DNA of 64,000 nucleotides, from assembly GCA_900473805.1 (NCBI GenBank), contig UCMS01000001.1:1-64000 (forward strand), in the 5' to 3' direction. Under the pieces are notes generated by a model. The model did no database searches and was not told the origin of the DNA. It saw only the letters and a list, made by a program, of their open reading frames with translations. Of the stretch, positions 1 through 64,000 are shown one piece after another. Numbering within the stretch: position 1 is the stretch's first letter; each line of letters begins with the position of its first letter. Source of the DNA: Hyphomicrobiales bacterium. GTDB taxonomy: Bacteria > Pseudomonadota > Alphaproteobacteria > Rhizobiales > Rhizobiaceae. The translations under genes and the position numbers were made by a program.

Positions 1-1
1 A

Positions 2-1177
<1,176 letters not shown>

Positions 1178-1369
1178 TTGAATGCTTCCTGTGAACGAAA
1201 CGGGGTTGCCCCGGCGAACCGGTTTGGTCCCGCCGTTTAAGGCTTTCATGCGCAATGCGCAAGCGTTAAATGCTGTCACTGAAACGACGAACTTTAACGC
1301 ATGTGAATTCCTTCGTTGCGCATCCAGATATGACCAACTAGGGTCAAAAAAATTATTCAGATCAATGAT

Positions 1370-1684
1370 TTAATTGCCCTGCGGCCTCTCTGAGACTTTA
1401 TCCTTGCTCTCCGGCAGCGGGCGAGATGAGAAGAAGTACGCTACCATTGACGCGAGAATAGCGGACACAGCGTTGGAATCTATGGTCTTCGTCACTCCCA
1501 AGAACATTGTTGCCGGCAAAACCACCATCATCGCTGCAAATGGCAGCACATGCGGCGCAAGCGGACTACTAGAGTCCACGCGACGCGCGACAATTACAAA
1601 TGCCACAATGATAAGTACGGCAAGGATAAAAACACCGCCGGTAGGCGTCTGCGCATTGACAACTACTCTTTCGAACCCGTCCAT
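1370..1684 (-). CDS. Small hypothetical membrane protein between tRNA-Gly and tuf
   Basis: The 104-residue product is not recognised. Two or three hydrophobic stretches are visible (about residues 17-33, 46-64 and 70-86), with a charged C-terminal tail, so it is probably an inner-membrane protein. The start has a good purine-rich Shine-Dalgarno (AAGGGGAAGG) about 7 bases upstream. Third codon positions are much less GC-rich than in neighbouring genes, which suggests an acquired gene. It sits in the same direction as tRNA-Tyr, tRNA-Gly and tuf, separating the tRNAs from tuf. An opposite-strand frame over the same DNA lacks such features and was rejected. Coding status is likely, function unknown. 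Confidence 0.6.
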   Translation of the reverse strand: MDGFERVVVNAQTPTGGVFILAVLIIVAFVIVARRVDSSSPLAPHVLPFAAMMVVLPATMFLGVTKTIDSNAVSAILASMVAYFFSSRPLPESKDKVSERPQGN

Positions 1685-1797
1685 GTTGGCAACCCTTCCC
1701 CTTGAAAGTCGACACCTTCAAAGGTTGCATGAAACACTGGAGCACTCAACCGAAATCAAACGGCGCGCGAGGGATGAAGGTAGCGTCGTGTTGTGAC

Positions 1798-1871
1798 TGG
1801 AGCGGGTAACGGGAATCGAACCCGTGTATTCAGCTTGGAAGGCTGCTGCTCTACCATTGAGCTATACCCGC
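1798..1871 (-). tRNA. tRNA-Gly (anticodon TCC)
   Basis: Read on the minus strand, the 74-nt gene folds as a cloverleaf. The acceptor stem is GCGGGTA/TACCCGC, the anticodon loop CTTCCAA carries TCC, the T-loop is GGTTCGATTCC, and the 3' CCA is encoded. It lies 21 bases downstream of tRNA-Tyr on the same strand, so the two are probably co-transcribed. Confidence 0.97.
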
Positions 1872-1892
1872 ATTTTCAGATCCGAGGACGAA

Positions 1893-1977
1893 TGGTGGAG
1901 AGAGTTGGATTTGAACCAACGTAGGCTGAGCCAACGGATTTACAGTCCGTCCCCTTTAACCACTCGGGCATCTCTCC
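1893..1977 (-). tRNA. tRNA-Tyr (anticodon GTA)
   Basis: Minus-strand 85-nt gene with the long variable arm typical of bacterial tRNA-Tyr. The acceptor stem is GGAGAGA paired with TCTCTCC, the anticodon loop contains GTA, the T-loop is GGTTCAAATCC, and the 3' CCA is encoded. It is the first member of a Tyr-Gly tRNA pair upstream of tuf. Confidence 0.97.
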
Positions 1978-2194
1978 ATTCTTTCGTCCGGATCTGGCGA
2001 CCAAGCTTTTTAGTCCCGACCAGAGTGCGTCGCCCCCTGATCTGCGGCGGGTATATGACGGCCCAAACCGCTCCTGTCAACACGCACATTGACGAAAAAT
2101 TCTGAAAAGTTTCATGAGCCCGACATCAGCCTTGTGTGGCGCCGAATTTGCACGCGGGTCTATGCCCGCCCCCTGCCCGCCGCTATAAGGGCGC

Positions 2195-3076
2195 ATGGCA
2201 AAAGATCCGAAAACCGACAAAACCGCCCGTGACACCCATTATGCGACGCTGCGCCGGCAGGTGCGCGATGCCAAGCGGGAACGCGGTGAAATTCCCACTC
2301 CCGGCCCGCAGAAGCCGCGCAAGAGCAATGCCGACTGGACGCCGCCGAAACTCGCGCCAGAGCAGGTCCTGCTCTACGGCCTGCACACCGTGCGCGCCGC
2401 GCTCGACAATCCAGAGCGCAAGCTGATCAAGCTCTCGGCAACCCAGAATGCGCTCGTCAGGCTTGAAATCGGATCTGTGGAAAACCTCGGTATCCCGTTC
2501 GAGACGGTGACCCCGCAGGATCTCGACAAGATCCTCGGGCCTGAGGCGATCCACCAGGGCGTGATGCTGGAAACCCGACCGCTCCCCGTTCGCCGGCTGG
2601 AAGCGCTGAAGGACAGCCCGCTGATCTTGGTGCTCGATCAGGTCACCGATCCCCACAATGTCGGCGCCATCATGCGCTCAGCGGTCGCCTTCAATGCGGG
2701 TGCGGTCATTACGACACAGCGGCACAGCCCGACGGAATCCGGCGTGCTGGCGAAATCCGCTTCCGGCGCGCTCGAACTCATCCCCTATATCCAGGTGACC
2801 AATCTCGCCGATGCACTCGGCGAATTGCACAAGCTCGGCTTCTTCTCCGTTGGACTTGATTCGGAAGGCCCTGCCCCGATGGAAGAGACGCTCGTCGGCG
2901 ACCGGATCGCGCTGGTGCTGGGATCCGAGGGCAAGGGGCTCAGGCAGAAGACGCGGGAAACCGTGTCGGCGCTCGCCCGTCTCGACATGCCAGGCGCGAT
3001 CAAGTCGCTCAACGTCTCCAATGCGGCAGCCATCGCACTCTATGCCTCGCGCCAACATCTGGCGGCCAAGGCTTGA
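2195..3076 (+). CDS. rlmB: 23S rRNA 2'-O-methyltransferase, TrmH/SpoU family (RlmB)
   Basis: SPOUT-class methyltransferase of 293 residues, expected to methylate a 23S rRNA ribose (G2251 in E. coli) using S-adenosylmethionine. A basic N-terminal extension (about 55 residues) is followed by the substrate-binding domain starting YGLHTVRAAL. The catalytic domain has the three SpoU motifs: VTDPHNVGAIMRSA, LVLGSEGKGLR and SLNVSNAAAIALY. The last of these forms the C-terminal trefoil knot that binds AdoMet. The TGA stop overlaps the ATG of the next gene (TGATG), so it is translationally coupled to the phosphatase. It diverges from the tRNA-Tyr/Gly/tuf group. Family assignment is firm; RlmB versus another TrmH paralogue is inferred from length and the N-terminal domain. 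Confidence 0.92.
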   Translation: MAKDPKTDKTARDTHYATLRRQVRDAKRERGEIPTPGPQKPRKSNADWTPPKLAPEQVLLYGLHTVRAALDNPERKLIKLSATQNALVRLEIGSVENLGIPFETVTPQDLDKILGPEAIHQGVMLETRPLPVRRLEALKDSPLILVLDQVTDPHNVGAIMRSAVAFNAGAVITTQRHSPTESGVLAKSASGALELIPYIQVTNLADALGELHKLGFFSVGLDSEGPAPMEETLVGDRIALVLGSEGKGLRQKTRETVSALARLDMPGAIKSLNVSNAAAIALYASRQHLAAKA

Positions 3077-3867
3077 TGAAGCTCGTCTTCACCGACCTCG
3101 ACGGAACGCTGCTCGACCATGACAGCTATTCCTTCGAGGCGGCGCGGCCGGCGCTCGATCTTCTCGATGCGCGCGGCATCCCCGTGATCCTGGCGAGCAG
3201 CAAGACCGAAGCGGAGATGCGACCGATCGCGGAGGCCATCGGGATCTCGTATCCGATGATCGTCGAAAACGGGGCCGGCGTCGTCGGTCTCGGTGCAAGC
3301 GTCATCCCTGCAGATGACGCTTTGTCGAGTCCTTACAACCGGCTGCGGTCGCTTCTTCGGGAAATACCTAAAGACCTCAACGCCTGTTTCGAGGGGTTTG
3401 GCGACTGGGACGTCGCGCGCATCTCCCGCGAGACGGGCTTGCCCCATGCCTCGGCAGCGCTGGCACGGCAGCGCCGGTTCTCGGAACCCGGCCATTTCTC
3501 CGGGACCGAAGCCCAGAGGCGGGCCTTCGTCACCCTGCTCGAGGCGGAAGGCTTCACGGCCGTGAAGGGCGGACGCTTTTTCACGCTGATGCCGAAGACC
3601 TCCAAGGCCGAGCGCATGGCCGAGGTCGTCGACCATTACCAGCGCAAGACCGCTTCAGCGATCCGGACGGTCGCACTCGGCGACGCGCCGAATGACCTCG
3701 CCATGCTGGAAGCAGCCGACTGCGGCATCATCATCGCCAATCCCTCGCACACTCCCCTACCCGTCACGGAGCGGGAACGACAGGGGGCTATCCTGCGCTC
3801 GGAACAATCCGGCCCTGAGGGCTGGAACATCATGATCCATCAACTCGTTGCCACGGGGTTTCTCTGA
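3076..3867 (+). CDS. HAD-IIB phosphatase, mannosyl/glucosyl-3-phosphoglycerate phosphatase-like
   Basis: The 263-residue HAD-IIB hydrolase begins MKLVFTDLDGTLLD: nucleophile Asp7 and acid/base Asp9. The HAD motif IV appears as LGDAPNDLAML near the C-terminus. The whole protein resembles the mannosyl-3-phosphoglycerate phosphatase group, which also includes bacterial glucosyl-3-phosphoglycerate phosphatases. The gene directly downstream encodes a glycosyltransferase of the size and motif pattern of the matching synthase. The pair therefore probably performs the two-step synthesis of glucosylglycerate or mannosylglycerate from a sugar nucleotide and 3-phosphoglycerate. The ATG overlaps the rlmB stop. 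The fold is certain; the exact sugar is inference. Confidence 0.8.
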   Translation: MKLVFTDLDGTLLDHDSYSFEAARPALDLLDARGIPVILASSKTEAEMRPIAEAIGISYPMIVENGAGVVGLGASVIPADDALSSPYNRLRSLLREIPKDLNACFEGFGDWDVARISRETGLPHASAALARQRRFSEPGHFSGTEAQRRAFVTLLEAEGFTAVKGGRFFTLMPKTSKAERMAEVVDHYQRKTASAIRTVALGDAPNDLAMLEAADCGIIIANPSHTPLPVTERERQGAILRSEQSGPEGWNIMIHQLVATGFL

Positions 3868-3905
3868 GCCGGCCGCAACCGGCTCCATCACGAAAGGAAT
3901 AGTTC

Positions 3906-5120
3906 ATGGCGGATTTTCACCAGAATGGCGTGGTCGCCACCCTGCACAATCTCAGGGAGCGCTCGCTGGAAAGGATGGAAAAGGAGCTTGCCGTCTTTTC
4001 CTCCTCGCGACCGATCACCCTGATCCTGCCGTCGCTTTATTCCGAACTCGAAGCGCCTGCCCTCGAACACATCGTGTCCGAACTCTCCCAAGCCCCCTAC
4101 CTCTCGGAAATCGTCGTCGGCCTCGATCAGGCGGACGAAGCGCAGTTCCGACATGCGAAACAGTATTTTGCGCGGCTCCCCCAGAAACACACCATCCTCT
4201 GGCACGACGGGCCGCGGCTGCGTGCCGTGGACGAGAAGCTGAAGGCGGAGGATCTCTCCCCCGATCAGCCGGGCAAGGGGCGCAATGTCTGGTTCTGCAT
4301 GGGCTATGTGTTGGCCGGGCGGCAAGCGGGTGTGGTGGCGCTCCATGACTGTGATATCGTCACCTATTCTCGCGACATGCTGGCGAGGCTCGTCTACCCC
4401 GTCGCCAATCCGCGTTTTCCTTATGTCTTCTCCAAAGGCTATTATCCGCGTATCGCCGACCGGTCCCTCAATGGCCGGGTGACACGGCTCCTGGTCACGC
4501 CGCTGCTGCTCAGCCTGGAAAAGGTGATCGGCCACCATCCCTATATCGATTACCTCAAGGCCTTCCGCTATCCGCTGGCCGGGGAATTCGCGATGCAGAC
4601 GCAGATTCTCTCGGATATCCGCATCCCGTCCGACTGGGGGCTGGAGATCGGCGTGCTTTCGGAACTCTGGCGGAACTATTCCAACCATGCGATCTGCCAG
4701 GTGGATATTGCCGATGCCTATGACCACAAGCATCAACCGCTCTCTCCGGAAGATGCGGCGAAAGGCCTGTCGCGCATGTCTGTCGACATTACCAAGGCAC
4801 TCTACCGAAAGCTTGCGACCGACGGCGTCGTGTTCAGCCAGGATTCCTTCCGGACCCTGAAGGCGACCTACTACCGGACGGCGCTCGACCTGGTGGAGAC
4901 CTATTATCACGACGCGCGGATGAACGGGCTGACGACAGATCGGCATCGCGAGGAGCAGGCGGTGGAGCTGTTCGCGGCGAACCTGATCGAGGCGGGTCAG
5001 GTCTATCTCGACAATCCCAATGCCACGCCCTTCATGCCCAGCTGGAACCGCGTGCAGAGCGCCCTGCCCGACCTGTTGCGCGACATTCAGGAAGCGGCAC
5101 GTCTCGACGCCGAGGATTGA
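3906..5120 (+). CDS. Glucosyl-3-phosphoglycerate synthase-like glycosyltransferase (GT81-type)
   Basis: 404-residue GT-A glycosyltransferase. It has a nucleotide-sugar-binding N-terminal half (ITLILPSLYSE near 37-47) and a metal-binding DxD as HDCD at residues 147-150, in the context VVALHDCDIVTYSRDML. The length of about 400 residues and this motif context match the long GpgS enzymes rather than the shorter mycobacterial form. The gene starts 38 bases after the HAD phosphatase gene, and both enzymes would be needed for a glycosylglycerate compatible solute made under salt or nitrogen stress. Mannosyl-3-phosphoglycerate synthase is the main alternative. Substrate identity is inferred from the gene pair, not proven by any residue seen. 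Confidence 0.7.
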   Translation: MADFHQNGVVATLHNLRERSLERMEKELAVFSSSRPITLILPSLYSELEAPALEHIVSELSQAPYLSEIVVGLDQADEAQFRHAKQYFARLPQKHTILWHDGPRLRAVDEKLKAEDLSPDQPGKGRNVWFCMGYVLAGRQAGVVALHDCDIVTYSRDMLARLVYPVANPRFPYVFSKGYYPRIADRSLNGRVTRLLVTPLLLSLEKVIGHHPYIDYLKAFRYPLAGEFAMQTQILSDIRIPSDWGLEIGVLSELWRNYSNHAICQVDIADAYDHKHQPLSPEDAAKGLSRMSVDITKALYRKLATDGVVFSQDSFRTLKATYYRTALDLVETYYHDARMNGLTTDRHREEQAVELFAANLIEAGQVYLDNPNATPFMPSWNRVQSALPDLLRDIQEAARLDAED

Positions 5121-5133
5121 TCTCGGCCCGACC

Positions 5134-5163
5134 CTGCTGTCCCGTCACATCGCGGGACGGCAG
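5134..5163. terminator. Possible hairpin at a convergent gene end
   Basis: An inverted repeat CTGC-t-GTCCCG / CGGGAC-g-GCAG with an 8-base loop lies just after the glycosyltransferase stop and over the stop of the convergent MliC-domain gene. No clear T-run follows on either strand, so it is at best a weak or Rho-assisted terminator. Confidence 0.35.
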
Positions 5164-6119
5164 GTAAGTTCGCCCTCGGCCGCAACGAGGGACGTGCCTG
5201 AGGCCGAAAGTTTGCGCTCAACGGGATAATCGATGACGCTCGGCCAGGCCTCGATGGCTTTGGCGGCATTCGGGTCGGCATCGATGGCCGGTTTATAGGC
5301 GGAACGGCAATCGGGCATCGGGCGGTCGGCGGCCAGGCCGAGTTCCTTGCGGATAGACGCCGCACAGGTGTCGGCCTGAGCGAGCAGCGAGCACGAAGCC
5401 GCAAAGGTGCGGCGATAGCGCAGGGTCAGTTCCTCACCCGCGAGCGAGAGACCCGCAAACTCCCCGGCGATCACATCTTCCATCAGACGTTTGCCGGTGC
5501 GTGCGTCGTAGACGACGAAGGGCATTCCCCCGTTCCAGCCGTCGGCGCCCCGGAAGAACGCGTAAGGGCCAACGGCGCCCCAGAGATAACCGGCAATGTC
5601 GTCTTCGATCTTACGGTCGAGCGTCGGGTTGAGCTGGCAGGGCCCTTCAGACGATGCGATGTAGAGGCCAGCCGCCCCCTTTTCGCCGAGATCGAGCTCC
5701 TTCATCGCAAAATTCGGATAACGCAGGCAGGTGAGCTTGCCCTTCATGTCGAAGCCGGTGTCCTTCTCCGCCAGTTCGACCTCGGCCCGCGTGGCACGAT
5801 CGAACTGTCCCGTCACCTCGCCGGCATTGCGGCAAAGCACGGGAGCCATTCGCCCGATCGAAAATTGCATCTCCTCGCCCTTGCCGCGCAATTCGTAACG
5901 ACCATTGGAATACCAGAAACCGCTCGCGGCCTGCTGTTGCGCCAAGGAAACCTTGACGCCGTCCGGAAGGGTGAGCTCCGCGCTCGATTCGCTGAAGCTG
6001 ACCGTGAGCAGCGTCCCGCCATCGCAGGCGTATTTGATGTCGGCGGCCCGACTTTGCCCCGGGAGGATGAATACGGCAGCGGCAGTGAGGGTCAGGCCGG
6101 CAACAAAGGTCTCGCGCAT
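5145..6119 (-). CDS. Periplasmic MliC-domain protein (lysozyme-inhibitor-like)
   Basis: 324-residue secreted protein. The N-terminus MRETFVAGLTLTAAAVFILP with SRA-A is a clear Sec signal peptide. The first mature domain (about residues 27-100) matches the MliC/PliC lysozyme-inhibitor fold: YACDGG near its start, then SGFWYSNGRYELRGKG before a late Cys. MliC proteins inhibit c-type lysozyme in the periplasm or outer membrane. A second, Cys-containing region of about 200 residues follows that I do not recognise; stand-alone MliC proteins are only about 100 residues, so this is an extended form. The start was set at the signal peptide because the open frame upstream runs through tRNA-Thr. Lysozyme inhibition is an inference from the fold. 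Confidence 0.75.
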   Translation of the reverse strand: MRETFVAGLTLTAAAVFILPGQSRAADIKYACDGGTLLTVSFSESSAELTLPDGVKVSLAQQQAASGFWYSNGRYELRGKGEEMQFSIGRMAPVLCRNAGEVTGQFDRATRAEVELAEKDTGFDMKGKLTCLRYPNFAMKELDLGEKGAAGLYIASSEGPCQLNPTLDRKIEDDIAGYLWGAVGPYAFFRGADGWNGGMPFVVYDARTGKRLMEDVIAGEFAGLSLAGEELTLRYRRTFAASCSLLAQADTCAASIRKELGLAADRPMPDCRSAYKPAIDADPNAAKAIEAWPSVIDYPVERKLSASGTSLVAAEGELTCRPAM

Positions 6120-6202
6120 CAGGTCTCCATCGGCTTTGCATGGACCATGCCAAAAAATGCCCCGGATGGACAATGGCAAAAGCAACCGCATGGCAAGAGA
6201 AA

Positions 6203-6278
<76 letters not shown>

Positions 6279-6473
6279 AGTGAGCGCTCTTTAGGCGGAA
6301 ACGGGTTTGCCGTAAAGCAAAAAAACGGCGCAAGGTTAGCGTCTATGGTGAACGGCACTCCCGCAGTCGTGAAGGCTGGTTGGCGGAAGGGCGAACCGTT
6401 TGAGGCTGCAAAAGACTTGTGGTTACAGGTATTTGTCATGTACCACTGGCGCCTTGATCCACAAGGGCCTGCC

Positions 6474-7247
6474 ATGTCGCGCACGTTTCGGTCTCTGTCC
6501 TTCATCGCGTCCACCACGGACGAAGCGCAAGCTTCCCGGCAAGATCTGATTCGCGTCTATGGCGACACCGATCCACGCGATGCCGACGTGATCGTCGCGC
6601 TCGGCGGCGACGGGTTCATGCTGCAGACCCTGCATGACACGATGAACAGCGGCAAGCTGATCTACGGGATGAACCGGGGGTCCGTCGGCTTCCTGATGAA
6701 CGACTATGCCGTGGAGGGTCTGCACGAGCGGATCGCTGCGGCTGTCGAGAACGATTTCCATCCCCTGAAGATGACGACGGAGAATGCCGATGGCTCGACG
6801 TCGTTCGCGCTCGCCATCAACGAAGTTTCGCTTCTGCGGCAATCCTATCAGGCCGCGAAGCTGCGCGTGCTGATCGACGGCCAGGTTCGGTTGGAAGAAC
6901 TGATCTGTGACGGCCTTATGGTGGCAACCCCGGTCGGATCGACCGCCTATAATCTGTCGGCTCACGGGCCGATCCTGCCGCTCGAGGCACCGCTTCTGGC
7001 GCTGACACCGGTCAGTGCCTTCCGGCCGCGGCGCTGGCGCGGGGCACTGTTGCCGAACAAGGTGACGGTGGTACTGGAGGTGCTGGAGCCGGAAAAGCGG
7101 CCGGTGAACGCCGTCGCGGATCATTCGGAGGTGAAATCGGTTCTGAGGGTAGAAATCCGTCAGTCCGAGGACACGACGGCGCATATCCTGTCGGATCCGG
7201 ATCGCTCGTGGTCCGATCGCATCCTAGCAGAACAGTTTTCCGATTGA
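6474..7247 (+). CDS. nadK: NAD kinase
   Basis: ATP- (or polyphosphate-) dependent kinase that makes NADP from NAD in the cytoplasm. At 257 residues it has the short rhizobial length. The NAD kinase signature GGDG is at residues 44-47 within VIVALGGDGFML; GMNRGSVGFLMND and the catalytic NE (AINEVSL) follow, then the glycine-rich ATP-binding region CDGLMVATPVGSTAYNLSA. The frame is open far upstream, but that DNA includes tRNA-Thr. ATG 6474, preceded by AAGGGC, starts the recognisable NAD kinase sequence. A secreted-protein gene begins 7 bases after the stop. Confidence 0.95.
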   Translation: MSRTFRSLSFIASTTDEAQASRQDLIRVYGDTDPRDADVIVALGGDGFMLQTLHDTMNSGKLIYGMNRGSVGFLMNDYAVEGLHERIAAAVENDFHPLKMTTENADGSTSFALAINEVSLLRQSYQAAKLRVLIDGQVRLEELICDGLMVATPVGSTAYNLSAHGPILPLEAPLLALTPVSAFRPRRWRGALLPNKVTVVLEVLEPEKRPVNAVADHSEVKSVLRVEIRQSEDTTAHILSDPDRSWSDRILAEQFSD

Positions 7248-7254
7248 GGCGCCG

Positions 7255-7740
7255 ATGAAAAGCGTAACCGCCAGCCTGCTCATCTTTCTCGCCGCGACCT
7301 CATTGGCGTGCGCAGAGGATATCGACCAGTTGCCGGTCACCGCGACCTTCGTCGTCAGCGGCGGCTACTGGGAGGGTGGCGTTGACGGGGCGCCGGGTGC
7401 GACGGCAGGAGCGGCCGCCACCTCTTCCGCGAATGGGCGTGGCTATTACAAGCTGGTCGCCATCCGCCAGCCGGACCGCACCGCGCGCGTCTATCTGCAG
7501 ATGATCGCGGCTGAGGAAGCCGGGCCACGCCTGGTCGAGAGCGTCGAGCTGGAAGAGTTCACGGCCATCAAGCCTTACGTCACGGGCATCCAGCCGGAGA
7601 GCACGAGCGGCATGTCGGGCACGCCCGGCTTCATGGCCACGGTCTATCTGCGCACGGATCCGGCGCGTGATCCGGTCGAGGAATGGACGGTCCTGATCGA
7701 CGAACTCGGCGATATCAGGGTTGAGCGCGCGAGCAACTGA
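7255..7740 (+). CDS. Hypothetical secreted protein
   Basis: 161-residue product with a Sec signal peptide: MKSVTASLLIFLAATSLACA, probably cleaved at ACA-E. A short Gly/Ala-rich stretch near residues 35-62 follows the start of the mature protein. No domain is recognised in the rest, which looks like a small soluble periplasmic protein rich in beta-type sequence. The gene follows nadK by 7 bases and is very likely in the same transcript. A cysteine near the signal cleavage site (LAC) could make it a lipoprotein, but the residues that follow do not force that reading. Confidence 0.7.
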   Translation: MKSVTASLLIFLAATSLACAEDIDQLPVTATFVVSGGYWEGGVDGAPGATAGAAATSSANGRGYYKLVAIRQPDRTARVYLQMIAAEEAGPRLVESVELEEFTAIKPYVTGIQPESTSGMSGTPGFMATVYLRTDPARDPVEEWTVLIDELGDIRVERASN

Positions 7741-7783
7741 CTGCGGGCCGCGCACTCGCTGACGGCACAACCGCATCACAAAT

Positions 7784-7812
7784 AAAAAAGCGGCATGCCC
7801 GGGCACGCCGCC
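7784..7812 (-). terminator. Rho-independent terminator of prfB
   Basis: Near-perfect palindrome GCGGC-a-TGCCC/GGGCA-c-GCCGC at 7790-7812. On the minus strand it is followed by six T (the A-run at 7784-7789). It therefore ends prfB transcription and may also slow transcripts arriving from the nadK side. Confidence 0.85.
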
Positions 7813-7841
7813 TTTCGAATTTGAAGTTCCTGACCCGAAGA

Positions 7842-8970
7842 TCAGTCGATATCGGCGACTTCCGATGCCTTGCCGCTGATGCGGTGAGCGAGAGCCGCTT
7901 CCATGAACTCATTCAAGCCACCGTTCAGGACGCTGTCCGGATCGGTGCTTTCGACGCCCGTGCGCAGGTCCTTGACCAGCTGGTAAGGCTGCAGAACGTA
8001 GGAGCGGATCTGGTGTCCCCAGCCGATATCCGTCTTGGAGGCGGCTTCGGCATTGGCCGCGGCTTCCCGCTTCATCAGTTCCGCCTCGTACATGCGGGCG
8101 CGCAGCATTTCCCAAGCCTTGGCACGGTTCTTGTGCTGCGAGCGTTCCTGCTGGCAGGCAACCACGATGCCGGTGGGGATATGCGTGATGCGCACGGCCG
8201 AGTCGGTCGTGTTGACGTGCTGGCCACCGGCCCCCGACGAACGATAGGTGTCGATGCGGCAATCGCTTTCGTTGATCTCGATGTTGATCGAGTCGTCGAC
8301 GACCGGGTAGACCCAGATCGACGAGAAAGACGTGTGGCGGCGGGCGTTCGAATCGTAGGGCGAGATACGCACGAGACGATGCACGCCGGATTCGGTCTTC
8401 ATCCAGCCATAGGCATTGTGGCCCTTGACCAGGATGGTCGCGGACTTGATGCCGGCCTCTTCGCCGTCATGCACTTCGAGAATCTCGACCTTGAAGCCCG
8501 AGCGCTCGGCCCAGCGGGTGTACATGCGCAGGAGCATGTTGGCCCAGTCCTGGCTCTCGGTACCGCCGGCGCCGGAATGCACTTCGACATAGGTGTCGTT
8601 GCCATCCGCCTCACCCGACAGCATGGCCTCGACCTGGCGACGGGCTGCTTCGGCCTTGAGCGCCTTCAGCTGCTCTTCGGCATCCTTGACGACCGATTCG
8701 TCGCCTTCTTCCTCACCCATCTCGATCAGTTCGATGTTGTCGTTCATCGCCTGTTCGAGACGCTTCACGCCGGTGATGTTGTCGTCCAGCTGCTGGCGCT
8801 CGCGCATCAGCTTCTGGGCTTCCTGGGCGTCGTTCCAGAGGTTCGGATCTTCGGCCTTGTTATTCAACCAGTCCAGTCGTCTTATCGCCTGGTCCCAGTC
8901 AAAGATGCCTCCTCAGCAGGCTTATGGCCTGCTTGATTTCGTCGACTACGTTCTCGATTTCATTCCGCAT
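7842..8970 (-). CDS. prfB: Peptide chain release factor 2 (programmed +1 frameshift)
   Basis: RF2 recognises UGA and UAA stops and triggers peptide release. The protein is made from two frames. Codons from ATG 8970 ([14 protein letters not shown]...) run to an in-frame TGA at 8901-8899; a +1 shift then continues as [19 protein letters not shown] to the stop at 7842, giving about 375 residues. The catalytic GGQ is present in [10 protein letters not shown]. The tripeptide that reads the stop codon is in [11 protein letters not shown], so it reads SPY where E. coli has SPF. The upstream neighbour mrcA is on the same strand 124 bases away, and a strong terminator follows. A plain reading of either frame gives a truncated protein. 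Confidence 0.96.
8896..8912 (-). promoter_or_regulatory. prfB: prfB programmed +1 frameshift site
   Basis: On the minus strand the sequence reads AGGAGG-CAT-CTT-TGA-C. An internal Shine-Dalgarno sits just ahead of the slippery CTT, and an in-frame TGA with C in the +4 position gives weak termination. This is the classic RF2 autoregulation site: when RF2 is scarce the ribosome pauses at TGA, slips +1 and makes more RF2. Confidence 0.96.
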
Positions 8971-9094
8971 AAGTCTGGTTCTCAACCTCGATGAAATGCG
9001 CCTCGATGAGAGACAGGGCAAAAACAGGCCCTTCGAATAGTTGTGCCGGCCCCTGATGTAAAGGGCCGGCTCCGAAGGACGTAGAGGGGTCAGG

Positions 9095-11548
9095 TCAGAA
9101 GAGGCCGCCGGCACCGGAGGTGACGGCCTGGTTGGCCTGCGGCGAGGCCTTCAGGATCTCCTCGGGCGGCGCATAGCCGTCCATGCCGATAACGGAGAGC
9201 GAATCTGCAGGGCCGGTGCCCGGCTTGAAAGCCTCGATAATGGTGTCCGGCTCGCCCTCAAGCGCGAACATGCCGGTCGTGCGGTTGACCGGGATGAAGC
9301 TCATGCCGGCCGGCACGAAGAACTTGCCGGGCGGCGTGTTGCGGGTGGCGGCCTGCATGAACTCGTTGAAGATCGGGGCTGCGAGCGAGCCACCGGTCGA
9401 ACCGCGCCCGAGAGGGGCCGGATTGTCGAAACCGATATAGACACCGGCGACAAGGTCAGGGGTGTAGCCGACGAACCAGGCGTCCTTTTCGTCATTCGAC
9501 GTGCCGGTCTTGCCAGCGACCGGGCGGTCGAGCTTGATCTTGCCGGCAGCCGTGCCGCGGGTGACGACACCTTCCATCATCGAGGTGATCTGGTAGGCGG
9601 TCATCGGGTCGAGGACCTGCTCGCGATTGTCGACGACCGTCGGCTCTTCCTGGCCGTTGAATTCTTCCGCATTGCAGCCCTCGCAGATGCGGTCCTCGTG
9701 GCGGAAGATCGTCTTGCCGTGGCGGTCCTGGATCCGGTCGATCAGCGTCGGCTTGATCTGCTTGCCGCCGTTGGCGAAGACGGCATAGGCAGAGACCATA
9801 CGCAGCACAGTCGTTTCACCCGAGCCGAGCGACATGGCGAGCACCGGGTTCATCTTGTCATAGACGCCGAAGCGCTCGGCATATTCGGCCACCAGGTTCA
9901 TGCCCATGTCGTTGGCCAGGCGAACCGTCATCAGGTTGCGCGACTTCTCGATGCCCATGCGCAGCGTCTGAGGGCCGGCCGAACCGCCGCCATAGTTTTG
10001 CGGGCGCCAGACCTGACCGCCGGAGACGAATTCGATCGGCGCGTCCATGATGACGGAGGCTGGGGTGTAACCGGTGTCGAGGGCGGCCGCGTAGACGAAA
10101 GGCTTGAACGAGGAACCGGGCTGGCGCATGGCCTGGGTGGCGCGGTTGAACTCGGACTGCGAATAGGAGAAGCCGCCGGAAATGGCGAGCACGCGGCCGG
10201 TGTGCGGGTCCATGGCGACCAGTCCACCCTGAACCTTCGGCAGTTGCCGCAGGCGATACGAGTTGCCGTTCGGCTCCAGCGGCTCGACATAGATGACATC
10301 GCCGGCCGACAGGACGCCTTGCGGCGATTTCGCCGACTTGCGGTCGCCAGAGGCCGAGCGGTAGGCCCACTCCATGTTGTCGGGTTCGATGCGGCCGCGC
10401 AGGCGTTCGGCGGCGACCTTGCCGCCAGCTTCCTTCACCGGCTGAAGGCCGATGTCGACACCATCGGCAGAGACGTCGAGCACGACGGCGACCTTCCACT
10501 CAGGGACATCGGCCAAGGCTGGAATGTCGGCGAGCGGAACGCCCCAGTCCGGGGTGGTCGGAATCTGCTTGATCGGCCCCCGGAAACCGCGGCGCTGGTC
10601 GTAGGTCAAGAGCGTCGACTGCAACGCCTTTCGGGCAGCAACCTGCATATCGGGATCAAGCGAGGTGCGGACCGAGAGGCCGCCTTCATACAGCGCCTTG
10701 TCACCGTATTTCTCGATGATCTGGCGACGGACTTCCTCGGAGAAGTAATCCGACGCGAAGAGATAAGAGCCGGTGCGGCGGACCTTCACGCCGAGCGGCT
10801 GCTTCTTGGCGGCCTCACCCTCCTCGCGGGCGACGAAGCCGTTTTCGACCATACGGTCGATAACCCAGTTGCGGCGCTCGATAGCGGCCGCTTCGCGACG
10901 GAAGGGGTGATAGTTGTTCGGGCCCTTGGGAAGCGCTGCGAGATAGGCGGTCTCCGCGACAGTCAGTTCGGTCACCGATTTGTCGAAATAGGTGAGTGCC
11001 GCGCCGGCAATGCCATAGGCATTCATGCCGAAGAAGATTTCGTTCAGATAAAGCTCGAGGATCTTGTCCTTCGAATAGGTCTGCTCGATGCGGAAGGAGA
11101 GGATGGCTTCCTTGATCTTGCGGTCCATCGTCTGGTCGGAGGAGAGCAGGAAGTTCTTGGCCACCTGCTGGGTGATCGTCGAGGCGCCGACCGGGCGACG
11201 GCCGGAGCCGAAGTTCTGCAGATTGACCAGGATTGCGCGGCCGAGACCATAGATGTCGACGCCGGGGTGGTTGTAGAAGTTCTTGTCCTCGGCGGAGAGG
11301 AAGGCAGCCTTGACGCGGTCCGGGATCGCCTGGATCGGCAGGAACAGCCGGCGCTCGCGGGCATATTCCGCCATCAGCGCGCCGTTGCCGGCATGGATGC
11401 GGGTGGTGACGGGCGGCGCGTAGCTCGCCAGGACCTCGTAGTTCGGCAGATCCTTGGTCATCCCGTTCAGATAAATGGCGACCACGACGGCCAGGCCAAG
11501 CGCCAGCACGGACGCCAATCCGAAGAGATATCCAATCAGTCTGATCAT
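9095..11548 (-). CDS. mrcA: Penicillin-binding protein 1A (bifunctional class A PBP)
   Basis: 817-residue inner-membrane peptidoglycan synthase. It has one N-terminal membrane anchor (about residues 5-27). The glycosyltransferase domain carries SAEDKNFYNHPGVD, GASTITQQVAKN and ALPKGPNNYHPFRR. An insertion/linker region follows, then a transpeptidase domain with SSFK (RQPGSSFKPFVY), SRN and KTGT (AGKTGTSNDEKDAWFVGY). It polymerises and crosslinks lipid II products. The gene lies 237 bases downstream of the amidase gene and 124 bases upstream of prfB, all on the minus strand. Family and both activities are clear from motifs. Confidence 0.95.
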   Translation of the reverse strand: MIRLIGYLFGLASVLALGLAVVVAIYLNGMTKDLPNYEVLASYAPPVTTRIHAGNGALMAEYARERRLFLPIQAIPDRVKAAFLSAEDKNFYNHPGVDIYGLGRAILVNLQNFGSGRRPVGASTITQQVAKNFLLSSDQTMDRKIKEAILSFRIEQTYSKDKILELYLNEIFFGMNAYGIAGAALTYFDKSVTELTVAETAYLAALPKGPNNYHPFRREAAAIERRNWVIDRMVENGFVAREEGEAAKKQPLGVKVRRTGSYLFASDYFSEEVRRQIIEKYGDKALYEGGLSVRTSLDPDMQVAARKALQSTLLTYDQRRGFRGPIKQIPTTPDWGVPLADIPALADVPEWKVAVVLDVSADGVDIGLQPVKEAGGKVAAERLRGRIEPDNMEWAYRSASGDRKSAKSPQGVLSAGDVIYVEPLEPNGNSYRLRQLPKVQGGLVAMDPHTGRVLAISGGFSYSQSEFNRATQAMRQPGSSFKPFVYAAALDTGYTPASVIMDAPIEFVSGGQVWRPQNYGGGSAGPQTLRMGIEKSRNLMTVRLANDMGMNLVAEYAERFGVYDKMNPVLAMSLGSGETTVLRMVSAYAVFANGGKQIKPTLIDRIQDRHGKTIFRHEDRICEGCNAEEFNGQEEPTVVDNREQVLDPMTAYQITSMMEGVVTRGTAAGKIKLDRPVAGKTGTSNDEKDAWFVGYTPDLVAGVYIGFDNPAPLGRGSTGGSLAAPIFNEFMQAATRNTPPGKFFVPAGMSFIPVNRTTGMFALEGEPDTIIEAFKPGTGPADSLSVIGMDGYAPPEEILKASPQANQAVTSGAGGLF

Positions 11549-11785
11549 GTTCCGCTACCGGCTATGGCTTCAGGGTCAGCGCGCTGCCAAAGCTTCGCAC
11601 ACCCCGTGGCGTTTTGCACGTCATGCGATGGTTGGCAAGACATGCGAGACACTCGCACGGGCAAAGCGATTCGAGACGCGACCTGCCCTTCGAGACGAGG
11701 ATCCGAGTAACGGGCACATTGTGAGGAAAATAGGGCCGACTGGACGAACTTCCTCGCGGCTCAACAGCTTACACGTCCGTGTGAC

Positions 11786-13054
11786 CTATCCGCCATTGGC
11801 GACAAGGGGTGCCCGGTAACGCTTGACGGCCTCGACGAGCAGGTCGGCAACCTTTTCGCGCCAGACGGGATCGAGCAGCAGCTTCTCGTCGTCCTTGTTC
11901 GAAAGGAAACCGAGCTCGAGCAAAATGGACGGCACGTCCGGCGCCTGCAGAACTCTGAAGCCTGCGTGCCGGTGCGGATTGTTGATCAGCGAGATCTGCC
12001 CCTCGAAGGAGCCGACGACCGCCTGGGCGAGCGAAATCGAAAACGCCTGCGTTTCCCGGCGCGTGAGATCGAGAAGGATATCGTTGACCTCGGCCGTCTC
12101 GGCGGGCAACTCGACCCCGCCCAGAGTATCGGAGAAATTCTCGCGCTCGGCGAGTTGTGCCGCCATGTGGTCAGAGGCCTTGTCGGAGATCGTGTAGACG
12201 GTGGCGCCACGGATATCGCTTTGGCGAAGCGTGTCGGCATGCAGCGACATCAGGAGTTGCGCGCCTTTCTGTCGGGCGACGACGACACGCTCGGAGAGAG
12301 AGAGAAAACGATCCGCGTCGCGGGTGAGAACGGCGCGGATACCGGGTTCCTTGCCGAGCTTGTCGTGCAGAACCTTGGCGAAGGCGAGCGTGATGTCCTT
12401 CTCGGCGGTTTTGGTCGTCGCGCCGGTGGCACCGGTATCAATGCCGCCATGGCCGGCATCAATGGCGATAACGAATTCGGAGGCCGAAGAATCGGCGGAC
12501 GGCTGCGCCGGATCGATTGACTTCGGAGCCTCAGCGGGCGGCGTCCAGGTCTGGGCGGCCACCAGGGCGGCAAAATCCTGCTGCGGGACGAGTTCGGCAT
12601 CGAGAACCAGGCGAAAACCCTTTCCGTCCTCGTTTGCGACCGCTTCCGCCGTCACCAGACGTGCCGGACGGGCTGCGGTGAGAACGAGGCGGGCGGAGTT
12701 GTCATCGACGGAACCATAGCGGATGTCGCTAAACAGGCCCGTTGGCGCCAACTCTTTCTCCCCGATACCGAAGGCGGTTGCCGGAAGGTCAATGACGATA
12801 CGGTCCGGGCTTGCGATGTAGCGGACCTTGAATTCCGGCTTCCGGTCGAAATCGAGAACGACGCGGGTGCGGGCGTCGTCACCGGCAATGCGAGCGGCAT
12901 AGGCAAGCAGCCGTTCCGTCGGCGCGTCGGGAGAGGATGCGAAGGCTGCGCCCTGCCCTGCCAGAACAGCGAAAAGGATCCAAAGGACCGTCAGGACGAT
13001 TCGGCCGGACAAGGCCGCCTTTTTTCCGACCGCGTGCAGAAATCCGCTGTTCAA
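11786..13054 (-). CDS. N-acetylmuramoyl-L-alanine amidase (AMIN + Amidase_3)
   Basis: Secreted zinc amidase that cleaves septal peptidoglycan, AmiA/B/C type. After a Sec signal peptide (hydrophobic core IVLTVLWILFAVLAG, cleavage near AFA-S) comes an AMIN domain (ARTRVVLDFDRKPEF onward), a linker, and Amidase_3. In the catalytic domain the zinc motif starts IDAGHGGIDTGA, MSLHADT holds a further ligand and LLELGFLSN lies near the active-site Glu. The start is uncertain: TTG 13054 puts the signal peptide at the N-terminus and has GGGGAC upstream, whereas the in-frame ATG at 13165 adds 37 residues that do not look like an export signal. The pair amidase-mrcA suggests a shared cell-wall role. Confidence 0.9.
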   Translation of the reverse strand: MNSGFLHAVGKKAALSGRIVLTVLWILFAVLAGQGAAFASSPDAPTERLLAYAARIAGDDARTRVVLDFDRKPEFKVRYIASPDRIVIDLPATAFGIGEKELAPTGLFSDIRYGSVDDNSARLVLTAARPARLVTAEAVANEDGKGFRLVLDAELVPQQDFAALVAAQTWTPPAEAPKSIDPAQPSADSSASEFVIAIDAGHGGIDTGATGATTKTAEKDITLAFAKVLHDKLGKEPGIRAVLTRDADRFLSLSERVVVARQKGAQLLMSLHADTLRQSDIRGATVYTISDKASDHMAAQLAERENFSDTLGGVELPAETAEVNDILLDLTRRETQAFSISLAQAVVGSFEGQISLINNPHRHAGFRVLQAPDVPSILLELGFLSNKDDEKLLLDPVWREKVADLLVEAVKRYRAPLVANGG

Positions 13055-13731
13055 ATGCCGTCCCCATCGCGCGGGACAATCAGCTGTGACCGATGTCACA
13101 TCCGCCACCCCTGCGCAGTTTCCCTCGATTGCACGCCGCTTGCATTGCCCGGATGACCAAATCATGACGGAAAATCATGTCCTGTGACACGTTTTCCAAC
13201 TGAATCACCGCGATTGAAGCAATCGCTCTAATCGACTGCCATTATGGCATAAATCCGTTTGCTCTTGCTATTGTGACGGAGAAAACATACAAGGCAAGCG
13301 AGGGATAAAAGTGCAAACGGGATAGAGTTTCCGCCTACGGCTGCCAACCTCAGACAATGGATTTGGCGCCTGTTCAACCGGACATTCATCTGCCGTCTCC
13401 GCATTTTTTCCTGAAACTGGTTCAACACGCCGACCAGGTCGGCACATCATCGGTGGCTCTCCACCAACAGCTCCTTACCGAGCATTCATCGGATCCCGAG
13501 GGGTCCATATCATTGTCGTTGACGTACGGTATTTGATGTCTTTGCAGCAGGTTGACATGACCAGGAACGGACCGGGATCGGAAAGAGCCCCGGCGTCCGT
13601 CCGTATGCTGCAAACACGGTCTTCCGTGCGTCCACATCTATATCCGGCGCACAGTCCGCTAGGTTCCAGCCGCTTCTTTGTACAGCGCGCGGGTGGACCA
13701 CCGACCGAGGGCGCCGAGGAGCACAGCTTAA
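13055..13731. other. Divergent intergenic region and long rne leader
   Basis: About 680 bases between the amidase start and rne with no convincing gene. Visible structure: a perfect dyad GCGATTG-aag-CAATCGC at 13210-13226; a second dyad TGCCA-tta-TGGCA at about 13237-13249; and, nearer rne, complementary segments CGGACCGGG / CCCCGGCGTCCG at about 13567-13602 that could fold in the rne leader. GAGGAG sits just before the rne ATG. RNase E genes often have a long 5' UTR used for autoregulation (known in E. coli); that this one does so is inference. Confidence 0.5.
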
Positions 13732-16632
13732 ATGGCAGACAAAATGCTGATCGACGCGTCTCACGAGGAAGAGACGCGCGTAGTCGTCGTTCGCGGTAAC
13801 CGTATTGAAGAATTCGACTTCGAGTCCCAACACAAGAAGCAAATCCGAGGCAACATCTATCTGGCGAAAGTAACGAGGGTCGAACCCTCGCTGCAGGCCG
13901 CTTTCGTCGATTATGGCGGCAACCGCCACGGCTTCCTGGCCTTTGCCGAAATTCACCCCGACTATTACCAGATCCCGCTCGCCGATCGCCAGGCACTGCT
14001 TCGCGCCGAAGCCGAAGAGCATCGCAAGGAAAATGACGTCGAGGGCGACGAAGTCTTCAACGATCCGGCCCTTCAGGACCAACCCGACATCGGAATTCCA
14101 ACGGCTCCGTCCGTCGCTTCGGCGATCGTCGACGAGGTTGCGGCCGAACTTGCCGCCGAAGCCGATGCAGACGTGGCCGCCGCGGCGCCTGCCGAAGCAG
14201 AGGCTGCTGCCGAAGAGCCGGCTGCCAAGGCCAAGCCGAAGCGGGTCCGCAAGCCCCGCGCCAAGAAGGCCGCAGCAGAAGAGACGGCTGCCGAGGAAGG
14301 CAGCGAAGGCTCTGACGACGTGGAAGGCGGCACGATCGCGGCCATGGTCGACATGGACGAGATTTCCGAGGACGCCGGCGGCCGCCGTGGTCGCAATGAC
14401 GACGACGATGACGACGACGACCATGTCGAGGAAAAGGAAGAGATCGAATCCGTCGGCGCCGAAGACGCCATGGAAGAGGTTCCGGACCGGGTGGTGCGCA
14501 AGCCACGCAAGCAATACCGCATCCAGGAAGTGATCAAGCGTCGGCAGATCCTGCTGGTGCAGGTCGCCAAGGAAGAGCGCGGCAACAAGGGCGCGGCTCT
14601 GACCACATACCTGTCGCTCGCCGGTCGTTATTCGGTCCTGATGCCGAACACGGCGCGTGGCGGCGGCATTTCCCGCAAGATCACCCAGCCGACCGACCGC
14701 AAGCGCTTGAAGGAAATCGCCCGTGGTCTCGAAGTGCCCCAGGGCATGGGCGTGATCCTGCGCACCGCCGGTGCCAACCGCACCAAGGTCGAGATCAAGC
14801 GCGACTTCGAATATCTGATGCGCCTGTGGGAGAACGTCCGCACGCTGACGCTCGCCTCGACCGCGCCGTGCCTCGTCTATGAAGAAGGATCGCTGATCAA
14901 GCGCTCGATCCGCGACCTCTACAACAAGGACATTTCCGAGATCATCGTCTCGGGTGAAGAAGGCTATCGTGAAGCGAAAGACTTCATGAAGATGCTGATG
15001 CCGAGCCATGCCAAGGTGGTTCAGCCCTATCGCGACCTGCATCCGATCTTTGCGCGCTCGGGCATCGAAGCCCAACTCGACAAGATGCTGCAGCCGCAGG
15101 TGACGCTGAAGTCCGGCGGCTACATCATCATCAACCAGACCGAAGCGCTGGTTTCGATCGACGTCAACTCCGGTCGCTCGACCCGCGAATACTCGATCGA
15201 GGACACGGCCCTCCAGACAAACCTGGAAGCGGCCGAGGAAGTGGCGCGCCAGCTGCGTCTGCGCGACCTGGCCGGCCTGATCGTTATCGACTTCATCGAC
15301 ATGGAAGAGAAGCGCAACAACCGCGCTGTCGAGAAGAAGCTGAAGGATTGCCTGAAGAACGACCGCGCCCGCATCCAGGTCGGCCGGATCTCGCATTTCG
15401 GCCTGCTCGAAATGTCGCGCCAGCGCATTCGGGCCTCGGTGCTGGAATCGACGACCCAGGTCTGCCCGCATTGCGCAGGCACCGGTCTCATCCGCTCGCA
15501 GTCTTCCGTTGCCCTGCATGTCCTGCGCGGCATCGAAGAATTCCTGCTCAAGAGCACCACGCACGACATCATCGTGCACACCACGCCGGAAACGGCGCTC
15601 TACCTGCTCAACCAGAAGCGCGACACCATCGTCGACTACGAAGGCCGCTTCGGCGTTTCGATCGTCATCGACGGCGGCATGCCGGCACAGCATGGCGGCT
15701 CGCAGCACTTCACCATCGAGCGCGGCGAAGCCGTCGAGAACCCAGTGAAGATCGAGAGCCTGCTGTCGCTTCTGCCGGAGATCGAAGAAGAGGACGATTA
15801 CGTTCCGGAGCCGGAGGAAGAGGACGAGGAAGAAGTCGTCGTCGCCGCCAAGGCCGAGAGCGCACCGCAGCAGCAGGCGCGTGGCGAAGGCGACGAGCAG
15901 GGCAACCGCAAGCGCAAGCGCCGCCGTCGCCGCCGTGGCAAGAATGGCCAGAACGGCAATGGCGGAGCCGAAAGCCACAGCGCCGGCGACAATGGCAGCG
16001 ATGCCGATGACGAGGATGGCGACGAGGGCGACGACGACAGCGTCGAGACCAATGGCGAGGCCCGCGCCGAGAGCGAAGGCGACACGGTTGGCGAAGATGG
16101 CCAGAAGCGGAAGCGTCGTCGTCGCGGCAAGCGTGGCGGCCGTCGCAACCGACCGGGCGAAGAAGGCACGTTGGACGCCAATGGCGAAGAAGGCGACGAT
16201 GCCGACAGCGACGACGAAACGGCCGTTGAGGCTGCCGACGAGCGCGTTGTGGAAGTGACGCCGGTGATGGCAGCCATCGAGGAAGAGGCCGCTACGGTTG
16301 CCGACACTCCGAAGCCGCGCCGAACCCGCAAGGCAAAGGTTGTTGCCGAGCCTGTTGAATCCGTGGTGACCGAGACGGTTGCTGCGGCCCCGACGCCGGC
16401 TGCCGAACCTGTGCCTGCCGCAGAACCGGTTGCTGCGGTCGAGCCGACCGTCGAGGCTCCGGTCCAGGCGGAAGAGCCTGTCGCTGCCGACGAGAAGCCG
16501 GTCCGCGCCAACCGCGAATCCAACGTCACCTTCTCGGAGCCGGTCGTGACATCGGCCAAGTCGAGCGAGGAGACATCCGACCCGTCCAAGCCCAAGAAGG
16601 GCGGATGGTGGCAGAAGCGCGGTTTCTTCTGA
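13732..16632 (+). CDS. rne: Ribonuclease E
   Basis: 966-residue endoribonuclease, core of the RNA degradosome. The N-terminus MADKMLIDASHEEETRVVVV leads into the S1 RNA-binding domain. That domain is interrupted, after HGFLAFAEIHPDYYQIPL, by about 160 acidic, Ala-rich and basic low-complexity residues (including a run of eight Asp) before resuming at RRQILLVQVAKEERG. The 5'-sensor and DNase I-like catalytic domains follow, with catalytic-site Asp residues in SIDVNSGR and VIDFIDME. The Zn-link is CPHCAGTG. The C-terminal third is a charged, disordered scaffold with Arg-rich stretches that probably bind RNA and partners. The split S1 is usual for alphaproteobacterial RNase E. Confidence 0.97.
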   Translation: MADKMLIDASHEEETRVVVVRGNRIEEFDFESQHKKQIRGNIYLAKVTRVEPSLQAAFVDYGGNRHGFLAFAEIHPDYYQIPLADRQALLRAEAEEHRKENDVEGDEVFNDPALQDQPDIGIPTAPSVASAIVDEVAAELAAEADADVAAAAPAEAEAAAEEPAAKAKPKRVRKPRAKKAAAEETAAEEGSEGSDDVEGGTIAAMVDMDEISEDAGGRRGRNDDDDDDDDHVEEKEEIESVGAEDAMEEVPDRVVRKPRKQYRIQEVIKRRQILLVQVAKEERGNKGAALTTYLSLAGRYSVLMPNTARGGGISRKITQPTDRKRLKEIARGLEVPQGMGVILRTAGANRTKVEIKRDFEYLMRLWENVRTLTLASTAPCLVYEEGSLIKRSIRDLYNKDISEIIVSGEEGYREAKDFMKMLMPSHAKVVQPYRDLHPIFARSGIEAQLDKMLQPQVTLKSGGYIIINQTEALVSIDVNSGRSTREYSIEDTALQTNLEAAEEVARQLRLRDLAGLIVIDFIDMEEKRNNRAVEKKLKDCLKNDRARIQVGRISHFGLLEMSRQRIRASVLESTTQVCPHCAGTGLIRSQSSVALHVLRGIEEFLLKSTTHDIIVHTTPETALYLLNQKRDTIVDYEGRFGVSIVIDGGMPAQHGGSQHFTIERGEAVENPVKIESLLSLLPEIEEEDDYVPEPEEEDEEEVVVAAKAESAPQQQARGEGDEQGNRKRKRRRRRRGKNGQNGNGGAESHSAGDNGSDADDEDGDEGDDDSVETNGEARAESEGDTVGEDGQKRKRRRRGKRGGRRNRPGEEGTLDANGEEGDDADSDDETAVEAADERVVEVTPVMAAIEEEAATVADTPKPRRTRKAKVVAEPVESVVTETVAAAPTPAAEPVPAAEPVAAVEPTVEAPVQAEEPVAADEKPVRANRESNVTFSEPVVTSAKSSEETSDPSKPKKGGWWQKRGFF

Positions 16633-16659
16633 GAACCGCCGGCATATTCTGAAACGTCG

Positions 16660-16690
16660 AAGGCCCCGCTCGCGGGGCCTTCTGCATTTT
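16660..16690 (+). terminator. Rho-independent terminator after rne
   Basis: A 9-bp perfect stem AAGGCCCCG/CGGGGCCTT with loop CTCG, followed by CTGCATTTT, begins 28 bases after the rne stop. It lies between convergent genes. Confidence 0.85.
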
Positions 16691-16724
16691 GTGCCGGACA
16701 ATGTTTCGCTGGCCCCTCGCAGGG

Positions 16725-17285
16725 TCAGCCGGGAGGACGAAGCCGTGTCATGACCTGCGTCGGCTTGTCCATGAAGGTCGCGACATGGCTTGCTCGGTAA
16801 CCGAGCTTTGCCGCCACACGCATCGACCCCTGGTGCGCTGGGTCGAATATGCAGACGGTTTTCGGATCGGTAAAATTCCGATCGGCCCAGTCCAGGGCCG
16901 CCGTCATCACCTCCGTCGCAATACCCTGGCCATGAACCTCCGGAGCCAGCACCCAGCCGGCCTCTGGCGTCTCTCCGAGCGGTGGCTCGATGTCGCGCTT
17001 ATAGTTGGCGAAACCGACCTCGCCGATGAAGTTTCCGGTGTCGCGATCCTCGATCGCCCAGTAGCCGAAACCGAGCGCCTGCCAGTGACCGATATAGCGC
17101 AGAAGCCGGCTCCAGGTTTCGCCTGGCGTCGAGGGCCGACCGAGGATGTAGCGGGTGACGGCGTCCTCACTCCACATCGCAACCATGGCATCGAAATCCG
17201 CGATGCGGTGGCCGCGCATGCGGGTGCGGGCGGTGAGGATTTCGGGCGCCGTGCCTGGCGTGGGAGAAGTAGAGAGCGTGGTCAT
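16725..17285 (-). CDS. GNAT N-acetyltransferase (RimJ/RimL-like)
   Basis: 186-residue GNAT-fold acetyltransferase of the RimJ/RimL subgroup. LTARTRMRGHRIADFDAM is the usual first strand and helix. GYWAIEDRDTGNFIGEVGF forms the central sheet. The acetyl-CoA pyrophosphate loop is EVHGQGIATEVM, and SMRVAAKLGYRA is the C-terminal helix-strand. Substrate is unknown; related enzymes acetylate N-termini of ribosomal proteins or small amines. It is convergent with rne and downstream of the aminotransferase gene on the same strand, with a gap of about 120 bases. Confidence 0.85.
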   Translation of the reverse strand: MTTLSTSPTPGTAPEILTARTRMRGHRIADFDAMVAMWSEDAVTRYILGRPSTPGETWSRLLRYIGHWQALGFGYWAIEDRDTGNFIGEVGFANYKRDIEPPLGETPEAGWVLAPEVHGQGIATEVMTAALDWADRNFTDPKTVCIFDPAHQGSMRVAAKLGYRASHVATFMDKPTQVMTRLRPPG

Positions 17286-17406
17286 AGCGGTACCTGCCTT
17301 TCAGCCTGTCGCGTGTTCACAGGCTGATTCAAGGCCTTGTGAGAAGGAGTCAGAAAACGCCGCCAAGCCGCTGGCGCAGAATCCATTTTGCGAATTGCCG
17401 AAATGC

Positions 17407-18564
17407 CTAGGCCAGCCATTTCGCCAATCTGTTGGTTGCCTCGACCATGTCCTCCATTGTGCCGGCATAGGAAAGACGCAGGGCCAAGTGGCCATCGAGG
17501 GGATCGAAATCGCGGCCCGGTGTGACCGCCACATCCGTCTCGGAGAGGATGCGTTTGGCGAACTCCATGCTGTCATTTGTGAAGCGGCTTGCGTCCACAT
17601 ATGCGTAGAATGCCCCGTCCATCGGGGAGAGCAGAGGCAGGCCGAGTTCCGGCAGGCGCGTTGCCAGGAAATCGCGGTTGGAGCGGCAGGCGGACTTATA
17701 GCCCTCCAGTTCATCTGTGGCTTCGAGGGCCGCGACTGCGGCGATTTGCGACAATTCCGGCGCCGAGATGTAGAGGCTCTGGGCAAGGCACTCGACCGGG
17801 CGCACCAGCTCTTCCGGCAGCACCATCCAGCCGATGCGCCAGCCGGTCATGCAATAGTATTTCGAGAAGGAATTGATGATCACCGCCTCGTCGCCGATCT
17901 CCAGCGCCGTCGTTTCTTCCGAACCATAGGTCAGGCCGTGATAGATCTCGTCGGAGATCAGCGTGATCCCCTGCCCCTGGCAGTACCGATAGACATCGGT
18001 GAGCTGGGCACGGGTCGTGACCGTGCCGGTCGGATTGGCAGGACTTGCGAGCAGCACGCCTTTCAGCCGCACGCCCGCTTCTGTCTGCGCCCGTTCAAGA
18101 CTGTCCGGCGTCAGCGTGTAGCCTGTGTCGGCACCGACGGCGACTTCGATCACCTTCAGGCCGAGTGCGGAGAGGATGGCGCGGTAGGCCGGATAGCCGG
18201 GGCGTGCGATCGCAACCGCATCGCCGGCGTCGAAGAGCGAGAGGAACGCGAGGTTGAAGCCGGCGGAGGAGCCTGTCGTAACAACGATGCGGTTCCAGTC
18301 GACGGTGACGCCGTGGCGACGGCGATACTCCTGCGCCAGCGCTTGTCTCAGCGCCGTCATGCCGAGCGCGTCGGTATAGCCGATGCGACCGCCTTCGAGC
18401 GCTGTGCGGGCAGCAGCAAGCGCTGCCTGCGGGGCCGGATGCCCCGGCTGGCCGACGGCCATGGAGATGACCGGGCGGCCATCCGCCTTGCGGCGGGTGG
18501 CTTCGGCCAGGATATCCATGGCGTGAAAGGGTTCGACGGCACTGCGCTTTGAAATCGAGATCAA
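17407..18564 (-). CDS. PLP-dependent class I/II aminotransferase
   Basis: 385-residue fold-type I aminotransferase, similar in layout to aspartate/aromatic aminotransferases. The substrate entrance motif is ISMAVGQPGHPAP, the cofactor region VTTGSSAGFNLAF, the Asn and Asp cofactor contacts ASPANPTGT and LISDEIYHGL, and the Schiff-base lysine is in NSFSKYYCMTGWRIGW. The arginine binding the alpha-carboxylate is in LRLSYAG. TTG 18564 was chosen as start because TAGGAAACC precedes it with proper spacing and homologous proteins begin this way. It is divergent from the DsbA-like gene. The amino-acid substrate cannot be decided from sequence. Confidence 0.87.
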   Translation of the reverse strand: MISISKRSAVEPFHAMDILAEATRRKADGRPVISMAVGQPGHPAPQAALAAARTALEGGRIGYTDALGMTALRQALAQEYRRRHGVTVDWNRIVVTTGSSAGFNLAFLSLFDAGDAVAIARPGYPAYRAILSALGLKVIEVAVGADTGYTLTPDSLERAQTEAGVRLKGVLLASPANPTGTVTTRAQLTDVYRYCQGQGITLISDEIYHGLTYGSEETTALEIGDEAVIINSFSKYYCMTGWRIGWMVLPEELVRPVECLAQSLYISAPELSQIAAVAALEATDELEGYKSACRSNRDFLATRLPELGLPLLSPMDGAFYAYVDASRFTNDSMEFAKRILSETDVAVTPGRDFDPLDGHLALRLSYAGTMEDMVEATNRLAKWLA

Positions 18565-18756
18565 GGTTTCCTACTCCGCGATGAAGTTTGCCAGACATTT
18601 GCCGCAAAGCGCGTTGCATCACAATGGAGGCTTTGGGATCGTCGCTTCAAAAATGGGATTTCCCTTGCCAAGGCTTGCCGTTACGCTAGGCATGCGCACC
18701 GTGCCAGGATCGGCCGGTCGAACGATTTGTTTGCAGATACAAGGACGAGACAGACC

Positions 18757-19518
18757 ATGGGCCTGAACTTCAAGATGATCGCCGCGACCGCCGTGGCTCT
18801 CCTGCCGGCCCTGATGCCGCTTCCTGCCTCAGCCCTTGATGACGCTGAGAAAAAGGAAATGGGCGCCTTCATCAAGGAATATCTGATCGAGAATCCGGAG
18901 ATCATGCTGGAGGTGCAGGACGCGCTGCAGAAGAAGCAGGAGGCCGCGCGCAGCCAGCAGTCGGCCGCCGCCGTCTCGACCAACAAGGACACGATCTTCC
19001 AGTCCGGTCATGATCTTGCCATCGGCAATCCGAAAGGCGACGTGACCGTGGTCGAGTTCTTCGACTACAATTGCGGCTATTGCCGGCGCGCCCATCCCGA
19101 CATGGAGGCGGTGCTCGAGAAGGACAAGAACATCCGCTACGTGCTGAAGGAATTCCCGATCCTGGGGCCGGATTCGCTGGCCGCCCACAAAGTCTCGGAT
19201 GCCGTGCGCAAGCTCGCACCGGAGAAGTATGGCGACTTCTTCCGCGCCATGATGACCTCCGGTGAGCGCGCCGACGAGGCGAGCTCGATCGCAATCGCCG
19301 TAGGCCTCGGCGTCACCGAAGAGGCGATCCGCGCGAAGATGGCCGAAAGCCCGAACGAGGATTCCGTCCAGGAAACCTACGCACTCGCCACCAGCCTCGG
19401 CATCACCGGCACGCCGTCCTATGTGATCGGCAACGAGATGGTGCCGGGCGCCGTCGGCTCTGCCACGATCGAGGAGAAGGTCGGCAATGTGCGCTCGTGT
19501 GGCAAGGCCACCTGCTGA
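18757..19518 (+). CDS. DsbA-like periplasmic thiol:disulfide oxidoreductase
   Basis: 253-residue exported thioredoxin-fold protein. The signal peptide MGLNFKMIAATAVALLPALM ends at ASA-L. An N-terminal helical ScsC-like segment follows (AFIKEYLIENPEIMLEVQDA). The thioredoxin domain starts near VTVVEFFDYNCGYCRRAHPD with active site CGYC. The cis-proline loop is ITGTPSYVIGN. The C-terminus carries two further cysteines (RSCGKATC). The layout resembles the Com1/ScsC/DsbA-D group, which oxidise or isomerise disulfides in the periplasm. The frame opens slightly upstream but the signal peptide fixes the ATG at 18757. Confidence 0.9.
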   Translation: MGLNFKMIAATAVALLPALMPLPASALDDAEKKEMGAFIKEYLIENPEIMLEVQDALQKKQEAARSQQSAAAVSTNKDTIFQSGHDLAIGNPKGDVTVVEFFDYNCGYCRRAHPDMEAVLEKDKNIRYVLKEFPILGPDSLAAHKVSDAVRKLAPEKYGDFFRAMMTSGERADEASSIAIAVGLGVTEEAIRAKMAESPNEDSVQETYALATSLGITGTPSYVIGNEMVPGAVGSATIEEKVGNVRSCGKATC

Positions 19519-19656
19519 GGATCGAGCCGCTCAAATGCCCGCCGACTTAACCTTATCCCCGATTTCCGGGGATGGGGAACCGTGATCCGGCCTAAGGGCT
19601 TTCCCTACAAGGGCTCTCGGTCTATAGGAGGCGGTTGAAAGTCGACGGAAGCGTAG

Positions 19657-20097
19657 ATGAGCAAAACCATTTTCGTGCTGAACGGCCCCAATCTCAACAT
19701 GCTGGGCAAGCGGGAACCGGGGATTTATGGCGGCAAGACGCTCGCCGATGTCGAGGCCGATTGCCTGAAAGCGGGCGCGGAACTCGGACTGGACGTCGAT
19801 TTCCGCCAGTCCAACCACGAGGGCGACCTCGTGAGCTGGATACACGAGGCCGGCGAAAAGGCGGTCGGTGTGGCGATCAATGCCGGAGCCTATACCCACA
19901 CTTCCATCGCGCTTCATGATGCGATCAAGGCGGTATCGCCGCTTCCGGTGATCGAGGTGCATATCTCGAACGTGCATGCACGAGAAGAATTCCGCCACAA
20001 ATCGATGATAGCGCCCGCGTGCAAGGGCGTGATCTGCGGTTTTGGCCCGCAAAGCTACATCCTGGCGCTGCAGGCGCTGAAAACCATCACGCAATAA
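19657..20097 (+). CDS. aroQ: 3-dehydroquinate dehydratase, type II
   Basis: 146-residue type II dehydroquinase that converts 3-dehydroquinate to 3-dehydroshikimate in the shikimate pathway. All signatures are present: FVLNGPNLNMLGKREPGIYG at the N-terminus (flexible loop with catalytic Arg/Tyr), QSNHEGDLVSWIHEA, INAGAYTHTSIALHDA, and EVHISNVHAREEFRHKS with the catalytic His. It forms dodecamers in known homologues. It lies 22 bases before accB on the same strand, an arrangement common in rhizobia, so the three genes aroQ-accB-accC are probably one operon. Confidence 0.97.
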   Translation: MSKTIFVLNGPNLNMLGKREPGIYGGKTLADVEADCLKAGAELGLDVDFRQSNHEGDLVSWIHEAGEKAVGVAINAGAYTHTSIALHDAIKAVSPLPVIEVHISNVHAREEFRHKSMIAPACKGVICGFGPQSYILALQALKTITQ

Positions 20098-20119
20098 CAA
20101 GAATACAGGACATCCATCC

Positions 20120-20602
20120 ATGGCTGACAAGAAAACGGGTATCGACCAGGCGCTGATCCGCGATCTCGCAAACATCCTCAACGACACGGATCTGACCGAG
20201 ATCGAAGTGGAGCAGGACGACCTGCGCATCCGCGTTTCGCGCAACGGCACCCCGGTTGCCATGCCGATGCCGGCCTATAACTACCAGGCGCCTGCCGCTG
20301 CGGCTCCGGCTGCTGCTGCAGCACCTGCCGCTGTTGCCGCACCCGCTGCTCCTGCCGGCCGCGACCTCTCCAAGGCCGTGACCGCGCCGATGGTCGGCAC
20401 GGTCTACCTGTCGCCGGCGCCGGGCGCCCGTCCGTTCGTGGAAGTCGGCTCGACGGTCAAGGAAGGCCAGACGCTCTTGATCATCGAAGCCATGAAGACC
20501 ATGAACCAGATCCCCTCGCCCAAGTCCGGCAAGGTCGTCGAGATCATCATCGACGATGCAAGCCCGGTCGAATACGGCGAGCCTCTGGTCATCATCGAGT
20601 AA
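20120..20602 (+). CDS. accB: Acetyl-CoA carboxylase biotin carboxyl carrier protein
   Basis: 160-residue BCCP. The N-terminal interaction domain (about residues 1-50) is joined by an Ala/Pro-rich flexible linker (about 57-80) to the biotinyl domain. Biotin is attached to Lys126 in [16 protein letters not shown] shuttles carboxyl-biotin between AccC and AccAD in the first committed step of fatty-acid synthesis. The ATG follows ACAGGA, and accC starts 4 bases after the stop, so the two subunits are translated together. Confidence 0.97.
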
Positions 20603-20606
20603 GCCG

Positions 20607-21959
20607 ATGAGCGGTATCTCGAAGATCCTCATCGCCAACCGTGGCGAAATCGCTCTGCGCGTCCTGCGCGCCTGCAAGGAGCTCGGCATTGCGACCGTGG
20701 CCGTCCATTCGACAGCCGACGCCAACGCCATGCATGTGCGCCTTGCCGACGAAAGCGTGTGCATCGGCCCGCCGCCGTCGCGCGACAGCTACCTCAACAT
20801 CCACCAGATCGTCGCGGCCTGCGAGATCACCGGTGCGGACGCAGTCCATCCGGGCTACGGCTTTCTCTCTGAGAACGCCAAGTTCGCCGATATCCTCGAC
20901 GCCCATGGCATCACCTTCATCGGACCGACGGCAGAGCATATCCGCCTGATGGGCGACAAGATCACGGCGAAGAAGACCGCGGTCGAACTCGGCATCCCCG
21001 TCGTTCCGGGCTCGGACGGCGAAGTGAAGCCGGAAAACGCGCTGGAAATCGCCCGGCAGATCGGCTTCCCGGTTCTGATCAAGGCGACCGCCGGCGGCGG
21101 TGGCCGCGGCATGAAGGTGGCCAAGACCGAAGCCGAGCTCGAAGAGGCCGTTTCGACCGCCCGTTCCGAAGCGCTTGCCGCCTTCGGCAACGACGCCGTC
21201 TACATGGAAAAGTATCTCGGCAAGCCGCGCCATATCGAGGTGCAGGTGGTCGGCGACGGTGCGGGCAACGCCATCCATCTCGGCGAACGCGACTGCTCTT
21301 TGCAGCGTCGCCACCAGAAGGTCTGGGAAGAGGCCAACTCCCCTGCCCTCAATGTCGAGCAGCGCATGAAGATCGGCCAGATCTGCGCCGACGCCATGAA
21401 GAAGATGAAGTACCGGGGCGCCGGCACGATCGAATTCCTCTACGAAAACGGCGAGTTCTATTTCATCGAAATGAACACCCGCCTGCAGGTGGAGCATCCG
21501 ATCACCGAAGCCATCACCGGCATCGACCTCGTGCATGAGCAGATCCGCGTCGCGTCTGGCGCCGGCCTCTCAGTCACGCAGGACGAGATCGTCTTTTCCG
21601 GTCATGCCATCGAATGCCGCATCAATGCCGAGGATCCGCGCACCTTCGTGCCGTCGCCCGGCACGATCACGCATTTCCATGCGCCGGGCGGTCTGGGCGT
21701 TCGCGTCGATTCCGGCGCCTATGCCGGCTACAAGATCCCGCCTTACTATGACAGCCTGATCGGCAAGCTGATCGTGCATGGACGCACCCGCGTCGAATGC
21801 ATGATGAGGCTCCGCCGCGTGCTCGACGAATTCGTCGTCGACGGCATCAAGACGACGCTGCCGCTCTTCCAGGATCTCGTGTCCAACCAGGACATCGCCA
21901 ATGGCGACTACGACATCCACTGGCTGGAAAAATACCTGGCCGAAACCTCGGCCAGCTGA
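20607..21959 (+). CDS. accC: Acetyl-CoA carboxylase biotin carboxylase subunit
   Basis: 450-residue ATP-grasp enzyme that carboxylates biotin on AccB using ATP and bicarbonate. It begins [20 protein letters not shown], has the glycine-rich ATP lid [13 protein letters not shown], the metal/ATP site [14 protein letters not shown], and the C-terminal [12 protein letters not shown]. The frame extends upstream into accB, but MSGISKIL at 20607, four bases after accB, is the standard start. Full length and intact catalytic motifs. Confidence 0.98.
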
Positions 21960-21963
21960 CGAT

Positions 21964-22578
21964 ATGGCAGGGCGACGCAGCAGGGACCAAAGCATTACGC
22001 CGGAACTCCTGCTGCGCGCCTATTCCATCGGGCTTTTCCCGATGTCAGATTCAGCCGACGACCCCGAACTGTTCTGGGTCGAGCCGGAGATCCGGGGGAT
22101 CATCCCCCTCGACGAATTCCACGTCTCCGCGAGCCTTTCAAAGGCGATCCGCAAACGCCCCTTCGACATCCGCTTCGACACCGCCTTCGACGCCGTGGTC
22201 GACAAATGCGCCGAAGCCGCCCCCGACCGACCCAGCACCTGGATCAACCAGACCATTCGCGAGCTCTATGGCGCGCTGCACCGCCTCGGCCACGCCCACA
22301 GCGTCGAGGCATGGGAGGGCGAGGAGCTGGTCGGGGGTCTCTACGGAGTGTCTCTGGGCTCGGCGTTTTTTGGCGAGAGCATGTTTTCCCGGCGCACGAA
22401 TGCGTCGAAGATCTGTCTCGTCTATCTGGTGGAGCGGTTGAGGGAACGCGGGTTTACGCTCTTGGACACGCAGTTCACCACCGAGCATCTGAAGACGTTC
22501 GGGGCGGTGGATATTCCGAAGGCGGCGTATGGGGTGTTGCTGGAGCGGGCGATGGAGGGGGATACGGTGAGGTTTTAG
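21964..22578 (+). CDS. aat: Leucyl/phenylalanyl-tRNA--protein transferase
   Basis: 204-residue GNAT-like transferase that adds Leu or Phe from tRNA to the N-terminus of proteins beginning with Arg or Lys, marking them for ClpS/ClpAP in the N-end rule. Signatures: [49 protein letters not shown] and the C-terminal [16 protein letters not shown]. It begins 4 bases after accC. The accBC-aat order is typical of rhizobia. An accessory patch begins immediately downstream of this gene. Confidence 0.96.
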
Positions 22579-22899
22579 AGGGGTGGATTTTTTTGCTTCG
22601 TTCCGACACTCGCCCTGAGACGTTCTGCGTTCCACAAGTATACACCTCAGCAAATCGAGAATATGGTCTTAGTTGCGAGAAATAATTTATTCTGGAGGTC
22701 TCCTGCCTGTGCATCGGGGTTAATCGCTCAACAGCTACCGCCAATCGGGTATCCCGACGTTCAGTCTGGCCAATTTTCTCGCGAGTTGTAGTGCACTTTT
22801 CAACTGGCCGAGTGGCGGTCGCTGCACTTGAACCGGAACGATGAGCAAAAAAAGCACATATCCAAGAGTGAGCTGACCGATTTGGGCTTGGGAGAGAAG
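22579..22899. other. A+T-richer intergenic region after aat
   Basis: About 320 bases with no recognised gene. Composition becomes A+T-richer than in aat, with runs such as TTTTTT and AATAATTTATT, marking the left edge of an accessory segment. A TTG at 22828 could extend the next gene by 24 residues but has no Shine-Dalgarno. Confidence 0.5.
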
Positions 22900-23838
22900 A
22901 TGCGAGTGAGTCTTGCGAGCACTTCGTTTGCGTTTCGCAGATGGGCGGCCCGCCTCGGATTCAGATATCGGCGAGACAGGTACTTCCGGAAGCGACATCC
23001 CGTTTTGTGGCTGACGCCCGGCCAGCTACTGGAAATGGATCTTGAGCACTACGAAGCGGAGAATGAAGAACATTCACTGTCGGTCTCAACTTTGGAAAAG
23101 CTTCGGACTTACAGGGACGCTATCGAGGATAAAATGAAACGAGCTAGGCAGATCAATCTGCTGATGTTCGTCGCATTGGTTTCGAATTACTTCGCGATCG
23201 ACAGCGATTTAACATTCGCTTTTGGAATCAAAGCGAAGTTTTCCGGGTTTCGCGAAGTGTTCTTAGTCACCCTCAGCTTCATCGGCGTCTACGTTATCAT
23301 CCTGGAAAACAACATTTACATTCTAAATTCATACATGAAATTCATCATTGGGCGTCTACCTGACGAAGTGCGCCAGATGCATATCGCAGCTCATTTTTTC
23401 TCGGAGAACATGAGACGATACATGCCGATAAATCTCCCGCGGATCTCACAAACCCCTCTCAATTCGAACCTGAGCATGATTCCGTTCCTTTTCGGCCTGT
23501 TCTTGCTGGTCGCGGCAGCGGTCATTTACGGCGGGATGTATTTTCTCATTGCAAGCGATATCTGGAAGAACGGCGCTCTTGAGATCTGGAGCAAGGTTAG
23601 CGTGGCGGTGGCGGTGACAAATTCAGTCCTTGGCATCCTCTATGTACTGACCACCAGAGTGCCATTGCCCTACCGGGATTTTCGTAAGCTCGACGACATC
23701 GAATTCATGAAGGCCTTCGCTCCCTCCCAACTGCAGAAGCTGTATGAGGAGACGCACTCGGACTTGGTTGCCGATTTTAACCAGATGGTTGAGAAGGGAT
23801 ACATAGATGCCGACGAGGACATATACGGGAAGCTTTAA
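22900..23838 (+). CDS. Hypothetical membrane protein, four predicted transmembrane helices
   Basis: 312-residue product, not recognised. A basic N-terminal region (RRWAARLGFRYRRDRYFRKR) precedes an acidic segment. Two membrane helices follow (INLLMFVALVSNYFAI and VFLVTLSFIGVYVIILE), separated by a short loop. After a soluble stretch of about 50 residues come two more (MIPFLFGLFLLVAAAVIYGG and VAVAVTNSVLGILYVLTT), then a charged C-terminal tail of about 60 residues ending DADEDIYGKL. Codon use is clearly A+T-richer than in accC or aat, suggesting transfer. The start at ATG 22900 has GGGAGA upstream; TTG 22828 is the alternative. No partner gene lies next to it on the same strand. Probably an inner-membrane protein of unknown role. 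Confidence 0.7.
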   Translation: MRVSLASTSFAFRRWAARLGFRYRRDRYFRKRHPVLWLTPGQLLEMDLEHYEAENEEHSLSVSTLEKLRTYRDAIEDKMKRARQINLLMFVALVSNYFAIDSDLTFAFGIKAKFSGFREVFLVTLSFIGVYVIILENNIYILNSYMKFIIGRLPDEVRQMHIAAHFFSENMRRYMPINLPRISQTPLNSNLSMIPFLFGLFLLVAAAVIYGGMYFLIASDIWKNGALEIWSKVSVAVAVTNSVLGILYVLTTRVPLPYRDFRKLDDIEFMKAFAPSQLQKLYEETHSDLVADFNQMVEKGYIDADEDIYGKL

Positions 23839-23900
23839 TTTCTAAATACTCACATGTGGCCGCAGCCGGCTGGGTTGATCGTTACAACAAGCGGCCCTTA

Positions 23901-25385
23901 CTACCCCCGCACCTTCCGCCGCAACGGCCGCTTCAACCGCCCCCGAAACAGCCCGCGCTTCTCGATCGGCTCGAACACCGCGTCAGACCCCTCGGGGTCC
24001 AGGATCTCGTGGTCGGCGAGCCATTTTTCCAGGTCGGAGATTTCGGGCGTCTCGTAGGGCCTGAGCGTGGCGCTGCCCGCCTCGGTATTTTGCGCGCGCA
24101 TCCTCTCGATGGCTGCGATCAGCGAGCCGCTTTCTCGGATCGCCTGATCGACCGCGTCCGGCGTGGCGCTCAGATGTTCGGCCAGGAGGTCGTTGCGGAA
24201 GCGCGTGATCTTGCGCGAAAGCTCTTCCGAGCCTCCCGCCTCCAGCGCGACGTCGCATTCCTGGTCGAAGCGCATGGAGCGGTTGTTGATGTTGGACGAG
24301 CCGACGCGAAGATACTGGTCATCTGTGATCATCAGCTTGGCATGCACGTAGATCGGCTGCCCCTTGGCGGTGACGGGGTGATAGATTCGGAAGCGGCCGT
24401 AGGTGTCGTGGCGGCGCAGCGATTCGGCGAGGCGGGCGCGGGCCGTGTCCATGGCGATCTGGCCCAGCCAGTTGTCCGAGGTCGTCGGATTGATCAGGAC
24501 GAATTCCGGTCCATCCGGCTCGGCCAGTCGACGGGCGATTGCCTGGGCGATGGCGCGGGAGGCAAAATACTGGCTCTCGGCATAGACCACCCGTCGGGCG
24601 GAATGGATCATGTCGAGATAAAGCTTTTCGATCTCGGTGACGGCGCTCTCCTCTTGATAGGAAGGGCTCGTGCGGGCAATCGCGAGGTCGACCGGACCGA
24701 AGGAGAAGTTGGGGGCGCGTTCCGGCGCGGGGGCCACGTTCGTCACGAGCGGCACCGGCTTACCGCCGGCGCGGGTCCAGCGGTGGCGGCAGAGTTCGCC
24801 CAGTGCGCGGGCGGCGGGACCTGTGAAGCGGCTCGATATGTCGTGCCAGGGTCCATAGGGCTTGCCGTTGGGGCGGCGGCGGTCGGGGTCGTCGTCGAGA
24901 TGCTGGCGGGTATCCCAGCGATCGAGCGTCACGTCGATGCCGCCGCAATAGGCAACCGTGTCGTCGATCACCAGCATCTTCTGGTGATGCGAACTGCCGA
25001 GCGGATGTTTGTCGTCCAGGCGGACGGAAATCTGGCGGTTCCATTTCCAGCGCAGAAGGTAAGGAAGGTTCGAGGGTCTTGCCCAGCTGGCAAGCGGCGC
25101 CGGGCTCCAGAGCAGGATGCGGATTTTAAGACCCGGTGTGCGGCGGGCCAGCCAGAGGAGGAAGTCGCCGACGCGGCGCGGGGCGCCGTCATCCACCCGG
25201 GGGTGACCGAGCGTGATGGAGGCATCGAAATCCCAGCCGACAAAGAAGATCGTGCGTTTGGCCGCCATCATCGCGGCGCGGATCGAGGTGAAATAATCGT
25301 TTGCATCGATGAGGATCGAGAATTCGTCCGCCCTTTCGGTCCGCCAACAGTTCTCGGAAGGCGAGAAAATCGTTTGAAGCGCCAT
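23901..25385 (-). CDS. Phospholipase D-like / cardiolipin synthase family protein
   Basis: 494-residue PLD-superfamily enzyme with two HKD motifs: HHQKMLVIDD in the first half and HAKLMITDD followed by RVGSSNINNRSM in the second. Two HKD motifs in one chain form one active site using a phospho-histidine intermediate. No signal peptide is visible and the N-terminus (FSPSENCWRTERADEFSILI) resembles cytosolic PLD proteins of rhizobia. It could hydrolyse phospholipids or transfer phosphatidyl groups; cardiolipin synthases usually have membrane helices, which are absent here. It is convergent with the unknown membrane-protein gene; VOC and 79-residue protein genes lie upstream on the same strand. 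Confidence 0.85.
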   Translation of the reverse strand: MALQTIFSPSENCWRTERADEFSILIDANDYFTSIRAAMMAAKRTIFFVGWDFDASITLGHPRVDDGAPRRVGDFLLWLARRTPGLKIRILLWSPAPLASWARPSNLPYLLRWKWNRQISVRLDDKHPLGSSHHQKMLVIDDTVAYCGGIDVTLDRWDTRQHLDDDPDRRRPNGKPYGPWHDISSRFTGPAARALGELCRHRWTRAGGKPVPLVTNVAPAPERAPNFSFGPVDLAIARTSPSYQEESAVTEIEKLYLDMIHSARRVVYAESQYFASRAIAQAIARRLAEPDGPEFVLINPTTSDNWLGQIAMDTARARLAESLRRHDTYGRFRIYHPVTAKGQPIYVHAKLMITDDQYLRVGSSNINNRSMRFDQECDVALEAGGSEELSRKITRFRNDLLAEHLSATPDAVDQAIRESGSLIAAIERMRAQNTEAGSATLRPYETPEISDLEKWLADHEILDPEGSDAVFEPIEKRGLFRGRLKRPLRRKVRG

Positions 25386-25587
25386 CAATTACTCCAGCCA
25401 CCGGGTCGCCGAGATCAGCTCGTGCGCGCGGCCTTGCGTCCAGTCTCCGCGATCGCAGCGTCGCACCGGCCTACAACGCGCAACGGCGCCTTAAGGCACA
25501 AGGAAATTCGAGGAAGGCTCAAAAAAATATTCGGGTAGAGCGATTTATCCGATCGATCGGGGCCGCCCATGAAAGGGGTGGTTTTGC

Positions 25588-26067
25588 TCACCCTCGCCGT
25601 GCGGCCTCGATCCTGGCGACATCGATCTTGCCCATCTCCATCATCGCGTCGAAGGCGCGCTTCGCCTCCGCACCACCGGCCGCGAGCGCCTCCGTCAGCA
25701 CGCGCGGGGTGATCTGCCAGTTGATGCCCCATCTGTCCTTGCACCAGCCGCAGGCGCTTGCCCGTCCGCCATTGCCGACGATGGCGTTCCAGTAGCGGTC
25801 GGTTTCCTCCTGGTCGTCGGTTGCGATCTGGAAGGAGAAGGCTTCGGAATGTTTGAAGGCGGGACCGCCGTTCAGTCCCAGGCAGGGAATGCCCGCGACG
25901 GTGAAGTCGACGGTCAAGACATCGCCCGCCTTGCCGGAGGGGTAATCGGAGGGCGCGCGGTGGACGGATTTGACTTCGCTATCGGGGAAGACCGTCGCGT
26001 AGAAGCGGGCGGCGTCCTCCGCGTCGCGGTCATACCAGAGGCAGATGGTGTTTTTGGGGGTGGGCAT
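25588..26067 (-). CDS. VOC-fold protein, PhnB / 3-demethylubiquinone methyltransferase-like domain
   Basis: 159-residue vicinal-oxygen-chelate protein. The opening MPTPKNTICLWYDRDAEDAA plus FYATVFPDSEV is the PhnB-like first beta-alpha-beta unit. GIPCLGLNGGPAFKHSEAFS and CGWCKDRWGINWQITP are conserved blocks of the same family. Members have varied or unknown activities, so no reaction is claimed. The start at 26067 has GGAGGAG correctly spaced; the frame extends upstream but without family similarity. RIME-like repeats lie upstream. Confidence 0.8.
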   Translation of the reverse strand: MPTPKNTICLWYDRDAEDAARFYATVFPDSEVKSVHRAPSDYPSGKAGDVLTVDFTVAGIPCLGLNGGPAFKHSEAFSFQIATDDQEETDRYWNAIVGNGGRASACGWCKDRWGINWQITPRVLTEALAAGGAEAKRAFDAMMEMGKIDVARIEAARRG

Positions 26068-26158
26068 GGGTTCTCCTCCCAGAGATGCCGATCGGGGGCA
26101 TTGCACGCCTGTGTGGGGGATGCGTCAAGGGGAAACGGAAGACCACGGGTTGGGGAAG

Positions 26159-26203
26159 TCCCCTCTGGCCTGCCGGCCATCTCCCCCACAAGGGGGGAGA
26201 AGA
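26159..26203. repeat. RIME-like palindromic repeat, copy A
   Basis: Contains two dyads, GCCTGCCGGCC and CTCCCCCacaAGGGGGGAG, in the order CTGGCCTGCCGGCCATCTCC then the G/C palindrome. A near copy (copy C) lies about 510 bases downstream. The form fits the rhizobial intergenic mosaic elements (RIME) known from Rhizobium and Sinorhizobium; identity with a named RIME class is from memory. Confidence 0.65.
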
Positions 26204-26305
26204 TATGGGGCCGGCGTCTCGCGCCGCCGAAAAAGATGTTGGTTTGTGACTGCACACGATGCCGCCGTCGGACGATCATTACGCGGGGACAAGCATAGGC
26301 CAGTT

Positions 26306-26343
26306 AAGCCCTCCCCCTTGTGGGGAGGGTGTGGGAGGGGCTT
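26306..26343. repeat. RIME-like palindromic repeat, copy B (second module)
   Basis: Inverted repeat with AAGCCCTCCC at one end and GGGAGGGGCTT at the other, enclosing CCTTGTGGGGAGGGTGT. Differs from copies A and C and looks like the other half of a mosaic element. It ends 11 bases from the stop of the 79-residue protein gene. Confidence 0.6.
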
Positions 26344-26354
26344 TCGCCGGCGCT

Positions 26355-26594
26355 TCAGTTTACCGTCAGATCCGCCGTCTCGCCGAAGGCGATGATCAGT
26401 CGGGGGCTGGTCATGTCGCCGCTCTCTTCGTCGACCTGGATCCGATAGGCGGCGACGCCGAGGTGGCGGGCGGACATGGCAGAGGCGATCTTCTCGGCAG
26501 AGGCGGCGCTGGAGGCCTGGCGCATCTCACCGGGGACGATGCCGCTGCGGTTCTTCTTGAAGGGAAGGACAATGAATTTTTCGGCGAGCGACAT
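26355..26594 (-). CDS. Small conserved-looking hypothetical protein (79 aa)
   Basis: 79-residue soluble protein beginning MSLAEKFIVLPFKKNRSG, then EMRQASSAASAEKIASAMSA and VDEESGDMTSPRLIIAFGE. No domain is recognised. The start at 26594 has CAGGAG upstream. The single alpha-beta pattern suggests a compact fold. RIME-like repeats flank it on both sides, so it is probably a monocistronic unit within the accessory patch. Confidence 0.65.
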   Translation of the reverse strand: MSLAEKFIVLPFKKNRSGIVPGEMRQASSAASAEKIASAMSARHLGVAAYRIQVDEESGDMTSPRLIIAFGETADLTVN

Positions 26595-26670
26595 GGCGAG
26601 AACTCCTGTTTGTTCTCTCAATGTTCTCATTTGCGAAGGATGTCAATGGAGAAGCATGGGAGGGCGTGGA

Positions 26671-26716
26671 TCCCCCCTCTGCCCTGCCGGGCATCTCTCC
26701 CACACGGGGGGAGAGC
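26671..26716. repeat. RIME-like palindromic repeat, copy C
   Basis: Same arrangement as copy A: CTGCCCTGCCGGGCATCTCT followed by CTCCCacacGGGGGGAGAG. Ends 11 bases from the stop of the DUF2155 gene. Copies A and C are direct repeats differing at scattered positions, mostly compensated within stems. Confidence 0.65.
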
Positions 26717-26727
26717 AGTTCACGGCC

Positions 26728-27516
26728 TCAGTAGAGGCCGACGCCGCCGGGTGGGGTCGGCGGGGGTGCGAGCGGCTGCGGCTGGCCCTGAGAGTAAGGG
26801 TCTCCTCCTTGAAGGGCCGGATCACCATCGACCGGATAACCATCCGGCGGCGGCAGCGCACCGCCATAGGTTTCATCCGGCACCTGCTGCGGCGCGTCGA
26901 GCGGCGGGACCGTGCCTGGCGCAGGCTGGGCCGGGGCGATGTCGCTCAGCGGCGCCGTGTTCGGATCGGTCGCGGGCACGGCGTTGGGATCGCTGGCCGC
27001 GGGAGCATTCGGATCGGCGGTCGTGGTTGCGGCTGGCGCTGCGGTCGGAGCAGCATCCGGCTTGGCCGGTTCGGGTGCAAGCTTTGCGGCAGCTTCCACG
27101 CCGGGCGGGGCCGGCACATCGGACTTCACCTTGCAGCCCGTCAGCCAGACGTCATAGATCGGATGTTCAACGGCATTCAGCGCCGGGCTGTCAGCAAACA
27201 TCCAGCCAGAGAAGATGCGGCGGATCTTGCGGTCGAGCGTGATCTCGTCGACCTCGATGAAGGCATCGATCTTCTGTGCTTCCGCCTCGTCGCGCGAATA
27301 GCAGACCTTGGGCGTCACCTGGAGGGCGCCGAACTGGACCGTTTCGTTGACATAGACATCGAAGGTGGTGATGCGGCCGGTGATCTTATCGATGCCGGCG
27401 AATTCGGCGACGGGGTTTTCGAGACGGGCGGCATCGGCCTTGCCGGCAAGGCCAAGGGAAGCCACGGCAGCAAGCCCGACAACCGGAATGGCCCATGCCC
27501 ATGCACTCAACTTCAT
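26728..27516 (-). CDS. DUF2155 domain-containing secreted protein
   Basis: 262-residue exported protein. The signal peptide (core AIPVVGLAAVASLGLAG, cleavage near ADA-A) is followed by a DUF2155 domain of about 110 residues: LENPVAEFAGIDKITGRITT, then CYSRDEAEAQ and RIFSGWMFADSPALNAVEHP, with two cysteines likely paired. The C-terminal half is Pro/Ala/Asp-rich and probably disordered. DUF2155 has no known function but is widely conserved in Alphaproteobacteria next to an NDUFA12-like gene, as here. The start was set at MKLSAW, where the signal peptide begins. Confidence 0.85.
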   Translation of the reverse strand: MKLSAWAWAIPVVGLAAVASLGLAGKADAARLENPVAEFAGIDKITGRITTFDVYVNETVQFGALQVTPKVCYSRDEAEAQKIDAFIEVDEITLDRKIRRIFSGWMFADSPALNAVEHPIYDVWLTGCKVKSDVPAPPGVEAAAKLAPEPAKPDAAPTAAPAATTTADPNAPAASDPNAVPATDPNTAPLSDIAPAQPAPGTVPPLDAPQQVPDETYGGALPPPDGYPVDGDPALQGGDPYSQGQPQPLAPPPTPPGGVGLY

Positions 27517-27626
27517 CGTCCCGCTCGCTTTCGTGGTGGACCCACCTGGCCCCATAATCCGGGGGCCAGATACAAGAAGGGCCCCGTTACAGAGGCCCTA
27601 ATGCCGGATTATGGCCAAATCGGGTA

Positions 27627-28025
27627 TCAGCTGCCCGGCGTCCAGGCGTCATAGTCGCCGGTGACCCGGGGCCGTTCGCCGGCAGCGGCGATCGAACCCT
27701 GCGGGCGATAGGCGGCCGCCGTGCCGGTCGGGTTCGGGCGGTGCGCCTTTTCCCATTCGCGGGGCTTGTAGTCTTCCTTCGACGGCGGCGTGTCGGTGCG
27801 GTAATGCATCCAGCCGTGCCAGCCCGCAGAAATCTTCGAGGCTTCGGCGTAACCGTTGTAGATCACCCAGCGCTTCGGCTGGCCCCAGCTCGTCATCGGG
27901 CCTTCATAATAGACATTGCCGAACTCGTCTTCGCCGACGCGCTTGCCATGGCGCCAGGTGAAGAAGCGGGTCCCCATGGTCTGGCCGTTCCACCAGGTGA
28001 AGAGCTGCAACAGAAACTGCTTCAT
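27627..28025 (-). CDS. NADH:ubiquinone oxidoreductase 17.2 kDa subunit-like (NDUFA12 family)
   Basis: 132-residue homologue of the mitochondrial complex I accessory subunit NDUFA12, found in bacteria almost only in Alphaproteobacteria. Key blocks are FFTWRHGKRVGEDEFGNVYYE, shown here in part as VGEDEFGNVYYEG, then RWVIYNGYAEASKI and WHGWMHYRTDTPPS. In homologues it sits on the peripheral arm and aids assembly or stability. It lies upstream of the DUF2155 gene on the same strand, with about 110 bases between them containing a weak dyad (AGGGCC/GGCCCT). Confidence 0.92.
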   Translation of the reverse strand: MKQFLLQLFTWWNGQTMGTRFFTWRHGKRVGEDEFGNVYYEGPMTSWGQPKRWVIYNGYAEASKISAGWHGWMHYRTDTPPSKEDYKPREWEKAHRPNPTGTAAAYRPQGSIAAAGERPRVTGDYDAWTPGS

Positions 28026-28131
28026 GTCGTATCCTTGGGCTGTGCCGCAGGCCGCATGACGGCCTTGTGCATTCCGTTCGCTTATGCCGCCTCACCATCG
28101 GCTTGTCCAGTGATTCCCCGTCGCACCCACC

Positions 28132-28599
28132 TCATTTCAGCTTCATCTTGAAGCCGAGATGGGACGGCACGAAACCGAGACGTTCGTAGAAGCGATGGGC
28201 GTCCTTGCGCTGCGCATTCGAGGTCAGCTGGACAAGTCGCACGCCGTCTTCGCGCGCCTTGTCGATGGCAAAGCCGATCATCGCGGCGCCGATCCCCCTG
28301 CCCCGCATGTCGGCTCGGGTCTGCACGGCTTCGATGATCAGGTTGGAACTGCCGCGTGCCGTCAATGTCGTCGTCACCATGGTCTGAAAGGTTCCGACAA
28401 CCTCGTCGTTCCGTAAAGCCACATAAAGGGTCTCGTTGGGTGACGCGGCAATCCGGACAAAGGCGGCGCGATAGTCGGCCAGTGCTGCAGGGTCGGTGGT
28501 ATCGCCATGGCCTCCGAGCGGGTCGTCCGCGAAGAGCGCCACAATCGCCGCCAGATCATTCTCGGTTGCTTCTCTTATCTGCACTGATTGGACTTGCAT
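28132..28599 (-). CDS. GNAT family N-acetyltransferase
   Basis: 155-residue GNAT. IREATENDLAAIVALFADD opens the fold. NLIIEAVQTRADMRGRGIGA contains the acetyl-CoA loop (RGRGIGAAMI). AHRFYERLGFVPSHLGFKMK is the C-terminal signature. It is typical of small-molecule or protein acetyltransferases linked to stress or resistance; substrate unknown. It lies about 106 bases upstream of the NDUFA12-like gene and is divergent from a secreted-protein gene. Confidence 0.87.
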   Translation of the reverse strand: MQVQSVQIREATENDLAAIVALFADDPLGGHGDTTDPAALADYRAAFVRIAASPNETLYVALRNDEVVGTFQTMVTTTLTARGSSNLIIEAVQTRADMRGRGIGAAMIGFAIDKAREDGVRLVQLTSNAQRKDAHRFYERLGFVPSHLGFKMKLK

Positions 28600-28657
28600 G
28601 TCCCCCCCGCTGTCGCGCTAGTCTGCCGCTGGCATAACGACCCTGGGGGACTTCTTG

Positions 28658-29092
28658 ATGACAGGCATGCGACGGCTGGCGACAATTCTGTGCGTAACTC
28701 TCTCGGCTATGGCCGTTCAGGCCCAGGAGGGCGGTCGCAAGGCGATTGCCTTCGTCCAGGCGCCGGAGATGAGTGCAGGCCAATGCCTCGACAAGGACAC
28801 GGCCTCAGCGATCGATTGCGCGGTCAAGCAATGCATCGATGGTGGCGGCACGGCCGAGGATTGTCAGGTCAATGCGACCTGCTATCCGGCCAACTGGAGC
28901 GTCGACGTGTTCATGATGGCGGATGGCGGTCCCCACTGGCATCAGTATTCCTGCGGCTGGCAGACGAAGGAGCTGGCGCTGAAGGCCGCCGAACTGGCCT
29001 GCAGCAATGCCAAGCAGGACGGCCTCGTGGAGTGTAGTCCGGTGCAGTTGGTGGACGAAGACGGCACTGTCACCGAACCACCGTTCAACTGA
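28658..29092 (+). CDS. Secreted cysteine-rich hypothetical protein
   Basis: 144-residue product. A Sec signal peptide (MRRLATILCVTLSAMAVQA, cleaved at QA-Q) precedes a mature domain with eight cysteines, which suggests disulfide bonds. The segment HWHQYSCGWQTKELALKAAE followed by LACSNA is reminiscent of DUF4189-type secreted domains, but I cannot confirm this. GGGGGA precedes the ATG at the right distance; a TTG three bases earlier is less likely. A strong bidirectional terminator follows 18 bases after the stop. Probable periplasmic protein, function unknown. Confidence 0.7.
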   Translation: MTGMRRLATILCVTLSAMAVQAQEGGRKAIAFVQAPEMSAGQCLDKDTASAIDCAVKQCIDGGGTAEDCQVNATCYPANWSVDVFMMADGGPHWHQYSCGWQTKELALKAAELACSNAKQDGLVECSPVQLVDEDGTVTEPPFN

Positions 29093-29110
29093 ACGAAGCT
29101 ACCCACACAC

Positions 29111-29136
29111 AAAAGCCGCTCACTTGAGCGGCTTTT
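29111..29136. terminator. Bidirectional Rho-independent terminator
   Basis: Perfect inverted repeat AAAAGCCGCTC-actt-GAGCGGCTTTT between convergent genes. The A/T ends make it active on both strands. The stop codon of the minus-strand GNAT (29120-29122) lies inside the hairpin. Confidence 0.92.
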
Positions 29137-29617
29137 CCAGGATCAGAGCCTCGATCCCGCTGTCGGGACCGCCACAATTCTTGGTGCGATCGACCTCGAC
29201 GAAATCATGCGCCTCGTAGAAGGCAATGGCGCCGGCATTCTGCGGCTCGACTTCCAGGCGCAGGATCTCGGCATCCGGGAAGCATGTTTCGATCTCGGCG
29301 AAGAGATCGCGGCCGATGCCCTGACGCTGATGATCGGGATGAACATAGAGCTGGTGCAGGATCGCGGTCTTGGTCAGTTTCTCCGACATGGCCGCAAAGG
29401 CCATGCCGCCGATCCGCTTGCCGTCATCGGCGACGAGATATTCGCCGCCTTTGACGTGGATGCGCCGCTTGATCTCGGTCGGCGAATGCCAGGCCGCGAT
29501 CAATTCGGCGACCTTGGCCGGTCCGTAGAACCTGTCATAGGTCGCGTGGAAACTCAACGTCAGCAGGGCGCGGAGCGGTTCGACATCCCGGTCATTGGCC
29601 GTGCGGACAAAGAACAA
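29120..29617 (-). CDS. GNAT family N-acetyltransferase downstream of gatB
   Basis: 165-residue GNAT. Signatures: RTANDRDVEPLRALLTLSF at the N-terminus, LHQLYVHPDHQRQGIGRDLF with the acetyl-CoA loop QRQGIG, and AGAIAFYEAHDFVEVDRT. The best start is TTG 29617: GGAGGAG sits 7 bases before it, inside the end of gatB, and only 4 bases separate it from the gatB stop. Translation is therefore likely coupled to gatB. An upstream ATG would require overlap with gatB and adds Arg-rich sequence that is not GNAT. Substrate unknown. Confidence 0.87.
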   Translation of the reverse strand: MFFVRTANDRDVEPLRALLTLSFHATYDRFYGPAKVAELIAAWHSPTEIKRRIHVKGGEYLVADDGKRIGGMAFAAMSEKLTKTAILHQLYVHPDHQRQGIGRDLFAEIETCFPDAEILRLEVEPQNAGAIAFYEAHDFVEVDRTKNCGGPDSGIEALILEKPLK

Positions 29618-29621
29618 GCGC

Positions 29622-31127
29622 TTACTCCTCCGGCAGGCCGAGCTTGGCCTTGACCAGCGCCTGGACGGCCTGCGGGTTGGCCTTGCCACCGGTTGCCTTC
29701 ATCACCTGGCCGACGAACCAGCCGGCAAGCGTCGGCTTCGCCAGCACCTTGGCCACCTGATCGGGGTTGGCGGCAATGATCTCGTCCACGGCCTTTTCGA
29801 TGGCGCCGGTGTCCGTCACCTGCTTCATGCCGCGGCTCTCGACGATCTCGGCGGGGTCACCGCCCTCGTTCCAGACGATTTCAAAGAGGTCCTTGGCGAT
29901 CTTGCCGGAGATGGTTTCGGCCTTGATCAGGTCGATGATGCCGCCGAGCTGGGCGGGCGAAACCGGAGTCTCTTCAATCGGTTTGCCGGCTTTGTTCAAC
30001 GCGCCCAGCAGGTCGTTGATGACCCAGTTGGCGGCCGTCTTGCCATCGCGACCTTCGGCGACGGCTTCGAAATAGTCGGCGATTGCCTTTTCCGAAACGA
30101 GCACCGAAGCATCGTAAACGGAGAGACCGAGCTGAGACACGAAGCGGGCCTTCTTGTCATCAGGCAGTTCCGGCAGGTCCTTCTTCAGGGCCTCAACATA
30201 GGCGTCGTCGAATTCGAGCGGCAGCAGGTCCGGATCGGGGAAGTAGCGATAGTCATGCGCATCTTCCTTCGAGCGCATCGAACGCGTCTCGCCCTTGTTC
30301 GGGTCGAAGAGACGGGTTTCCTGGTCGATGACGCCGCCATCCTCGAGGATCGCGATCTGCCGACGGGCTTCGTATTCGATCGCCTGGCCGATGAAGCGGA
30401 TCGAGTTGACGTTCTTGATTTCGCAGCGCGTGCCGAATTCGCCGCCCGGCTTGCGCACGGAGACGTTGACGTCGGCGCGCATCGAGCCTTCGTCCATGTT
30501 GCCATCGCAGGTGCCGAGGTAACGCACGATCGAGCGCAGCTTGGTCATATAGGCCTTGGCTTCGTCGGAGGAGCGCATGTCGGGCTTCGACACGATTTCC
30601 ATGAGCGCAACGCCGGAGCGGTTAAGGTCCACATAGGACATGGTCGGATGCTGGTCGTGCATCGACTTGCCGGCATCCTGTTCCAGATGCAGGCGCTCGA
30701 TGCCGATCTCGATATCCTCGAAATTGCCCTGACGATCCGGGCCGAGCGAGATCACGATCTTGCCCTCGCCGACGATCGGATCCTTGAACTGCGAGATCTG
30801 ATAGCCCTGCGGCAGGTCCGGATAGAAGTAGTTCTTGCGGTCGAAGATCGAGCGCTTGTTGATCTGGGCTTTGAGGCCGAGACCGGTGCGGACCGCCTGG
30901 GCCACGCATTCCTCGTTGATGACGGGCAGCATGCCGGGCATGGCGGCATCAACGAGCGAGACGTTGGAATTCGGCGCATTGCCGAAAACCGTCGAGGCGC
31001 CGGAAAACAGCTTGGACTTCGACAGCACCTGGGCATGGACTTCCATGCCGATGATGACTTCCCAATCGCCGGTGGCGCCGGGAATGAAGCGTTTCGGATC
31101 GGGCGTGCGGGTGTCGACAAGGGTCAT
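29622..31127 (-). CDS. gatB: Aspartyl/glutamyl-tRNA amidotransferase subunit B
   Basis: 501-residue GatB, the kinase/transamidase-supporting subunit of GatCAB, which converts Glu-tRNA(Gln) or Asp-tRNA(Asn) to Gln- or Asn-tRNA. The N-terminal cradle domain has [40 protein letters not shown] and [20 protein letters not shown]. The helical and YqeY-like tail region ends with the segment [20 protein letters not shown]. The start at [14 protein letters not shown] was preferred to an open extension upstream. gatA and gatC are about 5-6 kb away on the same strand, so the three subunits are not in one operon here. Confidence 0.97.
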
Positions 31128-31342
31128 GACATGCTCTTCTATCGGCAAGGATTTTGCCTTTCCGGTTAGAACAATTGGCACTGCGGTGCAAGACTTGCCG
31201 GGAAATCCCTCCTCGCCGCTCCTGCTTCATCCCACTGTCATACTGCGGCGCTAGGCGATCGCGGGTGCCATTCCGCCCTGCGCTGCCTGCTACGGGCCGG
31301 CGCGACAGGCCGAACGGAATGCGCCATCGCCGGGGATCTCGC

Positions 31343-32089
31343 ATGCAACCGACTGCAAAGCCGCAGTTCTCAGTCGTCGTTCCGATGAAGAACGAAGCCG
31401 ACAATGTCGCGCCCCTGGTGGCGGAAATCGCCGCCGCCTGTGCCGGACACAGGTTCGAGGTAATTTTTGTCGACGATGGCTCGACAGACCAGACATTGGC
31501 CCGGCTTGAAGACGCGTCCAAAGCCTATCCGTGGGTGCGCGTCCTGCAGCATGCCACCTCGGGCGGACAATCAGCGGCCATCCATTCGGGGGTTTTGGCG
31601 GCGCATGCGTCGGTGATCTGCACCATGGATGGCGACGGCCAGAACCCGCCAGCGGAAATACCTAGACTGACCGCTCCCCTACTAGGAAATCCAGCCTCAA
31701 CATCGCTGGGCCTCGTGGCCGGCCAGAGAACGAAACGACAGGATACCGTGTCGAAGCGGATCGCTTCGACATTGGCCAATGCGATCCGACGCAGTTTTCT
31801 GAGGGATGGCACGCGCGATACCGGATGCGGCCTGAAAGCCTTCCGCCGTGATGCCTTCCTGGCCCTGCCTTTCTTCAATCACATGCATCGCTATCTGCCC
31901 GCACTGTTTTCCGCCCATGGCTGGGCGGTGGCGCATGTCGAGGTGGCCCATCGGCAAAGGCATGCCGGAACATCCAATTACAACAACCTGCAGCGCGGGC
32001 TTGTCGGCATGCATGACCTGATCGGCGTCGCGTGGCTGATCCGGCGCCGCAAGCGCGTCGCACCTGAGGAAATCGGAACGAGCCCATGA
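31343..32089 (+). CDS. Glycosyltransferase family 2 (polyprenyl-phosphate sugar synthase-like)
   Basis: 248-residue GT-A transferase of the DPM1/ArnC-like group. It opens QFSVVVPMKNEADNVAPLV, has FVDDGSTDQT, the metal site MDGDGQNPPAEIP, and GCGLKAFRRDAF. No C-terminal membrane helices are seen, so it is the cytosolic dolichyl-phosphate-type form that loads a sugar on a polyprenyl phosphate. It starts a three-gene set with an LAB_N protein (4-bp overlap) and a GT39-like transferase. This parallels the rhizobial RgtE step that makes polyprenyl-phosphate-galacturonic acid; sugar identity is inference. GGGGA precedes the ATG. Confidence 0.85.
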   Translation: MQPTAKPQFSVVVPMKNEADNVAPLVAEIAAACAGHRFEVIFVDDGSTDQTLARLEDASKAYPWVRVLQHATSGGQSAAIHSGVLAAHASVICTMDGDGQNPPAEIPRLTAPLLGNPASTSLGLVAGQRTKRQDTVSKRIASTLANAIRRSFLRDGTRDTGCGLKAFRRDAFLALPFFNHMHRYLPALFSAHGWAVAHVEVAHRQRHAGTSNYNNLQRGLVGMHDLIGVAWLIRRRKRVAPEEIGTSP

Positions 32090-32409
32090 GCGAGCTACTT
32101 GCCTATTTCAAGATCGATTCCTTGACCGACCTGCTATGGCTCGGGCTCGGGCTCGTGGCACAATTGATGTTCTCGCTGCGCTTCATCATCCAGTGGTTCG
32201 CCTCTGAGAAAGAGAAGCGTTCGGTCATTCCGACAGCCTTCTGGTGGTTTTCGCTGTTCGGGGGCGTCATGCTACTCGCCTACGGTATCCATCGTGGCGA
32301 ACCGGTCATCATCCTTGGCCAGTCGCTCGGCATCGTCGTCTACGCCCGCAACCTGATGCTTCTGCATCACGACCGCCGGGCAGATCTTGCAGTTCAGGCA
32401 GAAAGCTGA
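32086..32409 (+). CDS. Lipid A biosynthesis N-terminal (LAB_N) domain membrane protein
   Basis: 107-residue protein with three predicted membrane helices. It has the LAB_N signature seen at the N-terminus of some LpxB proteins and as stand-alone proteins: GLVAQLMFSLRFIIQWFASE, followed by FWWFSLFGGVMLLAYGIHRG and GQSLGIVVYARNLMLL. Such stand-alone proteins occur between a GT2 and a GT39/ArnT-like gene in lipid A modification clusters and may help flip or position polyprenyl-phosphate sugars (inference). The ATG overlaps the GT2 stop by 4 bases and the next gene starts 4 bases after its stop. Confidence 0.87.
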   Translation: MSELLAYFKIDSLTDLLWLGLGLVAQLMFSLRFIIQWFASEKEKRSVIPTAFWWFSLFGGVMLLAYGIHRGEPVIILGQSLGIVVYARNLMLLHHDRRADLAVQAES

Positions 32410-32413
32410 GGCA

Positions 32414-33847
32414 ATGAGCCTCTCCCGGCAGCAGAGCCTCACGATCATCTTCGGCATCACGCTTTACCGCCTCGTGATGCTGCATCTTGACGGGACCGAT
32501 CTCTTTGTCGACGAGGCACAATACTGGCACTGGTCCCAGCATCTCGATTTCGGCTACTATTCGAAGCCGCCGATGATCGCCTGGGTCATTCATCTCGCGA
32601 CCGTGGTCGGCGGTTCCTCGGATATCTTCTGGGTGCGGGTGGCAAGTCCGCTGCTGCACATGTCAACCGCGCTGATCCTGATGCCGGCAACGGCCCGGCT
32701 GACGGGTTCGAAAGAGGCCGCCCATTGGGTCGGCGCCAGCTATGTTACCCTTCCGGGCGTTGCACTGTCCTCGGTCTTCATGTCGACGGACACTGTGCTT
32801 TTCCCGTTCCTGGCGCTTGCGCTCTACGCCTATTCGCACCTCATCGAGCGGCGCTCCGCCCGCTTTGCGGTGCTGATGGGATTTGCGATCGGATGCGGCA
32901 CGCTTTCGAAATATGCGATGCTCTATTTCGTCGGCACGGCAGCGCTCTCAGCGCTTGCCATCCCCCATGCAAGGCTTGCGGTGCGCGACGCGGCTCTGGC
33001 GTCCGCAACGGCTCTGCTGGTGATCTCGCCCAACATCTGGTGGAACGCGGCCCATGGTGCAGCGACGCTGAAGCACACGTCGGACAATGCCGACTGGAAC
33101 GGATTGAACTTCCACATCGGCAAAGCGCTCGAGTTTTTTGTCAGCCAGTTTGCTGTCGTCGGACCGGTGATCTTCGGCGCGATGATCCTCGTCTTTCTGC
33201 GGCTCGTTCAGGGCCGGGTCACGACGACGGAACGTCACCTGTTCCTCCTCTCTTGGCCCATCGTGCTCGCGATCGTCTTCCAGGCCCTGATGTCGCGCGC
33301 CTATGCCAACTGGGCCGCCACGGCCTATGCCGCCGGAACCATGCTCGCGGTCGTGCATCTGCTGGCACATGCGGCACGTGCGCTGCGCGCTTCGCTGCTC
33401 ATTAACGGCACCGCATCTGTTGTCTTCGCCGTGCTCACGGTCTTTCCGCAGCAGATCCAACTGCCCGACGGCAAGCCGGTTCTGGCGCGCTACCTCGGGC
33501 GGGCGGAGCTGAGCCGGGAAATCGCGGCAGCAGCACGCGCTGCACAGACCGAAATCATCGTGGCCGAGAGCCGAGACGTTCTGGCCGATCTCTTCTACAC
33601 GCTGCGGGATGAGAATTTCATCGTCAGAGCGAAGCGTCGCACCGCCTCGCCGCGAAACTACTATGAGCAGATGTTTCCCCTGACGGAGGGCTGGGCAAGC
33701 CGACGGGTGCTGTACGTGACCGGACGCCAGCCAGACTGCGAGGGGGGCGAGGTCGCGCGGGTCGCAGATCTTTCTGCCGACAGCGGCTATTATGCCGGCG
33801 CAAGGCTTGCGGCCTATGCCCTACCCGGTCGTTGCCTGCTGCCCTGA
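32414..33847 (+). CDS. GT39/ArnT-like membrane glycosyltransferase
   Basis: 477-residue multi-spanning (about 10-12 helices) GT-C transferase. The first periplasmic loop carries GTDLFVDEAQYWHWSQHLDF with the catalytic acidic residues typical of PMT/ArnT enzymes, followed by GYYSKPPMIAWVIHL. It would transfer a sugar from a polyprenyl phosphate to lipid A or LPS core in the periplasm. Together with the GT2 and LAB_N genes it forms a complete donor-synthesis-and-transfer operon, similar to RgtE plus an RgtD/RgtF-type galacturonosyltransferase. A C-terminal soluble part (about 130 residues) ends AYALPGRCLLP. The exact product is inferred only. Confidence 0.83.
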   Translation: MSLSRQQSLTIIFGITLYRLVMLHLDGTDLFVDEAQYWHWSQHLDFGYYSKPPMIAWVIHLATVVGGSSDIFWVRVASPLLHMSTALILMPATARLTGSKEAAHWVGASYVTLPGVALSSVFMSTDTVLFPFLALALYAYSHLIERRSARFAVLMGFAIGCGTLSKYAMLYFVGTAALSALAIPHARLAVRDAALASATALLVISPNIWWNAAHGAATLKHTSDNADWNGLNFHIGKALEFFVSQFAVVGPVIFGAMILVFLRLVQGRVTTTERHLFLLSWPIVLAIVFQALMSRAYANWAATAYAAGTMLAVVHLLAHAARALRASLLINGTASVVFAVLTVFPQQIQLPDGKPVLARYLGRAELSREIAAAARAAQTEIIVAESRDVLADLFYTLRDENFIVRAKRRTASPRNYYEQMFPLTEGWASRRVLYVTGRQPDCEGGEVARVADLSADSGYYAGARLAAYALPGRCLLP

Positions 33848-33850
33848 CGC

Positions 33851-34357
33851 TCAATGCGGGGCGTACAGATCGTCTTGCTGCGGCACCAGGATTTTCCGCA
33901 TCCCGACCGTTTCCAGATCCCGGTCGAGCTTCGGATTGTAGACGATCGACAGCCATTGCACGGCAAAGCCGCGCGCCCGGAAGAAATCGACCGCGTCCTG
34001 ATTACGGGCATGGGTTTCCAGAACCGCTTCGCCGAAACCCGCGTCGCGGATTTCTGCCTCGACGGCGCCCAGCAAGGCCGTTCCCAGCCCTTGCCCTTCG
34101 CTGTCGGGATCGATCCAGAAGTCGGTGATCGCCTCGTCCAGCTCCTCGCGGGCCGCCCAGCCGGAAGGATGACCAGACTTCTCGATCACGGTGATGCAGA
34201 TCCAACCGTCACGGGTAAACCGGAGAAAGGCGTTGCGGGCGTTGTCGGCCATATCCGCAGTCCCGCCGACCGGGATCATTGCCTTCTGCCAGGCACGCAG
34301 GCCGATCTCAGCCAGGATATCTGCCTCTTCCTGTCGCGCCTTGCGGATCGTGACCAT
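33851..34357 (-). CDS. GNAT family N-acetyltransferase
   Basis: 168-residue GNAT: MVTIRKARQEEADILAEIGL at the start, ITDFWIDPDSEGQGLGTALL with the acetyl-CoA loop EGQGLG, and AVDFFRARGFAVQWLS at the end. The start ATG 34357 has GAGGGACGA in front. It is convergent with the GT39-like gene (3-base gap) and lies divergently from the YjhX-family gene. In E. coli, YjhX is paired with a GNAT (YjhQ), but there both genes share one operon; here they are divergent and about 270 bases apart, so a functional link is speculative. Confidence 0.87.
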   Translation of the reverse strand: MVTIRKARQEEADILAEIGLRAWQKAMIPVGGTADMADNARNAFLRFTRDGWICITVIEKSGHPSGWAAREELDEAITDFWIDPDSEGQGLGTALLGAVEAEIRDAGFGEAVLETHARNQDAVDFFRARGFAVQWLSIVYNPKLDRDLETVGMRKILVPQQDDLYAPH

Positions 34358-34463
34358 TCGTCCCTCATCGTTGTCGGCAGTAAAACACCTGCAGTGATTC
34401 GTGGCCAGAGCATGCGGAGCCTGCGACATGGACCTGCCGGACCCGGCGTGTTACGATGATCAG

Positions 34464-34592
34464 TCAACAGGAGTTTTGATGTTCGGTTTGTCCGAGACCC
34501 GGTAAAGGCCCTGCCCCGCAATCCGTGATGGCCATTGCGGCCAGGGCCAGAAAACGAAGCCCCGACGCCCACGGCGCCGGACCCGTTTTCAT
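34464..34592. other. Structured region before the yjhX-like gene with two competing small ORFs
   Basis: On the plus strand a strong CAGGAG sits 5 bases before an ATG (34479) opening an 8-codon ORF that encodes MFGLSETR and stops at 34505. Directly after it comes a 42-base near-perfect hairpin (34507-34548): GGCCCTG-cc-CCGCAAT / ATTGCGG-c-CAGGGCC. On the minus strand the same DNA is a 42-codon ORF from ATG 34592 to TGA 34464, encoding a short protein with a hydrophobic stretch (LRFLALAAMAI) and two cysteines, but it has no well-placed Shine-Dalgarno. Which of these is real cannot be decided by eye. Confidence 0.4.
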
Positions 34593-34628
34593 GCGCGCTA
34601 CAAAGCGCGTTTCTCCGGACATCATCTC

Positions 34629-34886
34629 ATGGACATTTCACGCTCAGACCAGCGTATCCTTCACCTCATGGCCCAAGGCGGCTGGATCGAAATCCACCGC
34701 GACGAAAGACGCAAGATCGAGAAGGCCCTGTGCTTCTCCCGCGACGGCTGGCTTTATCCCGGCTTCGATGTCGAACTCTTCCGCAGACTGAAACGGCTGA
34801 AGGCGATCAGTTCGCGGGAGGGCAAGCCCTACAGGATCACCGAGCGGGGCTTGAGGCTCGTCAGGGCCGAACTGGATAATCGGTAA
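34629..34886 (+). CDS. YjhX family protein (UPF0386, predicted toxin)
   Basis: 85-residue protein with clear similarity over its length to E. coli YjhX. It opens MDISRSDQRILHLMAQGGWI, has CFSRDGWLYPGFDVELFRRL, and ends KPYRITERGLRLVRAELDNR, the last segment almost the same as the E. coli C-terminus. YjhX has been described as a toxin paired with the GNAT YjhQ; the molecular target is not settled. The fold is probably a winged helix (pattern of helices and a terminal RxxLDNR). No cognate antitoxin lies immediately next to it, though a GNAT gene is divergent upstream and a RelE/ParE pair lies downstream. Confidence 0.85.
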   Translation: MDISRSDQRILHLMAQGGWIEIHRDERRKIEKALCFSRDGWLYPGFDVELFRRLKRLKAISSREGKPYRITERGLRLVRAELDNR

Positions 34887-34971
34887 GGTTGAGGCCAGCA
34901 TCGCTCAAAGCGGTGCTGGCTGAATACTCCACGCAGTTGGCGCCGACACGACTTTGCGGTATCCTACCGCC

Positions 34972-35157
34972 ATGGTTGGACCGAGAACAAAACCTTCCGA
35001 CGAGATTGACTACGCACCCCCGGCTGCGGATGCGTCACCGGCGGAGTACGATGCTTGGAAGATCGAAAAGGTTACCAAGGCACTGAAGCAGTGCGAGGAT
35101 CGTGACGCCATGATCCCGGACGCTGAGGTGTGGGAGCGCTTTGGCTTTGAACGTTAA
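34972..35157 (+). CDS. Putative antitoxin of a RelE/ParE-type module
   Basis: 61-residue protein: MVGPRTKPSDEIDYAPP, then AEYDAWKIEKVTKALKQCED and AEVWERFGFER. Size, composition and the C-terminal segment ending in xVWxRFG resemble small antitoxins paired with ParE/RelE toxins. The toxin gene begins inside its last codons (overlap 17 bases), an arrangement typical of type II modules. An ATG 18 bases upstream is the alternative start. Antitoxin function is inferred from position and size. Confidence 0.75.
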   Translation: MVGPRTKPSDEIDYAPPAADASPAEYDAWKIEKVTKALKQCEDRDAMIPDAEVWERFGFER

Positions 35158-35437
35158 GTTCTCACCCCAAGCGATAGCCGATCTTATTGCCATTCACACA
35201 TACATTTCCGATCAAGATACGTTCGCTGCGGGGCGGATCCTGTCACGGTTGAGGCAGGTCACCGAAACGCTGGGCCAGTTTCCGCTTCTGGGCAGGCCAG
35301 GTGCAGTTGCTGGTACGCGTGAATTTGCCGTCCCCGGTCTTCCCTACACTGTAATTTATCAGGTGGTCTCAACCGCAGAACTGGACATCCTAACTATCCT
35401 TCACCAGCGCAAACTTTATCCGCCATCAGAGGACTGA
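35141..35437 (+). CDS. RelE/ParE family toxin
   Basis: 98-residue RelE/ParE-fold protein. KFSPQAIADLIAIHTYISDQ is the N-terminal helical pair; GQFPLLGRPG and REFAVPGLPYTVIYQVV are the conserved core; ILTILHQRKLYPP is the C-terminal strand with the usual HxR. ParE toxins poison gyrase and RelE toxins cleave mRNA; the sequence is closer to the ParE side (P.LGR.G then R.), but the target is not proven. The start is TTG (35141 or 35147) within the antitoxin gene. Confidence 0.85.
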   Translation: MALNVKFSPQAIADLIAIHTYISDQDTFAAGRILSRLRQVTETLGQFPLLGRPGAVAGTREFAVPGLPYTVIYQVVSTAELDILTILHQRKLYPPSED

Positions 35438-35464
35438 AGCCTTGGCGCCGGCGCGGACAGAGGC

Positions 35465-35950
35465 TCAGAGCGCCTGCTGCATCTTCACCTTGTCGACCAT
35501 CATGCCCATGGACGGCGAGTGCTGCATGCCGCGCCAGACCACCGTGAAACCCAGTTCCTCATAGAGCCGGATCGCGCCTTCGTTCGCCGCATGGGTGTCG
35601 ATCCTCGCGCGCTTCAGGCCCTCGGCGCGCATGGTGCGCAGCGTGGCAGACAGGAGAGCCGAGCCGATGCCGAGCCCCTGATGGGCCGGATCCACCCAAA
35701 GGTCGGAGATGTAATCGCGGTCGCCCTCGCGGGCCGTCCAGCCGGCGATCTCATCCCCCAGTTCCCCGACGGTGATGAGGTTGAAGTGGTTCTTGGCGAA
35801 GTCGTGGAAGCTCGCGCGGATGCGGATCACCATGTCCGCCCCGAAGGCGTTCAGCACCGGATTGGCCGCCCAGGCCTCGAAACCGACACGGCCGACGCTG
35901 TCAGCATCAGCCGCTCTCATGTCACGAATGAGAAAGTCGCTTACCACCAC
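35465..35950 (-). CDS. GNAT family N-acetyltransferase coupled to gatA
   Basis: 161-residue [24 protein letters not shown] first, [20 protein letters not shown] with the acetyl-CoA loop HQGLGIG, then [20 protein letters not shown] at the end. The GTG start at 35950 (a second GTG follows directly) overlaps the gatA stop: the sequence reads GTGGTGGTAA, where TAA ends gatA. It is therefore translationally coupled to gatA in the gatC-gatA operon. Substrate unknown. Confidence 0.86.
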
Positions 35951-37422
35951 TTGGCCGGCGTGAACTTGCCGGCAGCCTGTTCGATGACATGGGCCGTCTT
36001 GAAGAGGGTTTCTTCTTCGAAGGGCTTGCCGATGATCTGCAGGCCGAGCGGCAGGCCCTTGCTGTCGATGCCGGCCGGCACCGAGATGCCTGGCAGACCG
36101 GCCATGTTCAGCGTGATGGTGAAGACGTCCTGCAGGTACATCTTGACCGGATCGGCGGCCAGCTCCTTGTCACCGATGGCAAAGGCCGAGGTCGGGGTGA
36201 TCGGAGCGAGGATCGCCTCGACGCCGGCCTCAAAAGCCAGTTCGAAGTCGCGCTTGATCAGCGTGCGGACCTTCTGGGCCTTCAGGTAATAGGCGTCGTA
36301 ATAGCCGGCCGAGAGCACATAGGTGCCGATCATGATGCGGCGCTGGACTTCCTTGCCGAAGCCTTCGGCGCGGGTCTTCTCGTACATGTCGGCAATGTCC
36401 TTGCCGTCGACGCGCAGGCCGTAGCGGACGCCGTCGTAACGGGCGAGGTTCGACGAGGCTTCTGCCGGGGCGACGATGTAATAGGCGGGAAGCGCGTATT
36501 TGGTGTGCGGCAGCGAGATGTCGACGATCTCGGCACCAGCTTCCTTCAGCCAGGCGATGCCCTGCTGCCAGAGTGCCAGGATCTCTTCCGACATGCCCTC
36601 GACTCGGTACTCCTTGGGGATACCGATCTTCATACCCTTCACGGAGCCGCCGATCGCCTTCTCGTAAGCCGGAACCGGCAGATCGACGGAGGTCGTGTCC
36701 TTCGCGTCGGTGCTGGCCATGGACTTCAGAAGGATCGCCGCATCACGCACATCGCGGGCGATCGGACCGGCCTGATCGAGCGACGAGGCAAAGGCGACGA
36801 TGCCCCAGCGCGAGCAGCGGCCATAGGTCGGCTTGATGCCAACGGTGCCGGTGAAGGCGGCCGGCTGGCGGATCGAGCCGCCGGTGTCGGTGGCGGTTGC
36901 ACCGGCGCAGAGATGGGCGGCAACGGCTGCGGCCGAACCGCCGGACGAGCCACCGGGCACCAGCTTCTCGTCGGAGCCCTTGGCCTTCCACGGGTTGACA
37001 GCGGGGCCGTAGTAAGAGCTTTCATTCGACGAACCCATGGCGAATTCGTCCATGTTGAGCTTGCCCAGCATGACGGCACCGGCATTCCACAGGTTGCTCG
37101 TCACCGTCGATTCATATTCCGGCTTGAAGCCGTCGAGGATGTGGCTGCAGGCCTGGGTGTGCACGCCCTTGGTGGCGAAGAGGTCTTTGACGCCGAGCGG
37201 AATGCCTTCCAGCACGCCAGCCTTGCCGTCGGCGATGCGGGCATCGGAGGCCTTGGCCATGTCGCGGGCAATCTCAGGCGTCACGGCGACATAGGCGTTG
37301 AGCGCACCATTGGCGGCCTCGATCGCGGAGAGATAGGCATCCGTCAGTTCGACGGCCTTGATCTCCTTGGCGGCGAGTTTCGCGCGGGCTTCGGCGATGG
37401 TGAGGCTGGTCAGTTCGCTCAT
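35941..37422 (-). CDS. gatA: Aspartyl/glutamyl-tRNA amidotransferase subunit A
   Basis: 493-residue amidase-signature glutaminase that releases ammonia for GatB. The catalytic triad is visible: Lys79 in [10 protein letters not shown], cis-Ser159 in [12 protein letters not shown], and Ser183 in [12 protein letters not shown]. The distances match the family. gatC lies 73 bases upstream of gatA on the same strand and a GNAT overlaps its 3' end. In the assembled enzyme ammonia travels through a channel to GatB, encoded 5 kb away. Confidence 0.98.
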
Positions 37423-37495
37423 GGCAGGTTCACTTCAGACTGTCTGCGCCCGGACGGGCGGGAAATGCGGGACTCGGCGGAGAAAGCGTCGGATC

Positions 37496-37783
37496 TTATT
37501 CGACGACTTTCGGCACCTGGAAGAAGTTGCGATCGGTCGCGGGAGCATTGGCAACGATGGCCTCAGCCTTGTTGCCGTCGGTGACGACGTCGGCGCGCTT
37601 CTTCATGGCCATGGGAGTGACCGAGGTCATCGGCTCGACGCCCGTCACGTCGACCTCGTCGAGTTGCTCGACGAAGCCGAGGATGCCGTTCAACTCACCG
37701 GTCATGCGCTCGGCCTGCTCGTCGCTGACGGCGAGGCGGGCAAGGCGGGCGACGCGCTTGACGGTGGCGAGATCGACAGACAT
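37496..37783 (-). CDS. gatC: Aspartyl/glutamyl-tRNA amidotransferase subunit C
   Basis: 95-residue GatC, the small linker that holds GatA and GatB together. [20 protein letters not shown], then [20 protein letters not shown] and the acidic-Pro C-terminus [10 protein letters not shown] are diagnostic. GGAGAA sits 7 bases before ATG 37783; another ATG 6 bases upstream is less well placed. First gene of the gatC-gatA-GNAT operon. Confidence 0.95.
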
Positions 37784-37851
37784 GGGCATTCTCCGGATGG
37801 ACTGTTTTCTTCGCTATAATGGCCGTCAAGCGCTGAGGCAACGGGGTTTTG

Positions 37852-38556
37852 TCAGACCTCGACGGAGGAACCCGGCTGCGGCGTGAGCACACGCGTGCGC
37901 GTGCCTTCCATGCCGGCCACAAATTTCTCCGGCGTCTGGTCGATGATCGGGAAGGTTCCGTAGTGGCAGGGAATTGCGGTCTTGAAATCGAAGAAGCGCT
38001 GGCAGGCGAGTGCGGCAACCGCACCGCCCATGGTGAAGCGGTCGCCGATCGGCACCAGGCCGATATCCGGCTTGTGCAATTCGTTGATCAGTTGCATGTC
38101 CGAGAAAATGTCGGTGTCGCCCATGTGCAGAAGCGAGGCTTCGTCGTCGAAATGCAGCATCAGGCCGTTGGCATTGCCAAGTGCATGCGAGACGCCGTCC
38201 TCGGTGATCTGGGCCGAGGAATGCAGGGCGTTGGTGAAGGTGACGGAGAAGCCTTCGAAACCGATGGTGCCACCGGTGTTGCCCATTTCGATCTTATCGA
38301 GACCCTTGGATCCGAGCCAGGCCGCGAGATCGGCATTGGCAAGGACGGTTGCGCCAGTTTCCTTGGCAAGCTGAACCGTGTCGCCGACATGGTCGCCGTG
38401 GCCGTGGGTGAGAAGGATATGCGTGACGCCCTTGGTCTGGTCCTTCAGGTCCAGCCCCGCGAAGCTCGGGTTGTAGGACAGAAACGGATCGATCAGGATT
38501 GAAGCGGTGGCGCTGTCAAGGCGGAAGGCGGAATGGCCGAGCCAGGTAATCTTCAT
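37852..38556 (-). CDS. UPF0173 metal-dependent hydrolase (metallo-beta-lactamase fold)
   Basis: 234-residue hydrolase of the UPF0173 (YtkL) family. [15 protein letters not shown] and DPFLSYNP are typical. The metal-binding motif is [13 protein letters not shown]; further ligands lie in [11 protein letters not shown] and [10 protein letters not shown]. Homologues show esterase or phosphodiesterase-type folds, but physiological substrates are unknown. The start was set at the MKITWLGH start shared by the family. It lies upstream of gatC on the same strand (68-base gap). Confidence 0.92.
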
Positions 38557-38708
38557 AGTCTCTCTCCGGTTTGCGGTGTTGCGGGGCAATATATGGCAAA
38601 TGCCAAGCCCGGCAACTGCTGGAAGGGTGCGTCAGTTGCGCAAGGGTCAGCGCTGGTCTATGCGACCATCATGGCAGCCGTATTGCTGCGTGACAGGAAG
38701 GACCGACC

Positions 38709-39002
38709 ATGGCCGATGACGATTATGTATATGACGAGGCCACCGGCGAGTGGCTGTCTGCAGCCGAGGCTGCGGCGAAGAATGCCAAGCCGGAAGCCCG
38801 CGATGCATCCGGCAACGTGCTGGCCGATGGCGATTCCGTCGTGCTGGTCAAGGATCTGAAGGTGAAGGGCGCTGGCCAGACACTGAAGCAGGGCACCGTG
38901 ATCCGCTCGATCCGTCTGACCGACAATCCGGAAGAGATCGACTGCCGGCACGATGCGATCAAGGGACTGGTGCTCAGGACAGAATTCGTCCGCAAGCGCT
39001 GA
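38709..39002 (+). CDS. PhnA/YjdM C-terminal domain protein
   Basis: 97-residue protein whose second half matches the PhnA (YjdM) C-terminal beta-barrel domain: [20 protein letters not shown], then [20 protein letters not shown] and LRTEFVRKR. The zinc ribbon found at the N-terminus of E. coli PhnA is absent; instead there is a short acidic start, [20 protein letters not shown]. Despite its name the family has no proven part in phosphonate use. It precedes ruvX by 20 bases in the same direction. Confidence 0.85.
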
Positions 39003-39022
39003 ACCATTCAAGGGGTAGAGAC

Positions 39023-39520
39023 GTGGCGACACTGACGATCGAGGAACTGGCCGAGCGGCTGCAGCCGAACCACGCGATTGCCGGTCTCGATCTCGGGACC
39101 AAGACGATCGGGCTCTCCGTCTCCGATCTGGGGCGGCGTTTCTCCACCCCTCGCCCGGTGCTGAAGCGGGTGAAATTCACCCAGGATTCCGAACTGCTGC
39201 TGGCATTTGCAGCCAAGGAGAAAGTCGCCGCCTTCGTGATCGGCCTGCCCGTCAACATGGACGGATCCTCGGGACCACGCGTTCAGGCCACGCGGGCTTT
39301 CGTGCGCGCCATGTCTGATAAAACCGACATTCCCTTTATCTACTGGGACGAGAGGCTGTCTACCGTTGCCGCCGAACGGGCCCTTCTCGAAATGGATGTG
39401 TCTCGAGCCAAGCGTAGCGAGCGGATCGATTCGGCCGCGGCAAGCTTCATCCTTCAGGGTGCGCTCGACAGGCTCTCGGGGCTCGCGCGCCTTTCGGCCA
39501 CCTCTGACGACGCCTCCTGA
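39023..39520 (+). CDS. ruvX: Holliday junction resolvase-like protein RuvX (YqgF)
   Basis: 165-residue RNase H-fold protein required for 16S rRNA 5' processing in E. coli and also called a putative resolvase. Motifs: [16 protein letters not shown] (first catalytic Asp), [32 protein letters not shown] and [10 protein letters not shown] with the last Asp. GTG 39023 was chosen because AGGGG lies 7 bases upstream and the N-terminus fits homologues. Its 3' end overlaps the convergent DUF6105 gene by 67 bases. Confidence 0.93.
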
Positions 39521-39789
39521 CGGGCAGCCCACCAGGCCTTGATCTTCTGGCGGCGCCGGAAGGCCATGATGGCAAACAGAACCAGGCTGTCGACGACGAC
39601 CGCGCGCATGACCAGCGGCGGAATGGTTTCGGGCGGAAGGCCGAGCACATTGCCATAGATCTGGAACACCAGATCATGGGCCTGGCGGGTGAGCATGAAG
39701 ATGCCGAAGCTCATGTCGTAATAGGACAGGCTGTACCAGGCGCCGAGAAGCGCAATGGGCATGGCCCACAAGAGCAGAAATGTCTTCAT
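39454..39789 (-). CDS. DUF6105-like small membrane protein
   Basis: 111-residue protein with two predicted helices: [20 protein letters not shown] near the N-terminus and [19 protein letters not shown] in the middle. Between them [20 protein letters not shown] and [10 protein letters not shown] resemble rhizobial DUF6105-type proteins. Function unknown; probably inner membrane. Its ATG overlaps the stop of a 61-codon gene (ATGA), and its 3' end overlaps ruvX on the other strand. Confidence 0.78.
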
Positions 39790-39971
39790 GCCGTCTCTGC
39801 CTTTCGCATCAGCGGCGAATCATTCGCCGCCGGCCAGCTCTCTACCAGCCATCTCAGTCCCGCCATCGTGGTCAATACGAGGGCCGGCACGGCGATATCC
39901 AGTGCCAACCCCGCAAAGAAGACCATCATCATGATGGTTATCGCCGGCTTCGCCGGAGCCACGACTCGCAC
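39786..39971 (-). CDS. Small hypothetical membrane protein coupled to DUF6105
   Basis: 61-residue product with one or two membrane segments (IMMMVFFAGLALDIAVPALV and following). It probably starts at GTG 39971, with AAAGG upstream; an internal ATG at about residue 14 is possible. Its stop overlaps the start of the DUF6105 gene in the sequence ATGA, the mark of translational coupling, which is the main support that it is real. Function unknown. Confidence 0.6.
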   Translation of the reverse strand: MRVVAPAKPAITIMMMVFFAGLALDIAVPALVLTTMAGLRWLVESWPAANDSPLMRKAETA

Positions 39972-40178
39972 TGCTTACGCCTTTCAACGCCTGTCCCAGG
40001 CAAAAGTTGTCCTGTTCGGCCGGTCGGCGCAACGTAAACCCTTTGTTAAGGTTAACGGCGACTGGGGATAAGCCAGATCAAGGATTTGAGGCAGGCGCAC
40101 GGCCGCGGGTCGTTTCTCGTTGCCTGCCAAGGCGCGGGGCGTTAACGATCGCCCCTCACCTCCGCAGCCGGACCTCCC

Positions 40179-41114
40179 ATGCTGATCATTTTCGAAAGCA
40201 TCCTGCCGATCTTCCTGCTCGTCGTGATCGGGGTCGGGCTTCGTCGCGCACCCGTCATTCAGGAGAGTTTCTGGAGCGGGCTGGAGCAGTTCGGCTATTA
40301 CGTGCTGTTCCCAGCACTTCTCTTTCACACCATGGTGAAGATCGATTTTGCCGCACTCGACGGCGGACGCGTGAGCCTTGTGTCGCTTCTGGCCGTGGCA
40401 ATCATGACCGGTGTGTCGCTGGCGCTCTGGCCGGTTCTCAGCCGCTCCGGCATGTCGTCGGCCTCCTACACCTCCGTCTTTCAGACGGCGACCCGATGGA
40501 ACGGCTTCATGGCGCTCGCGATCGGCGAAAAGCTTGCGGGGCACGAAGGCCTCGCCGTCATCGCCGTCATCATGGCGGCAATCATCATTCCGCTTAACCT
40601 GATCAATGTCGGGGTCATGGTCTGGTTTTCCGGCCAGAGCCGCAGCTTCAAGACCTTCGCTTTGCGCATCATCACCAACCCGATCATCCTCGGATCGGGC
40701 CTGGGGGTTATCCTCAATCTCGCCGGTGTGTCCGTCTACGAGCCGGTGCTGACGACCATTGGCCTGCTGGCGGCGGCTTCCCTGCCGCTCGGTCTGGTCA
40801 ATGTCGGAGCAGGACTGCGCGTTGCAGATGCGCTGCGGCCAAGCGGCGCGGTGATCCTGTCGGTCGCACTGAAACTGCTGCTGTTTCCGATCGTTTCGGT
40901 CGGGATCGCGCTCGCCGCCGGGCTTACCGGCCAGACGGTGGTCATGATCGCGCTCGGGGCGGCCGTTCCGACGGCAATGAATGGCTATGTGCTGGCACGG
41001 CAGATGGGCGGGGACGCCGAACTCTATGCGGCAGCGGCCACCGTGCAGACGGTCGCCGCCTTCTTCACCATCCCGGTGGTGCTCTATCTCGTGGCTCAGT
41101 TGACCGGCGGATAG
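40179..41114 (+). CDS. AEC family transporter
   Basis: 311-residue auxin-efflux-carrier-like permease with about 10 hydrophobic segments in two inverted halves. MLIIFESILPIFLLVVIGVG leads, and VFQTATRWNGFMALAIGEKL, ITNPIILGSGLGVILNLAGV and GAAVPTAMNGYVLARQMGGD hold conserved polar residues of the family (RWN, NP, PTA.N). Bacterial members export or import malonate, malate or related acids; the solute here is unknown. The last 19 bases overlap the end of the convergent AidB-like gene. Confidence 0.88.
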   Translation: MLIIFESILPIFLLVVIGVGLRRAPVIQESFWSGLEQFGYYVLFPALLFHTMVKIDFAALDGGRVSLVSLLAVAIMTGVSLALWPVLSRSGMSSASYTSVFQTATRWNGFMALAIGEKLAGHEGLAVIAVIMAAIIIPLNLINVGVMVWFSGQSRSFKTFALRIITNPIILGSGLGVILNLAGVSVYEPVLTTIGLLAAASLPLGLVNVGAGLRVADALRPSGAVILSVALKLLLFPIVSVGIALAAGLTGQTVVMIALGAAVPTAMNGYVLARQMGGDAELYAAAATVQTVAAFFTIPVVLYLVAQLTGG

Positions 41115-42739
41115 AGCAGGTCGAGCACGTAGCGCGAATCGAACCGCGCATCGAGCACGCCATAGGTATGGCGCCAGCCGCCGGCGAGGCGCGATTCGAG
41201 GAAGGCGTCGGCGATCTTGCCGGCACCGAGGCGATAGAGTTCGGCGGCACCGGCTGCGAGCGCCAGCTGCTCAATCAACAAGCGCCCTGCCCCTTCGTCC
41301 CGGTCGGCCAATGCGGTTGCCGCGCGCAGGACTTCAACCGTCTTCTTGCCTGAGGGGCCGAGATCGCGCTCAAGGCCGGCAAACAATGTTTCAAAGAGAT
41401 CCTTGCCGCGGCTCAGCACGCGCAAGACGTCGAGCGCCATGACATTGCCGGAGCCTTCCCAGATCGCATTGACCGGGGCCTCCCGGTAGTGGCGGGCGAT
41501 CGGGCGCTCCTCGACGTAACCGCTGCCGCCGATGCATTCCATCGCTTCATAGATGAGACCGGGTGCGATCTTGCAGATCCAGTATTTGGCGACCGGCGTC
41601 ATGACACGGGCATAGGCCGCATCGACCGGGTTTTCGCGCGCCTTGTCAAAACTGTCGGCGAGGCGGAAGGCGAGTGCGGTGGCGGCAGCGACATCGAGCG
41701 CCATGTCGGCGAGCACGCGGGTCATCAACGGCTGGTCGATGAGGTTCTTGCCGAAAACGGCCCGTCCGCGCACGTGATGCACGGCTTCGGCCATCGAGGC
41801 GCGCATGATGCCGGCCGAGGCGAGTGCGCAGTCGAGACGGGTCAGGGTGACCATATCGAGGATAGTGCGCACGCCGTCGCCGGGGGAACCGAGCAAAAAG
41901 CCGAAGGATTCGCCAAATTCGACTTCGGAAGACGCGTTGGAGCGGTTGCCGACCTTGTCCTTCAGGCGTTGGAATTCCAAGCCGTTGGCCGAGCCATCCT
42001 CCAGGAGGCGCGGAACGAGGAAGCAGCCCATGCCGTCCTTGGTCTGGGCGAGCATGACGAAGGCGTCGCTCATCGGCGCGGACATGAACCACTTGTGGCC
42101 CGAGAGACGGTAAATGCCCTCGCCCACCCGCTCGCCGGTCGTGGTGTTGGCGCGGACATCCGTGCCGCCCTGCTTTTCGGTCATGCCCATGCCGATGGTG
42201 ACGGCGGTCTTCTGCATCGGCGGCTTGTTGCTGCTGTCGTATTTGCGCGAGAGGATGCGCGGCGTCCATTCCTTCTGGACGGCCGGCGACGCGACGAGAG
42301 CCGCAACCGAGGCGCTGGTCATGGTGAGCGGGCAGAGATGACCGGATTCGAGCTGGGCCGTCAGGAAGAAGCGGACAGCGCGGGCCTTGTGTTCGTGGCC
42401 ACGCGCTTCCGACTGGTCCTCCCAGACGGAGGAATGCAGGCCCGATGCCATCGAGCGGCGCATGAGCGCATGCCAGGCCGGGTGAAACTCCACCACATCG
42501 AGCCGTTCACCGCGCACACCATGCGTGCGCAGTTGCGGCGGGCTGGCATTGGCCATGCGGGCCAGTTCCTGTGCTTCCGGCGACGTCACGTATTTGCCGA
42601 TCACATCGTATTCCTCGCGCAGCGGGCGCGACAGCGAAGATGAGAGATCGACGAGCAGCGGATCGGCGCGATAGGCATTGATGCCGGACCAGGGCTTGGG
42701 CTGGTTCAGGGCGGCGAGTTTTTCTTCAGTCCGGTTCAT
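41096..42739 (-). CDS. AidB-like acyl-CoA dehydrogenase family protein
   Basis: 547-residue flavoprotein of the AidB branch of acyl-CoA dehydrogenases. Signatures include VTIGMGMTEKQGGTDVRANT (flavin/substrate site), SGHKWFMSAPMSDAFVMLAQ, and MECIGGSGYVEE with REAPVNAIWEGSGNVMALDV, which is diagnostic of AidB-type members. AidB in E. coli is an alkylation-response protein that binds DNA and has weak isovaleryl-CoA dehydrogenase activity. No ada box or adaptive-response neighbour is visible here. It is divergent from pyrB, with 228 bases between. Confidence 0.88.
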   Translation of the reverse strand: MNRTEEKLAALNQPKPWSGINAYRADPLLVDLSSSLSRPLREEYDVIGKYVTSPEAQELARMANASPPQLRTHGVRGERLDVVEFHPAWHALMRRSMASGLHSSVWEDQSEARGHEHKARAVRFFLTAQLESGHLCPLTMTSASVAALVASPAVQKEWTPRILSRKYDSSNKPPMQKTAVTIGMGMTEKQGGTDVRANTTTGERVGEGIYRLSGHKWFMSAPMSDAFVMLAQTKDGMGCFLVPRLLEDGSANGLEFQRLKDKVGNRSNASSEVEFGESFGFLLGSPGDGVRTILDMVTLTRLDCALASAGIMRASMAEAVHHVRGRAVFGKNLIDQPLMTRVLADMALDVAAATALAFRLADSFDKARENPVDAAYARVMTPVAKYWICKIAPGLIYEAMECIGGSGYVEERPIARHYREAPVNAIWEGSGNVMALDVLRVLSRGKDLFETLFAGLERDLGPSGKKTVEVLRAATALADRDEGAGRLLIEQLALAAGAAELYRLGAGKIADAFLESRLAGGWRHTYGVLDARFDSRYVLDLLYPPVN

Positions 42740-42967
42740 CTAATCTTGCCGATCTCGTAAGCAGACGCACGTTGGTCCGCCAACGGTTCGCCTTGTCAAT
42801 TCCATATGGGGTCGCTCTCATCCGCAGAATGCGGCCGCGCATCCGGGACACTGCATACCCGCAGTCGCCTCCTATTACATGGGGACCGCGCCGCAATCCA
42901 CATAGCATATGCTTGCTCCCATGCATGGCAATCATTATAGACCGCGTGACATCTCAGGAGGACGTCC

Positions 42968-43924
42968 ATGGTCTTCTTTCCCCATCGCCATCTCATCGGC
43001 ATCAAGGGCCTTACCGAGCAGGACATCACGTTCCTCCTCGACAAGGCGGACGAAGCCGTCAAAATCAGCCGCCAGCGGGAGAAGAAGACTTCCACGCTCC
43101 GCGGCCTCACCCAGATCAACCTGTTCTTCGAAGCCTCGACGCGAACGCAGTCCTCGTTCGAGCTCGCGGGCAAGCGCCTTGGCGCCGACGTGATGAACAT
43201 GTCTGTCGGCAATTCATCCGTGAAGAAAGGCGAGACGCTGATCGATACGGCCATGACGCTGAACGCCATGCGGCCGGACGTGCTGGTCGTGCGGCACTCT
43301 TCTGCGGGTGCGGCAGCGCTTCTTGCACAGAAGGTCGCCTGCTCCGTGGTCAATGCCGGTGACGGCCAGCACGAGCATCCGACCCAGGCCTTGCTCGATG
43401 CGCTCACCATCCGCCGCGCCAAGGGCAAGCTGTCGCGCATCATCGTGGCGATCTGCGGTGATGTGCTGCATTCGCGGGTGGCGCGTTCCAACATTCTGCT
43501 GCTCAATGCCATGGGGGCGCGCGTTCGCGTCGTGGCGCCCGCCACCCTTCTGCCCGCCGGGATCGCGGACATGGGCTGCGAAGTCTTCCACGACATGAAG
43601 GAAGGGCTGAAAGACGCCGACGTCGTGATGATGCTGCGGCTGCAGCGCGAGCGCATGTCCGGCTCCTTCGTGCCGTCGGTGCGCGAATACTTCCATTTCT
43701 ACGGCCTCGACGCCGAAAAGCTGAAGGCCGCCAAGGAGGATGCGCTCGTCATGCATCCGGGTCCGATGAACCGCGGCGTGGAGATCGCCTCCGAGGTTGC
43801 AGACGGTCCGCAGAGTGTGATCGAGAGCCAGGTCGAGATGGGGGTCGCGGTGCGCATGGCCGTCATGGAGACGCTGCTGGTGTCGCAGAACCAGGGACCG
43901 CGTTCGGAGGGAATGGGCGCATGA
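42968..43924 (+). CDS. pyrB: Aspartate carbamoyltransferase catalytic subunit
   Basis: 318-residue ATCase, first committed step of pyrimidine synthesis. The carbamoyl-phosphate site is [20 protein letters not shown], with [14 protein letters not shown], INxGDGQxExPTQ-type [20 protein letters not shown], and [18 protein letters not shown] lies at the proper distance before ATG 42968. No pyrI regulatory gene is present. Instead pyrB overlaps by 4 bases (ATGA) a pyrC-like gene lacking catalytic residues, the arrangement of class A ATCases, in which an inactive PyrC-like chain is needed to build the active dodecamer. Confidence 0.96.
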
Positions 43925-45213
43925 GAAAGCCTCTTGTTCTCAAGAATGTCCGGATCGTTGATCCCTCGCGCACGCTCGTCGAAGTCGGCACCATCATTGT
44001 CGGCCATGACGGGCTGATCGTCGCCTCTGGTGCGGATGCGCAGAACCAGGGCGCGCCCGAGGGCGCCGAAATCCGCGATGCACAGGGCCTCACCGCCGTT
44101 CCGGGTCTCGTCGATGCCCGCGTCTTCGTCGGAGAGCCCGGCGCGGAACATCGCGAGACGATCGCATCCGCCAGCCGGGCGGCAGCGGCCGGAGGCATCA
44201 CCTCTTTCATCATGATGCCGGAAACCGATCCCGTGATCGACGACATCGCGCTGGTCGAATTCGTCAAGAAGACCGCCCGCGATACGGCTGATGTCAACGT
44301 TTATCCGGCAGCGGCCCTAACCAAGGGCATGACCAGCGCCGAAATGACCGAGATGGGCCTCTTGCAGCAGGCCGGCGCGGTCGCCTTTACCAATGGCCGC
44401 TACGGGCTCAACGATACGCAGGTGCTGCGCCGTGCGATGACCTATGCGCGCGAGTTCGATGCGGTCATCGCCTTGGAAACCCGGGAAAAATATCTGGCGG
44501 CCAACGGCGTGATGAACGAGGGGCTGCTGGCGAGCTGGCTCGGTCTGGCCGGTGTTCCCAAGGAAACCGAGATCATTCCGCTGGAGCGGGACCTGCGCAT
44601 CGCGGGCCTCACCCGCGCGAAGTATCACGCGTCGCAGATCTCGGTGCCGGAATCGGTCGAGGCGATCGAAGTCGCGCGCAAGCGTGGCGCGAAGGTCACC
44701 TGCGGCATCTCGATCAATCACCTCAGCCTCAACGAAAACGACATCGGCGAGTACCGGACCTTCTTCAAGCTCTACCCGCCGCTGCGCTCCGAAGACGATC
44801 GCATGGCGATGGTCGAGGCGCTCGCCAAGGGGCAGATCGATATCATCGTCTCCTCGCACGACCCGCAGGACGTCGACACCAAGCGCCTGCCCTTCGGCGA
44901 GGCGGCGGACGGCGCGATCGGGCTTGAGACCATGCTCTCGGCTGCCCTTCGCCTGCACCATGCCGGCCAGGTGCCGCTGATGCGGCTGATCGATGCCATG
45001 TCGACACGGCCGGCTGAGATCTTCGGACTGCCGGGCGGCACGCTTAAGGTGGGTGCACCAGGCGACATCGCGCTCATCGATCTCGATGAACCCTGGCTTG
45101 TGTCGCGTGACAGCCTGCTGGCGCGTTCGAAAAACACGCCCTTCGAAGATGCCCGCTTCTCGGGACGCGCTGTTGCGACCTATGTCGCCGGCCAGTGCGT
45201 CCATAGCCTTTAA
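43921..45213 (+). CDS. Dihydroorotase-like protein, probably inactive ATCase partner (PyrC'-type)
   Basis: 430-residue amidohydrolase-fold protein related to class I dihydroorotases. The metal ligands are missing. Where active enzymes read DxHxH after PGLV, this one reads [14 protein letters not shown] (Arg67 and Phe69 replace the two His). The later His-His motif is SINHL (Asn266), and the terminal catalytic Asp of TDHAP is Ser312 in VSSHDPQD. The fold and overall length are intact, so this is not a decaying pseudogene. It overlaps pyrB by 4 bases. Pseudomonas-type class A ATCases use just such an inactive PyrC' as a structural subunit, so a true dihydroorotase gene is expected elsewhere in the genome. 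Databases may call it plain pyrC. Confidence 0.88.
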
Positions 45214-45234
45214 CGAACAGGGACACGGATACCC

Positions 45235-45846
45235 ATGATCGACTTTTCCGCTCTCGGCTGGGGCAATCTCGCCATCGTTCTCGTATTCGGCTACCTGCTG
45301 GGCTCTATTCCCTTCGGTCTGGTGCTGACAAAGATGGCCGGTCTCGGTGACCTTCGTTCGATCGGTTCGGGCAATATCGGCGCAACCAATGTTCTGCGGA
45401 CCGGCAACAAGAAGCTGGCCGCCGCCACACTGCTTCTGGACGCGCTGAAAGCCACCGCGGCAGCCCTGATCGCCCATGCGGTCTTCGGCCACAATGCCGG
45501 CCTGTTCGGCGGCTTTGCTGCCTTCATCGGCCACCTCTTCCCTGTCTGGCTCGGATTCAAGGGCGGAAAAGGTGTCGCGACCTATATCGGCACGCTGCTC
45601 GGTGTCGCCCCGCTGATGGTTCTCGTCTTTGCTGCCGCCTGGCTCTCGGTGGCCTTCATCACCCGTTACTCGTCTTTGTCGGCCCTTGTTGCCACACTTG
45701 TCATTCCGGTTGCATTGTGGATACTCGGGGTTGAAGAAGCCGCCCTCGTCACTGCCATCATGACCGTCATCACCTATTGGCGGCACAAGGCGAATATCGA
45801 GCGCCTGATTGCGGGCACGGAAGGCAAAATCGGCCAAAAAGGCTAA
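45235..45846 (+). CDS. plsY: Acyl-phosphate:glycerol-3-phosphate acyltransferase
   Basis: 203-residue integral membrane enzyme (about five helices) that acylates glycerol-3-phosphate using acyl-phosphate, the first step of phospholipid synthesis. Conserved blocks: [40 protein letters not shown] (motif 1) and [20 protein letters not shown] (motif 2). It follows the pyrC-like gene by 21 bases and precedes dprA by 9 bases; all are in the same direction. Confidence 0.97.
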
Positions 45847-45855
45847 AGGGGAGCC

Positions 45856-47007
45856 ATGGGGTCAGTCGGTGCAGGACGAAAAGGGATTGCGCTGACGGAT
45901 CGACAGAGGATCGCCTGGCTGCGGCTGATCCGCAGCGACAATGTCGGCCCCGCCACATTCCGCGATCTGATCAATCATTTCGGGACGGCCGAGGCCGCAC
46001 TCGACGCCCTCCCGGAACTTTCGCGGCGGGGCGGATCCTCCCGCTCCATCCGTATTGCGACCGTGGCCGACGCAGAACGCGAGATCGATATCGCCCGGCG
46101 ATTTGGTGCGCGGTTCATAGGCATCGGCGAGCCCGACTATCCGCCGGCGCTCCGGCAAATCGACGCCGCTCCTCCCCTCCTCGCGGTCAAAGGTGATCTT
46201 GCGGTTGCAACGCTGCCCGCCGTGGGCATCGTCGGCTCACGCAATGCCTCAATCAGCGGCGCCAAATTTGCCGCGATGATGGCGCGGGAGATCGGCAACT
46301 CCGGTTATGGGATCGTCTCCGGCCTCGCCCGCGGGATAGATGCCGCCGCGCATCGGGCAAGTGTCGAGACGGGCACAATCGCCGCAATGGCCGGTGGGCT
46401 CGACCAGCCATACCCGCCGGAGAATATCGATCTGCTGAGGGCGATCTGCGACGGGCGGGGGCTCGCCGTCTCCGAAATGCCGTTCGGCTGGGAACCGCGC
46501 GCGCGCGATTTTCCCAGACGCAACCGGCTTATCGCCGGGATTGCACTGGGAATTGTGGTGATCGAGGCGGCGGCGCGATCTGGTTCTCTGATCACGGCAC
46601 GGCTGGCGGGTGAGTTCGGCCGGCTGGTCTTCGCGGTCCCCGGCTCGCCGCTCGATCCGCGCTGCGAAGGCACCAACGGACTGCTGAAGGACGGAGCGAC
46701 GGTGACGACACGGGCTCTCGACGTATTGCAGGCCCTGGCGCCGATTTCCGAAGTCGATCTCTTCACTCAGCCTGAGGCGGACGAACCTTTCGACGATGGG
46801 GCAGAGCGCATGCTGGCACCGCCCCCGAACGAAGACGAGCGGATGACGATCGTGCAGGCACTCGGGCCGACGCCGGTCGAGATCGACGACATCATCCGCC
46901 ACACCAGTCTGCCCGCCTCGACAGTCTATCTCGTGCTTCTGGAACTGGATCTGGCCGGCCGGTTAGAACGGCATACGGGGGGATTTGTGTCTCTCTCCAT
47001 GCAATAG
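45856..47007 (+). CDS. dprA: DNA processing protein DprA (Smf)
   Basis: 383-residue protein that loads RecA on incoming single-stranded DNA during transformation. The Rossmann-like core has AVGIVGSRNASISGAKFAA, IVSGLARGIDAAAHRASVET, AGGLDQPYPPENIDLLRAI and RRNRLIAGIALGIVVIEAAA. The N-terminal helical domain and a C-terminal winged-helix domain (about residues 320-380, EIDDIIRHTSLPASTVYLVL) are present. In non-competent rhizobia its role is not clear. Its 3' end overlaps a small convergent gene by 45 bases. Confidence 0.95.
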   Translation: MGSVGAGRKGIALTDRQRIAWLRLIRSDNVGPATFRDLINHFGTAEAALDALPELSRRGGSSRSIRIATVADAEREIDIARRFGARFIGIGEPDYPPALRQIDAAPPLLAVKGDLAVATLPAVGIVGSRNASISGAKFAAMMAREIGNSGYGIVSGLARGIDAAAHRASVETGTIAAMAGGLDQPYPPENIDLLRAICDGRGLAVSEMPFGWEPRARDFPRRNRLIAGIALGIVVIEAAARSGSLITARLAGEFGRLVFAVPGSPLDPRCEGTNGLLKDGATVTTRALDVLQALAPISEVDLFTQPEADEPFDDGAERMLAPPPNEDERMTIVQALGPTPVEIDDIIRHTSLPASTVYLVLLELDLAGRLERHTGGFVSLSMQ

Positions 47008-47196
47008 AGACAAAGCGCGTCTTCCGGCGTGAACGTCACCGGCTTCGACATAAGCCATTTCGATGAGGTAGCAGAGCATGTCCGCCCCCTCGTTCTCCGC
47101 AACCGCGCGCAACTCCCCCAGCATCTGGCGGATGTAGGCGATGTTCTCCATTGTGCGGTTGCCGCGACCGTTCGTCTCGCCGTTTTCTCGTGCCAT
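46963..47196 (-). CDS. Small hypothetical protein convergent with dprA
   Basis: 77-residue protein: MARENGETNGRG, then MENIAYIRQMLGELRAVAEN with EGADMLCYLIEMAYVEAGD. The second half looks well ordered and helical, and it resembles small conserved rhizobial proteins I cannot name. Starts at 47196 or at the inner ATG 47151 (62 residues) are both possible; neither has a strong Shine-Dalgarno. Its stop lies inside the dprA 3' end. Function unknown. Confidence 0.6.
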   Translation of the reverse strand: MARENGETNGRGNRTMENIAYIRQMLGELRAVAENEGADMLCYLIEMAYVEAGDVHAGRRALSLLHGERHKSPRMPF

Positions 47197-47443
47197 TTTC
47201 TGCGCCCGTCGCTGTGCAAGCCCGTGTTTCTCGGCCTCACAGTTTCTTCGTAAAATACAATACATCATTTATTATAGATTGCAATCCAACCTAACTCCCC
47301 CTTTGGTTGTGTTGCGTTGCATTTCCGGAAAATCGGCCATACCTCTTGACCGCAGGCGTTTCGCCCTCCATGTCGGAGCGTCGGTTTTCCAAGGCGGTGG
47401 CGCGGTGCCACCGGTTGTGAGAGCTGTAAAGGTGCAGTGAAGT

Positions 47444-50134
47444 ATGAACGTCGTAGTCGTAGAATCTCCGGCAAAGGCCAAGACGATCAACAAGTATCTG
47501 GGATCCGGATACAAGGTGCTCGCCTCGTTCGGCCATGTGCGCGATCTTCCGGCCAAGGACGGCTCCGTGCTTCCGGACCAGGATTTCGAAATGCTGTGGG
47601 AGGTCGACACCGCCTCGCAGAAGCGGATGAAGGACATCGCGGACGCGGTGAAATCCTCCGACGGCGTGTTCCTCGCGACTGACCCGGATCGTGAAGGGGA
47701 AGCGATTTCCTGGCACGTGCTCGACCTTCTGAAGAAGAAGCGTGTGATCGGCGACAAGCCGGTCAAGCGCGTCGTTTTCAACGCCATCACCAAGAAGGCC
47801 GTGCTCGACGCCATGGCCAATCCGCGCGATATCGACACGCCGCTGGTCGACGCCTATCTCGCGCGCCGTGCCCTCGACTATCTCGTCGGCTTCAACCTCT
47901 CGCCGGTTCTGTGGCGCAAGCTGCCAGGTGCCCGCTCCGCCGGCCGCGTGCAGTCGGTCGCGCTGCGGCTCGTCTGCGATCGCGAAACCGAGATCGAGCG
48001 TTTCGTCGCGGAAGAATACTGGAACATCTCGGCACTTTTGAAGACGCCGCGCGGCGACGAGTTCGAAGCGAAGCTGGTCTCGCATCAGGGCAAGCGCATG
48101 CAGCGCAACTCGGTGACCAATGGCGAGCAGGCCAGTGCAATCAAGGCGCTGCTCGAAGGGGCGGCCTTTGCCGTCGACAGCGTCGAGGCGAAACCGGTTA
48201 AGCGCAATCCAGGCCCTCCATTTACGACCTCCACCCTGCAGCAGGCTGCGTCCTCGAAGCTCGGCTTCTCGGCCTCGCGCACCATGCAGGTGGCGCAGAA
48301 GCTTTATGAAGGCATCGACATCGGCGGCGAGACCGTCGGTCTCATTACCTATATGCGTACCGATGGCGTGCAGATGGCACCCGAAGCGATCGAGGCTGCG
48401 CGCGGCGCCGTCGCCGACCAATTCGGCCCGCGTTACGTGCCGGAAAAGCCGCGCTTCTACTCGACCAAGGCGAAGAACGCCCAGGAAGCGCACGAAGCCA
48501 TTCGCCCGACCGACTTCAACCGCTCGCCGGACAAGGTTCGTCGCTTCCTCGACGCCGATCAGCAGCGCCTCTACGACCTGATCTGGAAGCGCGGCATTGC
48601 GAGCCAGATGGCGTCGGCCGAAATCGAGCGCACGACGGTCGAGATCCTTGCCGACAACAAGGGCGAGAAGGCGGGCTTGCGAGCCGTCGGTTCCGTCATC
48701 CGCTTCGACGGCTTCATTGCCGCCTATACCGACCAGCGCGAAGACGGCGAACCGGCCGAGGACGGTGACGACGAGGATGGCCGCCTGCCGGAGATCAATG
48801 CACGGGAAGCGCTGGCCAAGCAGAAGGTGAATGCGAGCCAGCATTTCACCGAGCCCCCGCCGCGCTATTCGGAAGCTTCTCTCATCAAGAAGATGGAAGA
48901 GCTCGGCATCGGCCGTCCCTCGACCTATGCCGCGACGCTGAAGACACTCAGCGACCGCGAATACGTCATCACGGACAAGCGCAAGCTGGTGCCGCATTCG
49001 AAGGGCCGTCTGGTGACGGCGTTCTTGGAAAACTTCTTCACGAAGTATGTCGAATACGATTTCACAGCCGATCTCGAAGAGAAGCTCGACAAGATCTCGG
49101 CCGGCGAGCTCAACTGGAAGGACGTGCTGCGCGACTTCTGGAACGATTTCTTCTCGCAGATCGAAGACACCAAGGAACTGCGCGTCACCAATGTGCTCGA
49201 CGCGCTGAACGAGGCCCTGGCGCCGCTGGTCTTCCCGAAGCGCGAAGACGGCTCGGATCCGCGCATCTGCCAGGTCTGCGGCACGGGCAACCTGTCGCTC
49301 AAACTCGGCAAATACGGCGCCTTCGTCGGCTGCTCGAATTATCCGGAGTGCAATTACACCCGGCAGCTGACGTCCGAAGGTGGCGCTGAAGCCGAGGCCA
49401 ATGGCAACAACGAGCCCCGGGCGCTCGGCAAGGATCCGGTGACGGACGAGGAGATCACGCTGCGTTCCGGCCGGTTCGGGCCTTACGTTCAGCGGGGCGA
49501 CGGCAAGGACGCCAAGCGTTCGTCGCTGCCGAAAGGCTGGGCACCTGCCGACATCGATTTCGAGAAGGCGCTGTCGCTCTTGTCGCTGCCGCGCGATGTC
49601 GGCCCGCATCCGGAAACCGGCAAGATGATCTCGGCGGGTCTCGGACGCTACGGACCCTTCGTGCTGCATGATGGAACCTATGCCAATCTCGAAGGCATCG
49701 AGGACGTGCTGTCGATCGGCATCAACCGTGCCGTGACCGTGCTGGCCGAAAAGAAGGCCAATCCCGGCGGGCGGGGTCGCACCACAGCGGTTGCTCTGAA
49801 GGAACTCGGGGAACATCCCGACGGCGGCGCGATTACCGTTCGTGACGGCCGCTTCGGACCCTATGTCAACTGGGGCAAGGTGAATGCCACCCTGCCCAAG
49901 GGCAAGGATCCGCAGACGGTCAGCGTCGAGGAAGCCCTGGTGCTGATCGCCGAGCGCGCGGCGAAGGACGGCGGCAAGACGAAGGCGAAGAAGGCTCCGG
50001 CCAAGGCCGCCAAGGCGAAGGCCGGCGGTGCGACCGAGGCGAAGCCGAAGAAGGCTGCTGCCAAACCGAAGGCGAAGGCCGCGGCAAAGGCGCCGGCCAA
50101 GGCGAAGACAACAACGAAGAAGAGTGCGACTTGA
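47444..50134 (+). CDS. topA: DNA topoisomerase I
   Basis: 896-residue type IA topoisomerase that relaxes negative supercoils. The TOPRIM domain (MNVVVVESPAKAKTINKYLG, LATDPDREGEAISWH) is followed by the gate domains with the nucleophile Tyr303 in GLITYMRTDG. A four-Cys zinc ribbon (CQVCGTGN, then CSNYPECNYTRQL) and several Topo_C repeats (SGRFGPYVQRGDG, GLGRYGPFVLHDG, DGRFGPYVNWG) follow. The tail of about 60 residues is Lys/Ala-rich and probably binds DNA. The rnr gene starts within its stop. Confidence 0.98.
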   Translation: MNVVVVESPAKAKTINKYLGSGYKVLASFGHVRDLPAKDGSVLPDQDFEMLWEVDTASQKRMKDIADAVKSSDGVFLATDPDREGEAISWHVLDLLKKKRVIGDKPVKRVVFNAITKKAVLDAMANPRDIDTPLVDAYLARRALDYLVGFNLSPVLWRKLPGARSAGRVQSVALRLVCDRETEIERFVAEEYWNISALLKTPRGDEFEAKLVSHQGKRMQRNSVTNGEQASAIKALLEGAAFAVDSVEAKPVKRNPGPPFTTSTLQQAASSKLGFSASRTMQVAQKLYEGIDIGGETVGLITYMRTDGVQMAPEAIEAARGAVADQFGPRYVPEKPRFYSTKAKNAQEAHEAIRPTDFNRSPDKVRRFLDADQQRLYDLIWKRGIASQMASAEIERTTVEILADNKGEKAGLRAVGSVIRFDGFIAAYTDQREDGEPAEDGDDEDGRLPEINAREALAKQKVNASQHFTEPPPRYSEASLIKKMEELGIGRPSTYAATLKTLSDREYVITDKRKLVPHSKGRLVTAFLENFFTKYVEYDFTADLEEKLDKISAGELNWKDVLRDFWNDFFSQIEDTKELRVTNVLDALNEALAPLVFPKREDGSDPRICQVCGTGNLSLKLGKYGAFVGCSNYPECNYTRQLTSEGGAEAEANGNNEPRALGKDPVTDEEITLRSGRFGPYVQRGDGKDAKRSSLPKGWAPADIDFEKALSLLSLPRDVGPHPETGKMISAGLGRYGPFVLHDGTYANLEGIEDVLSIGINRAVTVLAEKKANPGGRGRTTAVALKELGEHPDGGAITVRDGRFGPYVNWGKVNATLPKGKDPQTVSVEEALVLIAERAAKDGGKTKAKKAPAKAAKAKAGGATEAKPKKAAAKPKAKAAAKAPAKAKTTTKKSAT

Positions 50135-52485
50135 GCAGAAAATTCCGCGACCCCTCCGAGATCCCCGGCTCCGGCAACCGCAAGAGCCGGCGTGCGGAAG
50201 GCGCGGCCAAGGCGAAGGAAACCGGCGCCATCATCCACGGCGAGGTGCCGTCGCGCGAGGTGCTGCTGCAGTTCATCACCGACAATCCCGACCGCGCGTC
50301 CAAGCGCGAGATCGCCAAGGCCTTCGGCCTGAAGGGCGATACCCGGGTGGAACTGAAGCAGGCGCTGCGCGACCTGGAAAATGACGGATTGGTCAACAAG
50401 ACCCGCAAGTCGCTGGCGCGGCCGGGTGCCCTGCCCCCTGTCACGGTGCTCGACATCACCACCCGCGACAAGGACGGCGAACTGATCGGTCGGCCGGCGG
50501 AGTGGCCTGAAGACGCCGGTGCGGCACCGGCCGTGCTGATCCGCCAGTCGAGTTCGGACCGCTCGAAGGGCAAGGCGCCCGTCGGTGGTCTCGGCGATCG
50601 GGTTCTCGCCAAGATCTTCGCCAACAAGGACCGGTCCGGCCCGGCTTACACGGCGCGCGTGATCAAGGTGATCGACCGCCAGCGCGGCGCCGTGCTCGGC
50701 GTGCTCAGGATGATGGGCGACGGTGGCGCACGCCTGATGCCGATCGAGCGGCGCGGCGAGGAAATGCAGGTCGATGCCGCCGATATCGGCGAGGCCAAGG
50801 ACGGCGATCTCGTCGAGGTCGAGGTTTCACGCGCGGCCCGCTTCGGGCTGACCCGCGCGCGGGTGCTGAACATCGTCGGCTCCGTCGCTTCGGAGAAGGC
50901 GATCTCGATGATCGCCATCCATGCGCACGGCATCCCCTACGTCTTCCCGCAGTCGGTGATCGCAGAGGCCGAAGCCGCGGAGGCCGCCAGCATGTCGCAC
51001 CGCGAGGACTGGCGTCAGGTGCCGCTCATCACCATCGATCCGCATGATGCCAAGGACCATGACGACGCGGTCTATGCCGAACCCGACGCTTCGCAAGACA
51101 ATCCGGGCGGCGTGATCGTGACCGTCGCCATAGCCGATGTCTCCTATTACGTCCGACCGAAATCGGCTCTGGATCGCGAGGCCCTCAAGCGCGGCAACTC
51201 GGTCTATTTCCCCGATCGCGTCGTGCCGATGCTGCCGGAGCGGATTTCCAACGATCTCTGCTCGCTGCGCGAAGGCGTCGACCGACCGGCGCTTGCCGTG
51301 CGCATGGTCTTCTCGGCCGAGGGGCGCAAGGTGCGCCATACCTTCCATCGCATCATGATGAAGAGTGCGGCCAAGCTCTCCTACCAGCAGGCGCAGGCGG
51401 CGATCGACGGCAAGCCGGACGATAAGGCCGGGCCGCTGCTCGAGCCGATCCTCAAGCCGCTCTGGGCGGCTTACGCCATCCTCAAGCGTGGCCGCGACCG
51501 GCGGCAGCCGCTCGAGCTCGACATGCCGGAGCGCAAGATCATCCTCAAGGAGGACGGCACAGTTGACCGCGTCTTCGTGCCTGAGCGCCTCGATGCGCAC
51601 AAGCTGATCGAAGAAATGATGATCCAGGCGAATGTCGCCGCCGCCGAGACGCTGGAGGCCAAGCGGCAGAAGCTGGTCTACCGCATCCATGATGCGCCGA
51701 CACTCGCCAAGCAGGAGGTGCTGCGGGAGTTCCTCGCAACGCTCGGGATGTCGCTGGTCAAGGGCGGCAACATGCGGTCCAACTCGTTCAACGGGATCCT
51801 CGCAAAGGCCGAGGGCACACCGCACCAGATCATCGTCAACGAGATGGTGTTGCGCAGCCAGAGCCAGGCGATCTACAGCCCCGAAAACATCGGCCATTTC
51901 GGCCTCAACCTGATGAAATACGCGCATTTCACCTCACCGATCCGGCGCTATGCCGACTTGATCGTGCATCGCGCCCTGGTCGGGTCACTCGGGCTTGGCG
52001 AAGGTGGGATCACGCAGGAGGAAGAGGCGAGCCTCGAGGATATCGCCGCCGAGATCTCGACCTTCGAACGGCGGGCGATGGCGGCGGAGCGCGATACCGT
52101 CAACCGACTGGTCGCGCATCATCTCGCCGGCCGCATCGGCGAGGATTTCCAGGGCCAGATCGGTGGCGTCACCAAGTCCGGTCTGTTCATCAGCCTGCCG
52201 CAATTTGGCGCAGATGGCTTTATCCCGGTTTCAACTCTCGGACGGGACTACTATATCTACGATGAAGCTCACCAGGCCTTGACGGGCGAGAAGTCTGGAT
52301 TGGGTTATCAGCTCGGCGACACCGTCGAGGTGCGGCTCGTGGAAGCCGTGCCGCTTGCCGGTGCGCTACGCTTCGAAATGCTGAGCGAAGGGCGCAAGAT
52401 GCCAGTTGGCGCGCGCTCCTTCCACAAGGCCGGCGGGCGGGGCAGGAAACAGCCCGGCACACGGCCACCGCGTTCGAGACGGTGA
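50131..52485 (+). CDS. rnr: Ribonuclease R
   Basis: 784-residue 3'-5' exoribonuclease of the RNR family, which degrades structured RNA. An N-terminal helix-turn-helix (about residues 45-100) and cold-shock domains precede the RNB domain with the catalytic aspartates in TIDPHDAKDHDDAVYAE. A C-terminal S1 domain (QGQIGGVTKSGLFISLPQ) and a basic tail follow. The TTG start overlaps the topA stop (TTGA, 4 bases), so it is coupled to topA. The basic N-terminus MSRKFRDPSEIPG is the usual rhizobial beginning. Confidence 0.96.
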   Translation: MSRKFRDPSEIPGSGNRKSRRAEGAAKAKETGAIIHGEVPSREVLLQFITDNPDRASKREIAKAFGLKGDTRVELKQALRDLENDGLVNKTRKSLARPGALPPVTVLDITTRDKDGELIGRPAEWPEDAGAAPAVLIRQSSSDRSKGKAPVGGLGDRVLAKIFANKDRSGPAYTARVIKVIDRQRGAVLGVLRMMGDGGARLMPIERRGEEMQVDAADIGEAKDGDLVEVEVSRAARFGLTRARVLNIVGSVASEKAISMIAIHAHGIPYVFPQSVIAEAEAAEAASMSHREDWRQVPLITIDPHDAKDHDDAVYAEPDASQDNPGGVIVTVAIADVSYYVRPKSALDREALKRGNSVYFPDRVVPMLPERISNDLCSLREGVDRPALAVRMVFSAEGRKVRHTFHRIMMKSAAKLSYQQAQAAIDGKPDDKAGPLLEPILKPLWAAYAILKRGRDRRQPLELDMPERKIILKEDGTVDRVFVPERLDAHKLIEEMMIQANVAAAETLEAKRQKLVYRIHDAPTLAKQEVLREFLATLGMSLVKGGNMRSNSFNGILAKAEGTPHQIIVNEMVLRSQSQAIYSPENIGHFGLNLMKYAHFTSPIRRYADLIVHRALVGSLGLGEGGITQEEEASLEDIAAEISTFERRAMAAERDTVNRLVAHHLAGRIGEDFQGQIGGVTKSGLFISLPQFGADGFIPVSTLGRDYYIYDEAHQALTGEKSGLGYQLGDTVEVRLVEAVPLAGALRFEMLSEGRKMPVGARSFHKAGGRGRKQPGTRPPRSRR

Positions 52486-52507
52486 TATCGATACGCCCCG
52501 GAGAAAC

Positions 52508-52945
52508 ATGATGACGGTCAACCAGACGAATCTGACAGCGAAATTCGGTAGCGCAAGTGACGTGGAGCGCCCGCTGGGGCGTTCGATCAAGCGTGGCATG
52601 CTGAACCGCTGCCCGAACTGTGGCGAGGGCAGACTTTTCGGTCGGTATCTGAAGGTCGTCGACAATTGCGCCGCCTGCGGGGAAGATTACCACCACCATC
52701 GGGCCGACGATCTTCCCGCCTATCTCGTCATCCTGATCCTCGGCCATGTGCTGGTTGGCGGCTTCATGGCGACCGATCTGGTCTTTGTGCTGCCGGGCTG
52801 GGTCCATTTCGCGATCTGGGCGCCGATCGGCATCGTGGCTTCGCTCCTGAGTCTCCAACCGATCAAGGGTGGGGTTGTCGGGTTGCAATGGGCCCTGCGG
52901 ATGCATGGCTTCGGCGGCGTGCAGGACGAGATCGACGAGCACTGA
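52508..52945 (+). CDS. DUF983 family protein
   Basis: 145-residue protein with an N-terminal four-cysteine zinc-ribbon-like segment (RGMLNRCPNCGEGRLFGRYL and NCAACGEDYHHHRADDLPAY) followed by two membrane helices (LVILILGHVLVGGFM and WVHFAIWAPIGIVASLLSL). This is DUF983, which is common in Alphaproteobacteria and of unknown function. GGAGAAAC sits right before ATG 52508. It follows rnr by 22 bases and is likely in the topA-rnr transcript. Confidence 0.9.
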   Translation: MMTVNQTNLTAKFGSASDVERPLGRSIKRGMLNRCPNCGEGRLFGRYLKVVDNCAACGEDYHHHRADDLPAYLVILILGHVLVGGFMATDLVFVLPGWVHFAIWAPIGIVASLLSLQPIKGGVVGLQWALRMHGFGGVQDEIDEH

Positions 52946-53196
52946 ACAACCGACCCGAGGCGCGGCGATCGTCATGCCGGTGTGGCCATTTACGCTTAAC
53001 TATCACTCTTCCTGCTATGCGTGATTCGGGGTGAAACCCGCTGGACAGGTTGACAGCCAGGCGATTTCCGGTGTGAACATGCCGCGCCCTCAAAACACGG
53101 TCGGGAGCTCGTACACTTCGATGCCATTCAAGATGCCGAACTTCTGTCTGCTGCGGCCCCGCCCGGCCCCGGCGCGTGGTCATTTTCGGATGGTGC

Positions 53197-54384
53197 ATGA
53201 TGGCTGAGTCGAAGGACTGCCTGAACGGCGACCGGGAAGAGATCCATTGGCCGTCCCTGATCGCGGCGATCTCGGCCATTTCGGCTGTCGGGATCGCCAT
53301 CGGTCTCGGCCTTCCGCTGCTCAGCATCATCCTGGAAAAGCGCGGCATTTCGTCGACACTGATCGGGTTGAATTCGGCCATGGCCGGGATCGCCGCCATG
53401 GCGGCGGCCCCCGTCACCACCAAGATCGCGCACAAGCTGGGCGTCGTACCGACCATGCTCTGGGCCGTACTGCTTTCGGCGATCAGCGCTGTCGGGTTTT
53501 ATTACGCCACGCAGTTCTGGATGTGGTTTCCCCTGCGCATCGTCTTCCATGGCGCGACGACCACACTCTTCATCCTGTCTGAATTCTGGATCAATGCGGC
53601 CGCTCCCTCGCGCAAGCGCGGGCTGGTCATGGGGATCTATGCGACAATGCTCGCCGTCGGCTTTGCCTCCGGACCGCTGATCTTCTCGGCGATCGGCAGC
53701 GAAGGCGTGTTGCCTTTCGCCGTCGGTGCCGCGGCCATCCTGGCGGCCGCCATCCCGATCTATATCGCGCGCTTCGAAAGCCCCGTGCTGAACGAAAAGC
53801 CGGAGATGCATTTCTTCCGCTACATCTTCCTCGTTCCGACCGCGACTGTTGCCGTCTTCGTCTTCGGAGCGGTCGAGGCCGGCGGGCTCTCGCTCTTCCC
53901 GATCTATGCCACCCGTACCGGCTTCTCAGAGACGCAGGCGGCCCTGCTGCTGACGGTGATGGGTATCGGCAACATGGTCTTCCAGATCCCGCTGGGGCTG
54001 CTCTCCGACCGCATGAAGGATCGCAGGCTGCTGTTGTCCATCCTCGCCTTCATCGGACTGTGCGGCTCGCTGGCGCTGCCGCTGCTCACCGACCACTGGC
54101 AGCTGATGGCGGTCGTGCTGCTGTTCTGGGGCGGCTGTGTGTCGGGTCTCTACACGATCGGGCTCAGCCATCTCGGAGCGCGACTCACGGGAGCGGATCT
54201 CGCCGCCGCCAATGCCGCCTTCATCTTCTGCTATGCCGTCGGCACCGTGGCGGGTCCACAGGCGATCGGCGCGGCTATCGACCTCACCGGAAACAACGGT
54301 TTTGCCTGGGCAATCGCGGGTTTCTTCGCCCTCTATGTCGTGCTTTCCTTGGGTCGCCTGCTTTTTAACCCGAAACGCACTTGA
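53197..54384 (+). CDS. MFS transporter
   Basis: 395-residue major facilitator with 12 predicted helices. The N-terminal half has LPLLSIILEKRGISSTLIGL, SEFWINAAAPSRKRGLVMGI and LAVGFASGPLIF; the C-terminal half has PLGLLSDRMKDRRLLLSILA. It resembles the YcaD-like MFS group, with an uncharged substrate pocket and unknown solute. Two adjacent ATG codons (53197, 53200) are possible starts. The following gene is rpmG, with a gap of 90 bases. Confidence 0.88.
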   Translation: MMAESKDCLNGDREEIHWPSLIAAISAISAVGIAIGLGLPLLSIILEKRGISSTLIGLNSAMAGIAAMAAAPVTTKIAHKLGVVPTMLWAVLLSAISAVGFYYATQFWMWFPLRIVFHGATTTLFILSEFWINAAAPSRKRGLVMGIYATMLAVGFASGPLIFSAIGSEGVLPFAVGAAAILAAAIPIYIARFESPVLNEKPEMHFFRYIFLVPTATVAVFVFGAVEAGGLSLFPIYATRTGFSETQAALLLTVMGIGNMVFQIPLGLLSDRMKDRRLLLSILAFIGLCGSLALPLLTDHWQLMAVVLLFWGGCVSGLYTIGLSHLGARLTGADLAAANAAFIFCYAVGTVAGPQAIGAAIDLTGNNGFAWAIAGFFALYVVLSLGRLLFNPKRT

Positions 54385-54474
54385 CTTTTCGGGCGCGATT
54401 TGTAGTTTCGCGCCAGATTTGCCGTGGGCCTCGTTCGGTCGTCCACGGCTTCGTTTATTAGAGGCAGGACGACC

Positions 54475-54642
54475 ATGGCCAAGGCTACAACCATTAAGAT
54501 CAAGCTTCTGTCGACGGCCGACACGGGTTTCTTCTACGTTACCACGAAGAACAGCCGTACGATGACGGACAAGATGACGAAGACCAAGTACGACCCGATT
54601 GCTAAGAAGCATGTCGAGTTCAAGGAAACCAAGATCAAGTAA
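54475..54642 (+). CDS. rpmG: 50S ribosomal protein L33
   Basis: 55-residue L33: [20 protein letters not shown] then [20 protein letters not shown] and [16 protein letters not shown]. It has no cysteines, so it is the zinc-free (C-minus) form. The start is the canonical MAKA and the frame extends upstream without L33 similarity. A strong terminator follows 22 bases after the stop. Confidence 0.97.
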
Positions 54643-54664
54643 AACTTGATCCCAGCGGCTCCAC

Positions 54665-54697
54665 AAAAAGGCGTGTCACTCTGTGACGCGCCTTTTT
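54665..54697 (+). terminator. Rho-independent terminator of rpmG
   Basis: AAAAAGGCG-t-GTCAC-tct-GTGAC-g-CGCCTTTTT, a long stem ending in a T-run on the plus strand. The A-run on the other side means it could also act on minus-strand transcripts. Confidence 0.93.
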
Positions 54698-54747
54698 CTT
54701 TGGCAAATCCGAGCCAGTGCCTCCCCTGAAGCCCTCCCCTTCGCGCA

Positions 54748-54906
54748 AACAAAAACACCGGCCTCCCACAGGGAGACCGGTGTTTCGCTGATAGGGGGTC
54801 GGTCGGCATGCAAACACGGCACGAGGAACCGTTTTGACGTTGCACACCAACCGACCGACCCCACGACCCAGGAGATGCGGCGGACCTGAGCATCATGGGG
54901 TATCCA
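54748..54906 (-). ncRNA. Candidate independently transcribed small RNA between rpmG and pleD
   Basis: About 158 nt on the minus strand with its own promoter, strong structure and own terminator, and no believable ORF. A 12-bp perfect stem GGGGTCGGTCGG (54795-54806) / CCGACCGACCCC (54851-54862) encloses a smaller hairpin region. The 3' end is a textbook terminator (54753-54785: AAACACCGG-c-CTCCC-aca-GGGAG-a-CCGGTGTTT) with a T-run when read on the minus strand. Location next to pleD, length and architecture fit the trans-acting sRNA families of rhizobia (alpha-r type; the Smr9C family is my first guess, from memory). Not a tRNA, 4.5S RNA or tmRNA. Confidence 0.72.
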
Positions 54907-54912
54907 GAACCT

Positions 54913-54941
54913 CTTAGAGAGGTCTTTTTCGATGTGGTCAA
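54913..54941 (-). promoter_or_regulatory. Sigma-70-type promoter of the sRNA candidate
   Basis: On the minus strand TTGACC (54936-54941) and TCTAAG (54913-54918) are separated by 17 bases. The start of transcription is expected about 7 bases further, near 54906, just ahead of the structured RNA. Confidence 0.6.
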
Positions 54942-55309
54942 ACTCTCTTAAGTAGAGAAAAAAATCAACAGTTTATTAACTGCCGTACGTTGCATGCTCT
55001 TGATATGGTTAAATTCGGGACAGAAGACTTGTTCAATCAGACTTGCTACGCGCCAGGTAAACATTGTTCCGTGAACAAGCCCACAGTCTAAGTCGCAAGC
55101 AACAGGTTTAGTCCCGCAAGCCGCAGCATTTTCCGCGATCCGCGGCACACGCGGAGATTAAAGATAAATCTAATATAAAGATATAGCTTTATGTCGGGAA
55201 ACAACACGCGTCGATCGACGCCAGCCAACGGATTCTATTGAACAGCAATAGTGTCACAGGCAAAACGATACATTTGAAACTGCTTAAAATCGGTGCAAAA
55301 TGCATGAAA
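54942..55309. other. A+T-rich intergenic region downstream of pleD
   Basis: About 370 bases, noticeably A+T-rich, with no credible ORF or repeat. Runs such as TAATATAAAGATATAGCTT occur near 55170. I see nothing else that can be named. Confidence 0.5.
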
Positions 55310-55330
55310 GGCGCCAACTTAAGTGGCACC
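55310..55330 (-). terminator. Probable terminator of pleD
   Basis: On the minus strand GGTGCCA-cttaagt-TGGCGCC forms a 7-bp stem (one G-T pair), followed by CTTTCATGCATTTT. It lies 24 bases after the pleD stop. Confidence 0.6.
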
Positions 55331-55353
55331 ACAAAAAGCTGTGAATGGTTAGA

Positions 55354-56727
55354 TCACGCCGCGGCGGCAACCACACGATTGCGACCGGAATTCTTGGCTT
55401 CGTATAGCGCCTTATCGGCCTGCTTGAGCAATTGCTCCGGCGTGTCGATGCCTGGCCCCAGCGTGGCAATCCCCATGGAGGCGGTCAGCATCAACGGTGT
55501 CTCGCCCGAACGCAGCTGGAAGGGCCGCGCCTCGATCATCAGGCGCAGGCGTTCCGCCACGTTGGCGGCCACTTCCGCCGGCGTGTCGGGCATGACCACC
55601 ACGAACTCCTCGCCGCCGTAGCGGCAAGCCAGATCGGCGCCGCGTACGGTCGACCTGATCCGTCCGGAAAACTCCTTCAGGACCTCGTCGCCGGCATCGT
55701 GGCCGAACTGGTCGTTGACCAGCTTGAAGCGGTCGATATCGGTGATGCAGATGGTGAGCGGACGGCCTCGAACCTTGGCGCGGGCAAAGAGTGTGCGCAG
55801 CTGGGTATCGAGATAGCGACGATTGTGGAGACCGGTCAGGCCATCGGTGACGGCAAGCTCGATCGTCTGGCGCACGCTGTTGCGGAGGCGATCATTGTAG
55901 CGCTTGCGGCGCACCTGGGTCAGCGCGCGGGCGACGAGTTCGTTCGGATCGAGCGGACGCACGATGTAATCGTTCACGCCGAGATCAAGCGCGCGGATGA
56001 TCATCTGTTCGTCACCCTGCTCCGTAATCAGCAAGATCGGGATGAAGCGTGTGCGCTCCAGGGAACGGAGCTGGGAGCAGAAGCGAAGCGGATCGTAATC
56101 TGCAAGGTTGCTGTTGACGATGACGAGGTCGTAGCCGTTTTCGGCGGCTTCGAAGACGGCGGCCTGGGGATCGGACAGCGCGCTGACTTCGGCGATCGGC
56201 TTCAATGCCTTGACGATGCGCTCCTGAGAAGCGCCCCGGCTGTCGACGAGCAGGACCTGGGCCTGCTCTTCGAGCCGGCCGTCGGTCAGGCGCAGGGCGT
56301 CCTCGACGCCGGCCTGACGCGTTCCATCGTGGCGCAGACGTAATTCGTCGCTCAGCGTCTTCAGCCGGACCAGGCTCTTCACCCGCGAAATGAGCTGCAG
56401 GTCGTTGACCGGTTTGGTCAGAAAGTCGTCGGCACCGGCCTTCAGGCCGCGGACGCGGTCGGAGGGCTGGTCGAGCGCGGTGACCATGACGACGGGGATA
56501 TGGGCTGTACGCGGGTTGGATTTCAGCCGCTCACAGACCTCAAAGCCGTCCATTTCCGGCATCATAATATCGAGCAGGATCACATCGACCTGGGTGCGGT
56601 CACAGATATCGAGGGCATCGAAACCGTTGTTCGCCGTCAGGACGTCGAAATACTCCGCCATCAGCCGCGCTTCGAGCAGCTTCACATTGGCGGGTATATC
56701 GTCGACGACCAGTATGCGCGCAGTCAT
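55354..56727 (-). CDS. pleD: PleD-type response regulator / diguanylate cyclase
   Basis: 457-residue REC-REC-GGDEF protein, the same layout as Caulobacter PleD. The phospho-acceptor is Asp53 in LLDIMMPEMDG. The second receiver (about 155-270) lacks a clear acceptor pocket and serves as an adaptor. The cyclase domain has the active site GGEEF at 371-375 and the product-inhibition I-site RGAD (Arg362, Asp365) just upstream. It makes c-di-GMP when phosphorylated and controls polar development in Caulobacter. It lies 12 bases downstream of divK, so the two are one operon. All catalytic and regulatory motifs are intact. Confidence 0.97.
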   Translation of the reverse strand: MTARILVVDDIPANVKLLEARLMAEYFDVLTANNGFDALDICDRTQVDVILLDIMMPEMDGFEVCERLKSNPRTAHIPVVMVTALDQPSDRVRGLKAGADDFLTKPVNDLQLISRVKSLVRLKTLSDELRLRHDGTRQAGVEDALRLTDGRLEEQAQVLLVDSRGASQERIVKALKPIAEVSALSDPQAAVFEAAENGYDLVIVNSNLADYDPLRFCSQLRSLERTRFIPILLITEQGDEQMIIRALDLGVNDYIVRPLDPNELVARALTQVRRKRYNDRLRNSVRQTIELAVTDGLTGLHNRRYLDTQLRTLFARAKVRGRPLTICITDIDRFKLVNDQFGHDAGDEVLKEFSGRIRSTVRGADLACRYGGEEFVVVMPDTPAEVAANVAERLRLMIEARPFQLRSGETPLMLTASMGIATLGPGIDTPEQLLKQADKALYEAKNSGRNRVVAAAA

Positions 56728-56739
56728 GTCCCTTAATCC

Positions 56740-57111
56740 TCACGCATCTCCGAGATAGGTCTTGATGGTCTCGATGAACTTCGGCACCGAGATTGGCTTG
56801 GAAACATAGGCTTCGCAACCACCCTGACGAATCCGCTCTTCGTCGCCCTTCATGGCGAAGGCGGTTACCGCAATCACGGGGATCACATGCAGGTCGGGGT
56901 CATCCTTCAGCCATTTCGTCACTTCCAGTCCGGACACTTCCGGCAACTGGATGTCCATGAGAATCAGATCAGGCTTGTGACGCCGCGCAAGGTCCATGGC
57001 CTCCATGCCATTGCGGGTCTGCACCGTCTCATAGCCGGACGCCTCGATAAGATCGCGGAAGAGCTTCATGTTGAGCTCGTTGTCTTCGACAATCATTACC
57101 TTTTTCGGCAT
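56740..57111 (-). CDS. divK: Single-domain response regulator DivK
   Basis: 123-residue stand-alone receiver. [20 protein letters not shown] holds the acidic pocket, Asp53 in [11 protein letters not shown] is the acceptor, and [10 protein letters not shown] with [12 protein letters not shown] holds the conserved Thr and Lys. DivK is the essential cell-cycle regulator that acts between PleC/DivJ and CckA/CtrA in Alphaproteobacteria. It is the first gene of divK-pleD. Confidence 0.97.
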
Positions 57112-57249
57112 CCACCCGATCCCTTGTCTCGCATCTTGCGGGGTTCCATTGCCGGACCCAGGCGCGAGTTCGCATCTTCCGTCACTCTACATGCTAGTGC
57201 TATTTGGTTTCGAAATCGGTAATTTGCCAGGAAAACAGGAAAAGACTTT

Positions 57250-57543
57250 ATGAAAAACAGAGATATACCTGCAAGTGCCGATGATACGGCCGTCGCCGTT
57301 CTCGGCTGGCTTGCCAGCGAGCCGGACATGCTGTCGCGATTTCTCGCCCTGTCCGGGGTGCAGCCGGGGCAGATGCGCGACGCGGTCAATGATCCCGGTT
57401 TTCTCGCCGGCATGCTCGAATTCCTGATGCAGCATGAACCGACGCTCTTGGCATTCTGCGAGGCCACCGCGACGAAACCCGAGGCGGTCGTTGCAGCCTA
57501 TCACCACTATGTGCGACCCGGCCTCGATTCGGGCGAGTTCTGA
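57250..57543 (+). CDS. DUF3572 family protein
   Basis: 97-residue alphaproteobacterial protein of unknown function: AVAVLGWLASEPDMLSRFLA, then SGVQPGQMRDAVNDPGFLAG and LEFLMQHEPTLLAFCEATAT. This pattern is DUF3572. The TGA stop overlaps the ATG of the HAD-like gene (TGATG), so the two are coupled. It diverges from divK. Confidence 0.88.
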   Translation: MKNRDIPASADDTAVAVLGWLASEPDMLSRFLALSGVQPGQMRDAVNDPGFLAGMLEFLMQHEPTLLAFCEATATKPEAVVAAYHHYVRPGLDSGEF

Positions 57544-58175
57544 TGCTGACCGATCTCGCCCATATCAAGCTTGCTGACCGACCGCTGATCGTCTGCGACG
57601 TGGACGATGTGGTGTTGCAATTTGCCACCCCGTTCGAGGCGTTTCTCCTGGAACGCGGCCTCACCCTGCTGCCACGTTCGTTCAAGCTGACCGGCAATAT
57701 TGTCGATGCGACCGCGCGAGCACTCGATGCGGCGGCGGTCAAGGACCTGATCCACGACTTCTTCGTCGAGCAGGAACGCTGGCAGACACCCTTCGCAGAA
57801 TCCGTCGACAGCCTGAATGCGCTGGCAGTTGAAGCAGATCTGGTCTTCCTGACCGCGATGCCGCCGCGCCATGCGGAGATCCGACGCCGGCTTCTCGATC
57901 GGCTGACACTCTCCTATCCGATGATTTCCAGCGAGGACCCCAAGGGACCCATCGTCGCGGCCCTGCACGAGAACCGCCCCCTGCCCGTCGCCTTCATCGA
58001 CGACATGGTCAGCAATCTTCATTCGGTCCACGAGCATGTGGCAGAGTGTGCGCTCGTTTACATGCCGCCCGATGTTGCAATCTTCCGCCACGCCCCCGAG
58101 CCCGAGCCGCCGGTCCAGAAGGCGCAGGACTGGACTGAGGCGCGCCGCCTCATCGAAGCCCATTTTCACTGCTGA
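57543..58175 (+). CDS. HAD superfamily protein
   Basis: 210-residue HAD-like protein. The nucleophile motif is [11 protein letters not shown] (a DxDxV form, with Asp in place of the usual Gly/Thr). The motif II Thr is in [12 protein letters not shown]; a Lys is in [10 protein letters not shown]; the acidic motif IV is [12 protein letters not shown]. This order supports a phosphatase-type HAD active site, substrate unknown. It is coupled to DUF3572 by a 1-base overlap and precedes dinB by about 110 bases. Confidence 0.8.
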
Positions 58176-58263
58176 CTGCCTTTTCGGCTGTGGCATCCGA
58201 CATGGCCAAAAGGGCGGTCAGATCCCTCTTGCCAGGCAAGAAGGGGCGGCTTAGGGTGCAAAC

Positions 58264-58278
58264 GTTCAACCTTTGTTC
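58264..58278 (+). promoter_or_regulatory. LexA (SOS) box upstream of dinB
   Basis: GTTC-AACCTTT-GTTC, an exact GTTC-N7-GTTC match to the alphaproteobacterial LexA operator, ending 4 bases before the dinB ATG (58283). LexA bound here would block the initiating region or leader of dinB. Confidence 0.9.
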
Positions 58279-58282
58279 CCAC

Positions 58283-59569
58283 ATGTCCTCGATAGACCAA
58301 CCTCGACCGGGCTTTTGCCGCGACTGCCTTGAGGAGCAGCCCGATGGGCTGCGGCGTTGCCGCGCCTGTGGCAGCCCTCGTCTGGTCTATCATGCGGAAT
58401 TGCGTGAGTTGACGCTCGCGCATGTCGACTGCGACGCGTTTTATGCGGCGGTCGAGAAACGCGACAATCCCGACCTGATCGACAAGCCCGTGATCATCGG
58501 AGGCGGCAAACGCGGCGTGGTTTCAACCGCCTGCTATGTCGCGCGCATCCACGGCGTGCGCTCGGCCATGCCAATGTTCAAGGCGCTTGAGGCCTGTCCG
58601 CAGGCGGTGGTGATCAGACCGGACATGGAGAAATATGTTCGGGTCGGGCGGCAGGTGCGGGCGTTAATGGAGGAATTGACGCCGCTGGTGCAGCCGATCT
58701 CGATCGATGAGGCGTTCCTCGAACTGCGCGGCACGGAACTTTTGCATCACGATCCGCCGGCACGGGTTCTGGCGCGCTTTGCACGGCGCGTGGAACAGGA
58801 GATCGGCATCACCATTTCCGTCGGCCTCTCCTACTGCAAGTTCCTCGCGAAGGTCGCCTCCGACCTGCAGAAGCCACGTGGTTTCTCCGTCATCGGCGCG
58901 GCCGAGGCGGTCGATTTCCTGGCTGACAAGCCCGTGACACTGATCTGGGGCGTGGGAAAGGCGCTGGCGGCAACGCTTCTGGCCGACGGTATCCGGACCA
59001 TCGGCCAGTTGCAGGTCATGGATGAAGCAGACCTGATGCGGCGCTATGGGGTGATGGGGCAGCGGCTCGCCAGGCTGTCGCGCGGCATCGACGATCGCAG
59101 CGTGCATCCCAATGATCCGGCCAAGAGCGTTTCGGCCGAAACGACATTTTTCGACGACATCAACAAGCCGGAAGACCTGATCGTCCATCTGCGGGAACTG
59201 TCGGAAAAGGTCGCCTGGCGACTGAAACGGCATGGAATTGCCGGGCAGACCGTCGTGCTCAAGCTCAAGACCGCCGATTTCAAGGCGCGCACACGCAACC
59301 GGCGGCTGGACGACCCGACGCAACTGGCGGACCGCATTTTCCGCACCGGCATGGCGCTTTTGGAAAAGGAGGCAGACGGCACGCGTTTCCGGCTGATCGG
59401 CATCGGCGTGAGCGACCTGAAGGATGCGGCAACGGCCGATCCGCCTGATCTCGTCGACGCGCAGGCGACGCGGCGTGCGGCAGCGGAGGCGGCGATGGAC
59501 AAATTACGCGACAAGTTCGGCAAAGGTACGGTACAAACCGGATATACCTTCCCCGCAAAGCGGTCCTGA
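58283..59569 (+). CDS. dinB: DNA polymerase IV (Y-family)
   Basis: 428-residue translesion polymerase. An N-terminal extension carries a CxxC...CxxC pair (Cys12, 15, 26, 29 in [20 protein letters not shown]), then the palm starts with [18 protein letters not shown] (catalytic Asp49). The second catalytic site is [11 protein letters not shown]; finger, thumb and little-finger domains follow ([20 protein letters not shown]). The ATG at 58283 follows the LexA box directly; an upstream start would place the box inside the gene. It lies between HAD and DUF1275 genes. Expression is expected under DNA damage. Confidence 0.95.
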
Positions 59570-59576
59570 CATCCAC

Positions 59577-60380
59577 ATGGCCCTGCCTCAGCCCCATCCG
59601 ACGCACTCTCCATCGCTGCGCCCGTCGCGGGCGGATCGGCGCTGGCGGCACATCCGGGTGGCGGCCTCCTATCACCGCCGGCGGGGCAACGATCTGTTGC
59701 TCGGCCTGATCCTCGCCTTCGTCGCCGGCGCCATGAATGCCGGCGGGTTCCTCGCCGTCGGACGCTACACGTCCCATATGACAGGCGTGGTCTCGTCGAT
59801 CGCCGACGATCTCGCGCTCGGGCTGTTCGGCCTGGTCGGGGCGGGTCTCACTCTGCTCATCTCCTTCCTCTGCGGTGCGGCCTGTTCGGCGATCCTGATC
59901 AACTGGGCGCGGCGGCATGCGAGACGCCAGCAGTATGCCTATCCATTGGCGCTCGAATCGGGCCTGCTGATCCTCTTTGCCGGCCTGGGAACGCTGCATG
60001 ACGCAGCCGTGGCACCGGCAACCGCCATGCTGCTCTGCTTCATCATGGGATTGCAGAACGCGACAATCACCAAGATCTCCGGCGCCCGCATCCGCACGAC
60101 GCACCTGACCGGCATGGTCACCGATATCGGCATCGAACTCGGCAAGGTCGCCTATCGCGGAATCGCCCGCCTGCTCTCCCATCCACCTGTCCCCGTCGAC
60201 CGGCGCAAGCTGTCGATCCTGCTGCCGATCGTTTCGATGTTCTTCTTCGGTGGACTGGTCGGTGCACTCGGTTTCAAGCATCTCGGCCATGCCTTCGCCC
60301 TGCCGATCGCGGCGCTTTTGCTGGCCGTCGCCTCGCCGCAGTTGCAGGGGCGGCGCAGGGTGGCAACGCCGGGTTCGTGA
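59577..60380 (+). CDS. DUF1275 (YoaK) family membrane protein
   Basis: 267-residue protein with about six membrane helices. FVAGAMNAGGFLAVGRYTSH and MTGVVSSIADDLALG are the YoaK signature, followed by FIMGLQNATITKISGARIRT and THLTGMVTDIGIELGK. An N-terminal basic extension precedes the first helix. DUF1275 is of unknown function, perhaps a small-molecule permease. The ATG lies 7 bases after the dinB stop, so it is probably in the SOS-regulated transcript. Confidence 0.87.
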   Translation: MALPQPHPTHSPSLRPSRADRRWRHIRVAASYHRRRGNDLLLGLILAFVAGAMNAGGFLAVGRYTSHMTGVVSSIADDLALGLFGLVGAGLTLLISFLCGAACSAILINWARRHARRQQYAYPLALESGLLILFAGLGTLHDAAVAPATAMLLCFIMGLQNATITKISGARIRTTHLTGMVTDIGIELGKVAYRGIARLLSHPPVPVDRRKLSILLPIVSMFFFGGLVGALGFKHLGHAFALPIAALLLAVASPQLQGRRRVATPGS

Positions 60381-60509
60381 TCGGGCAAGACTGGGGACAA
60401 CCGATCAAACATCCGTGTAGAGCACGGCTGCACAGGCGATCGCGAAACTTTTCTTAAACTTCGCCGGGTAGCATGGCGCCATCCTGTTTTGCGTCATCCC
60501 GGTCGTATC

Positions 60510-61754
60510 ATGTTCCAGCGTTTCGCCCTCGCCTTCAGCCTCGGCCTCATGGCCAGCAGTGCCCTTTCCACTCCCTCGCTCGCCGCCGATCGCGGCCCCT
60601 TGCAGATCTACGTCTCCAAGGCGACCCAGACGCTGACCGTTTATGACGGCCAAGAGTTGCTGGTGACCTCGAAGGTGTCGACGGGCAAGCCGGGACACAC
60701 GACGCCATCTGGCATCTTCTCGATTCTGGAAAAGCGTAAGTACCACGAATCCAACATCTATTCGAACGCGCCGATGCCCTTCATGCAGCGGCTGACCTGG
60801 TCGGGTATCGCATTGCACGAGGGCAAGGTGCCCAACTATCCCGCCTCGCATGGCTGCGTGCGATTGCCGAACGGCTTTGCCAAAACGCTGTTTTCGATGA
60901 CGGAACGCGGCGCCCATGTGATCATCACCGATGACCCGGTGACACCGGCGGTCGTCACGCATGCCAACCTGTTCACCCCCCGTCAGCCCGTTCCGGAAGG
61001 TGGCCTGCTGTCGGACGCCGAACTGCGGCCGACCAAGATCGAGGCATCGCTGGCCCCTGTCGAGGTGGCGATGAACGAGGTGCTGCCAAAGATGGGTGCC
61101 CAGGCCCAGCTCGTGCTGGAAGACGAGCCGCCGCTTCGCATCCTCATCACCCGGCGCAGCCAGCGCGACGAGGTTCGCGATGTGCAGGAAATGCTCACCG
61201 AACTCGGCTTCGATGCTGGTGCTGCCGACGGCGTCATGGGAAGTCAGACCCTTGCTGCGATCCGCGGCTACAAGCGCTGGAAGGCGATCGAGAAGGACGG
61301 GGAGATCCTGTCGCCTCGCTTTATTGCGGCGCTCTCGGCTTCGGCCGGGCGCGAAAAGCCGCTCGATGGCCAGATCATGGTGCGGCAGAAATTCAAGCCG
61401 GTGTTCGAGGCGGCCATCGGTATTCGCGAACCGGAAAAAGGCCTCGGAACGCATTTCCTCGAGGCGAGCCATGTCGACCGCTTCAAGGGCAAGGTGGAAT
61501 GGCAGAGCGTCAGCATCGACAACCATCTGCCCGCTCCGACGCTGAAGCGTCTTGGCATCACCGAACCCGCCGAGGATCGGGCGGTATTTACTGCGGAAGC
61601 AGCGCTCTCCCGTCTCGACATTCCCGGCGACGTCAGGGCGAAGATCGAGATGATGCTGAGCGAAGGCTCTTCAATCACCATCTCCGATAGCGGCATCGGG
61701 CCGGAAACGGGCGACGGCACGGATTTTATTACGGTGACGCGGACGAAGGGCTGA
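60510..61754 (+). CDS. L,D-transpeptidase with peptidoglycan-binding domain
   Basis: 414-residue exported enzyme: signal peptide FQRFALAFSLGLMASSALS with cleavage near SLA-A. It has a YkuD transpeptidase domain with the catalytic Cys116 in YPASHGCVRLP, and later a PG_binding_1 domain (RDEVRDVQEMLTELGFDAG followed by AADGVMGSQTLAAI). The YkuD domain forms 3-3 crosslinks or attaches proteins to peptidoglycan. A C-terminal part of about 130 residues is not recognised. The start was set at MFQRF. It is convergent with dnaE and ends 6 bases from the dnaE stop. Confidence 0.92.
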   Translation: MFQRFALAFSLGLMASSALSTPSLAADRGPLQIYVSKATQTLTVYDGQELLVTSKVSTGKPGHTTPSGIFSILEKRKYHESNIYSNAPMPFMQRLTWSGIALHEGKVPNYPASHGCVRLPNGFAKTLFSMTERGAHVIITDDPVTPAVVTHANLFTPRQPVPEGGLLSDAELRPTKIEASLAPVEVAMNEVLPKMGAQAQLVLEDEPPLRILITRRSQRDEVRDVQEMLTELGFDAGAADGVMGSQTLAAIRGYKRWKAIEKDGEILSPRFIAALSASAGREKPLDGQIMVRQKFKPVFEAAIGIREPEKGLGTHFLEASHVDRFKGKVEWQSVSIDNHLPAPTLKRLGITEPAEDRAVFTAEAALSRLDIPGDVRAKIEMMLSEGSSITISDSGIGPETGDGTDFITVTRTKG

Positions 61755-61760
61755 GCGCCC

Positions 61761-64000
61761 TTACACCAGTTCGACATCCAGGACGCCCGGCGTCGAGCGC
61801 ATGGCGGCGGCGATCTCCGGGGAGATTCGGAAACGTTCGGTGAGCTCCACCTCGATCTCGCGCTTGCCCTCGTCCTTGATCACGATGAAGGAGACGAGGC
61901 CGTCGCCGCGGGCATTGAGATGGGCGGCCACCGCGCGCAAGGGTCCGGAATCGCGGACGTAGACGCGCATGGCCTTCTGCATGCGGATCGACTGCTCTTC
62001 CAGCGATTGCGCCGTCTGGATGCGCAGGCCGATGCCTTCGGGACGCTCTTCGGCGGCGACCGTGATGACCAGGGACTTTCCGGCCTCCAGGAGGTCGCGA
62101 TACTGGTTGAGACCTTCGGAGAACAACACCGCCTCATACTGGCCGGAGGCATCGGAGAAGGTGACGATGCCCATCTTGTTGCCGGTGCGGGTCTTGCGTT
62201 CCTGCTTGGAAATCACGGTGCCGGCGAGACGGCCGGCGCTCGCGCCCTGTTTGACGGCAACGGAGAAGTCGGCGAAGTTCTGGACACGGAGCTTATCGAG
62301 CAGTTGCCGATACGCGTCGAGCGGATGGGCCGACAGGTAGAAACCTAGGACCTGGAATTCGCGCATCAGCTTTTCCGAGGATAGCCACGGGGTATATGGC
62401 GCAAAGGCAATCTTTTCCGGACCGCTGGCGCCACCCGCCCCGAACATGTCGGACTGTCCGCTGACGGCGTTTTCCTGGGCGCGCTGGGCATATCCCATGA
62501 TGCGGTCGAGGCTGCCGATCAGTTCGGCGCGATCGCGGCCGAAGCAGTCGAAGGCACCGGCGGCAATCAGACTTTCGAAGACGCGACGGTTGATCTGCTT
62601 GGGATCGATCCGTAGGCAAAAATCCTCCAGGCTTTCGAAAGGCTTGTCGCCGCGGACCTCGACGATGTGTTCGACGGCGTTTTCGCCGACGCCTTTGATC
62701 GCCGCGAGGGCGTAATAGATCCGGTTCGGACCCGTCTGGAAGTGACGGTAAGAGGTCTGGACCGAAGGCGGCACCACTTCGATACCAAGACGGCCGGCGT
62801 CTTGGCGGAAGTCGACGAGCTTTTCCGTGTTCGCCATGTCGAGGGTCATCGACGCAGCGAGGAACTCGACCGGATAATGCGCCTTCATATAGGCGGTCTG
62901 ATAGGAGACGATGGCGTAGGCGGCGGCGTGGGACTTGTTGAAGCCGTAGTTGGCGAACTTCGCCAGCAGTTCAAAGATGTTTTCGGCCTGCGGCTTGGAG
63001 ACGCCGTTCTTCATGGCGCCGTCGACGAAACGGGCCGACTGCTGGTCCATCTCCGCCTTGATCTTCTTACCCATGGCGCGGCGCAAAAGGTCGGCTTCGC
63101 CGAGCGAATAGCCCGAGAGCACCTGAGCGATCTGCATGACCTGCTCCTGGTAGACGATAACGCCTTGCGTTTCCTTGAGCAGGTAGTCGATTTTCGGATG
63201 GACAGAGGCGAGTTCTTCCTCGCCATGCTTGCGGGCATTGTAGACCGGGATGTTCTCCATCGGGCCCGGACGATAGAGCGCCACCAGCGCGATGATGTCC
63301 TCGATGCAGTCGGGGCGCATGCCGATCAGGGCCTTGCGCATGCCCGCACTTTCCACCTGGAAGACGCCGACCGTTTCGCCGCGCGAAAGCATCTCGTAGG
63401 TAAGCTTGTCATCGAGCGGGATGGCCGCCAGATCCACCTTGTGGCCGCGCTGCTCGACGACGAAATCGACGGCGGTCTTCAGTACAGTCAGCGTCTTCAG
63501 GCCGAGGAAGTCGAACTTGACGAGGCCAGCCTGCTCGACCCATTTCATGTTGAACTGGGTGACCGGCATGTCGGAGCGCGGATCGCGGTACATCGGCACC
63601 AGCTTCGAGAGCGGCCGGTCGCCGATCACGATGCCGGCGGCATGGGTCGAGGCGTGCCGGTAGAGGCCCTCGATCTTCTGGGCGATTTCGAGGAGGCGAG
63701 CCACCACCGGCTCTTCGGCGGCGGCCTCCTGCAGCTTCGGCTCCTCCTCGATCGCCTTGGAGAGCGGCGTCGGATTGGCGGGATTGTTCGGCACGAGCTT
63801 ACAGATCTTGTCGACCTGGCCATAGGACATTTCGAGCACGCGGCCAACGTCGCGCAAGGCGGCACGCGCCTGCAGCGATCCGAAGGTGATGATCTGCCCC
63901 ACCTGCTCGCGGCCATATTTGCGCTGCACGTAGCGGATGACCTCTTCGCGGCGCTCCTGGCAGAAGTCGATGTCGAAGTCGGGCATCGAGACGCGTTCCG
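61761..64000 (-). CDS. dnaE: DNA polymerase III alpha subunit (3' part, truncated by the window edge)
   Basis: Partial gene; the 5' end lies beyond position 64000. The visible 746 residues begin just before ERVSMPDFDIDFCQERREEV, the palm motif with two catalytic aspartates. The rest of the C-family polymerase follows: fingers, beta-binding region (about QSDMFG) and OB-fold (GTVISKQERKTRTGNKMGIV). This is the replicative polymerase. It is convergent with the L,D-transpeptidase gene and no terminator is seen in the 6-base gap. Confidence 0.97.
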   Translation of the reverse strand, partial: ERVSMPDFDIDFCQERREEVIRYVQRKYGREQVGQIITFGSLQARAALRDVGRVLEMSYGQVDKICKLVPNNPANPTPLSKAIEEEPKLQEAAAEEPVVARLLEIAQKIEGLYRHASTHAAGIVIGDRPLSKLVPMYRDPRSDMPVTQFNMKWVEQAGLVKFDFLGLKTLTVLKTAVDFVVEQRGHKVDLAAIPLDDKLTYEMLSRGETVGVFQVESAGMRKALIGMRPDCIEDIIALVALYRPGPMENIPVYNARKHGEEELASVHPKIDYLLKETQGVIVYQEQVMQIAQVLSGYSLGEADLLRRAMGKKIKAEMDQQSARFVDGAMKNGVSKPQAENIFELLAKFANYGFNKSHAAAYAIVSYQTAYMKAHYPVEFLAASMTLDMANTEKLVDFRQDAGRLGIEVVPPSVQTSYRHFQTGPNRIYYALAAIKGVGENAVEHIVEVRGDKPFESLEDFCLRIDPKQINRRVFESLIAAGAFDCFGRDRAELIGSLDRIMGYAQRAQENAVSGQSDMFGAGGASGPEKIAFAPYTPWLSSEKLMREFQVLGFYLSAHPLDAYRQLLDKLRVQNFADFSVAVKQGASAGRLAGTVISKQERKTRTGNKMGIVTFSDASGQYEAVLFSEGLNQYRDLLEAGKSLVITVAAEERPEGIGLRIQTAQSLEEQSIRMQKAMRVYVRDSGPLRAVAAHLNARGDGLVSFIVIKDEGKREIEVELTERFRISPEIAAAMRSTPGVLDVELV

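Follow-up and report, generated by a model that had tools for sequence, protein, structure and literature searches.

The segment between rpmG and pleD of a Ciceribacter-like Rhizobiaceae genome very probably holds the small RNA gene ecpR1

What does the segment between rpmG and pleD of this Rhizobiaceae genome encode? The window analyzed here is a stretch of 64,000 nucleotides (contig UCMS01000001.1, positions 1 to 64,000). On its plus strand, rpmG (54475-54642) encodes the ribosomal protein L33, with TIGR01023 and PF00471 both above cut-off. On the minus strand, pleD (55354-56727) encodes a response regulator-GGDEF diguanylate cyclase (699.6 bits with the NCBIfam PleD equivalog model, whose cut-off is 474). 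A single-domain response regulator gene assigned by PF00072 (56740-57111, minus strand) owes its name divK to its synteny with pleD, none of the 25 NCBIfam matches listed for it lying above its own cut-off. Of the named organisms whose loci were fetched, Ciceribacter lividus has the most similar PleD (80% identity), from which we infer that the window belongs to a Ciceribacter-like member of the Rhizobiaceae. The cmscan analysis of the whole window against Rfam 15 reports, besides three tRNAs, a single small RNA (sRNA): a match with RF02500 (Atu_C6, described as EcpR1) at 54792-54903 of the minus strand (99.1 bits, gathering score 60), which spans the complete model (positions 1-113 out of 113) and is the only copy in this genome. 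The locus bears the invariant segment C16-G36 with its loop UCCGCCGCAUCU, the two stem-loops SL1 and SL2 and then a Rho-independent terminator, and its location between divK-pleD and rpmG is that of EcpR1. The region 54751-54934 (minus strand) is thus almost certainly the ecpR1 gene of a Ciceribacter-like Rhizobiaceae member, coding for a stand-alone trans-acting sRNA. Family membership is a direct observation on this DNA, as are the covarying structure, the synteny, the promoter footprint and the gcrA complement with its rarity in genomes devoid of EcpR1. An intergenic segment without a name hereby becomes a gene whose function has been tested in a close relative. The sRNA gene is real, yet already known, and the find is mostly ordinary, since EcpR1 has already been described as an adjuster of the rhizobial cell cycle in times of stress. 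For this locus, the family, the stem register and the promoter are corrected with respect to the preliminary description, and the comparison of genomes adds a predicted promoter register, a leader hairpin, a gcrA site that tracks the sRNA and a candidate CtrA-like upstream pair.

EcpR1, also named SmelC291, SmrC10 and Sra33, has been studied in Sinorhizobium meliloti, in which it likewise lies between divK-pleD and rpmG and forms its own transcription unit, with forms of 171, 142 and 101 nt (PMC4414408). There, stress and stationary phase induce it, an effect to which ppGpp contributes, and its loop 1 pairs with gcrA and dnaA to repress them; the regulation of dnaA depends on RNase E, Hfq is dispensable, and EcpR1 overproduction yields elongated cells (PMC4414408). 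By homology, the expression, processing, repression and phenotype of the EcpR1 described here may resemble those of S. meliloti. Both loci share the family model, the two stem-loops, an identical loop 1, the terminator, the position relative to rpmG and divK-pleD, and the promoter register, as well as an equally distant site in the gcrA leader. They differ in the letters of the leader and of SL2, in length (184 nt predicted here, 171 nt in S. meliloti), in the -10 hexamer (AGAGTT here, CAATGC there) and in dnaA pairing, for which the present genome offers a 7-nt complement.

The preliminary description rightly recognized a rhizobial trans-sRNA that is conserved, has a promoter and a terminator of its own and bears on the cell cycle, which is RF02500/EcpR1. 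It named the Smr9C/alpha-r9 family (SmelC289) as a possible identity, for which a similar length and a rhizobial chromosomal setting would speak. An alpha-r9 model is present in Rfam. The Rfam search did find an sRNA family at this place, although RF02500 and not alpha-r9: it is the sole sRNA family to reach its gathering score, no other one doing so in the scan of the window or among the weak matches of 54500-55200. SmelC289, or SmrC9, is also a conserved rhizobial trans-sRNA of similar size; however, it belongs to another family, and its relatives adjoin the prolyl-tRNA synthetase gene with one exception (PMC3927594), whereas the neighbors are rpmG and pleD here. In addition, a review table has SmrC9 and SmrC10/EcpR1 as separate genes (PMC7143759). 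The complete match with another family therefore refutes the alpha-r9 identity, which retains next to no credibility. The suggested link with pleD and c-di-GMP control finds no support either, since overproduced PleD or DivK left the activity of the ecpR1 promoter unchanged in S. meliloti, where divK was also tested as an EcpR1 target and not confirmed (PMC4414408).

The location of the EcpR1 promoter was approached by comparing 21 Rhizobiaceae loci chosen by hand. Two blocks stand out upstream of ecpR1, TTAACC and TTAA-N7-TTG[AC]T. The latter occurs in 20 of the 21 (window included) and is followed, 17 nt further, by a variable hexamer that is often CAANTT-like. The published S. meliloti spacing was found in three of 20 genomes of one genus, and these three loci, presumably from S. 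meliloti or close kin, carry downstream the stretch AGGAAGGAAACTTCCA, which matches the published sigma-54-type motif. The three loci fix the register, and the predicted sigma-70 promoter therefore covers 54941-54968 of the minus strand (-35 TTGATT at 54968-54963, -10 AGAGTT at 54946-54941) with a start near 54934. This predicted start lies 31 nt upstream of position 54903, as compared with 29 nt in S. meliloti, so that the putative promoter precedes a leader of the ~29-nt type. The primary transcript would consequently run from 54934 to 54751 (~184 nt), its 5' end being set by register with the mapped 5'1 end of S. meliloti, while the first base of the EcpR1 core, 54903, would correspond to the processed 5'2 end. 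The ~158 nt first proposed for this RNA fall short of the predicted primary transcript; a form of ~153 nt would match the processed S. meliloti 5' end.

The same promoter bears on whether the RNA is an independent gene or a product of the 3'-UTR of the divK-pleD mRNA. The sRNA is on the same strand as pleD and downstream of it, as such a product would be. However, ~420 nt separate its predicted start from pleD, a conserved promoter lies just upstream of this start, and in S. meliloti ecpR1 is an independent unit in which a mutation of the sigma-70 -10 element abolishes the RNA (PMC4414408), which makes a 3'-UTR origin highly improbable.

The promoter originally proposed for the sRNA, TTGACC-N17-TCTAAG (54913-54941, minus strand), is present as letters (TTGACC at 54941-54936, TCTAAG at 54918-54913) but is probably wrong, the footprint placing the promoter 27 bp further upstream. 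Its -35 hexamer shares its first base with the end of the conserved -10, and a consensus promoter scan did not list it. Four of the 21 Rhizobiaceae have a TTGAC in the 75 nt preceding the invariant 21-mer, with a -10-like partner in the window alone. Moreover, TCTAAG is the apex of a hairpin, GACCUCU-CUA-AGAGGUU (54908-54924, minus strand), which folds within the predicted 31-nt leader and outside the Rfam model. A leader stem of at least 5 pairs is present in 22 out of 24 leaders (the 21 Rhizobiaceae and the three S. meliloti-like loci), and the longest stem averages 5.75 pairs, as compared with 3.98 in shuffled leaders, none of 500 shuffled sets reaching the observed sum; in this test, many single leaders equal their shuffles and some rows are close kin. 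The distance between the hairpin and 5'2 varies from 1 to 21 nt. The position, the lack of conservation, the absence from the scan and the inclusion of the -10 in the leader hairpin led us to judge that TTGACC/TCTAAG is not the promoter.

Could these hexamers nevertheless form a second, lineage-specific promoter, with a start near the processed 5'2 place? The hexamers and their spacing do exist, their start would fall near 54903, and a sigma-54-type promoter-like motif has been noted at the corresponding place in S. meliloti (PMC4414408). However, the partner hexamer is not conserved even in Ciceribacter lividus (CTCGGG), and TCTAAG is inside the leader hairpin, in which the pairing is kept and the letters are not. 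In the S. meliloti-like genomes, the leader hairpin falls on the published sigma-54-type motif, which would be the same hairpin in other letters. As the letters differ between genera while the pairing stays, this motif is more simply explained as a leader hairpin, and a second promoter appears quite unlikely. The hairpin hence sits where a promoter was read in the present genome and a sigma-54-type motif in S. meliloti; a full-length fold displaying it may already be published.

The RNA itself is strongly structured. The 158-nt segment 54748-54905 folds at -85.5 kcal/mol, as compared with a mean of -56.2 for shuffled sequences (z -7.1), none of 200 shuffles being as low. Loop 1, UCCGCCGCAUCU (54873-54884, minus strand), is the target-binding loop by the fold and by the loop motif named for S. 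meliloti (PMC4414408). It belongs to the invariant 21 nt at 54868-54888 (minus strand), corresponding to C16-G36 of S. meliloti EcpR1, a segment reported as identical across the analyzed species (PMC4414408). This 21-mer is identical in 99/99 aligned sequences by selection, since all of them hold the exact 21-mer, having been fetched by it or taken as the best model hits containing it. The alignment retained 99 of 150 sequences, window included, after filters for redundancy, length and N. Outside this set, one EcpR1 (L266 497-609, in genome G456) has an altered loop segment, CGGGGCAGCCGCATCTCCTGG, an exception to the reported identity, and its targets may differ. Downstream of SL1, stem-loop 2 (54797-54856, minus strand) presents a UCCUCG loop motif, and the intrinsic terminator consists of a hairpin and a U tract (54748-54789, minus strand). 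The terminator initially reported is borne out: its hairpin covers 54754-54784 ahead of the T run, and 18 of the 21 Rhizobiaceae, window included, have a hairpin before a T run. Of note, a near-perfect inverted repeat with A5/T5 flanks is located at 54665-54697, between rpmG and ecpR1, and could terminate transcription from both sides.

As for the 12-bp stem of the preliminary description, the inverted repeat 54795-54806/54851-54862 is perfect as letters but does not pair in that register. Both the minimum-energy fold and the Rfam structure have the conserved hairpin shifted by four bases, so that 54856 pairs with 54797 and not with 54801; it forms 17 bp in this genome, and GGGGU (54862-54858), in the 5' arm of the repeat, is part of the SL1 lower stem. 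In the 99 aligned sequences, the consensus structure is paired in 96.3% of the cells against 88.7% in shuffles, with 157 cells changed on both sides (49.8 in shuffles) and a covariation score of 0.314 (0.164 in shuffles), none of 500 shuffles being as high on any of five measures. Versions of this structure slid along the alignment reach at most 58.2% pairing. Consensus folding returns 19 pairs, 12 of which have changes on both sides, and in SL2 this is the case for all 11 counted pairs. The 12-bp register, by comparison, is paired in 83.3% of the cells (shuffles 82.3%) with a score of 0.205 (shuffles 0.189), and both bases have changed in 7 of its pairs (5.9 in shuffles), a number reached by 164 of 500 shuffles. 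Compensatory changes are thus strong in the same arms shifted by four bases and barely exceed shuffles in the exact register, which is not supported; the SL2 hairpin is real, and the 12-bp pairing is not the conserved one. In sum, the earlier observations were partly confirmed, for the letters of the repeat and the terminator and not for the stem register and the promoter, and their interpretation held for the kind of RNA and not for its family.

The same covariation bears on a possible coding role. The statement that no ORF fits the segment needs amending, as minus-strand ORFs of 135, 71 and 62 residues cross it mechanically, which might be taken for a small protein gene. Nothing suggests coding, however: compensatory changes preserve base pairs, and the SL2 loop region differs in length between relatives. 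A small protein in place of the sRNA is therefore highly improbable.

EcpR1 being the preferred identity, its putative targets were searched in this genome, in which gcrA lies at G000:C58 and dnaA at G000:C36. The gcrA leader contains AUGCGGCGGA at -110 to -101, a 10-nt perfect complement of loop 1, at about the place of the S. meliloti gcrA site tested at -109 to -95 (PMC4414408). A loop 1 complement ~100 nt upstream of the gcrA start, as expected for EcpR1, is thus present as sequence. When scored against the 11-letter gcrA site TGCGGCGGACC, the present genome matches 9 of 11 letters, with a perfect run of 10. In so G+C-rich a genome, duplex energies are uninformative as target evidence: among 300-nt stretches taken at random from the window, 12% bind loop 1 as well as the gcrA leader does, and 33% as well as dnaA. 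For dnaA, the complement of loop 1 is the 7-nt CAGGAGA at -17, and no common site was found among the 11 starts located out of 31. The gcrA promoter region of this genome (L152) and of the aligned leaders also displays, upstream of the EcpR1 site, a conserved GACTCTTGTCAC.GAGTC block that includes two GANTC sites of the CcrM type. Among the control genomes, the archaeon Sulfolobus acidocaldarius exceeds the cut-off of the GcrA family, which is unexpected.

Comparison of many genomes indicates that the gcrA pairing site goes with EcpR1. Of the first 30 gcrA leaders, 14 were aligned, nine of them with TGCGGCGGA, four with TGCGGCGA and one, from a genome devoid of EcpR1, with TACGACGGA. Between -140 and -60 of gcrA, a perfect match of 8 nt or longer was found in 36/49 EcpR1-positive, 1/8 negative and 0/2 weakly positive genomes; the 21-mer is absent from these eight negative genomes even when 3 mismatches are allowed. 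At least 10 of the 11 letters of TGCGGCGGACC are present in 35/51 positive and weakly positive genomes against 0/8 negative ones, and in 35/45 against 0/4 if the leaders keeping the upstream gcrA promoter block are considered. With seven more negative genomes, the contrast is 35/51 against 0/15 (Fisher 1e-6), and with all genomes read 36/54 EcpR1-bearing against 1/16 EcpR1-less ones (Fisher 2e-5), values that are overstated because the genomes are not independent, kinship being ignored in all gcrA counts. The last count adds as bearers G424 (10/11), G456 (9/11) and G452 (6/11), the latter two of which carry EcpR1 matches, and as a non-bearer G381, which keeps a 10/11 site and whose two 3-mismatch loop hits are not EcpR1; neither are the 3-mismatch loop hits of G375 and G357. 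A perfect run of at least 10 nt occurs in 31/51 gcrA leaders against 0/15 from EcpR1-less genomes. The contrast shrinks with looser letter cut-offs, to 44/51 against 4/15 at 9 or more letters and 46/51 against 7/15 at 8 or more, and 16 of the 51 positive and weakly positive genomes lack a near-intact site. Of two genomes from one genus, G424 bears EcpR1 and has TGCGGCGAACC, and G331 is devoid of EcpR1 and has TACGGCGAACC. The count of 51 leaves aside G353 (no recognized gcrA start) and G338 (no gcrA match), and the negatives leave aside three reduced genomes devoid of EcpR1 without a recognized gcrA start (G164, G369 and G385); of the 37 family genomes without a match, 17 are outside the gcrA comparison. 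Two candidates for a natural compensatory change between sRNA and target were discarded: the G338 hit lies, by eye, in an apparent coding sequence, and the altered EcpR1 loop of G456 does not fit its altered gcrA site.

If the S. meliloti findings apply, EcpR1 would be transcribed from its sigma-70 promoter in stressed and in stationary-phase cells, with stimulation by ppGpp, as an RNA composed of a short leader hairpin, two stem-loops and the terminator, and its 5' end would be trimmed. The single-stranded loop 1 could then pair with AUGCGGCGGA in the gcrA leader and perhaps also with the ribosome-binding region of dnaA, thereby lowering the cell-cycle regulators GcrA and DnaA when growth is unfavorable.

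Upstream of ecpR1, two elements on the minus strand resemble CtrA sites. The first, TTAA-N7-TTGAT (54964-54979), overlies the predicted -35, is conserved in the Rhizobiaceae and looks like a degenerate CtrA box; the second, TTAACCAT (55005-55012), is similar to a CtrA half-site, lies 33 bp upstream of the TTAA element and has a conserved TTAACC. CtrA sites have been described as full TTAA-N7-TTAAC and half TTAACCAT (PMC3692519), and as the consensus TAA-N7-TTAAC in S. meliloti (PMC3616915); the latter has no match in the window. TTAACC is found 32-33 bp upstream of TTAA-N7-TTG[A/C]T in 17 of the 21 Rhizobiaceae and in all three S. meliloti-like loci. Over both strands, the window contains TTAACC 10 times, at a density of ~0.012 per 150 nt, and TTAA-N7-TTG[AC]T a single time, at ecpR1; TTAA-N7-TTGATTT occurs once in the 4.9-Mb genome, at ecpR1. 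Against a CtrA role, of the 148 sequences with enough upstream DNA (the window being counted twice, also as L001), TTAACC is present in 56, TTAA-N7-TT[AG]A in 68 and both in 43, and among the Mesorhizobium loci listed, the distance to TTAACC is ~27 bp rather than 33. Four loci from other families of the order (L126, L127, L133 and L138) have GATTGATTC with GANTC upstream of ecpR1 and are devoid of TTAA-N7-TTGAT. The accessible parts of the literature on EcpR1, CtrA and this promoter report no CtrA site at ecpR1 and do not describe the conserved TTAACC and TTAA-N7-TTG[A/C]T pair, and "EcpR1", "pleD" and "sRNA" do not occur in the main text of the article on CtrA ChIP-seq in S. meliloti (PMC4433202). 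The pair stays a lead. If its elements are CtrA sites, a cell-cycle master regulator would be wired to a stress sRNA that lowers GcrA and DnaA. A wider and rather doubtful proposal, built on these motifs, is that CtrA directly binds and controls the Rhizobiaceae ecpR1 promoter via the phased TTAACC/TTAA-N7-TTGAT, closing a loop in which CtrA activates EcpR1, EcpR1 represses GcrA and GcrA activates CtrA, that gcrA is the ancestral target whose pairing site decays upon EcpR1 loss, and that the leader hairpin, so far misread as a promoter motif, sets 5'-end processing.

Two other RNAs invite comparison. CcnA of Caulobacter crescentus is also a noncoding RNA acting on gcrA with a CtrA box at its own promoter, but it is coded at the replication origin and acts on ctrA as well (PMC8959179). 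Similarly, GspR (SmelC775), a trans-sRNA of S. meliloti, has a cell-cycle regulator as its target, namely ctrA, but has been reported in Sinorhizobium only and has other targets (PMC5928217).

Regarding distribution, RF02500 matches were found in 204 of the 297 genomes of the order (165 over cut-off), in 162 of the 199 of the family (157 over cut-off) and in none of 14 control genomes. Among the small genomes listed for the family, RF02500 is missing from six of 1.1-2.0 Mb and is matched weakly in one of 1.5 Mb. Of 149 fetched loci, in which some species are represented more than once, 136 leave room downstream of ecpR1, and 106 of these have rpmG on the opposite strand at a distance of no more than 900 nt; upstream, 76 leave room, and divK is found there on the strand of ecpR1 in 69. 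A putative EcpR1 adjoining rpmG has also been mentioned for Methylosinus sporium in a 2025 study (PMC12403871). The three tRNAs of the window, all on the minus strand, are tRNA-Gly(TCC), tRNA-Tyr(GTA) and tRNA-Thr(TGT), within 1798-1977 and 6203-6278.
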